Positions 1 through 64,000 of a stretch of DNA of 64,000 nt are shown piece after piece. The number at the start of each line of letters is the position of its first letter. Position 1 is the first letter of the stretch. The stretch spans positions 27,620 to 91,619 of the forward strand of contig MU621132.1 of assembly GCA_025399215.1 (NCBI GenBank), read 5' to 3'. Position numbers and translations under genes: made by a program. The DNA is from Globomyces pollinis-pini. Taxonomy: Eukaryota > Chytridiomycota > Chytridiomycetes > Rhizophydiales > Globomycetaceae. Below the pieces are notes generated by a model. The model saw only the letters and a program-made list of their open reading frames with translations. It made no database searches and was not told the DNA's origin.

Positions 1-766
1 GACAGCTTTGGCAGATTTCATAGCTTCAATCGCGTTGAAGGTTAACTTTTCCCTGGATGGTTAGCGAAGACTTGGTTATACCTAAAACAAGTTATAATTA
101 TGAGTTTCATTTACCTAAACATGAGAAATCAAAGTCTTACATTGTGAAATATTTAGCAGTATCAGCGAATGGCATTTTCTTTGCTAATACAATTAATCAA
201 GTATCTATTACATCCTTTAAAATTGTTACAGATTGACAATAATAATGGCAAGTTAGTAATGGCCTCTTTTGCAACTTGAACAGTAATCTCCTCAGGACAA
301 GCTGGGAGGTCAAGGAATGAATCGGGGGTTATATTTGCTATTGAACGTTGGACCAAAGCCAGAGAATTTGTTGTAGAATACAGATAATGCGATACGTTGA
401 ATGGTTTTAGAAATGGAAGCACTAAAGAGTTAATCTGAATCTAAGATTGGAAAGTGAGGTTTCAATGTAAAGAGAATTATTGTGATGTACCTGCACATGT
501 AAACATTTCTAGTACTACAGATGAGAATGGACTGTTCATAATTAGTATTGATTTGAAAAATACTTTAGTTCGTGAATGTCGGTTAACGCTGTGGTGGCTT
601 CTTCAACCAGATTGCAAATAACTTCATCAGCACCGAATAAACCAGGCCCTGACGCATGATCTTTGATGGCATAATAGGATAATCCCGGTCTGTTTTCTTG
701 TATATCAATCAACCCAACCTTTGCCAATACATTGCTAAACTTTTGAATATTGGATTCTTCAATCAC
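1..766 (-). other. Uncertain exons of a partial, possibly helical protein gene
   Basis: Read on the minus strand, 542-766 and 162-422 are open, and the first ~50 bases also look codon-like and run off the left edge. The pieces carry ordinary, mixed-composition protein sequence with no motif I recognise. They could be exons of one gene separated by tiny introns, but I could not join them with convincing splice sites. Treat as a possible partial hypothetical gene. Confidence 0.25.
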
Positions 767-1392
767 GACAGTAACTAGAGAAAGTTGAGCAGGAAATAAT
801 TAATACTGTGAAAGTGATGCATGTTGATCAATACGTGAGCTAATTCCAACATTGGCACTAGATGCGAGTAATCGTCAAAAGAAAAAAAGACCCAATGTTC
901 ATTTTGAATGTTATAAACCATATCCTTTAAGTTTTAACGAGGTACATTTATATTCCTCAATCACATGGTTGGTGGACAAATCTCGGAAAAGCATTCCGAA
1001 AAAGCAGAGATGGATGAAACATTCCGAAAAAAAGCAAAGGATTAAAGGAATTGAAATGAGCTCTGAATTAATAGCGAGAAACGACAATTGGGTTAGTAAT
1101 AACTTTGATGATCGGTTTGGATTGTTGATGCTTGTTAATTGCTTATGGCAGCTGTTTGTTCTAGAGTATTCAAAGTGGCTTGTGGTGATTCGCGTCCTTA
1201 TAAAGTAACTTGATATTTCATTTATTAATAAAATACTCCCGCAGTTTCCATAAATATTTTTTGCTCGTTTTCTCAATACAGTTGTGATAAAAACTTTTTA
1301 GGAAGAAACTAACCAATTACTTAATATCTACTTTGGGTTATCAACACCTCCCAAATAAATTTGGAAGAGACTCTTGAAAAATTTAAAAAAAC
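767..1392. other. Stretch without a recognised gene, upstream of the gag gene
   Basis: Overlapping open frames occur on both strands at about 850-1280, but neither shows family motifs and they shadow each other. No long terminal repeat, primer-binding site or promoter could be identified with confidence, although this would be the expected place for a 5' LTR of the gag-bearing element that follows. Confidence 0.3.
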
Positions 1393-2220
1393 ATGGCTAA
1401 AACTTTAACGATTGTGGATATTATTGGCTTTTTACCCCCCAAATATGATGGGAAATCTTCCGCTTATGTGTTCGTTGAAGCTTTTAAACACGTCGTACAG
1501 GCTGAATCACTTAAATTTGATTGGAATGATCGAAAACGCGCTGAAATATTTCAAATGTGGACTGTGAATGAAGCGGCGCACTGGGTAATTAGAATGCGAA
1601 CATCTGGGGATTCTAAAACTTGGGATTTTGATACTTGGTGTACCAATTTAATAATCGAATTTCCTCCCAAGCGGGAAGTGACGTATAATTTAGCAGGACT
1701 TCGCAGCATCCGTGTTAAACTAGGGGACTTTGAAGAGTTCAACCATGAATTCTTAAGGTACTCAAAACGCTTGAAGAGGAAGAACATCGAAGGCGTTATT
1801 TTGAATTATTACTGGCAATGCTTAAAGGATTCCGATTCTAAGTTGTTCGAAGAGCTGATGTACCATGTTTTTACAATTCAACCTGATGCTACCAAGTTAA
1901 AATTGGAAACTGTGATAGACACTTGCAACAAATGGGTTACATTCAAGGCTGAAGTAATAGGTGACACTGTCGTTCAACCTTCTATCTCTGGTGCATCTAA
2001 GGAACCGGTCGATTCTTCTATAGATGCAGTCATTAAACGTCTTGACTTGCTAACTGAGGCTGTGTGCCAGATGGGTAATCAAATGAATAATTCAAGTAAT
2101 GTACTCTGCGTTAAATGCGGTGGGTCCGAACAGTCACCAACCCGACGGCCCTTGTTATTAAATTCAAAGCAGAATACACGCCTTAATAACAGTCACATAC
2201 CTTCTAAATCAAATAATTGA
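1393..2220 (+). mobile_element. Orphan Gag-like protein of a Ty3/gypsy-type retrotransposon
   Basis: A 275-residue open frame starting at a clear ATG. Residues about 50-150 have the retrotransposon Gag layout: spaced Trp and Leu/Phe residues (WTVNEAAHWV, TWCTNL, then a basic segment ending near RKNIEG) as in the capsid region of Ty3-like elements. Near the C terminus a single CxxC (CVKCGG) looks like the first half of a zinc knuckle; the rest is missing. No protease, reverse transcriptase or integrase follows before the fungalysin gene 400 bases on. It is either a truncated element or a stand-alone Gag that has been kept. The frame is intact, which argues against very old decay. Confidence 0.7.
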
Positions 2221-2625
2221 ACTAACTCAAAAACGGATGGTGTACAGATACTTAGATGTCCCAGTGATGATTTAGTATTAATACAATTAAATATGATTTA
2301 ATTACTTGCCCTTTAAAGTCCTTTGTGATTTAAATCCTACCACGTCTAATCAATTATCTATTCGTCATTCATATCCATAATATGATCATCGATACCATGT
2401 TATTAATTGATTTGTGTCAATACAAGGGAACGCGGAATTTGACCATCACTGAAATACTTGACACGAAATACCACAAACATCTTAATAAATAGAACTCTTT
2501 TAATCACTTTTACTACATGAACATATGGTTAACCAAGACCCTAAAATCGGCCCCCAGCGCCTTTATGTTGAAACTTACTTGAAACCGAATTGGAAATCGT
2601 CCTACAACTTACTACTTTTAACAAA
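2221..2625. other. Intergenic region between gag and fungalysin
   Basis: AT-rich, no supported gene. It must hold the fungalysin promoter. A frame open upstream of the chosen fungalysin start lacks an ATG until 2626. Confidence 0.5.
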
Positions 2626-4620
2626 ATGATGATTTCGTGGGTATTGTGGGCATCAAGTTTGGCGGCTCCGGCCATTGTGCAATCCGTTGGATATTCAAGT
2701 AAGATTCAGATTGTCGGTCAAGAAGTGAATGACATTGGTTTCTATCCTCCATCTTCATCCATTCATTTCCCAATAAGTAATCAAAGATTGTTAAAAAGGT
2801 CTTCGGATGACCAAATTATTCAAATTGCAAAGAATGCTTTGGTAAAATCATTTGATTTATCAATTGAAGAAATCAAAATTACTCAGTTAAATTACGATAA
2901 AGAATCTGGACTTGCTCATATCTATTGTACCCGTATAGTCAATGAAGTGCTGGTTGATAATAACAATTGTGCGGTTCATATCTTAAATGAACAGGTTATC
3001 TCTATTTCCTCATCGTTTAACGGGTCTTTACAAAAACGATCCACCATTGTTTCTCCTAAAATCACCAAATTGACAGCGTACAAGGTTATTTCGATGGTGT
3101 CAAAGCAAATTGGTGTTCCAAGAGATAATTACCCTATTAAAATGGTGTACTTACAATCTTCAACAGGTCAATTAGTTTATTGCTATCAATTCCAGTTACG
3201 AACTAAGAATTATTCCTTTATGTACCAAGTCAGTGCTGATGCGACTACTGGGAAAATCATTCAATTAATTGATTATGTTAAAGGATTCTCATACAAAGCT
3301 GTTCCTCTACCAAAAAATGATCCAAGATATGTTTTCGAAACCATCACAGAGCCTACCAATGTATCTCCACTTGGTTGGCATAATGATGGCAACCAAACTT
3401 ACCTTGACACACAAGGAAATAATGTCGATGCCAATATTAATGGCACAAGAGTTGCTGCTGATGCTAATGCACATTTTGAAAGTCTCTTCACTGCTACTGG
3501 AGAGGCACTGACGAATGAAAACAAACGATCTGCAATTATCAATGCATTTTACCGTAAGTTTGTATTCTGATCTAACTGTCGTAGTGGTTAATACCATACA
3601 TGATATATCCTACCTTTTTGGATTTGATGAAGCAGCAGGAAATTTCCAAAACAACAATTTCGGTAAAGGAGGAGATGGCAATGATAGAGTGATTGTTGAA
3701 TGTGCCCCAGAAGAAATCAATAGCGCATTTTTTGTTACTCCACCTGATGGTCAAAATGGATTCATGAGTTTATCACTATGGAATATAACTGTACCTAATC
3801 GATATGGGGCATTAGATAATTCAATTGGACTTCATGAATACACTCATGGAATCACAAATCGACTTACTGGAGGATCTCGACAAGCGAATTGTATGTATTT
3901 GAACGAATCTAGGGGGTTAGATGAAGGGTGGGCAGACACTGTATCCATGTTTTTAGAACGTAAACCAGTTCATTTACCAACCCAAAACTTCACTATAAGT
4001 AACTACGTGGTCAAAAATATCGGAATCCGATCCGTCCCTTACACAACAGATATGAAATTCAACAGTTTAACTTGTAAGTAGTTTGAAGAGGTTAACAACT
4101 AGATGGATCTGGTACTACTCGTGTAGGAGTTCATGCAATTGGGGAAATTTGGGCTTCGATATTAAACGAAGTCTACTGGAATTTAGTTTCCAAACGAGGA
4201 TTTACGACCAATTGGTATGATGTGACTCAAACACATGGAAACATTGTAGCATTAAAGAATTTGATAACTGGTTTAAAGTTACAACCATGTAACCCAACGT
4301 TCATTACTGCTCGAGACGCTTTCATTCATGCAGATCAACTTCAATATAATGGTGATAACTTTTGTGAAATCTGGAAAGGATTTGCTAAACGTGGTTTAGG
4401 AGTTGATGCTCTACCAAATTATGTTAATGGTTTCCAACTTCCAGCAAACTGTACCACTCCTACCACTACCACGTCTAGTTCTACGACCACTTTATTGTCT
4501 AGTCTGATCCCAACTACTGTAAGCAATGTCCTCACTGTAGTTGCAGACACCACCACTACATCCTTGGCTATCACCACCACTACTGATAATTCATACTCAA
4601 CTACCCTAGTTTCCAATTAA
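2626..4620 (+). CDS. Fungalysin-type secreted metallopeptidase (M36)
   Basis: Extracellular zinc protease of peptidase family M36. The first in-frame ATG (2626) opens a hydrophobic signal peptide ending near an Ala-Pro-rich stretch, followed by an FTP/PepSY-type propeptide. Two tiny introns, 3554-3584 (31 nt) and 4074-4102 (29 nt), restore the frame to give about 644 residues. The catalytic helix has the HExxH motif as HEYTH (near residue 392), and the third zinc ligand is the Glu of EGWAD downstream. The core segment ending GFDEAAGNFQ is typical of the family. After the catalytic domain is a Thr/Ser-rich tail of about 60 residues, probably O-glycosylated. Fungalysins digest host or environmental protein and are expanded in chytrid parasites. 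A decayed partial copy lies at 8741-8945. Confidence 0.95.
3554..3584 (+). other. 31-nt intron in the fungalysin gene
   Basis: GTAAGT donor, CTAAC branch-like motif and TAG acceptor. Removing it joins AFY to the conserved VNTIHD segment of M36 peptidases in frame (phase 1). A good reference for the intron class of this genome. Confidence 0.9.
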
Positions 4621-4726
4621 GTTTCAATTTACTTCCAATAAATACAATTTACAATTTGATTTTATAAGAATGCAGAATTAGCAATATTAAAAGATGATCA
4701 TTATAGAAAAGATTTATAAAAACAAT

Positions 4727-6595
4727 CTACGCTACAGTAGTTTCACTAAAATCCCAATTGATTCGACGTGGGGATAGCGATGAAGGCGAGAGAATATCAA
4801 TAGATGCCAAATCACTATATAGATCATCAGGCGAATAAATCCGAAGAGGAAGAGGTAACAAAGATGCCATCATATCAATCATACTAGACATATCCGACTC
4901 GGGTTTTCTTAATGCTTCTTGTGCCGTTAATCGTTCCCTAAACCATAATCGCCATGATAAATTTTCAATTCGTCTTGAATACAGATTTTCTTGTCGATTA
5001 TGGACCGAATCTTTCCAAGTATCAACAATATCATGTCTTTTATCATTAATTAAACTACAAATGTTTCTACAACGTTCTTGTTCTTGTAAAGAAACCAGTA
5101 CTTGGTTTCTTAAATCCATGGTGTCCGCATGAGGGTTCACCCATTCTGGTTGTTCAAGCTCTAATTTGGATGTTGAATAATCATTTGAATCTGTAAATGA
5201 AAATCGACGAGAACGAGAAGTTTTCATTGAATTATTTTGTATTCGTTGCATTAATACATGGCTATATCGTTGTCTAGGATTATCTTTCAACTTTTCTTGT
5301 TTTTCAACTGGAGGTGTATAATTCTAGATTCATTAATCTTATTTGTAGTATACCTTCCAGTAACCATCCCATGATAGATTTTTTAAGTTAGCTACCTGTG
5401 AAATTTCTGCTTTCACTTCATTGGCAAAATCAATAGCAGATTGATTCGGTCGTTTTGCTCTCGGCGGTAAATACCACACTTCTGCTTCTAAACCCCAGCG
5501 AGTCATCAAATACAGTAAACTATAGTAAATTATCACCGACATATAAACTTACTGTATGGTAAATGTTTGGGTCTTTGTGTGCCAGTACGCATCAGCCAGA
5601 TTTTTGTTATATCTAAAATTGGTTTTAGTATACAAATTTTACTTTATGGCTACTGGGGCTACTTTACAGCCCAGATCGAAAGCACCTTTATGGAACAACA
5701 CTGTATATTCATTGTTAACGCAAGTTCCCTATATTGATAAATATGAAATGCAATACTTCTGGGAAAATCAACAATGGAACGCTGGTAGGACTATGAACAT
5801 GTTCTTTCATTCTAACCAACTTAGTATAAATTATTTTACTTTCTTGCTAATACAGTACGGTCGTTCTTTTGCGATCGCTCGAAAATTAAGGAACCATTTG
5901 ATGATAATATATGCTTTTGGAAATATCTAAGTCATTAAACTATATGTCATACCCAATGAGTCCACCATGCCTTTGAGCAACAGTTGCATGCGGATACGCA
6001 TCTGCACTTAAAATCAGATAATCAATGAATGACGTATGATTAGCAACAAATATATGTGGTTCCTTCACAATAGGCTTGCTACCATGTCGCTTAATACGAC
6101 TTCCCCAAGATCTTAGGAAAGCTTTACAGTAAAATCGAAACAAGAGTCTCTAGAATTAAGTTTGCATACAACTAACTCTCCATTTTTCATTTTTTAGGTA
6201 TAATACAACAGGTAGGAGAGTGAAGAATGCAGATGTTGCACCTAATAAAATAGCCAATCTATCAAAGTATAAATCCACAACATTTTTGTACCTGATTGGA
6301 AACAGAACACCATATCTATAACACATTCCCATAAATGAAATAGGACCTACTAATTAACAATATGATCCAATACCTTGTAGTAACGTTTTCATTAAATTAT
6401 TTCTTGGTTTTTGTACAAAACATTTCGAAAACTCGTCCTGTAAAGAGTGAATTGTAACAATAGTGTACTTGAGCAATTGCTTGAGCAGCATATGCCATAA
6501 AAGCTAATCCATCCTTCAATGCTGAGCTATAAAATCAATTTCCCAGTATTTTGATACCCTCTCGGATTCAATAACTTTTTTTCAAAGTTTGGCAT
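4727..6595 (-). CDS. Glycerol-3-phosphate acyltransferase (GPAT3/4-like) with a C-terminal AreA-type segment
   Basis: Membrane acyltransferase of glycerolipid synthesis that transfers a fatty acyl group to glycerol-3-phosphate in the ER. About eleven introns of 24-33 nt must be removed; the reading frame then runs through all family motifs: HTSFID (the HX4D catalytic block), FERS..KNDR, FPEGTC (substrate block) and EVWYLPP...QSAIDFANEV. Hydrophobic segments precede the catalytic block, as in GPAT3/4. I start at the ATG at 6595, which leads into sequence resembling the GPAT N-terminal region. Unlike animal GPAT3/4, the protein continues about 170 residues past the WDG motif. That tail contains NLSWRLW, the hallmark of the fungal DUF1752/AreA-type domain (PF08550). 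The junction is a 30-nt intron that keeps frame. Confidence 0.88.
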
Positions 6596-7656
6596 GACTT
6601 GTAAAGAGTCATCGCTTTTTATCTGAATCATTGAGTTTTTTTGTGATTTTGGATTTGTTTTTGTAAAGTCAAGTGTCAAGTGGAGATCAGGTTTAATTAA
6701 TTAATGACGGTTCCCTTGAAAAAACACAAACCCTTCGCGACGAATTTGAGTCTCTAAATGGAGCGTAGATGTTATTGAATTCAATCAATCTGTTAGTATG
6801 ATGATCTGACAGTCAGTCTTTCTTTTGGTTGTCATTGTAGATTTTGAATCAATAGAATTGTAATGTTCTTGTAGGTTCAAAAATACGGCGAAAACTGTGG
6901 AATATGTCACCAAAAGACCTCTCCATTAATATTCTTAAGTATAGTATAAACAATATAAGTAATATATTGGTATCGAACATGTAATTTAATGGTCATTTAA
7001 TCTTATCAACAGACAAAATCACTATTGATAACCACAAATAACACCAATTGTACACGTTTCATTGCGTCATATTCATGCAATGAAAATCTTTGTAGTTTTC
7101 AAATGACCAACCAAATTCTGTTTTGTTAGCACCTGCCATTCCATTTTCTTTGACTATAAACAACCATTCACAACGGGATCGTCTTTAAAGTTGTAAAATA
7201 AATCACATTATACTCAATTTGCTGTCCTCGTATTTCCAATTATCATCGAAGTCACGAAAAAAGTGTATCAGAATTGTAGTATTTTGAACGACCACTTATA
7301 CGCATAAACCAACAATATCTTCCAAATTCATTACGCATTATTAACAGCTAGCCGCAACAATGGTCATTAAGAGTACTAAGTTCTTAGGGATAATTAATTT
7401 CATTGCTTCTACAAAGTGCCTGACATGTTCGAACAAAACACATTGTATTGATGGAGTGAGTATCCAACTAAATCAGCATCACCATATTTATATATACATA
7501 CTTTGACTTAAAACGGAACGAAATCAGCACTGGGATAGAGCGATAGCGTATTTAATATGCTGTGTTTTTCGCAAATTGATTACCAACTAGTCCTACTTTA
7601 ATGCTGTCAAGATTTTAAGAGGTAAACATTGAATACAGATGGGTTATTGTTATTTG
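6596..7656. other. 1 kb stretch without a recognised gene
   Basis: Low-complexity AT-rich DNA with stops in all frames. I see no coding exons, RNA gene or repeat that I can support. It separates the GPAT start from the 3' end of a coiled-coil hypothetical. Confidence 0.5.
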
Positions 7657-8216
7657 TTAGCTTTTAGAAAGCAATTTAATTTGGTATGGATACTTGAAGT
7701 ATTTGGCAAGTGACTTGATACACTGAACCTGGTCATAATTAACAAGCAGTGATTCCCGAATCACTATGGAATCCCCAGCTTCACTTACTTCTGTTGGGCT
7801 CCGCTTTCCATCATGAATTTCTTCACTATAATTTTGATACGCCATTGCCATGAGTGATCCAAACTTTTGCGGATCAAAGTCAGTAAGTCCAGTATGGTTC
7901 TTGGCCATATAAATATAAAGCCCCCTTCTGGAATATTTGATATTCCTAACAGCATAGAGGAACAAATCTTCGTTTTTTTCCTCTATGTATTCAAGCATGC
8001 CAAGAACTGAAAACAGTCCTTCAATCGAAGGAGTTCGGCATTTGCCAGTTCCAAACGAAACTCCAGAAGCTTCTTTTCAGCTTCGACTAGCCTGAATTCT
8101 TCTTCGACTTTCTCCAGTTTGAGTTTTTCGAAAGCTAGAGCATTCTTCATGCTGGTTATTGTTTTTGGACTTGAAAATCGCACTAAAATGAGATTAATAT
8201 ATATGGGTACCTTCAT
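7657..8216 (-). CDS. Coiled-coil hypothetical protein, frame broken in the middle
   Basis: The upstream half (8216 to about 7983) encodes a strongly heptad-patterned helix rich in Glu/Lys/Leu (for example KLKLEKVEEEF), a coiled coil. The second half (7998 to 7657) is a globular-looking segment of about 110 residues with no motif I know. The two halves overlap in different frames. A GT-AG interval of 32 nt around 7980-8010 has the right length to connect them but would create a stop, so the join is unresolved: a frameshift, a missed splice site, or two genes. A coiled-coil protein of similar style lies at 19372-20087. Confidence 0.4.
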
Positions 8217-8740
8217 TGCCTTTTTTGGTATAATTTCTGCAGGAAAAGAGAGGGTATTTGTGGGGTCTCTGTATTGAGATTTTGAACATTAAATGAAATG
8301 ACAATTGGTGATACGCACAACCAAAGCTATAAAGTCGAAAAGGTATGGAATTTTCTTGTATTTCTACTCCGAATTTTCAGAGTTGTAAGAGCATATTCAA
8401 AGTCCCTGTAATTAATAATTGTGGTGGGATTTGTTTGAAGAGTGAATTTTGAATTGGCAGCAGTAGCCGTTTATTTTGACATTTCACGTCACTTGGACAG
8501 AATACTGTATAGTAATGTTGTCTGAAAATTGTCATATGAAAGAGAGTGATTTGATTTTGTTTTTTGAGTGGTAATTTGGTAGATGACATTTAGAAATATT
8601 TGAATGTTTGTTTATGTTGGATGTGATAGTGTCATAAACTGAGGATTGATATGAAGAAAATAGGCAAGTTTACGAAAAATCATCATCAAACTGAACATGT
8701 ATTTTGGGTTAAACAAAACAGCCTTCAAATAAATTCCTCC
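8217..8740. other. Stretch without a recognised gene
   Basis: Nothing supported apart from a short open frame on the minus strand (8377-8589) with no recognisable content. It is followed by the fungalysin relic. Confidence 0.4.
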
Positions 8741-8945
8741 AACAAACAACATTAACTTGTAAGTGGTATGACGAGGTGAACAAATTAGGTAAAACTGGTA
8801 CTACCCATGCAGGATTCCATGCAATAGGGGTTAGTCTACTGGAATTTAGTTTCTAAACGTACAAGCAATTGGTATGATGTGACTCAAACCTTGTAGCATT
8901 AAAAATTTGATAACTGGTTTAAAGTTACAACCGTGTATCACCACT
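8741..8945 (+). pseudogene. Decayed fragment of a fungalysin gene
   Basis: This stretch aligns base by base with 4060-4290 of the intact fungalysin gene. It includes the exon end, the donor of the second intron (cttgtaagt), the following exon block around GGTACTAC, the GTCTACTGGAATTTAGTTTC block, and the final block ending near TTTAAAGTTACAACC. Several internal deletions break the frame, and no catalytic region is present. The retained intron donor shows that it arose by DNA duplication rather than retrocopying. It sits 4.6 kb from its apparent source. Confidence 0.85.
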
Positions 8946-9074
8946 GTTGTGATCCAAATATCAAGCAAATCTTGATGATCCAACTCGACTCTGTACGAGT
9001 AGTACACGTTCTGTAGCCCTTGTCAAACACAACCATTATCATAAATACTTTCCCAAACAAACAATCAAACTATT

Positions 9075-10358
9075 ATGAAAATTGCATTTGCAACTGTTGG
9101 AAGTCGTGGAGATATCCAACCAATCTTAGTCCTAGCCTTACTTTTCAAGAAACATCTACAACAAAAAAACAAGGAATGCGAATTTGTATTTGTAACTCAT
9201 AGAAATCAACAAAAATGGATTGAATCATACGGTTTTGATTTCGAACCAATTACTATTTGTATAGATGAAGTAGCACAGAAACCAGAGGTCGCAGAATTAA
9301 TTGTTAAGGGCCAAACATTAAAGTTTTCCCAAGCAGTGATGACCAAAGAGGGTATGGAATCCATCGGTATGGATTTATTTAAGGGTTGCGAAGGATGTGA
9401 TATGATTGTTACAAGCGGCACCACTACAATTAACATGTTGCATATTGCTGAAAAGTATAATGCGAAATTGGTGGTGGTATCACTTGGTGAAATGCATCCT
9501 ACAAGTGAGTCATTGCCTATGTTTCAAGGTTCAGCACCATTTGGATTTATTAATCGATTTGGGCATTTTGCATTTCGTAAACTCATGTGGTCTACTTGTA
9601 AGGATATGGTCAATGGGTTTCGGAAACGCTTGGATTTGCCAACTATCAGTGAACAGGAATATCATACTCGTGCAGATGCGTTGCCCTGCTTTTGTGCTTA
9701 CAGTCCATATATTTCACCGAAACCGCATGATTTTCCTGATAATGTTCTTGTAGGCGGGTTTCTGTTTATGGAAACAAATGGTGGTCTAGTTGACGAGCTT
9801 GAATCTTTTCTAACATCAAAAACTAATGTGGTGTATATTGGCTTTGGATCTATGCCTGCACAAGTTACTACAAAATTTTGGCATCTTGTCAATCAAGTAG
9901 TAGATCAAGCACCAACAGACTGGAACTTTATAATCTACATTGGTTCAACAAAAACCGGATTTGAAAACTTGAAAAGTAACACAAAAGTATTCTTGCTCAC
10001 TGGTGCACCTCATGATTTGTTATTTCCACGGTGTGATGTAGTTGTGCATCATGGTGGAGCTGGCACTACAGCCTCTGCTTTCAAAGCTGGTCGCCCACAA
10101 GTTATATGCGCTTTTTTCGCAGATCAACCATTTTGGGCTCGTAAGATTGCTGCATTAGGTGTTGGACCAAAGAGCCCACTCTCGTTTTCCACAACAACTG
10201 CTAAAGAGCTCGTTTCAGCCATTAAAGAAGTGATGGAATTGACGTGTGTTGAAAAGGCTAAACAAATTAGGGATATTGTTCTAAAGGAACAAAAGGAATC
10301 TAAAGCTGTTGATTGGCTGTATAACTGCTTCTTTCCTGAACCTATAGATAGTGCATAG
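9075..10358 (+). CDS. UDP-glycosyltransferase, sterol 3-beta-glucosyltransferase-like (GT1/GT28 fold)
   Basis: Intronless, 427 residues. The N terminus opens with the nucleotide-binding-fold start of this family (ATVGSRGDIQP), and the C-terminal half carries the nucleotide-sugar donor signature HHGGAGTTA (about residue 324) with the preceding GSMP segment and the following DQPFWA block. These are typical of sterol glucosyltransferases and related bacterial GT28-like enzymes, which move glucose from UDP-glucose to a sterol or another lipophilic acceptor. There are no PH or GRAM domains, unlike yeast Atg26, so this is the short, soluble-looking form. The acceptor is unknown. Absence of introns in an intron-rich neighbourhood could reflect horizontal acquisition or simple chance. 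Confidence 0.88.
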   Translation: MKIAFATVGSRGDIQPILVLALLFKKHLQQKNKECEFVFVTHRNQQKWIESYGFDFEPITICIDEVAQKPEVAELIVKGQTLKFSQAVMTKEGMESIGMDLFKGCEGCDMIVTSGTTTINMLHIAEKYNAKLVVVSLGEMHPTSESLPMFQGSAPFGFINRFGHFAFRKLMWSTCKDMVNGFRKRLDLPTISEQEYHTRADALPCFCAYSPYISPKPHDFPDNVLVGGFLFMETNGGLVDELESFLTSKTNVVYIGFGSMPAQVTTKFWHLVNQVVDQAPTDWNFIIYIGSTKTGFENLKSNTKVFLLTGAPHDLLFPRCDVVVHHGGAGTTASAFKAGRPQVICAFFADQPFWARKIAALGVGPKSPLSFSTTTAKELVSAIKEVMELTCVEKAKQIRDIVLKEQKESKAVDWLYNCFFPEPIDSA

Positions 10359-11231
10359 AGAGATAATAATACAAGTAACCGATAGAAATAGACTACTTTA
10401 AATTTGTTCACCATCAAATGACCAGTAAAATACTTCTCAAATATTTTTCCAACAGTTTGGTTCTTGTTTTTCACTTCAATATTCCCAGTATAAAAATCAT
10501 GCCAAGCATTATCCCCATCTCGCCATTCAATCGCCTTGCTGTTGAAAGCTTCAATCGTGTCTCTATTACTTATTTCACACTCAATCCTGACAATAAACTA
10601 GATGTCTGCGTTGCGGCGTATTTTAAGCATGGTTGTTAATATAGGTTGGTAAACGGAAAATGACAGTACTTGATATCATTCTCGATTATATCATGTCAGT
10701 CACGATCAAATTGGGTAAAAACCTAATATATGATGATAAAGGAGAACATCTAGCATCACAGCCTCTGTGGTACTTACTGATTTGTTTTGAACATCTTCTC
10801 CATTGAGTTAGATTGGTTTGCGGTAGGATATTGAATCACAACTTAGGGTTAGTCCCTTTCATATTACTGATTATTGATGTCAACAGTAATGTTAGAAACT
10901 ATTGAGTCCCTAAAGACCCTTCAAAAGAAAAGAACCGTTTGTTTGTCCAGTGATTTACGGACAAAGGAGTTCTGTGACCCGTGGCTTAACAATATGTTTC
11001 CGATTAAATCTTAGTCCAGTTCAATGAGATCCGTGAGTCATTCTGAAATGAAATCATAAATCAGGACTTTTAGAAACAAGATATGGAATATAAGAGTATT
11101 CTGTTTCTGCACTTTATTTGGAGATAAAAGAAAACAGTCGGTACGACTCTCCCAAAAAAGTTGTGTTCGAAGGCTTGGCTGCCAATGTATTTAAATAGGT
11201 CAATGGATGGATTTTAGTTTCAGTACAAAAT
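10359..11231. other. Mostly non-coding; possible minus-strand exon at about 10390-10600
   Basis: Minus-strand 10600 to 10390 reads as plausible protein (containing NAWHDFYTG and VGKIFEKYF), vaguely like a SnoaL/NTF2-type small domain, but it has an in-frame stop upstream and no clean splice sites. The remainder up to the FAD gene shows no supported feature. Confidence 0.3.
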
Positions 11232-12793
11232 ATGGTAACCGCTGAACTAGAAGAACCTGTCCACATCGTGGTTGTTGGAGGTGGTCCTGCTGGAGCTACA
11301 TTTGCCATGTTATTGGTTCAGTTCTTTAAAGAAAAGAACCGTGTAGTGAAAGTTACGGTTTATGAATCTAGAATTATTGAAGAAGGAATACATTATCGTT
11401 GGAGAGATGAAAATGATGTACCACGTAATAGGAGAAGAAGACAGGTTATCACTTTACAGAACTCTGTGTTGGACTTACTCCCTGCTACACTCAAAGCAAG
11501 AATTGATGAAAGTAATAATGTTGAAGAGGGTGTGTGGAGGGATTCGGTTAATATTCCTATAATGGAATACGAAGATTTGACTTTAAAACTTATCCAAGAA
11601 GAACCGTTTAAAGAAATGATTACGTTCTTTCCACAGAAAATGGAACTGGGAAACTTCACGAAAGCTGCAACACCAAATTGTGATTTGTTGGTTTTCGCTG
11701 ATGGATCCAGTTCAGTCGCCTTTAATCACCCAGGAATTCATAAATGTTCATTTGGACATTCAGACTACGCTCTTGGAGTTCCATATCATGTTAGCCAGCC
11801 AAACTCTGCCGAAGAAGCTACTCGTTTACAAAACTTGAACGTTGCAATCACTGTTGGTCAAACTAGATATCTTATGAATAGTCTTCGCTCGGAACGTGGT
11901 TATCTCAATATCAGATTGAACTCAGAAGAGTTTAAGCTCCTAAAACAAGGCGATACTCTTGATGATATTAAAAGTCGTGCTAAGGGTAATGATGAATTAC
12001 AACGGCTTCGTCAGGTCATATTGGATGGAATTTTACTGTTTGGCATTAAACCAGAAGATGTACTGCCTTTTGATATCTTTCCAATTCAAATGCACTATTC
12101 ATCCTGTCGATATTACCAGTCCGGAAACTATTCAAAAGCACCCATCTGCTTGATTGGTAATGCAGCTATGTCAGTACACTTTTGGCCTGGTCGAGGTGCC
12201 AATTCTGGGATAAAATCTGCGTATGCACTGGCGTATGAAGTTGAAAAATGTAGTTCGTCAGCATCTAGACCTTACTTTCAAGCAAACAGCAATAATTCAT
12301 TAGCCAAATTCGAATCTTTTATGGCAGCTCTTATGTGTAGAGAACAATGTGGTCGAAGTGGAATTATTGCTGAAGTGCAACTTCCAACCACTCAAAGGCT
12401 CTATGAAGTATTCGTTGAGGAACGGCAAAACCTTCTTCAAAGAATCCTGCGAAAGGCTACTGACTTTGGATTCGATAGCATTACCGAAAGTCACATTATT
12501 GGACGGTTACTAGATGTTAGTAAACCAAGCATATATACTATGTTTCACTCTCGTAGTTGGCCACCAATGGGCAGTTGTGATATAAATCCACGCAGTTATT
12601 TTATGGAATCTAGCATCAGTAACCAGTCGGACTCTTTGGGCCAAGAGTTAACATATGGTAAATTTTAGATATCTTAAAGCTGACTGTAGTGAAATGCACT
12701 AGATGTGAAAATTTATGTACAGAGGGAAATGTCGTTTGTCAGGTCTGCTTTGATCACCCGTTGTTAGAAGAGAATCCTGACCATGGTGATTAG
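11232..12793 (+). CDS. FAD-dependent monooxygenase-like protein with a C-terminal Cys-rich (zinc-ribbon-like) tail
   Basis: The N terminus has the FAD-binding dinucleotide motif GGGPAG after a beta strand (HIVVVGGGPAG). The second FAD motif is seen late as CLIGNAAMSVHFWPGRG, equivalent to the GD-containing motif of aromatic hydroxylase-type flavoproteins, with N in place of the usual D. A first exon of about 475 codons appears to end at a stop, but that stop lies inside a 32-nt intron (12658-12689, with a CTGAC branch motif). Splicing adds 34 residues with two CxxC pairs (CTRC and CQVC, plus another Cys), a likely zinc ribbon. I know of no standard family member with this ending. The substrate is unknown. 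The next gene starts within about 130 bases. Confidence 0.8.
12658..12689 (+). other. 32-nt intron that hides an early stop in the flavoprotein gene
   Basis: GTAAAT donor, CTGAC branch-like motif and TAG acceptor. Retention gives a short protein ending GKF; removal adds a 34-residue CxxC-bearing tail in frame. This could allow two protein forms by intron retention. Confidence 0.7.
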
Positions 12794-12921
12794 TGAAGTC
12801 GCTAATTTTAATAGATTCTTATTTATCATTTCTAGATAAAAGAGTGAATATAATCCACAATGACACAGAGCAACATCTATCCTACCGGGAAGATAGGGCG
12901 ATTTTTGCCCCAACTGTTGAA

Positions 12922-13272
12922 ATGCATCACGGATGGAAAATTCAGCGTTTGAATAACCCAACTCGTTGTTATTCAATTAGACCTTATTATCAGGATGTCG
13001 AAAGAAGGTTTGACTGGTTAGATGGAAGAGCTTTTAACTGGGATATTGCTCTACTAGCCGACTGTAACAGAATTCCCAACAATGACAATTTTCTGAAATG
13101 GAAAATCTTCCGAACTGAACCAAATTGTTACATTTTTAAATCCGTTGCTAGTCAATGTTACTTGGAGTCAGTCCCGCACTTGGAGGGGACATGTTCGCCC
13201 ACTAACCAATCAGCACGAGTGTCTTCTTATAGAAGTACCAGTCAACATTTTAGAATCATTGTTTGCGAATAA
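12922..13272 (+). CDS. WLDGR-repeat protein (beta-trefoil-like), paralogue of the protein at the right edge
   Basis: Short protein with the unit FDWLDGRAFNWDI, then LKWKIF, then CYIFKSVASQCYLE. The same arrangement (WLDGR, LKWEII, MYMFKSVSS) occurs in the minus-strand gene at 63665-64000. The alternation of aromatic, DGR and short hydrophobic strands suggests a beta-trefoil lectin/fascin-like fold, but I do not recognise a named family. 12922 is the first in-frame ATG; the frame is open back to 12793 and an upstream exon is possible. No secretion signal is visible with this start. Function unknown. Confidence 0.6.
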   Translation: MHHGWKIQRLNNPTRCYSIRPYYQDVERRFDWLDGRAFNWDIALLADCNRIPNNDNFLKWKIFRTEPNCYIFKSVASQCYLESVPHLEGTCSPTNQSARVSSYRSTSQHFRIIVCE

Positions 13273-13593
13273 ATGAATTTTTAATGGATTTTATAAGTGA
13301 TCGTCATTTCTACATATTGCACAATTGCTCTGAAAATTGAACCCACTCATGTATATATATAACTCGTCTTACTCTAATGAAACTTTTTATCAATTCAAAG
13401 ATGAAAAGTGAGTTGCATCCTAAATTTAAAAAAATTGGTAACGCAGGAACCTTTCTTCCGCAACTGATGTTAGTCATTTAGATGAACATATGCGTTCAAT
13501 ATCATTCAATTGAACTTCAATATCAGTTTCTTGATTTCTAGCACCTTAAACAGTTTTGTGACTTCAATTGAATTGTTTTCTTTAATTTTTCCT
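13273..13593. other. Intergenic region before the LRR gene
   Basis: AT-rich, no supported feature. The frame of the LRR gene is open upstream of 13594 but lacks an ATG. Confidence 0.5.
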
Positions 13594-14868
13594 ATGGATA
13601 CCTTTCGAGTTTCGATTGAATTTGAAGAAATTTTGAAGGGCAAAAGCACCGATTATACCTCTCTAGCTCATCTAGAATTCATTAATCTCAATGGTGTTAA
13701 TCTATTCCATTTCATTGACAAATTCATTTCAATGGTACAATCAATTCCAACTGTAAAAAGTTGTGTTTTAAGCGATTGTAATGTTACAGAAGTCTTGGAT
13801 TCTTGTTTACCAGTCTTTCAAACCCTGGAGTCTCTCTACCTGAAGCGGAATTCATTGGATGATGATGATACAATCAAATTATCAGTCTTAGTATCATCAC
13901 TAAAGAACTTATCTTTGGCTACCAACCGATCTACGAATATTGGAATACAAAAACTGATGGAATCAGTATCAAAAAGCTCAACTATAGAAATGATTTCGTT
14001 GGGAGATATGATGAACTTCAATGATGATTGTACCAAAACCATATCGGATCATTTACTACATCAAACCTCTCTTACTACATTGTTCCTGCAACTCAATCAA
14101 ATCACAGATATTGGTTTACATCATCTATCCAACTGTTTGGATTCAAATCGTACATTAAGAAAACTATATTTACATTCCAATCGAATTGGCAATGATTCAA
14201 TGGGTGAATTATGCAACGCTTTGAAAAGAAACCACACAATCAAGAAGTTAACACTCCAAAATAATGAAATTGGTAATGATGGAATCAAAGCATTATTCCC
14301 TTGTTTTTATGTCAACACAAGTTTAAATGAATTGGATTTACGATTTAATCAATTTGATGATGATTGTGTACATGCCATTGCTGATTCATTGGTGCATAAT
14401 TCAACTTTGACGTTGTTAAAGTTGAATGGTAATAACTTTGGTTTAGTAGCTGGTCGATTACTCTTAAATTTGATAAAGTCAAATCCAGTTCTATCTTTAC
14501 CCAAAGTATTCCCTGATGATGCTTTTGAAGATTGGGATGATGATAGTGATGAGGAAATTTCCGAATTAGAAACTATTTCGGATCAATTAAATGAATTATC
14601 AACACTGCATTATCGATCCTTAATTGACTTTAATCGTCAAGCCAAAGTTTGTTTTTTAACTAGTAGATTGGTCATGATGCTTGGGTTTTCACACGAAGTA
14701 GCTATGATGATCTTGGCATGGCTATTACCATCCGATTATCGTGAACATAAATTGAATTTGATTTTGTCAGGTTTGCTGGACCAATCACTAATTGGGTCTA
14801 TAGCTAATGATCAAAAGTTCACTAGTTCTGAATTGCTTCGAATTCTAACGTGTCTTAAGTTATATTGA
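13594..14868 (+). CDS. Leucine-rich-repeat protein, ribonuclease-inhibitor type
   Basis: Intronless, 424 residues from the first ATG. The central 250 residues are RI-type LRRs of about 28 residues with the pattern LxxLxLxxNxIGxxGxxxL (examples: LRKLYLHSNRIGNDSM, IKKLTLQNNEIGNDGI, LNELDLRFNQFDDDCV). Similar repeats occur in NLRC3-like, RanGAP-like and tropomodulin-like proteins. After the repeats comes an acidic segment (WDDDSDEEISELE) and a helical C terminus of about 100 residues without a known domain. There is no NACHT, kinase or GAP catalytic feature, so it is most likely a protein-interaction scaffold. It is not Rna1/RanGAP on present evidence because the catalytic Arg region is not seen. 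Confidence 0.8.
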   Translation: MDTFRVSIEFEEILKGKSTDYTSLAHLEFINLNGVNLFHFIDKFISMVQSIPTVKSCVLSDCNVTEVLDSCLPVFQTLESLYLKRNSLDDDDTIKLSVLVSSLKNLSLATNRSTNIGIQKLMESVSKSSTIEMISLGDMMNFNDDCTKTISDHLLHQTSLTTLFLQLNQITDIGLHHLSNCLDSNRTLRKLYLHSNRIGNDSMGELCNALKRNHTIKKLTLQNNEIGNDGIKALFPCFYVNTSLNELDLRFNQFDDDCVHAIADSLVHNSTLTLLKLNGNNFGLVAGRLLLNLIKSNPVLSLPKVFPDDAFEDWDDDSDEEISELETISDQLNELSTLHYRSLIDFNRQAKVCFLTSRLVMMLGFSHEVAMMILAWLLPSDYREHKLNLILSGLLDQSLIGSIANDQKFTSSELLRILTCLKLY

Positions 14869-15212
14869 AATCGTCATCGTTATGTTGAAATTTCAATAAA
14901 GAAAGATACCAACGCATATCTCACATCTTTTATTCCGATTATTGCAGGAGCAATCTGCAGTAGAAAAAACCCAGTACATCTGAAATAGATCTGAATGAAT
15001 TACGTGACATAAACCAGATTATATCGTTATCATTAGCCAAATTTCATATTTAGAAGAAACGAAAGTAACCATTATGAACGCAACCAAGGCCATGTTATGC
15101 ATTCCAAAACAACCAGAATTACAAAAGGCCATACCAACACACCACGTCTCTCAGTATTTTACATACGAAAAACAGTAATCAAATATTATAATAGCGGAAG
15201 TATGAATTATAT
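14869..15212. other. Convergent intergenic region
   Basis: Lies between the 3' ends of the LRR gene and the minus-strand helical gene. No supported feature beyond AT-rich sequence likely to carry both 3' ends. Confidence 0.5.
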
Positions 15213-16762
15213 TCAATTGTAATGCTCTATAGTAGCTGCAGCATCCTTTGCCATTTCCCCAGCAATCAAGTTCATCGACTTGAGGGCCTCTGATTTTGTG
15301 GGGTTGTCTTGAATGGCTTTAGCATAAGTTGCATCAACTTCATTTAGTTTCAAGCAATAATCTTGACAGATATAATGAAGTGAAACCCATTCCATCACAT
15401 ACGATTTGAAACCAGGTAACAATTCTTCTTGAAATACTTCTCTACGCTCTAATGGATCCAAATCAGAAAGGTCCGCTATGGTTTTGTGAAGATCATTTCC
15501 GCCTAGCTTTTTAAAATTGTCCCCCATTTGTTTCCAGAATTTAATCGCCATTGCAAGAATGTTGATAACTTTTTTAAGCTCATCCAACGCTTGATGAAGT
15601 GCAATTATTACTTGTTTGGAAATAGCAATATCATTCTTGGCGGATTTCATTTCGGCAGCCAGAATGCCCATTTCGGTTGCTTTTTGAAGTTTAGCTCTTT
15701 TCGAATCTGCTGCTTGTTGGAGGTAAAACATCTTTTCTTGATGGGCCCTTTCAGATGCTGTGGTGCCTGTAGCATTGGCTTTTCTGTCTATCTTTTAGTC
15801 GTGTGGAAATTTACTGCTAATATCATCAGGTTTAGTTGGAAGTGGTGGGTTAGCACTTACACTGGTTTCCGATGGAGTGGGATCAGTACCACCACCAGCT
15901 TCAGGTTGATCAGGAAGTGATAGATTATCACCTGCGCTAGTTTCTGGTTTTGGTACATTGGAAGGAGCTGCTCCCGCATTATTCTGATTCTTTGATGATG
16001 CAGCAGCAGCTAGAGCAGCAGCAGCTCCAGCTGGCCCACCCGCCATTGCTCCCGCCCCTGCTGCGGCCGCCTTTTCTACTAAACCAGAAACTGCTTGGAT
16101 AATTGCTAAGGTAAATTCCTTTTCTTCTGCATTTTTTTGATCAGACCTTGCCATTTCTGCATTTCGTTCAGCCTCTGCATATAGTTCTTCAAATGATTCC
16201 ACTTCGGCCATCCCTAACGTATGTCGTTGTTTATTTATGACCAGTAATCGTTCTTGCTCTTCCTTTTGTTTAGTTTTGTCAGTTCGGGCAACGGTGATCT
16301 CCCCTGCAACATCACTAATAATCTGCCGTTGCATGGTGAATCTTTCTTTTAATTTCTCACATTCATCAGCCATTTCAATGGCAAGAGTAGAGATTATGGA
16401 CAATTTCCGAATGGCGATTTTTTCCATTGGTTTTTCGCGATCAAGCCATTTGTAAGATTCGATAATAGTTTCTGCTATCTTTGAAGTAATATTTGCATAT
16501 GTTTGCATTGTCAAGTTGGATGTCAAGCTAAGATTTGAAAGCTCCACAACGATCACTTGCATTTTGCCAGCAATTATTCCTAAAGATTAGTTCAGATCTG
16601 CTTACCTTCATTTGCAGCAATCGCTCCATTCAACGCAAGTTGAACGCATTTAGACATTCCAAGTAGTCCTTCGATAAGTACTTGCAAGTCAACTCGGTCG
16701 GATAGAACCTTCTCCATCTGTAACGATGCTTCAGCTTTGGTTGGGATTGCGATTATAGTCAT
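15213..16762 (-). CDS. Helical-bundle protein resembling alpha-helical pore-forming proteins
   Basis: About 498 residues in three exons. Introns are 16580-16605 (26 nt) and 15788-15814 (27 nt, a multiple of three, holding an in-frame stop). The protein is nearly all amphipathic helix. Residues about 208-248 are a strongly hydrophobic Ala/Gly-rich block with a central GGP turn, which looks like a membrane-insertion hairpin. It is followed by a Pro/Ser/Thr-rich linker and a second long helical region. Long helices around one hydrophobic hairpin are the layout of ClyA/HBL-like alpha pore formers, but I see no diagnostic sequence identity, so this is an architectural inference. No signal peptide. 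A second helical gene starts 350 bases away on the opposite strand. Confidence 0.6.
15788..15814 (-). other. 27-nt in-frame intron containing a stop codon
   Basis: GTAAAT donor, ACTAAAA branch-like motif and TAG acceptor on the minus strand. The frame is the same on both sides, and without splicing it holds one TAA. Removal leaves a continuous protein. Confidence 0.75.
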
Positions 16763-17111
16763 ATTTAGTTTTAGATGGTAACTTTGCTGGAAGGATATAA
16801 TACAGAATGACTGTTCCTTTGTCCTAAATGGACTGAAATATCCACATGTTTGGGAATCTCGTGATACAATTACACTAATTTAACAATTTTTGAGCCAACA
16901 AGGATCTGACAAGGACAAGGCCTTTCCCAGAAATTTCTATGGGATTATGAATGTATATTTAGTTAAAGATCTATGTTTATCTTTACTATCGATGGCCGAG
17001 AAGATATTTGTGGTTGTCAGGTAAACACTCCGCCTACTCCGCCATACAGTAGCAATTGTGGGCGAGTGGGGGTAGATCTACTTAAGAATACCTATCTTCA
17101 ACATAATCAGA
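16763..17111. other. Divergent promoter region between two helical-protein genes
   Basis: 349 bases between two start codons facing away from each other. No defined elements recognised. Shared promoter use is an inference from layout only. Confidence 0.45.
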
Positions 17112-18981
17112 ATGGGATTTTTTGATTCCATTGGCAGCGCCTTTGATACTATTGGTGATGCCTTCAGCAAAGACGGAGCGGTGACAAAAGTTTGTGCTCG
17201 AATTCCAGTTGTTGGGCATGGAGTATCTGTCATCCATATGATTGCAGGAAATGAAGAAGAGGTATTTGATTAAAATCTCTTTAATACTAAGGCTCGTCGA
17301 GATGCTATTAATGCAACTATGGGAATAGGAGGACTAGTTGTAGATGCACTGTATGATGATGAAGTGCACAAGGCAAGTGACAGTATCAAAGAACTACTTT
17401 CAGCAATCAATTCCACTGAAATTGACAGTTCTGATGGAGGTATGGAGTATCCATATTGGTGTAGTGGGCAAAATACTGGTGTTTTAGATAAACGAAATGC
17501 TAATTTTTTGGACTGGTCTGGTAAAAAAATAGACGTATCCAAAGAAAAATTCCAGTTAAAAGATTTATTGTTCGCTGATGATTCCTGCAAGATTATGCTT
17601 GATGCTTCACTCCCAATAACTGATACTGTGAATCAAATGAAATCAGATCTTGAAACTATTGCAAATAGTCATAATTGGAGAATTCTTGATCTTCTAAAAA
17701 TCAAGATTCAAACCGCAGCAAAGTTGACTGATCAAAGTGCTCACTTTCAAGAAAAACTGAAATCAAGTTTAACCGCTGAAGCTGCGCGATTGATGAAGGA
17801 AAGATCGGAATGCACCAAAAAGCTTAATGAATTTCAATATGAACTTGGAAAAATTAGCAATAAACTACCAGTACTAGAAAAAAAGAAGAGAGCATCATCA
17901 AGGGATTTTTCGAACCATAAAAACTCATTCAGCCAATGCAAACAAAGGTTTTAGATATAGATAGCAAGATAGACAGGATTTGTCGTAGTGAGAGTTATTC
18001 TGCTTGGAAATTAATGGGTGAAGATGTAAACCAATGTCTCATAGACTGCAAGCGCAGTTTTGAAGAAATGAAAACACATGCCTCTAATGCGAGAAAAGCT
18101 AGTAGAGACTTGCATGATGCTATTCTGGAAGTAGCAGCCGCAAAACAAAGCATTTTGGTTTTAGAAGGTTATAGTAAATCTCTTGAATTCCAAGAAAAAC
18201 TCCTACAAAATGACCTTGGTTCTTGCAAGAATGCCATTACTTTATGTATGACTATTAAAAGTTGCGTTCATTTACTAATTACTGAAGTTGGAGGTTAGAA
18301 TTAGAATATTATTTTAATTTTGTAGATTGCTTGGCAATGATTGGCGATGATGAGGTTTTATTAGAACTATGGGAAGCGTTGGGATCTAAGATTAAACAAG
18401 AAGTGGACATATTGGAGGGACATATCACGAAGCTTAACAGGACTGCTGTTAATCAAATTAAATGCTACTCGTGTGAAGTAACCATCAAAGGTTGCCCAGT
18501 CATTTCTTCATCAAATGATTCTGTTTACTGTGTGGGATGTGCTGAAAGATGCACCAATTCTTTGCAAGAACACGTTACTATTGCCTTTCAAGATTTTAGT
18601 ATCCCATGGAAAGTACCAGAGCTAGATAAAAGTGCTTATTTGTGGATAAGCTCATTGTCCAAGGTGCCTGCACAGTACAAAATTGCTCAATTCTATGGAG
18701 AACCAGTTGTTAAAGTGTTTGATAAATCGAAGAATCGTATGGTTGTAGGTAGAAAAAAAGGGAATCTTGTTTATCCGTCATCTAGATCTTATTTAGGTAG
18801 TCAATTTTATGAACATCTGGTTATCAGTGAAGATTTTGCGTTAGAGTTCACTAAGCCAGGGTGGTATCCGAAATATGTAACTCCCAAGATTGATGACCAA
18901 TCATATCTTGCTCTTAAGAATGGTGATAATATAATGATGGGTGTGCTTAAACCAATCTCAGGTATCAACAAATTCTCCTAA
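17112..18981 (+). CDS. Large helical protein with C-terminal Cys-rich and beta-rich domain, accessory
   Basis: The first exon (17112-17261, 50 codons) joins in frame through a 30-nt intron (17262-17291) to a long helical region. A 32-nt intron (18294-18325) leads to a C-terminal segment. The N terminus has a hydrophobic glycine-containing region (IPVVGHGVSV and GIGGLVVDAL). The middle is heptad-rich helix. The C-terminal 215 residues contain a Cys cluster (CYSC, then CVGCAERC) and a beta-rich stretch with VVKVFDKSKNRMVVGRKKG. Around 17871-17964 the frame changes. A 62-nt intron (17871-17932) or an implausible 17-nt one (17948-17964) would fix it; otherwise this is a frameshift. Family unknown; possibly an effector or membrane-acting protein like its neighbour. 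Confidence 0.55.
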
Positions 18982-19371
18982 TAAATACAGGATCAAAAGA
19001 TTGTAATGAATCCATCATTGGCGATATGGAACAGTTGAAGGTTGTAAAAAAAAAAACCAAGAAATCGAAAAAAACTTAGCTAGAACTCATATATAAACTT
19101 CTATTGACTTCAAGTAACTTTCTTCATTTAGGAAGCACAGATGAATCTTCTGAATTTGTTACTTGATTAACCAAATTTACATAAGCTTGAACTGATCTAT
19201 GTCCAATTTGTGCAGTATCTTTGTATAATCTGCAAATAGACTATGATGATTACAAACCCTATTTAAAATCTTTTGTGCTCGATGTTACATTTGACTCGAT
19301 TTCTTAAAACTTAGTTATATGATTGTTTAAGCCCACTATAAATATATTAGTTTGGAAAATAAATATATTAT
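18982..19371 (-). other. Mostly non-coding, with an orphan C-terminal exon at 19124-19229
   Basis: On the minus strand a 3' splice site (TTTGCAG) at about 19230 is followed by 34 codons of good protein character (containing AQIGHRSVQAYVNLV) and a stop at 19124. No upstream exon was found, so it may be a relic of a lost gene. No similarity recognised. Confidence 0.35.
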
Positions 19372-20087
19372 TCACTGTTGATTGAAGCTAAATGCGACGA
19401 AGTTTCGCATTTCTTGAAATCCAGCGCACATCACATTGAATGATGAAGAAGTCAAAGCGAGATCCATAAATCCTACTATTAGTTACAATTGTACATACCC
19501 TTTGAATTGCCTCCAGAAGCATTTTCAGGGAGAGACCCGTAGACAAACTCAAAAGAAGAGTTGCTACTCTTGGATAGGCATTCCAGACCGGTTTTCTTGA
19601 TAGAGGTGGCCACTGAACTATCTTCCCCGCAGAAATCCCATTCATCTGCAGCCTCGTCGTTTTCGACCAAGGTAGTGGCAGATGGTTGCTGAATATTAAA
19701 TTCCTTGGCACCTTCTAAAGAAGCGCTGCTCTTGTCTTCGGGAATTTCCTTCAGATTTGTAACGCTGTGAAGGAGCTCCAGAGTCAACTCCGCATTCTTC
19801 ACTTCACTAATGTCCAATTCCAAATGCAACGCTTCTATGGTATCTAAAATTAAATAAATATAATTACCTTTCAATTCCATTTCCTTGCTAGACATATTTG
19901 TCAATTGCTCTTGTAGCAAAGCGCATTCCATTTCCAGTGCGCTGACCTTCGCGTTGGTTTCAGCGCAGAGACGCTCCAAGAAAGCACAGCGTTCCCGGAG
20001 AGCTTCTTCTTCAGCTCTTCTTCTTCTCCATCTATTTCGCAGCGCAGTCAAAAAGCTTGTAAAACAATTCATTAGAATTTTTGACAT
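19372..20087 (-). CDS. Coiled-coil hypothetical protein with two of the smallest introns
   Basis: Three exons give about 222 residues. After a basic N terminus (RNRWRRRRAEEE), residues about 25-100 are a coiled coil with regular Leu/Glu heptads. The second half is acidic and Ser-rich (ADEWDFCGED) and ends with a short hydrophobic tail. Introns are 19844-19867 (24 nt, multiple of three, no stop) and 19476-19498 (23 nt with CTAATAG at its end). The ATG at 20087 is the first in frame. No homologous family is recognised. It shares style, not clear sequence, with the coiled-coil gene at 7657-8216. Confidence 0.6.
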
Positions 20088-21120
20088 TCAAACGCTCTTT
20101 TGAAGTCTTTTCACGATTGTTTTCTTTAACAATAAAATCACAATAAAGACAATGGAATTGATAAGGAACTGACGTGCGAATTGCTGAGAGGAAGATCAAT
20201 GTGATAAGAGTCTATTTATCTCTAAAATGCATGGTTTCATGCACACTCTCCTTTTACCACAATTCATTCTGCAATAAATTCCAAGCTGGTTTCTTATAAA
20301 AGGTTCTTTCATCTGCTATGCGCTTCAGGTAAGGAATTCTCATCTTTTAGACTTCAACTATAGTCCTACAAAAGTTATTTGGCATGTCACATTCCAGTAT
20401 CAGAAAAGTTTCTACTTCACGTTGAATCATTCCATTTTGGCAACCGCCAGTAGCATTAGACTATCGTTCAATATACAATGGTATTGAAGGTCATTCAACA
20501 ATATTGGCAAAGCGAAATACACTTGAAATATCTTTCCTTTCTGGGCTAATTGTTTTAGATTTGTATTCAGAAACAAAGAAATGCTGCTTTCATAATGCTA
20601 ATGTTGAACTGGTATTCACCACGAAAAGAATTCTGTTTGACAAAGCGCTTTTAACTGTTGGAGTATGTTACAGTATGAGCTTTGATTCAACTGTCGAGCA
20701 TTTCTCAAAAGAGTTGAACAGTTAGCATGTTGAGTTTGGAAGGGTTTTGAAAAGAGTTGTCAAAAATTTACTCCAACATCCGTACTGAACTCCGAACACT
20801 CTGACATCAGATTCAGTCACCAAATGTCCTTATTAGAACAGGAATACTTACAGCGTATTGAAGCTGTCTTATATACAGTCTCTACTGTTGCTACAGAATC
20901 ACACTATCACGATTTTGAACAGATAGATGTATGAATGTACTAATATTATACTTAAACAGTATACTTAAAAAAGCATTACAGTCTATTCTCTAATATCAAA
21001 TCATCAAACTGCTAGGAGTTTATTATTTCATGATTGGATCTTTGTTGTTGAATTGTCAGCTGGTAATACTGATAAATGATTTGAAGTCAATTTTTATTGA
21101 ACTGGGTGCAGAAAAGGTGA
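20088..21120. other. 1 kb stretch without a recognised gene
   Basis: A 73-codon open frame on the plus strand (20504-20725) has reasonable composition but no motif and no start context I can judge. Otherwise stops are frequent in all frames. No RNA gene or repeat seen. Confidence 0.35.
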
Positions 21121-21380
21121 TTATGCAGCTCCACCGAATGTGTATTTTGGTCCAGTAAAGGCGACATCTACTTGGCAAAGCGCGAGAGTAAGTAAGAGCA
21201 TAAAACCAATATCAACATTTCCAATCACTTTCAAATCGTAGGCTGGTGTTCCTCTCCCTGTCACTTCCTTTCTTGTACTAATATGGGCTAATTTAAGTCC
21301 ACTTTGATCTGTTCCTAGAAAAATATCACCTTGCGATTTGAATCCAATCCGTTGAAATATTAGGGTTACATGATCGAGTT
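21121..21380 (-). pseudogene. C-terminal remnant of a small beta-rich protein (possible Tubby/LURP-type)
   Basis: About 85 codons read cleanly to a stop at 21121 and end with a hydrophobic helix (GFMLLLTLALCQ) followed by DVAFTGPKY. The preceding strand-like pattern (GDIFLGTDQSGLKL) and terminal helix loosely resemble the C terminus of LURP-one/scramblase-type proteins. Upstream the same frame continues but is crossed by a TAA with no convincing intron, so the gene is probably broken. Family assignment is weak. Confidence 0.3.
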
Positions 21381-21592
21381 AATGTGGTAACTTGAAATCA
21401 GACGTTATATCTAGTGTTATTAAAGAATTAAAATGAAGTTATTGAATCAAACATAGACGAGGGACCACGTTAGAGGTATCTTCGTTCAAGTGTCTTTTTA
21501 TGTGAATAGATGAAGATACAAAAAATACCAATGAAAATGATTTATTAAAACGATACGAGATTAAATATAAATTTAATTTCTATAAAAGAACC

Positions 21593-24500
21593 TTACAAGT
21601 CTTCTTCATCAGAAGATAGAGGTTCACCATTCTTGATCTTAAGCGCCCTTCTCTTTTCCTTTAGTTTCAATTCCTTTCTGGATAATTTTCTAGTGGATTT
21701 GACCTTGGTAACGTTACCGAAAGCATCGGTGACAGTTTCGGCTTCCTTTAATTCAATCTTTTCAACGAGCATTTCACGTTTAGCACCAGTGATGGTTAAA
21801 ACACCGTTATCGACCAACCACTTTTCAGGGCAAAGAGCGTCAGTGAATTCAGCATTGTGGGAAATAATAATAACACCACCACCGAAATCAGTGATAGCAC
21901 CGGCAAGAGCACCAAGAGAGTCACGATCTATAGAATTAGAAAAATCTAAAAATTAAATTACCCAAATAATTGGTAGGTTCATCCAAAACAAGCATATGAG
22001 GTTGATTCCACATACAAGCACCCAAAACAACCTTGACCTTTTGGCCACCGGATAGACCACGGATACGAGAGTGGGAAGCGAATTCAGCAGATAAACCGAC
22101 ATCGGCCAAATGTTTTTCAACATTGGCAGCAGTCAATGGACGTTGGTAAGCACCTTCCAAAGCAGCACATTTATCATCGAAAGCTTGGATAATCTTTTCG
22201 AAACCCCAGTTTTCAAGCTTTTCACGAGATACCCATTGGTTATCATCATGAGATTTTCCAACGAACTTAAGTTCATATTCGAAGGAACGTTTAGCCTTAC
22301 GACGACCCATCAAGGTTTCGATTTGGTACTTGGTGTCTTCAATGGTGATAACCTTTAACATTTGAGCCTTGTCTTCATCAGTCATTTGACGGGAAGCTTT
22401 GGCAGCAAGTTCACGATCTTCACCAAATTGGAAACGCCATCTGATATATTCGTTAGGAGTCTTGTCCAAATGTTGTTCAACGTGATGGAAAGCGTGTTGA
22501 GCAACATAAGCAACACGTAAGTTAGGGTGTTTAACAACTTCACCAGAGTCAGGGATGACTTCACCGGTAAGAACTTTGATGGCAGTAGATTTACCAGCAC
22601 CGTTTGGTCCAACAACAGCAATACGAGAGTTCAAGGAACATTGTAAAGAGATGTTGAAAAGAGCTTGTCGGCTAGCACCAGGGTAAGTGAAGTTGATGTT
22701 GGTCATCTTCAAAATAGCCTTATCCTTGGATTTAACACCATCTAAGAAACCAGGTTCTGGGAATTTGAAAGAGAAAGCAGCAGCAGACAATTCATAGTAA
22801 GATTTGGCTTCAGGCTTTTGTTCGACGAATTTGGATAAGTTTCCTTTGTAGCACTTTAATTTACGGTTTTCATAGTGAATGATGTTGGTACAGACTCGGT
22901 CCAAGAAACCAGAATCGTGAGAAACAATCATGGAAGTAACTTGAGTCAAAGAGGTAAGGTAGTCACATAACCAGGAAACGTTACCAACATCCAAGTGATT
23001 GGTAGGTTCATCCAATAATAAGATATCAGCATTTTCCATCATAGCTCTGGCCAATTCCAGTTTCATTTTCCAACCACCAGAAAGGGAACCAACAGGTTGG
23101 TTACGTCTGAAATCATCGAAACCGAATTCAGTTAAGGTTTCAGTGACAAATTCACGAGTGTATTCCTTGTCAATCATACAGAAATCAGTAACAGAGAAGT
23201 CAGCTTCTTCAGCTTGAAGAGTGTGTTCGACGAAAACAGTCTTTAATTCATCAGCAGGTGGGAAACCTTCCAATTGTCCATTAGCGATAGCACGCATAAG
23301 GGTAGATTTACCGACACCGTTAGGACCACAAAGACCGTAACGTTGACCACGAGTAAGACGAAGTTTGGTGTTGTTCAACAGAATCATACCACCATAAGCA
23401 AGGGAGAATTCACAGTTACATAATTCTTCACCTTCATCTTCATCATAAACATCGTTTTCTTTTTGACGTAATTTGTCCATTTCACTGTAAACCTCTAAGA
23501 CTGGTTTAAGGACTTTCTTGGTATTATCGGCACCAACTAAAGGAACAAGGTATGGGTTCAAACAAGTAGCCCAGTCAGCATGAGACAATACGTGGGAATC
23601 ATACATGACAGTGATTAAAGAGGCACAGTAGTTAACGGTAGGGGCATCAACCTTGACTTTGGAGACTTTAGCAATGTTGTCAACAATAAGTTTGACAGCA
23701 TCATTGTGTTCCTTTTCCAAACGAGCAGCGACTTCTTTAGGATCTTCAACATCGTGGGAATCACCACCACCAACTCTGATCATGGTAGCACGAGCGTTGG
23801 AAGCGACGTTACGTAGTTCTGGGTCAGATCCCATTTCGATGATACGGTCCAAACCAGGCATAAGTTTAGGTAAGAACTGATGGGCATCAGCAGGGTTTTC
23901 GACCAATTTACACATGTTATCGATAATAACACAGTTCTGACGTAATACGGCAGGTTTACGTTCAGTCAAAGCACGGACCAAAAGAGGAACCATGATAGCC
24001 AAAGTTGGAGCTTCAACTTGTTGGACAAAGGTAGTAGCAGCCAATTTGTAAACACATTCAGGAACTTCTTCAGGCTTGGAGATACAACTGACCAAGGCAG
24101 GAATGAACGGAATAACATCAATGTTATCTAAAGTTCCACAAACTTGGATCATACAATCTGTGGCTGCTGATTTAACCTAATTGGGTTAGAAAAAAAAGAA
24201 AAAAAAACCTCATTCTTTGTGTCCCACATGGTATCTGAGACTGCTGGAATGATCAAAGGAAGACACATTTGAACTTGGGAAGCAGAAGTCTTGGTGAGGT
24301 TGGCAAGGAACTTGAGAGCAGCAATTTTAGTTTGCCATTTCTTTTCGTTGGTCAAGTTTTCCAACAAGGCAGGAACAAGAATTTTAACAGAGAAACGGGA
24401 AGGAAGAGCAAAGAGAGCTTCACCAGCCAAGTCGGCAGCAGCACGAACGGTAACTTGTTTATCACCGTATCCAGCGAGGATGGCGGAGAGTTCAGGAATT

Positions 24501-24754
24501 AAATAAGGTTCGGCAGGGTGACCCAACTTGTCAGCCAATTCTTTGTAGGCAAACATAGCACCTTCTCTAGCATAGTCTTGTTTCTTATTAAGACCAGCTT
24601 TTTTCAGAGCGTCCAAAACCCCCAAGTCGACGAGACCGGCAGAAATTCCGTGAGCTTTGATGGCAGTAGCCAAATCAGCGGCAGCAACAGCACGCTCTTC
24701 AGAAGGAGTATTAGCGACGACTTTGGCGAGTAATTCTTTAATTTGGGCCGTCAT
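21593..24754 (-). CDS. TEF3: Translation elongation factor 3 (eEF3), ABC-F ATPase
   Basis: Ribosome-associated ATPase that helps release tRNA from the E site; best known from fungi. Three exons (introns 24177-24208, 32 nt, and 21928-21961, 34 nt) give 1,031 residues, close to the yeast length. Order: N-terminal HEAT repeats; a short four-helix region; ABC1 with Walker A GPNGVGKST, signature LSGGWKMKLELA and Walker B LLLDEPTNHLD; ABC2 with GPNGAGKST, the chromodomain-like insert (containing YQIETLMGRRKAKRSFEYEL), signature LSGGQKVKVVLG and LVLDEPTNYLD; then a Lys-rich tail (RKLSRKELKLKEKRR) that binds the ribosome. All catalytic residues are present. Synonymous codon use is visibly more uniform than in neighbouring genes, as expected for a highly expressed gene. 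Confidence 0.98.
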
Positions 24755-25707
24755 CTTTGAAATTTAAAAAAAGTAAAGAAAGATAAGAATAATTTTTTAT
24801 TAAATAGTTTTTTTTTTTGATTCCCACATGTTTCATCTTCTCCACACGTTTCAGGACAGACAAGGCTTTGACGAAACAAGATGGATGGAGGGTGTGAAAA
24901 GAAGGATTGAAACGAACTGGAAACTGCCATGAGACTACAACCACCCCTCATGTGATGGAACCACATGATGACCATGGATTCTTTTACCGCGTTCTCTTGT
25001 TATAATGTATTCTTTCTTTGTTATTTACAATCTTTATTAATAGGTGATGGTTTCAGAATTGTCAGAAGACGCGATATTCAATCTCAAATCATACTCTATT
25101 TCACCTAATGTTCCTCTATGTTACACTATACTGTCATTTGTATTTACTCTTCTATCACTTCAATCTATGAACATGGATTATACGGTTCTCAGTAGTCCAG
25201 TACAGTGTTCCACAAGCAAGTATTACATGGCTACCACCACACACATACTTACCACCACCAATACTAAAGATACCAAACTATTAGCAACTAATAGCAACCA
25301 CTACATTCAATAAACGATTGATTAAATGACGATGATATCATTTAAGGGTGTTTCAGTGTTAGTTTCACGTTAGTCAGGACCTTGAAACTAATTTCCCGAT
25401 TGGAAGTGTTTGTAATTCAACAACAATAAGACGATCAGATGATGCTGTCCTACAAAAGAGTTCACAAGAACACTGGAAAGTATTTATTACAATTTATGTC
25501 CATTACTTCACTACAGTACTAGTTACTTGATTTGGATGATTTGAATATTTTACCAGGGTCTTTACCAGGGTCTGTACGACCCGACTATCAAACAAGAATT
25601 ATCAACAATTTGAATCCAAATACCTGAGTGCCAAAATTCAAGACCAGAAACAAAAGAATTTTATTGAGAATCCTAAAAATAAAAACCAACTAAAAAGTTT
25701 CTGGTAA
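24755..25707. other. Divergent region between eEF3 and MLH3
   Basis: Contains the eEF3 promoter and probably the MLH3 promoter. A poly-T/A tract lies just upstream of the eEF3 start. An 89-codon frame at 25044-25313 is Thr-rich near its end and lacks any supporting feature. Confidence 0.4.
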
Positions 25708-28158
25708 ATGATCAGCAATCGAATACTTCCAATCAAGGAAGGAAAATCACTGGTCAGTCACTACCATTTCTCGGATTACTTGCAAATCATCTCACATCTG
25801 GTCTTCAACTCTATTGATGCGAATGCAAACTCCATATTCATCGACTGTAATATTGCATCAAAGACTCTATCTATTACCGATAATGGTTCTGGTTTCGATC
25901 ATCTGGAATTTGTCTCGCTCTATCAATGTATGTCTTACAGTTGCTAACCAAAGTCTGTCCACTTCAAGAATCTGTCTATGCTTCCAAGGGGTCTGGTAAG
26001 AACTATCTATTCATCGATAGCTCTATACCATCTCTCACATATCGCTCGCAAATTATCAATCACTTCCAAATTGTTGAATATGCCAACTTTTGAATTACTA
26101 ATTCTTGATTCTAAGAAACATCATTTTAAGGCTATTCCTGCTCTTGTCAAGATTCAAAATCATGGATCAATTGTTCAATTGGACGGTATTTTTAGTAATG
26201 TAAGCTCTACTATTTACCCATCTTGTTCTTATATAAACTCTGTATCATTCATATTGGAGGTGCTCTATCAAGCTGATTTCTTTCATTACTCAACTTCATC
26301 TCTCCTCTCTCCCTCACTGTATTTTTCAGAAAAAAATCAAAGGGGACTTTTATGAATGTATTCCATAATCAATCTCTATACTTCTACATCAGAATGGAAA
26401 TTGTATTCAATTTTTGTGTAGATACCAGTAAGATCCCAATGCGTAAATACTGATAAACAACATCGATTGATCATTGCTTTCGTCCAATCAATATCAATCT
26501 GTCACCACCACATTAAATTCACATTGAAATTAAACAATTCAAAATCAAATCATCCAATTGTATTCCAAAAAGTAAATGATTTTGAATTGATTATTAGTCT
26601 GCTTCGTTTACAGATTCATTTAAAATACTGTTTGGCTATAATCGGTGCAAGGTTTGTCCTTAAAGTTGATATTTTAGAGTATAAAACAAATTGAATTTAA
26701 AGATAAATACACTAATCGACACGATTTTGAATTTGATCAAGATGATTGTGAATTCGAATATTCTTTAAAGGGATTTTATTCATTCAATACCGACGAAATA
26801 GAGGTTTAAATGATTTACTAATCTAGCAGCCCAAACAATTCTTATGTACTTTAATCTTGCTTATGATAGATATTAATCAACGACCTGTTCATGAAACTAG
26901 TCCATACATGTTATTGATTAAATCAATCATTATTAAAACAAATAATGTGGTATGTTAAATGTTACGTAACTGTAGATGAATGCCACTGAGTCATTAGATT
27001 TTGTCATCTTCTTGACTGTACCAAAGAGATATGTCGATATCAGTATCTTGGAATCAAACATTGTTTCACCAAATGTACTTTAAACGCCAAGAATAACAGT
27101 TAGGATGATTTATTTACTGTTCTCATCCAGAATGCATTTCCGAATTGTAAGAAACCAATTGTTCCAAACCACCAAAAAAAGTTCAAGTATCCTACTGAAG
27201 CATGTATTCAACCACATCTCTTGAACTCGTATAAACGAATTGTCAGTAGTAAGCCCATCATTCCGAAGTCGAACCGGAGTCAACAGTCACTCCAAATGAC
27301 TGTACCAATGGAAAATTCGCCCACAAATGAATCAAATAACTCACTCCATCCCTTTACTAAAAACACAAATCAATCTAAACCCAAAACTGATTCGTCGAAT
27401 TGTCAATCTTTTCAATGGACCAACCCAATTTATCAATCCACTGGTCTCAACTACTATTACAATCGAATATCAAAATCAAATGGCATCAAAACCAATCAAT
27501 CATTCACGAAATTACAATTGAAATCTATTGTTGTCATTAACCAAGTAGATACTAAATTTATCTTATGTACTCTTCCTGAAGTACAATCCAATTTACTTTT
27601 TGTACTGGATCAACATGCTGTTGATGAACGTATTCAACTGGAACGTAATCTATCAGGATTTGATCATTGCATCTCACCTGTTTACATTCAAACCATCACT
27701 TTTGAGGTTTATCAACAGTCTGTTGTTCCGATCGAGCCTTTATTGAATAACCATGGATTTGTATTCAAGTCCACTGCAGTCGGATATGATGTACATGTTG
27801 TCAGAGCGTACCATACCAGTGATGGAGAGATGTTGGCTGGATTGATGATGGATTTGATTGCTTGGTTTCGTGATCCTGACAACCGATTATGTGGGATTGC
27901 AGAGCCAGTACTGAATTATTTTAAGTCTCGAGCTTGTCGGTATTTTTATTTTTTAACGATAGAACGGCAATTAAGTTTGGTGATGTGTTGAGTATTGATC
28001 AATGTCGACAACTTATCAACCAACTTTCTGAATGTCAAGTAAGCTTCTGATTTTTTGATTGGTATAGTTTCCTTTTCAATGCGCGTATTTTCGTTTATTT
28101 GATTATTTTTTGTAGGCATGGTCGTCCTAGTATGGTTCCATTGATACGATTGTCATGA
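25708..28158 (+). CDS. MLH3: DNA mismatch repair / meiotic crossover protein MLH3
   Basis: MutL-family protein that pairs with MLH1 and, in meiosis, cuts crossover intermediates. The N terminus has the GHKL ATPase motifs: the helix with NSIDANA (the N...D motif I) and ITDNGSGF (DxGxG motif II), then after two tiny introns a YASKGSAL equivalent of motif III. The C-terminal exons carry the metal-dependent endonuclease motif DQHAVDERIQLE (DQHAx2Ex4E) and, after two more introns, the FPFQCAHGRPS ending of MLH3 (stop at 28158). The linker in the middle (about 26360-27250) is poorly conserved and its exons are only approximate. The protein is short for MLH3. Both active sites look intact, which suggests a functioning meiotic or repair role. 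Confidence 0.88.
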
Positions 28159-28332
28159 AATTATAATTGAATGAATTGGGTTTGTTTTTTTGCTTTAAAG
28201 TGTTGTGTTTGAGTTTTGTTGGATTTGGTTTTTGTATTGATATGTTTTGGTATCGAGTATTTTAAATTCAGTACTTTGAATATGGATCGTGGTTGAATTG
28301 GATTGCTTTAATACCTTAATTTTTATTTTTAG

Positions 28333-31300
28333 GTTTTGAATCGCGATGCAATCAACGTACGTGTCGACATCAACCAACAACAAATTACCCGCAACCAAAA
28401 AGAATTTATTCAAAAGCAACAACCAAATACCCAAAAACCACAAAAAAATCCAAAACTGTCACCCATCAAAAGTCAAGGATTCAAAAAATATCCAGTTTCT
28501 GATCGCAATTTTTTACAGTTTTTCTTAATGACCTTCACGGAATCTTCAATTAAAAACTATATCCTAAATGCATTCAATATCCACTCAAATGAAGTAACTG
28601 ATCTGGAGATCATCCCTGATGAATTCACTGATCCTTATACTTACCAATCTACTTTCTATCCTTTACTTTTGCATGAAACTATAAAGCAATTAAAAAATTC
28701 ATACAAATTGTTGGTTATCAATATTGATTTACATCTACATTCACATTATTTTCAATTTGATTCCAATTCCGATTTTGAATTCAAGGCGAATGATGTGTTT
28801 TATGTAGTGTTTGATCCTTCATCATCAATTCGTATCCCGAGAAATGCTGGCTATTTCGTTTTCGTGGTTGAAAATGTGGATGATGATTCATGTCTTTGTC
28901 ACGTATCCTACAGCGATATGGTAAATGATATTCCATCGGTACAATCAAATGAAGTGTCGTTTTATTATTTGGGAAATATTGGTAAAACTTTGAATATCGA
29001 GAATGCTATTAACAATTCTGGGAATGATTCTCCAATTGTAAATGCTGTACTACGTGCAGATTATACTGGGATTTCAAATGCTTATCTTCCTACTGATACT
29101 AAATTAATTCATCTCTTTCACAAATTGAACAAGTAAATGTTTTGTCATTTTTACCTTCTAGGAAACAATTAGCGTTCGTCTGTACTGCCTTGACTCAATC
29201 TAATCCTGTTTGTGTTTTAAGTGGTCCACCAGCTTCAGGAAAATCATTCACATTGACCGTACTAACAGTGGCTCTTTTAGAATCTGATTCCAATGTTGTG
29301 TTTTTAAACCCTTCCATGGAACTTTTACTAAAATCAGTTGAAAAATTACTGAAATGCATCAATGAAAATGATTGTGTAGATTTTTTGCAGTTGAATAATT
29401 TATTGATTTACGATGATCAAACAGATTGCACTAATTTGAATAGTGATTCTTTAATGCATTCATTGTTATTATCAACTCGGATTACAAATATTTGTACCAT
29501 CTGCAGTGATTGGTTATCTGCTTATCGTGAATTGATAAATTTAATTCACTTTCAATGGACGGATAGTCAAGTTCAATCGATTGAAGAATCAGAGTGTATT
29601 TGGCAAGACTTTACCATCCGCTTCAATACCTCTTATGAAACCTATCAACAATCCTCATCAGCGTTGATGAATTTATGGGAAACAAGTCCTGATGCTTTGT
29701 TGTGTGATGAATTCGGAAATCAAATCAAACTAACGAATTTTACTAAATTATCTAATACTGTGGATTCATTTGTTGATTTATTTGATACTCTTAAACCTTT
29801 CTATACACGGTTGAATGATCATTTTATCGATATTTTGCTCAATCGGTCGAATACTACAACGATGAGTCGATTCTTTGATGAATTATTTCAAAGCGGTATT
29901 GTGAAGATCAAAACTTTACTTTCTTCGTTTGATGATATTGAACAAAAGTGTATCTCACTTTCATCGAATCAATCTAGAAAGTTAATTAGACACTGTCTTT
30001 TGACAGAAACGAAATGCATCTTTTCTACCATCACTTCTACACCCAATCTATCATCCGTTTTCGAAAATCATCCGGTAGTAATTCTTGATCAAGGTAATCA
30101 ATCAATTTTCTTATTTTGCAGCTGTTCAAGTGACGGAAATTGAAACATTACAATTATTGCAATTTGAATCCATTGGCCATTTAGTGATGGCTGGAGATAT
30201 CCATCAATTACATGCCAGAGGTGTTTCGGAAACTGGAAGGCAATACAAATATGACCGATCCTTGTTTGAAAGATTGATGATTATCCCTTATCCAAGAACG
30301 ACTCTAAATATCCAGTATCAAATTCATCCTGATGTATTTATTTCCTTCTTATAAAATAGATTATGATTTGGTCCAATCAATATTTTTATGACTCACAAAT
30401 AATTACACATTCTTCTGTGAAGAAAACTTCAAAGTGGTACGAAAACAGTATTTTTGGTCCTATAAAGATATTTGAATTACCTGGGAATGAGCAAGTGGCT
30501 GGCCATACTTCAAGTCTCTCTAATTTACTCGAAGCCAAGCTTGTTGTGCTTATGTTGACTAGATTTGTTAAATTATATCCAGATCTTAGATTAACAGTTG
30601 GTATTATAACGTTATATACGGCTCAAAAGCGGTTAATTGAATCACTAGTGGTTAAAGCGGGAAAAATCAAAAACGACACACTCTGTATAGGTGGTTTAAG
30701 AATTGATATCAATCATCCTATGGCTCTCCAAGGATGTTCAAGAGATATCATTATTCTCAGCACTGTTCGATCCAATTCTAGAGGGGATATCGGATCATAT
30801 GGTATTGCTCATCTTTTGAACTTTATAATAACAAGAGCATGCAGATCGTTATGGATCATTGCTGATTTTCGAACATTTCAGAAAAATGTGGTTTGGAAAT
30901 CGTTGATTGATTGTTTAACCAAGGCTGGTTGTCATCAAGTATGCTCCGCTGATAAAGGGTTCAAAACTACTATTAGACATGAAGGTGTTTTAATGGCTAT
31001 CAAAGATAAGAATATGACAGAGTTAGAAATCCTGGGAGCAGTATGGACCATGATTTTTACAAAGAAATCTAAAACTTCAATTTCAAAACTACCAAAAGAA
31101 CTTTTGCCACCATTAATTTCAAAATTAATTGCACTTTCATCTGGAACTCTCAAGTTTCGTTATTCTTCTGATGAATTTCAAGTTTTTCAAATTACTGTAA
31201 AGACATATACGATTATATGTACGGTAGCATTAGAGTCAGCTTTAGAGTATTATCATCAGGTGATACAATTATGGGATATAGTGCCTAACAACCTCGCTAG

Positions 31301-34300
31301 TAAATCTTTAGATGATATCCGTAAAGTGTTGCTGTCTAGGACTAGTGAATACTTGGAAAAGTGTAGGGAATCGAAAACCGACCAAATTGAGAATCATGTT
31401 GTTAGAACTCCAATTACTTTTATGAAATCCAATCATCCAATACAATTCTACAAAAATACGAAATCGACTGACTTTAGTGAAGTGCAATCGCAAGAGATAT
31501 CTGAAGATGTAACTGATATGGTGAAAGTTTATCAAATGAATCAGACGGTGCTTGATTGTATAAGGGATCAAAAATTGTCAACGATGGAATTCCCATTTGT
31601 ACTTGGTGTTCAAGAAATATCTTTGGTTGAGTATGGAGAGTCCGCTTTCATACTTGGTCGAAGTGGAACTGGAAAGGTTCGTCTATTAGGATATTCTTGC
31701 TGATTTTTTTAGACCACTGTGATGCTCTCGAAAATGATGGTGCAGGAAGGATTGTATTTAGACATGGTTGATTACAAAGATTTATCACCTCCAACCCAGT
31801 GGATGATTACATGTAATAATAGACTTAAAGATACGTCGGAGAAGTATTATAAGAAGTTGCGATTGTCAAAGAAAGAGTTGAATGATACAACACAACCCTC
31901 CTTTTGGTCATTTTTCGAGTTTTTGGTGATGTTGGATGAAAAATTACCAAATGCATTTTTTATTAAGGTCCAAAATGCTGATGATCAATTGGAATTTAGA
32001 GATGCAATGATTGACGAACATAATCAAACTGCCGAATATTTAACTGGATTTTATCAATTAAAATCTATTGTTACATTTGAAAAATTCATCACTCAATATT
32101 TTCCCAGAATTTCGGATGCCCTGACAAGTAAATACTCTGCTTCGATTGTATGGACTGAAATACAAGTAATAATAATAATCATTTTGACTTTAGTCGTATA
32201 TCAAAGGTTCTATTTCAATTGTGAAAAATTCTGATCTCTCACGACAGTATCTTCCGCTTGAAGAATATATCACATTATCACAATGTAGAGTGTCAGTGCT
32301 GAACGATTCTGATAGAAAAAATATTTATCAGATTTGGCAGGCTTATGAAAGACTAAAGCGGTTAAATCATCAATATGATATGTAAGTTTTTACGTTTATT
32401 GACATTTAGTGCGGATTTGACCATTAATGTGTATCATCGGGTATCAAGTCAGCCCTACAAAACAACTGTAGATTACCTTTACTTGGATGAAGTGCAAGAT
32501 ATGACACAGATCCAAATTGGGTTATTCAAGTATGTTTGCTTCAATAAGGTAGTATTATAAACCGATTAATTTTAGAATGGATTTGTATTTGCCGGTGATA
32601 CTGCCCAAACAATTTCATCTGGTGTTGGTTTTAGGTTTGAAGATGTTAGAAAGTTGTTTTATGAACATTTTCTGGATAGTACAGTAGTTAATTTACCTCA
32701 AATTTGGTACTTGACACAAAATTATCGTACACATTCGGGTATTTTAAAGTTATCATCTACCTTGGTTGATTTGATGGTGCACTTTTTCCCAAATGCTGTG
32801 GATAAAGTGGAGGCGGAAAATGGTGCCTTAATTGAGGGCAATCTGCCTTCATTTTTGGTAGGTAGTTCTCGGGAAGACCTCTTTGTTCAGCTATTTGGAG
32901 CGGAGAATAGCCGAAAAGAAAGTGTTCATCGGGAAATGGGTGCAGAGCAAGTAATCATTGTTCGAACAGAAGAAGCCAAATTAGAGCTTTCAAAACTAAT
33001 AGGATCAGCTCTTATACTTACCGTCTACGAATCCAAAGGACTAGAATTTGACGATGTTCTTATTTATAACTTTTTTGCAGATAGTACATTCAAACGATGG
33101 CGAAACGTTTTATCTCAAATTGATATTGATGACTATGATAGCAAGATTGATAATAGACTACATCGATTTGATGAAAAGCAAGATCATCAATTGTGCCATG
33201 AATTAAAAGGTATTTTTTGTTTGTTATTGATTGCGATTTTACAGCTCTTTATGTTGCAACAACCAGAGCCAAATGTCGCTTGTGGTTCTTTGATGAGTCT
33301 GACCCGCAAAACGCTATGGTAGAGTACTGGTCACAAAAAGAATGCTTATTGCTTATTACCCCGACTACTTCACACTTACATTTTGCTACTACTAGCTCCA
33401 AAGAAAGTTGGCAACAACGAGGAGATGAATTTTTTGAAAGACTGCAATACGAACAAGCAATAGTCTGTTTTGACCGAGCTGGTGATGTTAAACAATCTTC
33501 CAGAGCAAAGGCATTGATTTTAATAAGACAGGCGGAGATCTTCCACTCACAAGGAAAAAAGAGAATCGTCAATGAAATGTTTCTCAAAGCAGCACTCATA
33601 TTTCAGTCTATAAACGATTTATCTATGGCAGCTAATTGTTATGTGAAAGTTAATGATTTTGAAAATGCTGCGTTATTATTTTGGGAATGTGGTGACTTTT
33701 CGAAATCCTTAGCAAGTTGTTTACATGCGAAATTGTCCCATCTGGCCCTAGATTTGCTGAAAAAGGATAAATCAAAATTGAATTCGTCAAACTTAGAAAA
33801 GTATTCCCGATTTTTCGCTGTTCAATGTCAAACAAATCACACCATGATGTTAGAGTTTCTTTCATTTGTATCAAATGCGGCTGCAAGATCGTTTTTAAGT
33901 CGGTACAAATACTACACTCTGTTATACAATTTCGATAAGAAACACAATAATTGTCTAAATCTTGCAGAAAGTGCCTTGAATTTAGGATATTATGATGAAT
34001 GTTTTTCAAATTACATTCAAGGAAATCAGCCTTCGAAAGCAATGGATATTGCCTTGCGATATTTTCTTCGGCCAAAAGTTTTACTAATTCTGAAGGGTTG
34101 TAGAAAGTTTAAGAATCATTCGTTTGAATGTAAATATCAGGTAGTTCTAACAAAGATTCGTGAATTTTTCGAAAAGAACTCGTTTCTAGATTACTCATTT
34201 GGAATCGAAGTAAAGTTTATATTGATAATTATTGAAATGGAATCATGTGCAACTCTTGAAGCATTTGTTAAAAAACATACACTTATGCCGCACTTAAATC

Positions 34301-36443
34301 TCATTTCTGATATGATACTATTCAATCAATTGAATCAGGAAAACAATGACGATAGATTACCGGACTCAAAAGAGTTCGCGGTAAGGATTTTGCAACGGAT
34401 ATCATCAACGGTTGCCTATTTGAACAGTTCCAGACAGAATCAAGAGCCCTTAACAGGATTTGCAACGTATTACCCACTGGATATGTCCTATTCCTTTGCA
34501 GATACTTATAAACAAATATTCTCCGAGTATACTACGCTCAACAGAATCTCTTTTATCAATTTTGTCACACTTCAACTTACCTATATGAAAAAGAAATTGG
34601 TAAATCAAATTATAGGGCGTCTGGAGAAATGTACAAATTCATTAACGCTTTGTTCGACAGTGCGAAGTAAACAAGATTGTCGTAATCCAATATGTTCATT
34701 CGAGCACAACCAGCAAATATTTAAATCAAAATTTCCAATATTTCTTCAGCGAAAATTAGATATTGTGGATATCTTTCAAATTGTTGGACATGATAAAACA
34801 GTTTATAACTTTGACCGTATCGTTCAAAGTATTATTCAGTTGATGTTTCCCAATAATAACGTAGATAATGATGCAAAACCACTTCTACTATTCATAGTTA
34901 ACCCAAAAATTCAATTTTTATGTGAATGCTATGTTAGAAGTCACTTAACAACACATGAACTTAAAACAGACGTTCAATCAGTGATGCTGTCATTTTTTTC
35001 AAGAAGCAGGGCTCCAATAGATTCCAAAACTGGTGATCTTGTTCATGAACTACAAAATGCATTTCATTGGTCCATGGAGAAGGGCAATACAATATCCGTT
35101 GTATTTTACACAAAGTATTTATCAAGCTTTTTAACAATCTTATTGAAACAAAACGTCCCTGACTTGTCACCGCATTTTTTCCTAGATTTGATGGAGCAGT
35201 ATTTATCATCATTCATAGCTTTAAGTACTTCTTTTGGGCTTAAACACAAACCTATTGGGACCTACCTATCATCAATTTACGCTTATCACCTTCACCATTT
35301 CCAGTCATTCAATCTGGAAAATTTCAATCGAAAATTTAATGATGCAGATTTAGTCATAACACGGCTTATTGACTATCTAAGGGATGATGGTGAATATTTC
35401 CGAGTCTGGTTTACCAAATATTCCAAAGAGAATTGGGGAACAAAAATCTTGATGTATCAGAGACTTATACGTGCGATATTGCTTGTATTTTTAAACATGC
35501 CACACTTCCATAGTCAGCTAATTGATTTGTTTACAAACCCCGGTTTTTTAAAATTCCTTACAAAGGAATACCAATTTCTTGGAATAAATCCTATTGTGTC
35601 ATTACTGCAAGAAAAGATTAACTCTCAATCACCAGAAAAAGAAGACAAAACATGGAATTCCAAATTCTATATAGCAATTGTTGAATATTTCAAATTTCAT
35701 TCAGATAACATATATTTTTTTTCCTGGAAGAAGAGGCTGGGAATAAAATATGCAAGACCACTATTCATCACTGAAGATAGAGTCAAATTATCGTTAAAAC
35801 ACTTTATCAATTGTGATGAAAACCGTGTGATGAATTTCACAGAAGATGATGATGAGGAAGAAGATTCATCCATAACGAAGGTAGATGATGATTATAATCA
35901 GATGGGCGGTGAAGAATCCAATTCATCAATGGAAAAAATAGCTACTTTGTCTCCATGGATTTTAACCAGGCTACGGAATATTAAGAATCGTAATGAATTC
36001 TAATACTAACGAAAGGTGTGACTAAACGTGTCGAACTTCAACAACGTACTGATTTGACTGCCATCGAAAAACTACAAGTGCAATCGAAGATACTATTGTG
36101 TCATCTGGATGATGCAGTTCAGTTTCATTTTCTAAATACTATCTTACCAGTATTAGCTGATATTCAAACTATTCGGGATACAATCTACAGATGTGTTAGT
36201 GTGTTAAGCATTCGTCACACCAAGCACTTCAAATTTTCAGCTACTGGTTGGGGAATCGAAGAATCAACGGAAATGCTATATTCTTATATGGAGAAACTTG
36301 AATCATTTCTTGATTTATATTCAGTCTTGACGTATAAGAAAGATCATCACAAATATCAGTTAAGTTGGGACAAGGATGTTGAAATTGTGCTCAAGGAAAG
36401 GCCGTTGTATGAAAGACTAGTCCAGACCTTAAATCAACTCTAG
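28333..36443 (+). CDS. Giant double helicase: UPF1-like SF1B part fused to a TRANK1-like UvrD part plus helical repeats
   Basis: About 2,600 residues joined through roughly ten introns of 26-36 nt. First part: an N-terminal region (28333-29130), then SF1 helicase with Walker A GPPASGKS, motif III-like MAGDIHQL, QYQIHPD, and the C-terminal VGIITLYTAQKR and IILSTVRSNSRG motifs of UPF1/SETX relatives. Second part: Walker A GRSGTGKTT (across an intron), WTEIQSYIKGS, DEVQD, GDTAQTIS, QNYRTH, TVYESKGLEFDDV and VATTRAK, all typical of TRANK1-type UvrD helicases. The last 900 residues are TPR-like and helical, with an acidic stretch near 35830. A 26-nt intron (35990-36015) adds the final 141 codons. 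In the first helicase the Walker B reads DQAVQ instead of DEAAQ. The true start is uncertain: 28333 follows a 3' splice site and the first in-frame ATG is at 28528. Confidence 0.85.
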
Positions 36444-36576
36444 CTAAATAAAGTACTTTTCTTTGCAATTCGATTTATATCTTACCTACACAATGGATCT
36501 CAAAAAAAAAACCTTATTAGATATTTAATGATTGTTTGACTATTTTTCTGTTGAAGTAAATCATACTTTATTTGAA

Positions 36577-39500
36577 CTAATGAACAAAATATTGTTGGAT
36601 ATCTTCCCCAAGTAAAGTTTGAATTTGTAAACAAACTTCATTACATAAAGTTTGAATTTCTTCATCATCATCTTCCAATAATTCAGATAATTTTGGAATC
36701 ATTGGAGGAAAAAAAATCAACATTTCTTCACCTAATTTCAAATAAAGTTCTGATATGATTGATAAACAAGTCCAACGAATTTGAACATGTTTTGATAAAA
36801 TTTTGTTGAAAATTAAATCTGTTAATGGTTTCCAAGAAAGTTTACATTTCAAAACTAATTGACCAATACATGGAATTAAAAGATTTGTCATTTGATCTTT
36901 ATATGCATTTCCATGTGGTTTGATAATGTCCATTTGATTGATCAAAGGATTCAATAATTTATCAAATCGATCTTGAGTTATAAAATCTGAATACAAATGA
37001 GAATAAATTAATTGTTACCACTATTATCAAACGTAAAGCAATGCAAGAAACTTGTCATAGTTAATTCCCATAATGGACCAACAGTCTTTTTTTCAAGATT
37101 TTCATTCAAATTTTGAATAGCTGCATCAAGAACAAATCCAAAATATGGCACAAAGATAGACTATTATAAAATCAGAACAATATGATTTTACCTTCAAGTC
37201 TGTCAATAAAGAGTTGATTAATTTGAAAAAGAAAATTCGTTGATCCACTAAAAACAAGTTAAAGAAAAAATAATTACTAGAATGACCCAATCCCCATTCG
37301 ACAACCTTCAAAAACAATGGTTTGAATGTTTTCTCATTCATCTTCATAGTAAATCGTTTAAATAAATCAATTAAATTCTTTTCAATTTCATCATTCTATC
37401 ATTAACATTAGTTAGAATTACCTGATCATTAGAATGAAACTTTTTGAAATCAAACAAAGTGATAAATAATTTAAACCATTCTTTACCAAATTCAAGAATC
37501 TGGGCTTGTTTGGTAGCTTGAATCAAATCATTCAATAACATCAAAACCTTTAAAATAGAATTGGATCCTAATTTCATCATTCCTTTGATTTCTTTGAACA
37601 AAAGTGGGAATAAAATTCGATGTTCGATTTTAATTGAAATCAAATGAATCAAATTTCGAGTTGATTTGGCAATAACTTCATTGGTAGACATTTTGGGATG
37701 AATTAAAATATGAATTAATTTTAATAAGAAAGAACTTGAAAATTGTGGAATGGATGAGATGAGAGATTCCATTGTCAACAATCCACTTTTCAACATCACC
37801 AATGATTCTTCATTAGCTCCTTGAATAAAATCTTGTAGTTTGTTTAAAACAACTGGTACAAATGCTGATAAGAATGGAATAACTCTTGGTCCCAAAACAT
37901 TGATGAAAGAAGCCAAAGTAACCATACTGCTTGACACCAAAGGCAAATTGGCATGTAACAAACATTTATCACTAATCAATAATTTGAAAATGATTGAATA
38001 TTTTTCAATTAATTTAGAACCGAATTTGGTAACCAATAAATTCAAAGTATTCAACACCAATTGTTTGTTTTCTAAAACAGCAACATCAGTTCCATCAGCA
38101 TCATTTAGAATACGACAACATTGATTGGTAACACCTTCAAATAGCTCCACATCCACAGCTTCCACATCAATAACTTCAAGTCGATCATGCAACATCTCCA
38201 AAGATTTCTCTCTGATTCCAAAGTCAGAATGATAAATCAAATCCATCAATACTTTCAAAAACATTGGCAAGGATAGGTAAGTGTTTGTCAAATTAAGGTT
38301 TTCATATAATAAATTGGTTGCGATTTTAACATACTTGTTGATGAATTGAATTTGAGTTTCATTCGAGTTCAATTGAATTAATTGATTGAAGATAATTATT
38401 TCAGATAAAGTAGATTCAATTAATTTCATGTGAATATCAGTATTTTCATCATTCTTTTCATGTCCTAATCCATATTTGATTAAATTTTCGGATAGGGCGA
38501 AATGGATAAATTGAATTAAATGTAATTTAATCTGTCGTACTTTTTTGGATGATAAATTTTGATAATTGATAATACAATCAGTGTCTTCAATACTTTTACT
38601 ATGTGGTAATGATGAAAAAATGCTCATGATATCATTCAAGGCATTGAAATAAGAATGTTGGTTGAATTGGCGTAAAAGTTTCAATGAAAATGTTTTGACG
38701 TTAATTGGTTCATCTTTTGAGTTAAGAATGTTGGAAGTTTCACCCATGAATGGATTTGATAATAATAAAGAAACTAATGACCCAAGATATTCTACACCAA
38801 GAGTTTGGATTAAAATGGTAAACAATTTAATTCGACGATGACTAGGAATATGAATGATTGCAGAAACAAAAACATCTAGGATAGTTTTGACATGTATCAA
38901 TGTATCAGAATTCGTACAAGACAGCAAAGATGGTACAATGGTTTCCAAAGTCTGTTGCACAACATGGAACGAATAATTATCATCTTGCTTTAACACATTT
39001 GCACCCATAAATGTAAATACAGGCATAATATTCATCAACACAATATCAGGATACAATGTTCCAATGGTAGCCAACAATAACAATGCAGAATTATGAGTTT
39101 GTGGATTATCAGTCACACGAATACATTGTACAATTAAATCGGTTCGTAGACTTTCCTTGGATAACTTTTGAATGGATTTACATTCCTTCAAAATTCGGTC
39201 CAGAGTTGCGAGAATCAATTGCTTTGTGTATTCAATATTTGGAAAGATTTCAATTGAATAGTTTAACAATGAATCCAATAAACCAACGATACCAGGTACA
39301 AGTACTAATCCATTCTTAATCACGTTGTTGGAGAATTGAAGAGTTTCCAAGAATGATATTAATACGAAAATCTTGGATTCTTGATGATGACTCTTTGACT
39401 TTATACGTTTCGAACTTTCAACTTCATCCAATGCATTTCCAATATCAACTAATTTGGAATGTACAACATCAGTCTTCAATTCTACGGTTTTCAAAACTTC

Positions 39501-42500
39501 TCGAACTTGATTTTGGATTTCGACAGGGCTGAATGAGAGTAAATCTATTAAATTGGAGTAGATTATAGATTGATTGGAAGTTGATAATAAACTCCACCAT
39601 TTTGAATTGATTTGTTTTAAAGCTAAATCACAACAAACCACTTGTGCCGGGTTATCGTAATTCGACAATAACTTGCTAAACGTGATCAAAGCCAGTCCAG
39701 CTTTCTTGGAAAATAAATTATTGATGGTTTGAATTTGGAAACAAGAAACCAAGTTTTCCAAAAATGGAACAGCATAAGGATCAGATAAATATTCCATAGA
39801 TGATAATGATAGTTTCTGGTATTCCTTTTCAAGTACTGGTAAGATAAATCTAACCTTTTCAATACAATCGACGTTGGTTAATAATCCCAAAAGAATAGAT
39901 TGACTAAATTTATCACTAAATGCGAGTGTGTTGGATAAGAAATAATCCAATAGATCTTGTTGGATTTTGTCTTTACCAGATTTGTTGCTGGAGACTAAAA
40001 AGTGGATCATATTCAATGCCAAATAATTTTCATCCGTCACAATCTCGTGTGAAGTTTCAATTAAATCAGTAACGAATTTACGAATAGAAGCAATATTCAA
40101 ATACTGAACTTGATTGGATTTCGCGCCATAAAAAGTACCATGACCATATATAGAAGACACTGATGGGTTTTTCTTTTTCAATTTCGATAATGTCAATAAC
40201 AAAGTCTTCAAACATGTAATTGAGTTCACACGTACGGATTGATCACGATTCAGTAAACAAATCATAACACTTGGTAAAATGATTTGATAATCTTTTTCAG
40301 AATCGATACTGGTAATCATGAATTGATTTGCTAATTGTAAAACGCAATTTTGAATCATTGGGTTCATATCAACACTAGTTGCAATTGAGAAACAGAATTC
40401 AAGGAAATGGGTTTGGATATGCGTACTGATAAATAGCGCCAATGGTTCTCGGAAATGATTCTTACCCAACAAGAAAATCAACTTGAATATGGTAATCATT
40501 AATGATTCGTATGATTCCTATTGAAAATTAACTATAGAAAATTTACATCTTGTTTATGGAACCATACTGGATCAGTTTTGGCAGGAATGCTTTGAATTAA
40601 ATTCACTAAAACCAAAATCCACATCATTTTTTCAAATTCAGCCAATCCGGCACGTTCCAAAGTCTTCAAATTTTCCAAAGGCATACCATCCTAACATCAA
40701 TCAATCTTTAAAATACCTTTAAAGCTGTTGCCCCGAATGGCTTCAATTTACGTATATAGTTCTTGGACATGTATTGTTTTTCCAAAACTGGAAGTAACAA
40801 TCGAACGAGGTTTAAATCCAATGAACTTGAAAATGTAGCAATATAATGGTTAATGACATTCATAGAGAAGACTCTCATTGGTAAGCAAGTTGATTTGAAA
40901 CCATTGATAAAATATTTGAAGTTGAATTCAGTTTGTTTTGACAATTGTGAAGTGATGGTGTGGACGATATTAAATAACGTAAACTGATCCTTTTTAGCTG
41001 ATGAAAAATCAATATTGATTAACTTCAAGATTTTGGGAACCAACTTGTTGTAATCTTGGGATTTCGTGATATCCTATGATAAGTTCAGAATCGTTACGAT
41101 GGTGAGTAAGGTTGATACGACAGAATGAATCAAATCATCTGATACAAGATTAACATTCAAAGCAACTAAATCAAACACAGCATTCAACGCTTTTAATAAA
41201 ATCTGTACGGTTGGTGCATTAACGACAAGCGACAGCAATGATTTCAAAAGAGTAGCATGATGAATGTAAGTGGACAATTTCAAGTCTAAAACCAAGTCAA
41301 TAATATCAGAACTAGAATCATTTAGGAATGAAGTTAAAGTTGATTCCAAGAATGATTTCATATCCGCCACAACATCTTGATCATCATCTAAAAGTAAATC
41401 TTTTAATTTTTCCAAGGAAGTTAATCTGATGTTTGAGTTTTCATGGATAAGACCGAGGTAGAGACTGGTGTTGCTATCTTCTAAAGTTTCATTCAATGAG
41501 CCTTTGAAAATAGAATTAAGAATATTTTGCCATGCGGCTTTGACCTTCTTTGACGGTTTGCACTCCTAGGAGTTGAGTTAATGGTAAAATGAACCAAACC
41601 TTAAATAATTGATCTATGGCGGCATCAATTTCAGCAAATCGTTGATTTTGTACTCTCTGAATAAGCAATACCGCCGAATTGTCCTCGTCCATAGCATCTT
41701 GCATATCTTCAGGTGTAGCATCATCATGTAATAAAGACCGTAACAATTCTACTAAGAAAGATTGAACACAATCGGAATTAACATCAGTGTTTGCAAGAAC
41801 AAAGGCAGCGATGTCAAAGGCAGATACATGCATGTTGTTCAACATAACAGCAACAAGTGAATGAGAGAAAGCTTTCATAAATACGGCAGTTTCAAACTTA
41901 GATAGAATTCTTTTCAATTCAACTTGAAGGTTTCTAAATTTAGTGATTGGTATGCGTTACGTTTGATTCAAGATGTTACGAATGGCTGACTGTGGGAATG
42001 ACTCTATTGTTTGATTTTGAAATAAAGTGACGAGACAAAGCAATGTCACGTAGAGATTTTCGGTGATGATATTCTCGGTGATAGCTTCGATTAAACGACT
42101 TAGGACATCTGAGTCAAATACAACCTTTTTGGATAATAAACCTACAGTTCAGTGAAGGTCGTTCAATACCTATCATTAATTACAAGGAAATTACCTAATA
42201 GCATTTGCATCGTAGCCCGGAATTCCAAATCACTAGAAGCCAATCCTTGCAATAAATGGGGTAAGATCAATCTCAAATGATTATCAGTAACAATTTTCAA
42301 AGCGTGGTAAAAGTTAATGACAATGGTTGCATAAAAGCATTCTAGATTTTTGTTTACTAGTCCAGAGTTTCTACTTTCAGCTGCCTATAAATATTAGCAT
42401 GGTCACTTCACGGAAGAAGTTAAAAAAACAGAAAGTAAATTGAAATGTAATGATGAGAATGAAAATAAACATGAGCAAATTCAAATATGAAATGTACAGA

Positions 42501-43094
42501 TAGGGATATTGTCCAAGAGTTACCGCTTTCAAGATAAATGGAAGTAAGGAATGGTCCTTGATGCAAACATCAATTAGAATAGAACGCAACAAAGGAGTAT
42601 TTGATTTCTGGACAGGACCCAAGAAAGTCCAACGCGAATCCGGTTTGATGACCAATACTGAGACGACCTTTACAAAAAAAGTAGTTTCATGGTAGGGTAA
42701 GATAGCTTCCATGATGGCATCAATATTGAATTCGTTAATTTTAAAACGACGAATCAAATACTCCAATAAATGCCAAGAAGCAGGATTGAGTAATAAAGGA
42801 GAGAGTAATCTTAAACAAGAGTTTATCAAATGATCGAGGGAGTTATTATCTGAAGTTGATAGCAGCATTCTATCTGAATCAGCGAAAGATAAAGAGAATA
42901 AAGTTGATTTGAGAGGCAATAAATGAATATTCAAGTCTGTAAGAGAGTCCAAGTGAGAAACCGCTAAGGAGTGAAGTGTTTGTATATCTATATCCTGAGC
43001 ATCTTTCTTTCCGTAGAGTATCGATACTACAGTCTTTTTCTTTTGTTGATTTTGACCCTGTTGGAGTTTAGCTAATTGCGATTGTAAACTCATC
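36577..43094 (-). CDS. UTP10: UTP10/HEATR1, U3 snoRNP small-subunit processome HEAT-repeat protein
   Basis: Nucleolar scaffold for early pre-18S rRNA processing and Pol I transcription. The N terminus (start ATG at 43094, MSLQSQLAKLQQG) and the following segments LSPLLLNPASWHLLEYLIRRF and AILPYHET match the Utp10 N-terminal domain. The C terminus holds the BP28CT-like region, ending in a pattern seen in human HEATR1 (IPKLSELLEDDDEEIQ, then LGEDIQQYF). In between are HEAT repeats over about 2,000 residues, the usual length for the family. Introns are tiny, and one (42142-42194) is made of two back-to-back units. A long exon (37371-40499) covers most of the middle. Confidence 0.9.
42142..42194 (-). 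other. Two-unit tandem intron in UTP10
   Basis: Between codons for LLG and LLSKK the intervening 53 nt divides into two complete GTA...TAG units, 42170-42194 (25 nt) and 42142-42169 (28 nt, with a CTGAACTG branch-like motif), directly abutting at TAG|GTA. Removal of both keeps the frame (phase 1). Confidence 0.8.
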
Positions 43095-43179
43095 AAAAAA
43101 AAAATATAAAAAAAAAAAAAAATTAAACCTCTCTTAAAAGAAATTACAATGTAGTAAAGAGTATATTCATTCATGTATT

Positions 43180-43939
43180 TCATATTGTTCCCACTGACCA
43201 TATATCCAAATCATCTAATTTACGTACCATATCCTTAGTCAACACTGTCACTGGTTGGACACTACGCGACTGAATAGTTTGTGTGGTATTGCCAAGAACC
43301 TAACAATAAATTAACTCATCATACCATCCTATTATGTCAGTAACATAAGTTTACTTGGACAGCCAGGTCTGGTCTTCATTATCAAGGAAAAGTACTACTC
43401 GTCTTGGATTTAAGCTGGTGATTAAATTTATGACATGCTCCGCTTGATCTGATTTGTTTCTCTCTATATCCACTCTGAATTCGAAATCCTGTCGTTTAGA
43501 GTCTGATTTTGCTATGGTTGCGATTGCTTGTAATCGTATTGATAATGCATGAGCTTCCTTTGCCTTTAAAGCAGCTACTCATAAAAACTCCATTAAATTA
43601 CCTAATCATTCAGATTAATTACTCGATCGTCAGTTACCTATACATTAAATCCTTTGTTGAATACCTAAATCATTAAATGATTACTGGTTACCTATACATA
43701 AGTACTAAAATAGATACCTAAATAGAATGAATTTAAAGCTAATTACCAAAGCCGTCAGTAGAACGACCACCAGGAACTTGAGGTTAAATAACATAGAATT
43801 TACTAGAAGGATACGCACAACCAGCAATGACAAGAGTATCACCAGCAGCTACCACTGATTTAATAGTCCATAGGATAGCAGGGCCTACTAGAGCACTTTC
43901 ATCTACAGCTAGCAGTACAGTTTGAGAATGGTCATTCAT
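43180..43939 (-). CDS. Universal stress protein (UspA family)
   Basis: Small nucleotide-binding-fold protein of about 169 residues, missed by simple reading-frame search because its exons are short. Exons, in order of transcription: 43804-43939, 43747-43776, 43355-43574, 43325-43328 (4 nt) and 43180-43299. The protein starts with the family's first strand (QTVLLAVDES) and continues with GPAILWTIKSVV, DTLVIAG, then helix AALKAKEAHALSIRLQAIAT, a strand near RVVLFLDNE, and ends with the conserved SKMVLGNTTQTI...PVTVL glycine-loop/strand block. The intron pattern is exceptional: 27 nt, a 172-nt six-unit array, then 26 nt and 25 nt around a 4-nt exon. It shares a 50-bp divergent promoter with dymeclin. 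Function in fungi is unclear; usually stress-linked. Confidence 0.8.
43325..43328 (-). other. 4-nt microexon GATG in the universal stress protein gene
   Basis: The upstream exon ends in phase 2 (TCC AA). Only by including GATG, flanked by introns of 26 nt (43329-43354, with CTGAC) and 25 nt (43300-43324), does the following exon fall into the frame that gives the conserved VLGNTTQTI block. Treating the interval as one 55-nt intron gives a wrong frame. Confidence 0.7.
43575..43746 (-). repeat. Six-unit tandem intron array in the universal stress protein gene
   Basis: The 172-nt intron divides without remainder into six units, each beginning GTA and ending TAG in the transcribed direction: 43718-43746 (29), 43692-43717 (26), 43665-43691 (27), 43638-43664 (27), 43602-43637 (36) and 43575-43601 (27). 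Each has the normal intron length of this genome. Several share the core ATTTAATG. Removing the whole array leaves the frame intact (phase 1), and the flanking exons read as USP. Confidence 0.85.
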
Positions 43940-43989
43940 TTTAAGAAGGCAAGAACGCATTTCATTTCACTCTTTGAAAAAGCAATTTC
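43940..43989. promoter_or_regulatory. 50-bp divergent promoter, USP / dymeclin
   Basis: Only 50 bases separate the two start codons, which face away from each other. Transcription of both must start within or overlapping this interval or inside the neighbouring gene. No TATA-like element is obvious. Confidence 0.5.
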
Positions 43990-46828
43990 ATGATGAGCTC
44001 AAGCAATCCAGATACCAACGATTCACATCAGGATAGGATCCTGGATACTCAGATCATTATCACAAACTCGGATCTTGTCTCTCCATCAACTACAAATTTA
44101 TCACCTTCAATACAACCACAGACTGATAAACCAACATTGGATTTAAACCTAACTATTAATATATCAAATGATAACAACGAATTACTAAATAAGGATACCC
44201 AGCAGACAGACAAAGACTCTCTAGTAATACAGACGACTGACGTGCATCCAATAAGTCCATATACAGAATCACGATTCATATCAAAACCATTCTTGAAAGC
44301 CTTGGAATCACTCTCTTCAAATGTATCTATCCCGTTTCCATCATCATCTGTTTGGGAAGAGCTTTTATACAGTCCAATGCCATCAGTCATGAACTCGTAA
44401 TCAACACTACTAATCATATAGTGATAATGCAATGGATATGGATCAAATCAGCACTTCCATATCAAAAGACTTAGGTACACATCATCTTTAACCAAAAGTC
44501 ATCAATAACCCCTCAACACTCAATTTTAACAACCTACTACTCTACAACCTGACACATCTAAGACGGATGCGTTTAAAAGCTTATGATGGCACATGGCCAC
44601 ATGAAGCCCACAATGCTCTCGTTGCACTAAAGATAAATCTAAAATATCTGGTACATGCTCTTGATAAACAATCATTATCCGATTTATTTGAATCAGATCG
44701 TCTAAAAACCACTTCACCAGCTTTACAGAAACCAGTACACAACCCCGGCAGACGTCGCTCTATTGTTAGTGGAAAAGTCATGGATATGGATCCCAATGTG
44801 ATCATTGGTACTTTAACTATTCCTTATTTTAGATAAACGAAATCGATGTACCGTTTTATTGGAAGAGTTAATCCATGTGATTATTTATGCAAACACCATG
44901 TAACAATTACTCTGTTTATATATAGACCACCATTGAATTATTCATTTTATATTGGTTTGATATCAGCCAATTTAATATTAGATGTTGTCGATTTGTTAAT
45001 TATACTGTTCTCTACACAAATGAACAAAGCAACAGTAAACCCTTTGAATGGTGATCTGATATATATTGAACAATAGATGATTTGTTTTTGTCATGCCTAC
45101 TTCACAACATGGGTATGTGTCTTTTTACTACAAACACCTTCTTGAATATTATTAAACTCTAATCAATTTTCAAATTTATTGACGATAGGGTATCATATAT
45201 TGAAATTAAAAAGTAGTCATTTCGCGAATGGATTTATAGCTAGACTTTTACGAAACCACATTGAACAACAGAAACCACTTACTTCAAGCAATAGCGGTAT
45301 GTTTAATCTACTAACAATAAGGATTATTTATGAGTGCATATTCATATATTTTTTCTGCTTCTGATCTCAACCAGGTAACATCATACCTAATATTAAACCT
45401 AGAAATCAATATTAGCTGAAAAAAGTCTTTATTTGATTTTCATTACCTGTTCTCAATATGTTGAGCCCATTAACCCATACTGTGATGTTTTCTGTCAATT
45501 TACAAGTCAAAATGGTATTTTTTATTGATTTAATCCAAGTTGGATTATCATCAACCAATATCAGTTCTGACTTATTATCCATCTCATTTAAGGATATTTA
45601 CAATTTAATTATTACGGATTTACATGATGAGCCAACTAGTTTACTATTATATTTCTTGTTGTTCCGAAACAGTATCAAATTTATATTCATATATAGGTAT
45701 TTCTTTTTACAATAATACATAAGGTGATTTTCGAATTTATTTCCTATCTAGAACGGATCCAGAATTAATGGTAATATTTTCTCATTTTAATACTTAGTTA
45801 AATGCTATATTAAAAACACTTTACGAAATTATTGATTCGATTGATAAACTACATCAAACTTCAATACTATTGAGTATACTATTAATTCTATGTCAAGATG
45901 ATGATTATACAAAAGGAATCTATCGAATTGTAACTCAATTTGATTCATGTTTAGGCTATTAATCCACCGACTTGGTACACTGAACGAGTTTTACGTGATA
46001 TATCATTGGGTGGATTATTGATTTTGGTATTGATTAAAGTGATACAAGTCAATATTTCAAAACATCATGATTTACATCTTCACTCCAATACCTTGGCCAT
46101 TTTAAATAATCTTTCAATCAATATTTTTGATATCGAAACTGTGGTAGCCCAACGTTTAATAGGGTATGATTTTGTATATAGTTTTTTAACATCATTGTTT
46201 AGAATGTTTGAACAGATTGTAAAGAAATATATGAAATTATATGATGAAAATCAATTAGAATCAACAAATCATGATACTGATACAAATGTATTGAATGTTT
46301 ATTCAGATCTTGTTACATTATTTCTAGAAATATTCAACAATATCATCATTCATAACATAAAATCAAATCCTCATTTGATTTATGCTTTATTACAATGTGC
46401 TGGTATTATACATGGATTATCGATTTATCAACGATTTCAACCGTTAGTCCATAATCTTGATCTTGTAATTCAATTTGTTATTTTATATTATAGACTATTG
46501 AACATTATCAAAAAAAGATTGAATCTGTATATATGGAAACACCTACGGTTGATATCTTGCTTGGTTTGATTGTTGATTGCAATCAAACATGGAATACAAC
46601 TAAAATAACTGTAATATTATTATTCATTTAATGATAGAAAATTGTCAGAGTCAAGTTTGTTATACATGAAAGTGATACGTTACATGATTTTCTAGTTCCT
46701 TATGTCTGGTATCAAGGTATAGATAGATAGTCAATCAAATAATTTTTTTAGTGTATAAAAACTGTTTGATATATTGGGATACAAGTTGTACAAAATTAAT
46801 AGATTCGTTAATAAAGTCATCTAAATGA
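43990..46828 (+). CDS. DYM: Dymeclin, Golgi-associated protein
   Basis: Peripheral Golgi protein needed for Golgi organisation and trafficking. The first exon (ATG at 43990) is Ser/Thr/Asn-rich up to FLKALESLSS and the WEELLYS block. Later exons carry family segments: DVVDLLIILFSTQM, the LLLYFLLFR region, then RTDPELMLNAILKTLYE, and the long exon at 46006 with SLGGLLILVLIKVIQ, KHHDLHLHSNTLAILNN and the AQRL block. The C terminus resembles the dymeclin ending FLVPYVWYQVY...IYWD (stop at 46828). Splicing of many introns of about 25-30 nt is needed. One (45697-45751) is a two-unit tandem. Some small exons between 44836 and 45460 are only approximately placed. Confidence 0.85.
45697..45751 (+). 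other. Two-unit tandem intron in dymeclin
   Basis: 55 nt dividing exactly into 45697-45723 (27 nt, GTATTT...AAG) and 45724-45751 (28 nt, GTGATT...TAG), with nothing between. Removing both joins TAT AG to A ACG, giving Arg-Thr-Asp as in dymeclin relatives. Confidence 0.75.
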
Positions 46829-46941
46829 TGTTCATATACCTACATATTTCAAAAATATTAGATTCAAGTACAAAAAATCGTTTAGTGATCATCAACGTTA
46901 CAAGAGTCCACAATGATACCATTATTTATTCATTAAAAGAT

Positions 46942-49290
46942 CTACGAGAAACACAACAATCGACTCACACGTAATACTTGTAAAACAGTTTCTTGAAAAT
47001 AAGGCGAAACATTTTGAAGATTATCTGAATTCTTCATATTCATTTTTAATAATGCATTGACTGTTGAAGTAGCCTATATGATGAATTAAAAAAAAAATGG
47101 AATTACTTGAATGGATTCTACTGTCGGTCCATCAGGTGCGAATCCATTATGATGACGATCATCTGTATCTGAATCTGAACGTAGATAACTTATCGAAACA
47201 ACTTTTTCTTGTATATTATAATCCATATCATAAATTAACGTTTTATATCCATTGTTTGGAGTTTCAGATGATTGATTCATTAGATCGTTTGGTTCAATAA
47301 ATTGAAATGAGCATTTGGTAGTTGATAAGAATCCATTTAATGAACTCTTTTTGAATTGAAATATGGATGCGTATTGACTGATGGCTACAATACATGCATC
47401 TTCCGCTTTTTCATGCTAACCAATAAATTGATGATAATTTACCTTTATAATCCAATCCAAATCTACATTGTTCATACTTTTTGGTCCAATAAAGTTGTAT
47501 CCATATTGACTTAATCTCTAAAAGAATTTGCGATCAACATGATAAATAAAAATTACCTTGAATAAAACAGACGGTGGATAAGGTTCATTGAATATCGCAT
47601 GTTGTGTTAGATTTGTTACTTGAACTTTTCCTTTACCAATTAAAAACTTTAATTGATTCTTTTGGCCTTGAATAGTTAATGTAGCAGTATCTAATCCATA
47701 AGGTTCCAATACCCAATCAACTATTGGAAATTCTAAATAAGTATTTTGTACAATTGCAGTAGGAGCAAATTTTAACGATCTAAACCGAATCCTTCCACTT
47801 TCTAATCTATTATTATAAAACTTGATACCTGCATCAAACTCTTCTTCTCGAATTCCTTCATGAGACCAACTTCCAAGTTCTGAATCCCAATACATTATTT
47901 GTGCACTAGCATCAATATAACAATTTGGTTGAATAGCAAATGATATCTGTGTTGACCACAATGACATATCAATAATTCCTTCTTGTCCATCATCTGTAAT
48001 CTCTTTAGCAGATTTAAAAGGATATTCCAACTTTTTAATTAATCCATCAGTTGTCAATACTTTATATCAAATTGGTTGTAATAACTTACATGGTCTCATT
48101 ACCCAAGTCTCCACTCTTTTTGCTTGTTCTGGTAATTCCATCAAATCAAAATGTAAAATCCCACCAATAAATGAATAATGAGGTCCAATTTGAGATTCAT
48201 AAGGAATACCACAATTGGTATCATAATAATACAACATACGAATTCCAACATTATCTAATGCCAATGGTTTCGCAAGTGAACACATCATATTTGTATCCAA
48301 AAATTCAACTTGTTTATGTCTAAATCATTTTAAAATACATTGTTTACCTTGGATTTCGTGTCAAATTGGCCCATAAACCAAATGAAAATTGATCTAAATT
48401 CATTGATATTTGGAAATTTTCAGTAGATTCTCTTGAAAACATGTCCAAATTCTAAAACTGGTTAGTGTTCTTTTATTAATGATATGAATGTGCTTGAATG
48501 ATAAACGCAACAATAGTGAACATGAGTTCACCATTATTTTACTTATATGGTTTTAAAATAGATTTTTTGTGCTTAAATGTCCATACCTGTAGAAACTGTT
48601 GTGAAGTTTCATCCCATTTCTTTAATAAAATATTATACAAAGTAATCATATAAGAATGTAAATTGTTGTATCTTTTAAAATCTCCAAAATCTGCACAATA
48701 TCCACGTTCAAATTCAAGTTGTTTTAGTAGCTAATTCAATCAGTATTGAATATCAAATTTACAATTTGACCGTTAGGTAGTTGAGAATATAAAGGAGTGA
48801 GTGAAGGAACATCTTCGAATATCAATTTTTCTTCCGCCCATAACATTAAGTAAGTATTCAAGTCGCGTTCACATTTTGGAGATGGTAAAATACTACATTC
48901 TAAATATTTTTCCCACTATTGAGTGATTAGATATCATTGGATTACATCGATTTCTTTTTGAATGTTTTCTAATATAAAATCTAATCTGGATTGATGAACT
49001 TGTTGGTAAGAATTAAACTCTTGTTGTTCTAAGTCTAGACGTGTTGTTTCCTACCATTATTCATTCAAATATTACTTGATTGAAAAATTGAATGATCAGT
49101 TCTCTAGTTCTTAATTCTTTAGCTTCTTTTTCTTTCTTTAAACGTTCTTCTTCCTTTCTTGCTTCTTCTTCTGCAAGTCGTTTTTGTTCTTCCAGTTCCT
49201 TTTCTATTTGATAATGAGTATATCGTCTATTAACTAACCTTTATTCAAATCTTTTTTGCCCTTCTTCTTTCCTTTTCCTTTTGGAGGCAT
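46942..49290 (-). CDS. DNAI7: DNAI7 / CASC1 (IC97), axonemal inner-arm dynein-associated protein
   Basis: Component of the inner dynein arm of motile cilia and flagella. It starts at 49290 with a Lys/Gly-rich basic segment (MPPKGKGKKKGKKD), then an acidic/basic coiled coil (LEEQKR...EEEARKEEERLKKEKEAKELR), as in CASC1. Downstream exons include the family blocks LALDNVGIRMLYYYDT, YSFIGGILHFDLMELPEQAK, IKKLEYPF, DMSLWSTQISFAIQPNCYID and RFRSLKFAPTAIVQNTYLEFP. The C-terminal exons end in LLCFS. Introns are mostly tiny, but one at about 48450-48590 is roughly 130 nt. Its presence implies the organism makes a flagellated zoospore or gamete. About 690 residues, similar to animal members. Confidence 0.82.
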
Positions 49291-49561
49291 TTGTAGTTAT
49301 ATTTAAACAATTTCAGACGCGTTATTCAATATAATAAGATCAGTATGTCAGATTAATAGAAATTGATCATCCAACTTATGAGGTTTTAATGGTAAAATAA
49401 CAATATAATACTCAATTACACAATTCGAACAACTCCAAACAGCATCAATACATTTGATTAATATGATCAACAATATACTCTTTCCTGTATCAATTATTTG
49501 ACAGGAACATCATTTTTTAGGTGTCAAGAGTTTAACTTGAACTTTTTTCCCTTCCATAAAA

Positions 49562-50531
49562 ATGAACAATCGCAAGTATATCCCACCATTCAAACAAGTA
49601 GCTTCATAGAAATCTCATAATCAATTAGAAACCAGATGAGCAGGAATTGATCGATTCTAGTAAAGTAAAACGAAAAGGAAGAGGTACATTTCAAGCATTA
49701 AATTCAACTCAACAACAAACAAGACGAGTTTATTCAAATTCTAATACTGAGAAAAGTTCAAATTCAATTGATAGTCAAGAAACCGAAGAGTTGGAAGAGT
49801 GGGAAACAACGGATCATGAAATTCTTGTTCCAAAACAACCAGAATATCCTACATATCAAGGTATGATTTTCAATAATTTCGTATCAAATCTTGTTTATCA
49901 AAAACTTTCTTTAGATTTTTGAATCAGAATTCATAAAATTTATGTTTATAGAGGGAACGATTGCATTAGATGTTAGTGGATTCCCAAGTACATTCAAAGC
50001 CCCAGATTTGATTTCAATATTCAAAGGAGATTTTAAGATAAAGTGGATCAATGACAATCAAGCCATATTAATATTTAGCACCCCTTCAGCAGGTATCAAC
50101 AATTTCAAATTTACAAAAAAAATTAGCCAAACTTGCTTATCTGAGTAATGTCACTCATCCATTCATTAAAGTAAATGTAAAATAACTAATGATAGATAAA
50201 ACCTTGTTCAGCTCCATTACCATTAGCACCACCTGTGATAGATCGTACAACATTAAAAGCTCAAGCTCACTTTAGGATCACGACCAACGACTACGGATAT
50301 GGTTGCTAGAAGATTGATTGCTGGTGCTTTGGGTGTCAGGGCTCCCAAAAAATCTCAACAAGAAATTGATAATGATACCTTAAAATTGGAAAATGCTCGA
50401 GGTATTGATAAACTGTTTTAATATCAGTGAGACGAGAAAGTGTAAAACGTGAACGTGAATTGAAACAAATGGAAATACATCAAGCAAAAGAGAAAAGAGA
50501 GAAAGAATCACAAAAAGTTTGGGATTCTTAA
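49562..50531 (+). CDS. R3HCC1L-like protein (growth-inhibition/R3H and coiled-coil relative)
   Basis: The first exon (12 codons, MNNRKYIPPFKQ) joins through a 31-nt intron to a segment with GRGTFQALNSTQQQ and an acidic patch (ETEELEEWETTD). A later exon has an RRM-like block: LDVSGFPSTFKAPDLISIFK then FKIKWINDNQAILIFSTPSA. The C terminus carries RRLIAGALGVRAPKK and a Lys/Glu-rich coiled coil. This order matches the C-terminal half of R3HCC1/R3HCC1L, RNA-binding proteins; the R3H domain itself is not seen. Function is unclear. It is divergent from DNAI7 with a 271-bp gap. Confidence 0.62.
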
Positions 50532-50630
50532 CTTTGAAAACGAACGCAAAAAATGATATAATTATTTATAGATCTAATTTTGATTAACAGTATTGAGTAG
50601 ATTGGTGATTTGTACAGATTTTTATTCAAG

Positions 50631-52211
50631 TTATTGTTTATAGAACTGTTCACGCTCTGATAAAAACAATTTCGCATTAGATTCAATAATGCTTGAAATA
50701 GCAGCGTTATTAGTATTTGGTGGGCCTGGAGTAACCAAACATAATTGATTGCCATCTAAAAGAGTCCATTTACCAGGTTCTACTACATTAATGATAACTA
50801 AATATACCAGAAGCTAACTAATTAGTAAAAGTTTAGTCATACCCCATTCATGTAAGTCAGCAACCTCACTTTCAGGGTCGTATTTACTCTTTGTAATACC
50901 ACCATTGATCCAAAGTGGTTGCTTATCTTCATCTAAATGTAATATTTGTGTTCCACACATGACATATTCATTCTCTCTAACTGAACTGGTACCCGCAACA
51001 CCAGGCAAATTTGCATTGAAACTATAAAGAGCACGTACTGTTTCAAACCCTATCCAAAACGTTTCCTATCTTTAGAACTCGATCATTATTACTTTATCAC
51101 CATGGAATTTTGAGTAAGATTGTTTTTGATAGACAGCACTGTTTAGGGTACAAACAGTCATTAATCCAACAAAATTCTTCATCTAACTCATTAACTCAAC
51201 AAGACTTACTTTATCAATCAAAACCACTCCAGATTCCATTTCATGAGCTGTTTTCTGATTAAAGAGTCTTAGATCTTTCATAGTTGAAGTCATTTCTCCA
51301 ACAATATGTTTGACCCAATCAAGTGATACTTGATTTTTTATGAATAACGATCGATCATGAAAAAAGAAGGCACCAGTTCGTTTATATGATTCCAAATCGA
51401 ACAATTTTTCGGGAGGTTGTAGAAATACGACATCTGCATCCATTAGCATTGCATGACGAAACGAAGAAGCTAGTAATGCAAATGGTTTGATTGCCTATAA
51501 AATGAATCAACGGTGAAGAGTATTACCCATCCTATTCATGAGATGGATATTCAATTACCTTTGATTTTTAAAATGGAATTATTGAATATCTTTGTAATAT
51601 CTATGGTCGTTACAAATGGAATTTCTTCCAACAGCTTTCTATTCTTGACTGATAGATCATCATCCCCAACATAAAAGATTTCAAAAGGTAAATTAGATTT
51701 TAGATTTTGTCGAATCATTTTCATAGTAGTCAAAGCCAGTAGTGTATATCCATTATTAACACACAGCACTATGCCTGTTCCATTGAAACTTTGATGTAAT
51801 TCAATTGAATCGGAATACTTTGGCATGATCCAAGGAAATAATTTATGATCAAGTACACCAGCTAAATGAGATAATTGAATAGAATTGGAATAAGAATCAT
51901 TGAGATTTGCTAAATGAACCTGTGAATATAATCGTAATTGTTTCCCATGGATTGAAATATCATTTTGATCATTTTGAATTGATAATAAATCCTTTTGATC
52001 TTCAGATAATTGAAAGTTGATGGTTTCTTTCAAGATTGTTTTTTGTTCTAGTATTTGAACTGTATTCGGTTTAGTAGTCCAATACCAAGTCATAAAGATA
52101 ATGAATGAAATGCATATCACCACGTTTCTCTTCCTCCTTGCACTTAAGGAAAACACGACCTTGTTCAAATCTGGAAATGTTAGTTACAAACTCGTTACTG
52201 TTGACTCTCAT
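50631..52211 (-). CDS. GT71 alpha-mannosyltransferase (MNN1-like), upstream copy of a tandem pair
   Basis: Type II Golgi membrane protein that adds mannose to glycoproteins. The first exon (ATG at 52211, four codons) joins through a 28-nt intron with CTAAC to a Lys/Arg-rich cytosolic segment and one TM helix (VVICISFIIFMTWYW). The catalytic domain contains GIVLCVNNGYTLLALTTMKM, FEIFYVGDDDLS, the metal-binding DxD as LMDADVVFLQ, and HEMESGVVLIDK, typical of Mannosyl_trans3/GT71 enzymes. A conserved segment near the C terminus (PLWINGGITKSKYD) is shared with the second copy. It ends with FYKQ. Several introns of about 25-35 nt. Confidence 0.82.
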
Positions 52212-52627
52212 TTTGTGTAGTTTTAATCAATATAGTTACGTTTAAATGAATATAATCCACCTAAACTATTAGTATAATTCTTGAATGGATTCGAGTAATT
52301 TCGGTACATGAAAACCGTGAAGGTCAAATTTTCAATAGCTTAAATTAAATGTACCTTTTTGCTGAGCGATATCAAAAAAATAAACCAAGAGTTGAGTGTA
52401 TATTAATGATATTGTTTTGATTATAATGTACAAAACATTTACAATCAAACAAACAATTCCTGGTCATTGTTCATCATTTACTTCAAGTAAATATTTTAAT
52501 ATATAGGTGACTATGTATAAATCAACAACAATTAGTTTTATTGATTGTAAATGTTTGATATTTACAAAAACACGGTACACGATGTACAATACTCGTATAG
52601 CAAGATAATAAAAAACAAGTAAGAAAT
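52212..52627. other. Spacer between the two GT71 genes
   Basis: AT-rich, no gene. It probably contains the promoter of the upstream copy and the 3' end of the downstream copy. Confidence 0.5.
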
Positions 52628-54163
52628 TTATTGTTTGTAAAACTTTTCACGCTCCTCTACAAAAAGGTTGGAATTAGCTTCAATGACTTTAGCAATCTCA
52701 ATTGGATATGCATGTGGTGGGTCTTTTGTGACCAAGCACGCTTGATTTTCCTCTAATAGCTCCCATTCACCAGGTTCTATTAAATTAAAAAAATGTTGAT
52801 ATACCGGATGCTAAAGGTTAATATAAAAATCATACCCCATTCATGCAAGTCAGCAATCAAACTTTCAGGGTCGTATTTACTCTTTGTAATACCACCATTG
52901 ATCCACAATGGTCTTTTTTGTTCGTCTACATGTAACAATTGCATTCCACAAATTGAAAAATTTTCATCTTTCATTGAGCCAGTACCTGCAACACCTGGTA
53001 AATTTGTATTGAAACTATAAGGAGCTCTAACGGATTCAAAACCGGTCCAAAAAGTTTCCTGAGATAATTATTCGAGACATGTAATATTACTTTATCACCA
53101 TGGAAATGCACATAAGACTGACTTCGGAACGGAATACTGTTTAGAGAACAAACAGCGATCAACCCAACAAAGTTTTTGAGCTGGTATTTAAATATTAAAA
53201 CTATTTACCTTATCAATTACAACTACACCAGATTCCATCTCGTGGCCAGTTTTCTCATTAAAAAGTCTCAAATTTTTCATTGTTGGGGTCATTTCTCCGA
53301 CTAAATCCTTGACCCATTGTTGGGTAGTATCAGAACTTGTAAATAAGGATCGATCATGAAAGAAGAATGCACCAAATTTCTTGTACAAATCCAAGTTGAA
53401 CAATTTCTCGGGGGATTGTAGAAAGACGACATCTGCATCCATTAGCATAGCATGACGGAATGACGAAGCTAGTAATGCAAATGGTTTAATTGCCTAACTA
53501 TATTAGTGATAGACTATTACCCAGCCTAAAGAAAAGTAAAAAATCAACAAAATTACCTTCGATTTTTAAAATGGGGTTATTGAATATCTTTGTAATATCT
53601 TTGGTTGTTACAAATGGAATTTCTTCCAACAACTTTCTATTCTTGACTGATAAATCATCATCCCCAACATAAAAGATTTCAAAAGGCAAATTAGATTTTA
53701 AATTTTGTCGAATCATTTTCATAGTAGTCAAAGCCAGTAATGTATATCCATTATTAACACACAGCACTATGCCTGTTCCATTGTAGCTTTGGTGTAACTC
53801 GGCCGTAGAAGAATACTTTGGCATTATCCAGGGGAATAGTTTATAATCTACGACTCCAGCCAAATGAGACAGTTGAATATTATTTGAATAAGAGTTATTG
53901 AGAATTGCAGAGTGCACATGTGAATACAAACGTAAATGATTGCCATGAATAGATATTTCATCTTTATCATTCTGTAGCGATAGTAAATTCTTTTCGTGTG
54001 ATGATAAAATGAAATTGATTGAATCCTTAGGAATGAATTTTTGTTGTTTTAAGACTTCAGAATCATTTGATTTTTTGACTGTGAAATACCAAGTGAAAAA
54101 GATGAATATTGATAACAGTAACAAGATGGTACGTTTCCTTCTTCCACTCATTGAATTTAGCAT
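52628..54163 (-). CDS. GT71 alpha-mannosyltransferase (MNN1-like), second copy of a tandem pair
   Basis: Paralogue of the gene at 50631-52211 with the same layout: basic start (MSGRRKR), TM helix, GIVLCVNNGYTLLALTTMKM, DDDLSVKNRK, LMDADVVFLQ and HEMESGVVVIDK, and the ending FYKQ. The two catalytic cores are nearly identical at the DNA level over about 53580-53790 versus 51600-51780, while flanks differ more. The start at 54163 is the first ATG; a short upstream exon like that of its sister was not found. Confidence 0.82.
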
Positions 54164-54710
54164 TTTTGGTTCACCTAAAGGTTTAAAATTTGAATTAAAA
54201 ATCGAAAAACAACAGAATAGTGAAGATGAGACTATTAAATGATATCTAATTGTATTAGAAGTAGAAATACATTGTTCATACAGATAATTTTTAGTTCAAA
54301 TTGCACTGATGGCATCAATAAAAAAAATACTTACCACAAATTACTCTAAGAATCTTGCCTTTAATGAATTTGAATATTTGAATACCTTCCTTTGTATTCT
54401 TTTAATTTCCTGAATTGATATTCAACCTTTAGAAGCAAAAAATAAAAACACTGGATGAAACGTAAAAATAAAATTCATCCACGAAGATGGGAATGATAAG
54501 AAAATGAACTGGAAAATGTTTAAAGAAAATGAACTGGAAAGTGTTACTAAAGTCCCGGGTTTTTTAAATCCTTTGTATAGTAGATTCTGTATTGGAACGC
54601 GATGGATTAAAAGCTGTACATTTAAAAATTAAAAATGATATATACAACACACTAAAGTTGATTCAAATGATTTCAATGCAATTAAAAACGAATTTTATTT
54701 AAAAATTAAA
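54164..54710. other. Stretch without a recognised gene
   Basis: Contains a 77-codon plus-strand frame antisense to the GT71 start and nothing else I can support. Confidence 0.45.
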
Positions 54711-55285
54711 TCAGTACCAATGTGACATGTGGTGCTTGGAAGTAGATAGTACGGTGACATTGGTCTTGTAACATTGGATAAAAGTTCCATTGTTATCATT
54801 CAGACCAATCTGTAATGCAAATGTGATATTAGGTGCATATTTTGGAATGTCAATGGAAAATGGAGCGGTGGGCACATCCAAACTAGTGCAATCAGTTTGA
54901 TTATCAACCTAAAATGGAATGAGATAACCATAACACTTACTGTTGCCAATAACTTACAAGCATCAAAAGTAACTCCAAATCCAAGATATTCAGTATCGAT
55001 TCCAATTGAAACGACGTATCCTGGTTCAAGTTTACTTTTTAATGCTACTGGAAATTGAATTGTGGCAGACTATGATCAACACAAGTTCAAGATTACCTTT
55101 CCTGCGATGAGTGGGTTGGGAGTAAGAGAAATTTCACTAATCTTTGATGGATCACTATTGGGACAGATGTAAGGTTGAGTGACACGAGTGATTGGTAAAC
55201 TTGCCAAAGTTGCACTGAGATCATCAGGTACTGGAGCGGACAGAACGAAGGCAGCAATAGACAGAAGCTTGACGATCATAATCAT
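54711..55285 (-). CDS. Secreted ML-domain (NPC2-like) lipid-binding protein
   Basis: Signal peptide (MIMIVKLLSIAAFVLSAP) followed by the ML fold pattern: Pro-rich strand (ISLTPNPLIAGK), EPGYVVSIGIDTEYLGFGV, paired Cys (YICPN, FDAC, TDCTS, IQCYK) and an IPKYAPN segment. This is the layout of fungal phosphatidylglycerol/phosphatidylinositol transfer proteins and NPC2. About 170 residues over three exons; introns near 55070 (27 nt) and 54910-54955 (one of two donor choices). Start chosen at the ATG at 55285, since upstream in-frame codons are not ATG. It probably acts in the secretory pathway or outside the cell. Confidence 0.8.
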
Positions 55286-55604
55286 TTTGATAGAGTTCAA
55301 GTGAAGTGAACAGAATAACCCTTATATACCACTAGTCTACTTCGCCACACAGACGCGTCTTAAATCAACAATAAACAAACAACACACCGCCACAAGGTAA
55401 TCTAACTGATGGTGAGAGATTGAAAAGTAGATATTCTTTCATTTGAAAGATACTTGAATACAATCACTTTTGGATGATTTGATTAAGTGTAGTAGAATCT
55501 GTAATACAACAATCTAGATTCAATGTTGTTTAATTAGAGAAAACTCAGCCTTGCAACGTGTCACTTCCTGAAGTGACTAGAATGAATTGGAAGATTCAAT
55601 ATGT
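55286..55604. other. Intergenic region, ML protein promoter and sugar transporter 3' end
   Basis: AT-rich, with no supported feature other than a short repeated CAC/ACA-rich stretch just upstream of the ML gene. Confidence 0.4.
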
Positions 55605-57358
55605 TTATTTCTTATTGGCTGTGACTTCAACACCGCTTATTGTCGAATCCATATTGTCATAGTCTTTGAAGAGATACTCCATATCTTCCAGTGACTTGCC
55701 CATGGTTTCTGGAACAAATTTGTAGGCAAAGATGGTTGCTAATACATCCATACATCCATAAACCAAAAACATTTGATTTGGAAAGTTTGATTGAAAGAAT
55801 GGATTGATGGCAGACACTAGTGCACCATTGAACCAATTAGAAAATGTTGCAAGACCTGTTCCTTTTGCTCGTACACGTAATGGAAATACTTCAGATTGAT
55901 ACACCTAAATATTAAACTTGATTTAGATACCCAGGCACAAGGACCCCAAGAAGCTCCAAAAGAGATTGTAAAAGAAGCGATGGCCATCAATGCAATGACA
56001 TTCAGTATTTTATTCTCTTCATTACCAACAGTCAAGCAGATGGTAACAAGAAACTGTGACAAGAACATTCCAATACCTCCAGATATAAGCAACGACCTTC
56101 TGCCGACTTTCTCAATTAAATACATACCAGGAAGTGTCCCAATCATATTAACAATGTTATTTCCAATAGCTCCAGGTATTTGTGCTTGACGATGAGACAA
56201 TCCCATGTTTTGAAGAATTTGAGGTCCATAGTAGAAAATCACATTTATACCAGTCCATTGTTGAAACAATTGAATCAGGAATGTAATAATAGTACGTCTT
56301 TTCAAACTCTCTTCAGAAAACAATTCAGACCAATTGCCATTTCCTATTTCTTTCTCATCTTGGACAGTCTTCAAAATGTCTTTGTATTCATACTGTACAT
56401 ATTCATGGTTAGGTTCGAGACCGGACAATTTGGCCAAAATTACAAGACATTGTTCATTTTCTCCTTGTGCTGCTAACCATCTTGGAGATTCTGGCATAAA
56501 AATCATAATAATGGTCAAAAACAATGCAGGTATCATCTGAATCGCAAGAGCATATCTCCATTCATTGCTTTGAGGAAAATCAGTTACAAGATATCCTTCA
56601 ACTGGTTCCATAACGGATATCACAATTGCATTCATGATGGAAGCAATTAAGATACCGATCGTAATCATTAATTGTTGTACAGTGATTAATCTTCCTCGTA
56701 TATGGGTTGGGGCTGTTTCAGCAATGTAAAGACTAAAAAGTTAGCTACTACAAGAGTTATACGGAACACACATGGATGCCATTCCTAAAAAAGTTTAGAA
56801 ATACTAGATTACCAATTCCAAACCCTCCAACTAATCTTCCACCGTAAAAGATAATTTGTAATAATGGACCAATAGGGGCAAAAGACTGACATAATGCACC
56901 AATCAAGAATAACACCCCAGATACAAGAATGGTTTTTCTTCTTCCTAATGTATCGGCAATAGTTGATACTGCAATGGCCCCTGAAAATAATGAGTGTTGA
57001 CGTGTTACCAATTGCACAACCAACCAAAAAGGAAAACGTGGTCAATGCATTCAACAAACTATATGCATCCTTATCATGGGTATATTTTCCCTTATCATCT
57101 TTAGTCAACGGTCGCGTTAAGCCATCAAAATCATATATCCAAGAATCCAAAGTCATCACCTAAATAAAAAACTTGTGATCTTACTTGACCAATCACACCG
57201 ATTTCATACCCAAACAACAGTCCTCCAGTAGCAGCAGCAAATGCTACCAAGTATCCAAATCTTGATGATCCAGTGTATACCGGTTGGTTTTCATCACCTC
57301 GTGCAGTATTCGCAATATAAACCATTTTAAAGTAAACCACTGTTGATCTTATCATCAT
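55605..57358 (-). CDS. Sugar transporter of the major facilitator superfamily (SP family)
   Basis: Hexose/polyol porter of the plasma membrane. Seen in order: first TM with GGLLFGYEIGVIGQV; TM2-3 block with ADTLGRRKT (D-x-x-GRR); GRLVGGFGIGN; the MPESPRWL motif; QQWTGINVIFYY; the second GRR block (EKVGRRSLL); WVYQSEVFPLRVRAKGT; and PETMGKSLED (PETKG-like) near the C terminus. All signature motifs of sugar porters are present. Four or more tiny introns separate the exons. Start at 57358 is the first in-frame ATG; 57325 (MVYIAN) is an alternative. Substrate unknown. Confidence 0.93.
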
Positions 57359-57758
57359 CTGTTTATATAACAATCAGCGGTCAATGGAATGGTCTTCCAT
57401 CCGTTTTCGGATCAATTTGGAAGATGATTCATCTTTTTCAGGCCCTTACACCTGCCAAATTCATTAAATGAAAATGTGTTGAATGTGTTCAACGATACAC
57501 AAGGGTCAGGGACAAGCCAAAACCAAGCGAATGTGCAATGAACTGAACATTTAGAAAACGATCGTTGTTATGTACATAAAAACCAGAATCTTTCCATCAC
57601 TACAAATGATTTGAAACGACTAATTTCGGTCATTGACCATAATTATTAAATGGTAATTAAATCACCATTCTTCACATGACCATCTGATTAGGTCGTATGA
57701 ACATTAAATAAGATACCAACATTAGTACACAATTCATGAATATAGTTCTTTAACTTAT
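57359..57758. other. Intergenic region between the sugar transporter and nucleoporin genes
   Basis: 400 bases with no supported feature. It must contain the transporter promoter. Confidence 0.5.
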
Positions 57759-59767
57759 TTATTCAGGTTTAGGACAATCGCATTTAGTACATTTCTGTGC
57801 AAACGCATTGTTGTTTTCATTGCAGGAATTGCATTTCCATTCACCAATAAATGATCCTGGGGCTCCTCCAAATTTAAATTGCCCTGGCTGACTTGGTTGG
57901 GTACTTGCAAATGAGAATCCAAATCCTGAACCACCAGATGGAGGAGCTGTAGCATTTGACGAGTTAGAAAACCCACCTGTCCCGAAACTGAATCCTCCAC
58001 TGACAGCTGCTGGTGGTTTTGGAGGTGCAAATGTAGTGGCAGTGGAAGTAGTTGACTTGGATAGAGATCCTGGTCTTTCGGTTTCACACGAGATGCACTT
58101 GGTAGCATCCATTTTATCATTACGAGTTAAACATGCGCTGCATTCCCATCCACTTGGTTTATTGGTGAAACCGGCAGCAGCAAAATTAAACCCACCACTG
58201 ACAGCCGCAGGTGGTATTGGAGGTGCAAATGTAGTGGCAGTGGAAGTAGACAATTTATCTGAAGAGGGCATAGAAGTTGATTTACTATTCTCAAAACCAG
58301 AAGTTTTGGAACTGGTATTGACGTGACTCCAAGAATATTTTGGTAACTGCTGCAAAGTCATTACTGAAACTTGTTGTAAGATAGTGGCCCAATTAGATTT
58401 ATGATCCATAATCCATTGGGGTAGATTAGGTTGGACAGCTGTCCATTGGTATTCCTACTGGTTAGCTAATAAAGCGTATACATTGGTTTTGGCAACGGAA
58501 TTGGATGTGATGACTGTTGGATTGGCGAAATTGAGTGCATTAATGGGTTGACCGACAGGATCTGTTTTGGTGGAACTTGTGGATGTATGTGTTGTGGACT
58601 TTGGGGGTGATTTCAAAGATGGATGAGAAAGTATGGGCAAGGAGGGTGTTACTTTAGTATCACCATTTTCGATTTTGGAAACAACAGTTGTGTTGATAGT
58701 ATCTGTTTTAGTCTTGGTTCCACCTAAAATACCCGAAGTTTTTTGGAATATTGGGCCTTTGAATGTATGTCCAGGAGTAATTGACGCTCCACTTGACGTA
58801 TCCTTCAATGGTGAAGATTTGGGAGTGCTTGGCTTTGGACTGTATTTAGACACAGTCTCATCCAAAGTTGAAGAATTAAATGATAAATCGGTCTTGGTTA
58901 AAGATCCCAATTTAGAGTCAGTAACGGTTTTTTTCTTATCAATAGTTTCTTTTTGAGGTGGAACAATCAGCTGTTTTTCAATGGTTTGTTTTTTTAACAC
59001 ATTATCCATCTTAGGCATTTTGGCAGTATAAGGATTCGGTAACGCCGGACCACCAAACAATGAATTCAATCCCTAAATTGAATAAATGAAGAAAAGATAA
59101 ATACCACATTCTTATTGACAGTTTTAGGCACATAGACATCATCATCAACAAATCCATTGATAGAATCCAAGATAGTTTGTGCGGTAGCATTCAAAGGTGC
59201 GAGCGGTTCAGCCACTAGCGAGCGATTAACCCATTCAAATATACCTTTAATTGGTGATTTAGTAGCAGGTGGAATTGCTTGGAGTGGTTCGGTTTTTTGA
59301 CGTTTCATGGTAGGCATATCTACTTTGATTGATGTTGGATCAGGTATAGGGATTGTTTTTGAAGGGACACGTAACTGATTTCGTAAAAACTAGGCATTAT
59401 TAACGATTCATGATACCAAGACGGGTCGCTTATACAAATTGATTTTTGTAGGTTTTTTGAATCGTTTCTTATTCATCAAATCATTAAATTGTTGTTTTTC
59501 TTCAACTGTAAAATCATCCGAGTTTTTTTCCATTAGAATTTGAATCATATCTTTAAGAGGGGATTCTTTAGGTCGTGGGTCTTGTTTAATGGGAGTTTTG
59601 AATAAGATTTCTTGTTGTGATCTTTCCTTTAATGTTTTGGATTGCTTTTGATTTAATTTCATTTTCTTTTGGTCTGATCCGGTTGGATATGGAGCGAATC
59701 GATTTGAGCTTGATTGTTGATCTCTTTTATTTTCATTTCCTATTGACTGTTTTAATTCTATCTCCAA
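57759..59767 (-). CDS. FG/zinc-finger nucleoporin (Nup153-like)
   Basis: The C terminus has two RanBP2-type zinc fingers (WECSACLTRND...CISC and WKCNSCNENNN...CTKC) set among FG-like repeats (GGFNFAAAG, GGFSFGTGG, GSGFGFSF, FKFGG), the combination of nuclear-basket Nup153. Upstream exons are Ser/Thr/Pro/Lys-rich, with TKSPIKGIFEWVNRSL, as in basket nucleoporins. Introns include 27 nt near 59380 and a 27-nt in-frame one (about 58457-58483) whose TAG looks like a premature stop before EYQWTAV unless removed. The start is unclear: the frame opens at 59767 without an ATG, and a short upstream exon may exist. Confidence 0.65.
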
Positions 59768-60039
59768 TTACTTGAATTCATTGAATTGCTGTGGGTAAAA
59801 AAAGTGAAGATTGAACACACTTTCACCATGGAAAGTAATGTTGGTTGTATCGGATATAAAACTATTAATGGTCATGTTGCCATCTCAATCCATTCGACCT
59901 TCAAGTATTTCGAGATTACATTTGATTGAATCGCGTCGTTTGCTTCGTCTCAGACCAAGAAGTTATTTACTACAAAATCATTTTTATTTAATCAACGCAT
60001 TCATACAGGATAATTTAAAAAGAAAATCATATCTAAAAT

Positions 60040-61656
60040 CTAATTGTGTCCCAAATCATCTTCATGTAATAACGGACTATTTTCCAATTTACAAACGTCC
60101 AAATCTAATCTATACCTAAACAATCCAACTTCAATGGAAGAATAAATTATCATTCCCATCAACGAGCCTACTAACCCAACAAAGAAGGGTGGCCAATTAA
60201 TATGCCCATAGAACGTTTTATAAACACCATGAGTCACATCTAGCCAATTCCACTCGCCTCTATAGGTATCACATATGCCATATGCGAATATACAGAATAG
60301 ACCAAAAAATGAACCAAAAAGTGCAGACGAGCCAGTGATGATAGAATCTAAGGCAGGTATCATACCCATCATCAATGGTATGATCTAAATATAAGAGAGA
60401 TGAGTACACTTACTAAACAGGTAGCCATTAAATACGACATCAAGTAAAGGGAAATCACTTTCAAATCGAAACACCCAATCAAAGCGAATGGTATATTGAT
60501 CAAAACCAATAGAATCCGTAATGATTTAATGGAAGGTTTATAGCCAAAAGATTCACTTAAAGATAGCATACAATCACCAATGGCAATTTGATACGAATCA
60601 ACAGCAGCTTCATTCATTAACGTGGCAATCAAGCAGATAGTCATTAGCATAGATAATGGGATAATAGGGGGCGTTCCAGTTTTTAGTAGTTCCAAGAATG
60701 CCAAATTTGGATCAGTTACTAACCCTACCAGATTAGAATAAATGCAAATAATACCTGCCCATGCAGCTAGGTATCCACCGAATCCAAAAATAAGTGTGAC
60801 CAAAGTTACCAAAAATCCACCACAGTATGCGCCAGTGAATAATGCCTGATCACTCTCTGCAGCCCAAACGCGTTGCCAAATGGCATCTGAAAACATTGTG
60901 CTGGAAAATGTTGATATGCCAAACGTTAATATGGAACCTCTTCCAATATCTGTGACTCCAAGGTAATCCGGTAATGGTGGTAAAGTGGTGTCGAAATGAG
61001 TGGCAACGAATACACCAACGATACCCAATAACAAAACTATAAAGATACTCTGTATTTGATCAGTGATAAGTGAGATAGATAAACCACCCAAGCCGGTGTA
61101 TATCATAGTGACTGTTGCAATTATTGAAATAGGAATCCAAGGTTCAATACCTAAAAATCTATAGTAAATAGATCCAATTGCGGTGTATTCGACAGCCAAG
61201 AGTATTCCCAGGGTTAGTAAGACATTTATCGTAACCCAAAGTTCGAAAAACGGGCCAAATCTCCAGCGAGCAAAGGAACCGATTGAAGTGCCGTCTGGAA
61301 AGCGATTTTTGATGTAAACCCCACAATAAGCGATAACGATAAAAGGCAATCCAGATGCAACAGCGTAAACAATTAAAGATATATAACCACCTGGGTTCTG
61401 GATGTCAGCGACGATTGAGGGAGCAGCAAATAAGACAGCAGCACCAATAGAAGCAGCATAAAAGCCGCCAGCAACCTTATACCAAGGTAAAGTATTTCTT
61501 GCAGTTAAAAAGAAATGAAGAGACTGGTCTACTTTCTACAAGGTTAGGAACAAAGAATACGGAGAACTTTCGATGCAGGATATAAGCAGTGACCCCAAAC
61601 AAAACCACGATGGACAAACATGAACCAGCAACCAAGATTTCATTGGTCATTGTCAT
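60040..61656 (-). CDS. Sodium:solute symporter family transporter (SSS), left copy of a divergent pair
   Basis: Membrane permease of the SSF fold related to urea/proline/solute symporters. It starts at 61656 (MTMTNEIL) with a first hydrophobic helix, then FFLTARNTLPWYKVAGGFYAA, VYIKNRFPDG, GRFGPFF-like RWRFGPFFELWVTINVLL, TVTMIYTGLGGLSISLITDQIQS (the SSS signature region), SDAIWQRVWAAES and LMNEAAVDSYQIAIGD. About a dozen TM segments. The C-terminal exon (60375-60040) follows a short intron. Members of this family in fungi include urea transporter Dur3, but this protein is shorter, so the substrate is open. Confidence 0.85.
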
Positions 61657-61755
61657 AAAAAGTCAAAGAAACTAACAGCTTACAAAGCACCAGTGACAGT
61701 TGGTCGTACAAGTGACACAGACAGATTCTTTTGTACTCTTCCATCTTGACTCTCT
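61657..61755. promoter_or_regulatory. About 100-bp divergent promoter between two symporter genes
   Basis: The two starts lie only 99 bases apart on opposite strands. This implies shared regulation, though no element is recognised. Confidence 0.5.
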
Positions 61756-63561
61756 ATGCTGACACCTGCCAACTTTGTCCTTCCCTGTTGCATTGGGGCC
61801 GTCATTCTATTTGGGGTCCTAGCCATTTATGTGTACACTAGAGCTTTGGTACATGAACTGCTCTAATTCTAGTCTTCTGGTGTATTGATCAACTCAACTG
61901 AATTCTTTTTGACTGCTAAAAACACTCAACCTTGGTATCGAGTAGCATGGGGATTCTATGCTTGCTCTGTCGGTGCTTCTGCCATGTTTGCCATCCCACA
62001 GTTTGTCACTGATAAACAGTATGGTGGTGGATACCTAGGATTATGTAGTTCCTTGAAAACTAACCCATATAGTCTTTTATTCATTCTTTTACGGTTTTCC
62101 ATTCATTATTATTGCATATAGTGGGATCTATATCAAAAAACGTTTCCCTAAAGTACTCTCTATCGGTTCGTATTGTAAATGGAGGTACTCTAGTAATATT
62201 TAATCACAGATTTGGCAAACCATTTGCAACATGGGTCACACTAAATGTTTTGTTTAATTTAGGAATTGCATTATGTGCAGAGTTAACTGCTGTTGGATCA
62301 TTATCGAATACTCTATTGGGTGTGAGTCCTTGGATACCTATCGTTACTGTTGCAATAGTCACAATGATTTACACTACTGTTGGTGGTCTTTATGTTTCAA
62401 TATTGACTGATCAGATTCAATCAATTTTTATTTTACTCATTTTGGCCATAGTGGGGATATTTGTAGCATTCAATTTTCGAATCTCTGCGTTACCTCCCCT
62501 GCCAGATTATTTGGGATTAACTCCTGTCGGTGAAGCATCAGTGATGACTTTGGGTGTCGCATTAACGTCTTCCACATTCTTCTCTGATGCTATTTGGCAA
62601 AGAGTTTGGGCTGCAAAAGATGATAAAGCTTTGATTATGGGTGCTTATTCTGGTGCTTTCCTAGCAATGCTAGTGACCTTCTTATTTGGCTTCGGTGGTT
62701 ACATAGCTGCTTGGGCAGGTCTGGTTAACAATCCTCAGACTGCCTTCCTAGAGCTATTAAAAATCAATGGCGATATTCCTCTTGCCATGCTATTGTGTAT
62801 TTGTCTCATTAGTGTAACCATGAATGAATCTGCAGTAGATGCTTTCCAAATTGCTATAAGTGATACAATTATGGCTTTACTTGAATCATTTGGCCTTCAT
62901 GTACCTCTATGGTTAGCTAGAGTCGTCCTGATTTGTCTTAACATACCTTTCATCATCATTGGATGCTTACAATTCAATATTATTGGTCTTTACTTGATTA
63001 CAAATTTATTAACCACTTGTTTGGTAATTTTTTACACTCTCACGGTAGATATTACCATTGTTTTTAGGATTGATTCCTAAATTGGACCGGATCGTTACTG
63101 GTTCGGCAGTTCTTTTTGGATCTCTCTTTGCTCTCTTGGATATAGTTTTCTATGCTATTGGTTCCCAGCTGATTTCTCAAGTTGGCTCATTCGATTTGAG
63201 CAAACTGACTTGGGATATTGTCAGTACTGGTATCGTCACCACTTTTTATGTATAATATCATAATTTTTTAATATTACAGTTAGTTTATGCCTGGCAGCCA
63301 TTTGCAATTGGTTTGCTAGGTTCTTTGCTTGGAGTTGGAATTTGGGTGATGTTCGAGACTTTAATGTACAAAGTACTTGGTATCGAACGATCCGTTCCGA
63401 ATCATTTACTGACTCCTGTTCCTACAAACGAACCAAAAGTTTTGCTATCTGAAGCAGATGTAGAATCTACCAAGTTGAATCTCATTGACAATGATGAAAT
63501 TGTTGGTACACTAGATGAGAAAGAAGTTACACCTGTAGTCATCGAGTTATCTGTAAAGTAA
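61756..63561 (+). CDS. Sodium:solute symporter family transporter (SSS), right copy of a divergent pair
   Basis: Start ATG at 61756 (MLTPANFVLPCC). Introns of 24-28 nt at about 61849, 62047 and 62184, and two near 63060 and 63280, join exons carrying the same motifs as the left copy: TAKNTQPWYRVAWGFYAC, IYIKKRFPK, TVTMIYT-type segment VTMIYTTVGGLYVSILTDQIQS, SDAIWQRVWAAKD, TMNESAVDAFQIAISD. The protein ends with a charged cytosolic tail (EKEVTPVVIELSVK). The two copies share most motif residues and look like an inverted duplication. Substrate unknown. Confidence 0.85.
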
Positions 63562-63664
63562 TGGTTCTTCAAAAGTTGTCGAGCAAATAAATTTAATCAG
63601 TTAAGGAATACTCCAGAGCGTTAAATATTTATTACCCATAAAGTATTTAATCGCAAATCCGATC

Positions 63665-64000
63665 CTATTGATGTTTGCATTCGTTAATCCCTCGCGGGGC
63701 AATTGCCGGAGCATCATAAAGTTCTTCAATTCCAAAATATTGATTGAGATTGCTGTCTTGATACACAATTGCTGGAGAATCATCTCGGTTTTCTTTAGCT
63801 CGGCCGTCCAACCAGCAATTGCTTGAAACGGATTTGAACATGTACACATTGGGTTCTTTTTGGATGATTTCCCATTTCAGGTAGTCGTCATTATCAGGAA
63901 CCCTGTCATGTTCTCCTAACCAGACTATATCAAAATGTTTGTTTCTTCCATCAAGCCATTGATATTTAACACCTTTAACATGGCAAACTTCACTACATTG
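63665..64000 (-). CDS. WLDGR-repeat protein (beta-trefoil-like), 5' end cut by the window
   Basis: 112 codons open to the right edge with no start. It contains two copies of a unit: QWLDGRNKHFDI and, 50 residues later, CWLDGRAKENRDD. Between them are DYLKWEII and MYMFKSVSSN. The same elements occur in the gene at 12922-13272. The repeat spacing fits a beta-trefoil lobe, but I do not know the family. Ends with CKHQ. Confidence 0.6.
   Translation of the reverse strand, partial: QCSEVCHVKGVKYQWLDGRNKHFDIVWLGEHDRVPDNDDYLKWEIIQKEPNVYMFKSVSSNCWLDGRAKENRDDSPAIVYQDSNLNQYFGIEELYDAPAIAPRGINECKHQ

Follow-up and report, generated by a model that had tools for sequence, protein, structure and literature searches.

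A gene of the chytrid Globomyces pollinis-pini carries six complete introns arranged end to end, with no exon base between them, and arrays of the same build recur across the genome. In the stretch of 64,000 nucleotides analysed here (hereafter the window), this chain runs on the minus strand from 43746 to 43575. Our best reading, to which we give a probability of about three in four, is that the chain consists of six complete U2-type introns of minimal size separated by zero-length exons, that it was made by tandem duplication, and that its units are removed mostly one by one and in any order. The locus is composed of the following features; branch-like scores are given for each unit.

43180..43939, minus strand: Usp-like gene holding the chain (169-residue model, exons joined; chain-aware gene finder and Pfam Usp)
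43777..43803, minus strand: ordinary intron of 27 nt upstream of the chain (gene finder)
43747..43776, minus strand: exon of 30 nt upstream of the chain, ending GGC TTT G in phase 1 (letters and gene finder)
43718..43746, minus strand: unit 1, GTA...TAG, 29 nt, middling branch-like score (3.35), in-frame stop if retained
43692..43717, minus strand: unit 2, 26 nt, weak branch-like score (2.89), in-frame stop if retained
43665..43691, minus strand: unit 3, 27 nt, branch-like TTAATG 6 nt from the unit end, good score (4.89), in-frame stop if retained
43638..43664, minus strand: unit 4, 27 nt, branch-like TTAATG 5 nt from the unit end, good score (4.89), in-frame stop if retained
43602..43637, minus strand: unit 5, 36 nt, branch-like TTAATC 11 nt from the unit end, good score (4.48), in-frame stop if retained
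43575..43601, minus strand: unit 6, 27 nt, weak branch-like score (2.02), in-frame stop if retained
43355..43574, minus strand: exon downstream of the chain, starting CT GCT TTA AAG (letters and gene finder)
43300..43354, minus strand: intron of 26 nt, exon of 4 nt (GATG, 43325-43328) and intron of 25 nt (gene finder)

The six GTA...TAG units add up to 172 nt and abut with 0 nt between them, so that AG is followed directly by GT at all five junctions. A preliminary description had reported this arrangement, and rechecking of the letters returned exactly the same coordinates, the same lengths and the same five TAG|GTA junctions. It had also judged the junction to be far above chance, which our shuffles bear out. 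Dinucleotide shuffling of the 172 nt, repeated 20,000 times, produced a TAGGTA count of four a single time and never the observed five. When the whole window was shuffled in this way 200 times, runs of TAGGTA at a spacing of 20-46 nt reached two at most, against five in the real sequence. Unit length is that of a normal intron, as had been proposed: 613 single introns of 21-38 nt, collected with a self-trained, chain-aware gene finder from the window and C1:1-200000, have a mean length of 28.2 nt (sd 2.7), and only the 36 nt of unit 5 lie in the upper tail. The core that several units were said to share is likewise present, since units 3, 4 and 6 contain ATTTAATG, as does just one of the 613 single introns. 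The flanking exons are in-frame, and the view of the stretch as six complete introns with zero-length exons inside a coding gene is supported.

By its sequence, the host gene can be called Usp-like, not a proven Usp. The model matched the Pfam Usp profile with an E-value of 0.00028 over profile positions 3-140 of 141 and scored 21.9 bits (gathering cut-off 24) with the residue contributed by the 4-nt exon GATG, compared with 16.2 bits without it. Taken alone, the part of the model upstream of the chain gave no Pfam match and the part downstream only HupH_C (E 0.057). A protein search in which 173 candidates of similar length and with shared short words were scored yielded no homolog, and a solved-structure search only a chance-like antibody match (E 0.036); both used the query without the GATG-exon residue. 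The name is therefore limited to Usp-like, given the missing homolog in the protein search and a Usp match just under the cut-off. Under a harsher link penalty the gene score fell to 36.4, below the cut of 40, while its six units were still called. Elsewhere in the window, two open frames on the minus strand (51551-52183 and 53498-54295) share long identical stretches and apparently represent a duplicated gene.

The species is borne out by elongation factor 3, of which a stretch of 742 residues is 100% identical to the Globomyces pollinis-pini protein; Aphelidium insulamus, considered as a source, was discarded in view of its published GC content of 52%. Introns are short in this organism. In the window together with C1:1-200000, the self-trained gene finder called 577 introns with a mode of 27-28 nt. 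In the set of 613 single introns, 85% begin with GTA and 75% end with TAG, and a motif search recovered a branch-like motif of about YTRAY, with a median of 6 nt between the end of the motif and the end of the intron. A full-length U2 snRNA was found (135 bits), which points to a major spliceosome, and U12 was not found in the genome in a search run without a positive control. With a GT donor, a branch site and an AG acceptor in each, the window units appear to fit U2-type spliceosomal introns, although two of the six have weak branch motifs; on average, chain units match the single introns. Upstream AG flanks were not enriched at chains (7 of 24 chains versus 172 of 613 single introns), and downstream GT flanks were enriched weakly (6 of 24 versus 54 of 613; p 0.02, with two tests made).

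The chain in the window is no lone oddity. Searching the 18.5-Mb genome for TAGGTA triplets gave 107 matches at a period of 20-46 nt and three at 68-94 nt, and all three of the latter fall within two long arrays. With the shorter word AGGTA and spacing windows of equal width, we counted 304 triplets at 23-36 nt, 13 at 38-51 nt and 10 at 9-22 nt; matches overlap in long arrays, so 304 does not equal the number of arrays. For TAGGTA doublets, 91 of the 100 listed out of 406 matches fall within a period of 25-36 nt, narrower than the permitted 20-46 nt. Controls with the reversed pattern were mixed. At intron spacing the reversed pattern was rarer (20 versus 107 for TAGGTA triplets, 110 versus 304 for AGGTA), but it was commoner at the control spacings (23 versus 3 at 68-94 nt, 75 versus 13 at 38-51 nt, 95 versus 10 at 9-22 nt) and for doublets (467 versus 406). 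The reason is that ATGGAT, the word reversed, outnumbers TAGGTA by a factor of about 2.5 (207 versus 83 in C1:1-200000). We therefore base recurrence on the spacing controls.

Inspection of the loci L001-L030 resolved 20 distinct arrays. In all 20 the gene finder placed abutting AG|GT units of 24-40 nt that tile from exon to exon, in a predicted gene and on its sense strand, and when 12 of these arrays were read on the opposite strand, none yielded a chain. Chain lengths range from 52 to 285 nt. AG|GT occupies all 90 junctions of 27 chains, where it stands by construction of the tiling, and in the TAGGTA arrays the pattern search itself selects for junction quality. On the same contig as the window but outside it, a second chain of five units lies in a UBC7/UBE2G gene (C43:23831-23985, about 47 kb from the first).

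The frequency of chains was estimated by gene finding in 264 kb, comprising the window, which had been chosen for its chain, and C1:1-200000, the start of the largest contig seen. Introns with at least two units at gap 0 made up 23 of 674 calls. When gaps of 1 to 7 nt were forced between units, 8, 5, 6, 8, 11, 7 and 6 multi-unit introns were obtained (mean 7.3); hence about 16 of the 23 are real, and two-unit calls are doubtful. Chains of at least three units numbered five at gap 0 and two in all seven gap controls combined, and one of these two is a genuine repeat of exon and intron. C1:1-200000 alone accounts for 20 multi-unit introns among 546, four of them with at least three units. The harsher link penalty left nine of 661; genes scoring below 40 are omitted from the 674 and 661 calls. 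A count of strong unit pairs by gap gave six at gap 0 versus 0-5 elsewhere at the loosest threshold and almost nothing at stricter ones, numbers too few to use. As a rough extrapolation from one 200-kb stretch, the genome may hold several hundred to over a thousand chains.

How the units leave the transcript can be argued from their anatomy. The units abut at AG|GT, and each has its own donor, acceptor and branch-site-like motif. Removal of any unit, or of a run from one donor to a later acceptor, would leave a shorter chain of complete units, and since a zero-length exon adds nothing, every order of splicing should give the same mRNA. Removal is probably mostly unit by unit, which would be recursive splicing in the wide sense. 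Alternatively, splicing could pair the first donor with the last acceptor and excise the 172 nt as one intron in a single step, with the inner units persisting as relics of duplication. The spliceosome of this organism is evidently able to excise longer introns, because plain ones of 79 nt in UBC7 (no internal AGGT) and 159 nt in MCM8 (one internal AGGT) exist, where the homologs are continuous. Single calls longer than 40 nt amount to 35 of 674 and so exceed the 23 multi-unit calls in number, although many of the longest resemble fused genes. Some mixture of both modes of removal is thus likely.

The two modes make different predictions for the inner units. Branch motifs kept in units that no longer resemble each other are expected if unit-wise use is under selection, but not if chains are removed in one step and their inner units are dead. 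In 63 inner units from 27 chains, the branch score was 3.95, as in single introns (3.95), compared with 2.50 in shuffled inner units. These units had been placed by a gene finder that itself weighs branch positions, and we therefore repeated the comparison on units delimited by the TAGGTA pattern alone. The 59 pattern-delimited units, six of them counted twice through the overlapping loci L011 and L012, scored 3.98, versus 3.92 for single introns (p 0.89) and 2.52 for shuffles (p 2e-10). With the four loci that hold like units set aside, the remaining 41 units (none of them counted twice) still scored 3.73, which differs from the shuffles (2.52; p 5e-6) and not from single introns (p 0.29). 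Their distance from motif to unit end was kept as well, with a median of 7 nt compared with 10 nt after shuffling (p 7e-4). In the branch and likeness tests, the first units of L012 and L007 were dropped as coding, and one chain that C1 and L001 share entered the counts a single time. GTA..TAG spans outside genes (n=576) have a branch score of 2.06, but they are richer in GC than inner units (0.350 versus 0.277), so the comparison rests on shuffles instead. Together with a unit length that stays intron-like, as in the 25-36 nt period of the doublets, these data argue against removal in one step as the usual route, which we regard as unlikely.

We then considered the origin of the chains. Within chains, about 10% of unit pairs exceed a likeness of z 3, whereas between chains only 0.5% of 400 pairs do so, which is background. 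A pair above z 3.5 occurs in four of the 27 chains. The same holds for 10 of 40 further arrays, one of them with an identical pair; these 40 derive from 59 of 70 listed triplet matches, the remaining 11 overlapping included ones, and the triplet listing holds the best 100 of 107 matches. Three chains searched against the whole genome had no second copy. Given this likeness within chains and the lack of second copies, tandem duplication of an intron fits better than dispersal as judged from the sequences. For the class, the suggestion in the preliminary description that an intron multiplied in tandem thus gains support. The window chain itself is not among the arrays with like units: no pair of its six units exceeds z 3.5, so that sequence likeness does not establish their common descent. 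Apart from ATTTAATG in three units no likeness survives there, and the mode of origin is taken from the class.

Growth by insertion would be another route, in which unrelated introns or introner-like elements entered at an AG|GT junction. The 23 of 27 chains and 30 of 40 further arrays without a pair above z 3.5 would be compatible with such a history. Introners consist of dispersed similar copies and are a source of many introns in one genome. The chains resemble them in that many introns arise in one genome, but differ in that none of the three chains searched has a dispersed copy. As likeness between chains stays at background while similar and even identical neighbouring units exist, we consider insertion rather improbable.

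Under tandem duplication, a single intron would be duplicated at its own ends and grow into a chain, to at least 10 units. Order-independent splicing would make this growth nearly neutral, which would explain long chains; units would then diverge while selection keeps their splice and branch sites. It seems moderately probable that the chains are a genome-wide class of intron array. In this class a minimal intron would multiply head to tail, reaching up to ten copies joined at AG|GT, since order-independent splicing renders each addition almost neutral. The number of introns would grow as in a tandem repeat, and splicing at the level of units would keep all copies functional after their likeness is lost.

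A repeat of introns together with exons was seen at one locus. On the minus strand of C1, a LAMMER/CLK-like kinase gene (L033, around C1:21683-21966; named from reading of the model sequence) has six introns of 25-29 nt between repeated 15-nt exons (YDDRR). This repeat was recognised by eye; run at gap 0, the gene finder picks up just four of the six introns. Further on, the same gene contains a five-unit intron chain.

To examine whether the exons flanking an array join correctly, we aligned the genes of eight of the 20 arrays with homologs. The join was gap-free in five, and a small gap lies close to it in three:

UBC7/UBE2G, 5 units: join EIWHPN^VHENGDV, gap-free
CSTF64-type RRM, 4 units: join gap-free; the printed alignment is with another RRM protein
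SSU72, 4 units: join GTGSA^VRLPG, gap-free; two more units downstream
DCP1, 4 units: join gap-free; three more units downstream
PhyH, 10 units, 285 nt: join IFK^QPDIGG, gap-free after one edge was moved
VPS35, 3 units: gap of 4 residues within three residues of the join
MCM8, 6 units: gap of 1 residue within three residues of the join, corrected edge
CDC23, 7 units: gap of 2 residues within three residues of the join

For PhyH and MCM8, the homologs reveal that the first unit placed by the gene finder at the 5' edge is coding and surplus to the array, and the comparisons use the corrected edge. In VPS35, a separate two-unit call contains coding sequence that is present in the homolog. As such misplacements show, a call of just two units is frequently wrong.

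The deposited Globomyces PhyH protein (P0121, 299 aa; C12 around 42085-42369, L012) contains an insert of 19 residues that corresponds to two intron units. Such a model might indicate that units serve as alternative exons, some being kept in frame for protein variants. However, the insert is absent from all seven other PhyH homologs aligned, each of the six window units, if retained singly, introduces an in-frame stop, and 76 of the 107 units that were called in 24 chains have lengths not divisible by three. A role as alternative exons is therefore highly improbable, and the deposited insert is probably an error of gene prediction. An in-frame stop occurs in 55 of the 107 units of these 24 chains, which exclude genes scoring below 40. 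Since neither stops nor length modulo three is a general mark of chain units, we make no argument from nonsense decay.

That the recurrence, or the chain itself, reflects an assembly artefact or chance has a negligible probability, since the few repeats of another kind among the AGGTA matches (for example a 23-nt repeat at C2:114782) stand against units that mostly differ from one another, spacing and shuffle controls that are far lower, and exon joins that agree with homologous proteins.

The preliminary description had named twintrons or stwintrons and introner-like elements as nearest relatives; this we correct to abutting introns with zero-length exons that are removed by recursive splicing. 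Abutting introns of this sort are treated as a recognised type of complex intervening sequence in the part of PMC6616335 concerned with them, and ratcheting points with zero-length exons are described for Drosophila and mammals in passages of PMC2773006 and PMC5126111. As in the chains, an acceptor AG is directly followed by a donor GT in Drosophila, leaving a zero-length exon, but there, according to the same passage, very long introns are cut consecutively from the 5' end (PMC2773006), compared with chains of 52 to 285 nt here. Unlike the Drosophila case, the Globomyces chains string together up to ten minimal introns, each about 28 nt long; they occur at many loci, within the coding genes of a compact genome, and show signs of tandem duplication. 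Yeast snoRNA polycistrons come close in another respect. In the relevant section of PMC5033589, zero-size exons and two equivalent pathways are reported, so that a fungal spliceosome removes abutting introns and one cluster can be processed by either pathway with the same outcome. Their host RNA is noncoding, though, with two or three snoRNA-carrying introns and, in that section, no arrays of minimal introns (PMC5033589).

In stwintrons, as presented in passages of PMC12403724, PMC8469720, PMC6616335 and PMC7138796, one intron is nested in another, and the order of removal therefore matters. The chain units differ, as each is complete, with its own uninterrupted donor and acceptor, and none is nested. 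For Cryptococcus CNN00420, part of PMC2395259 describes intron gain by repeat expansion. As in our chains, duplication of a short piece of DNA multiplies an intron; there, however, the introns belong to a repetitive coding region, while chains have no exon in between. The C1 kinase gene with its repeated exons resembles this Cryptococcus expansion. One passage of PMC13391722 deals with the intron output of a gene finder, and a look-up of terms in PMC5639578 and PMC9860276 returned no match. Among the matches listed, in a search covering few subscription journals, no title or start of an abstract describes protein genes with arrays of minimal introns separated by zero-length exons. The chains probably work in the manner of recursive splicing at abutting introns, a known mechanism; the form with tiny units in many copies was not found in the literature searched.

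Gene predictors mishandle chain loci, as the deposited PhyH protein with its 19 residues from two units illustrates. The arrays touch on two long-standing questions, namely where new introns come from and whether a zero-length exon is a usable intermediate of splicing in ordinary genes. A genome holding many short arrays of varied age, with copies ranging from identical to unrecognisable, would make both questions testable, and the recurring chains of Globomyces pollinis-pini provide a natural test of intron multiplication and successive excision.
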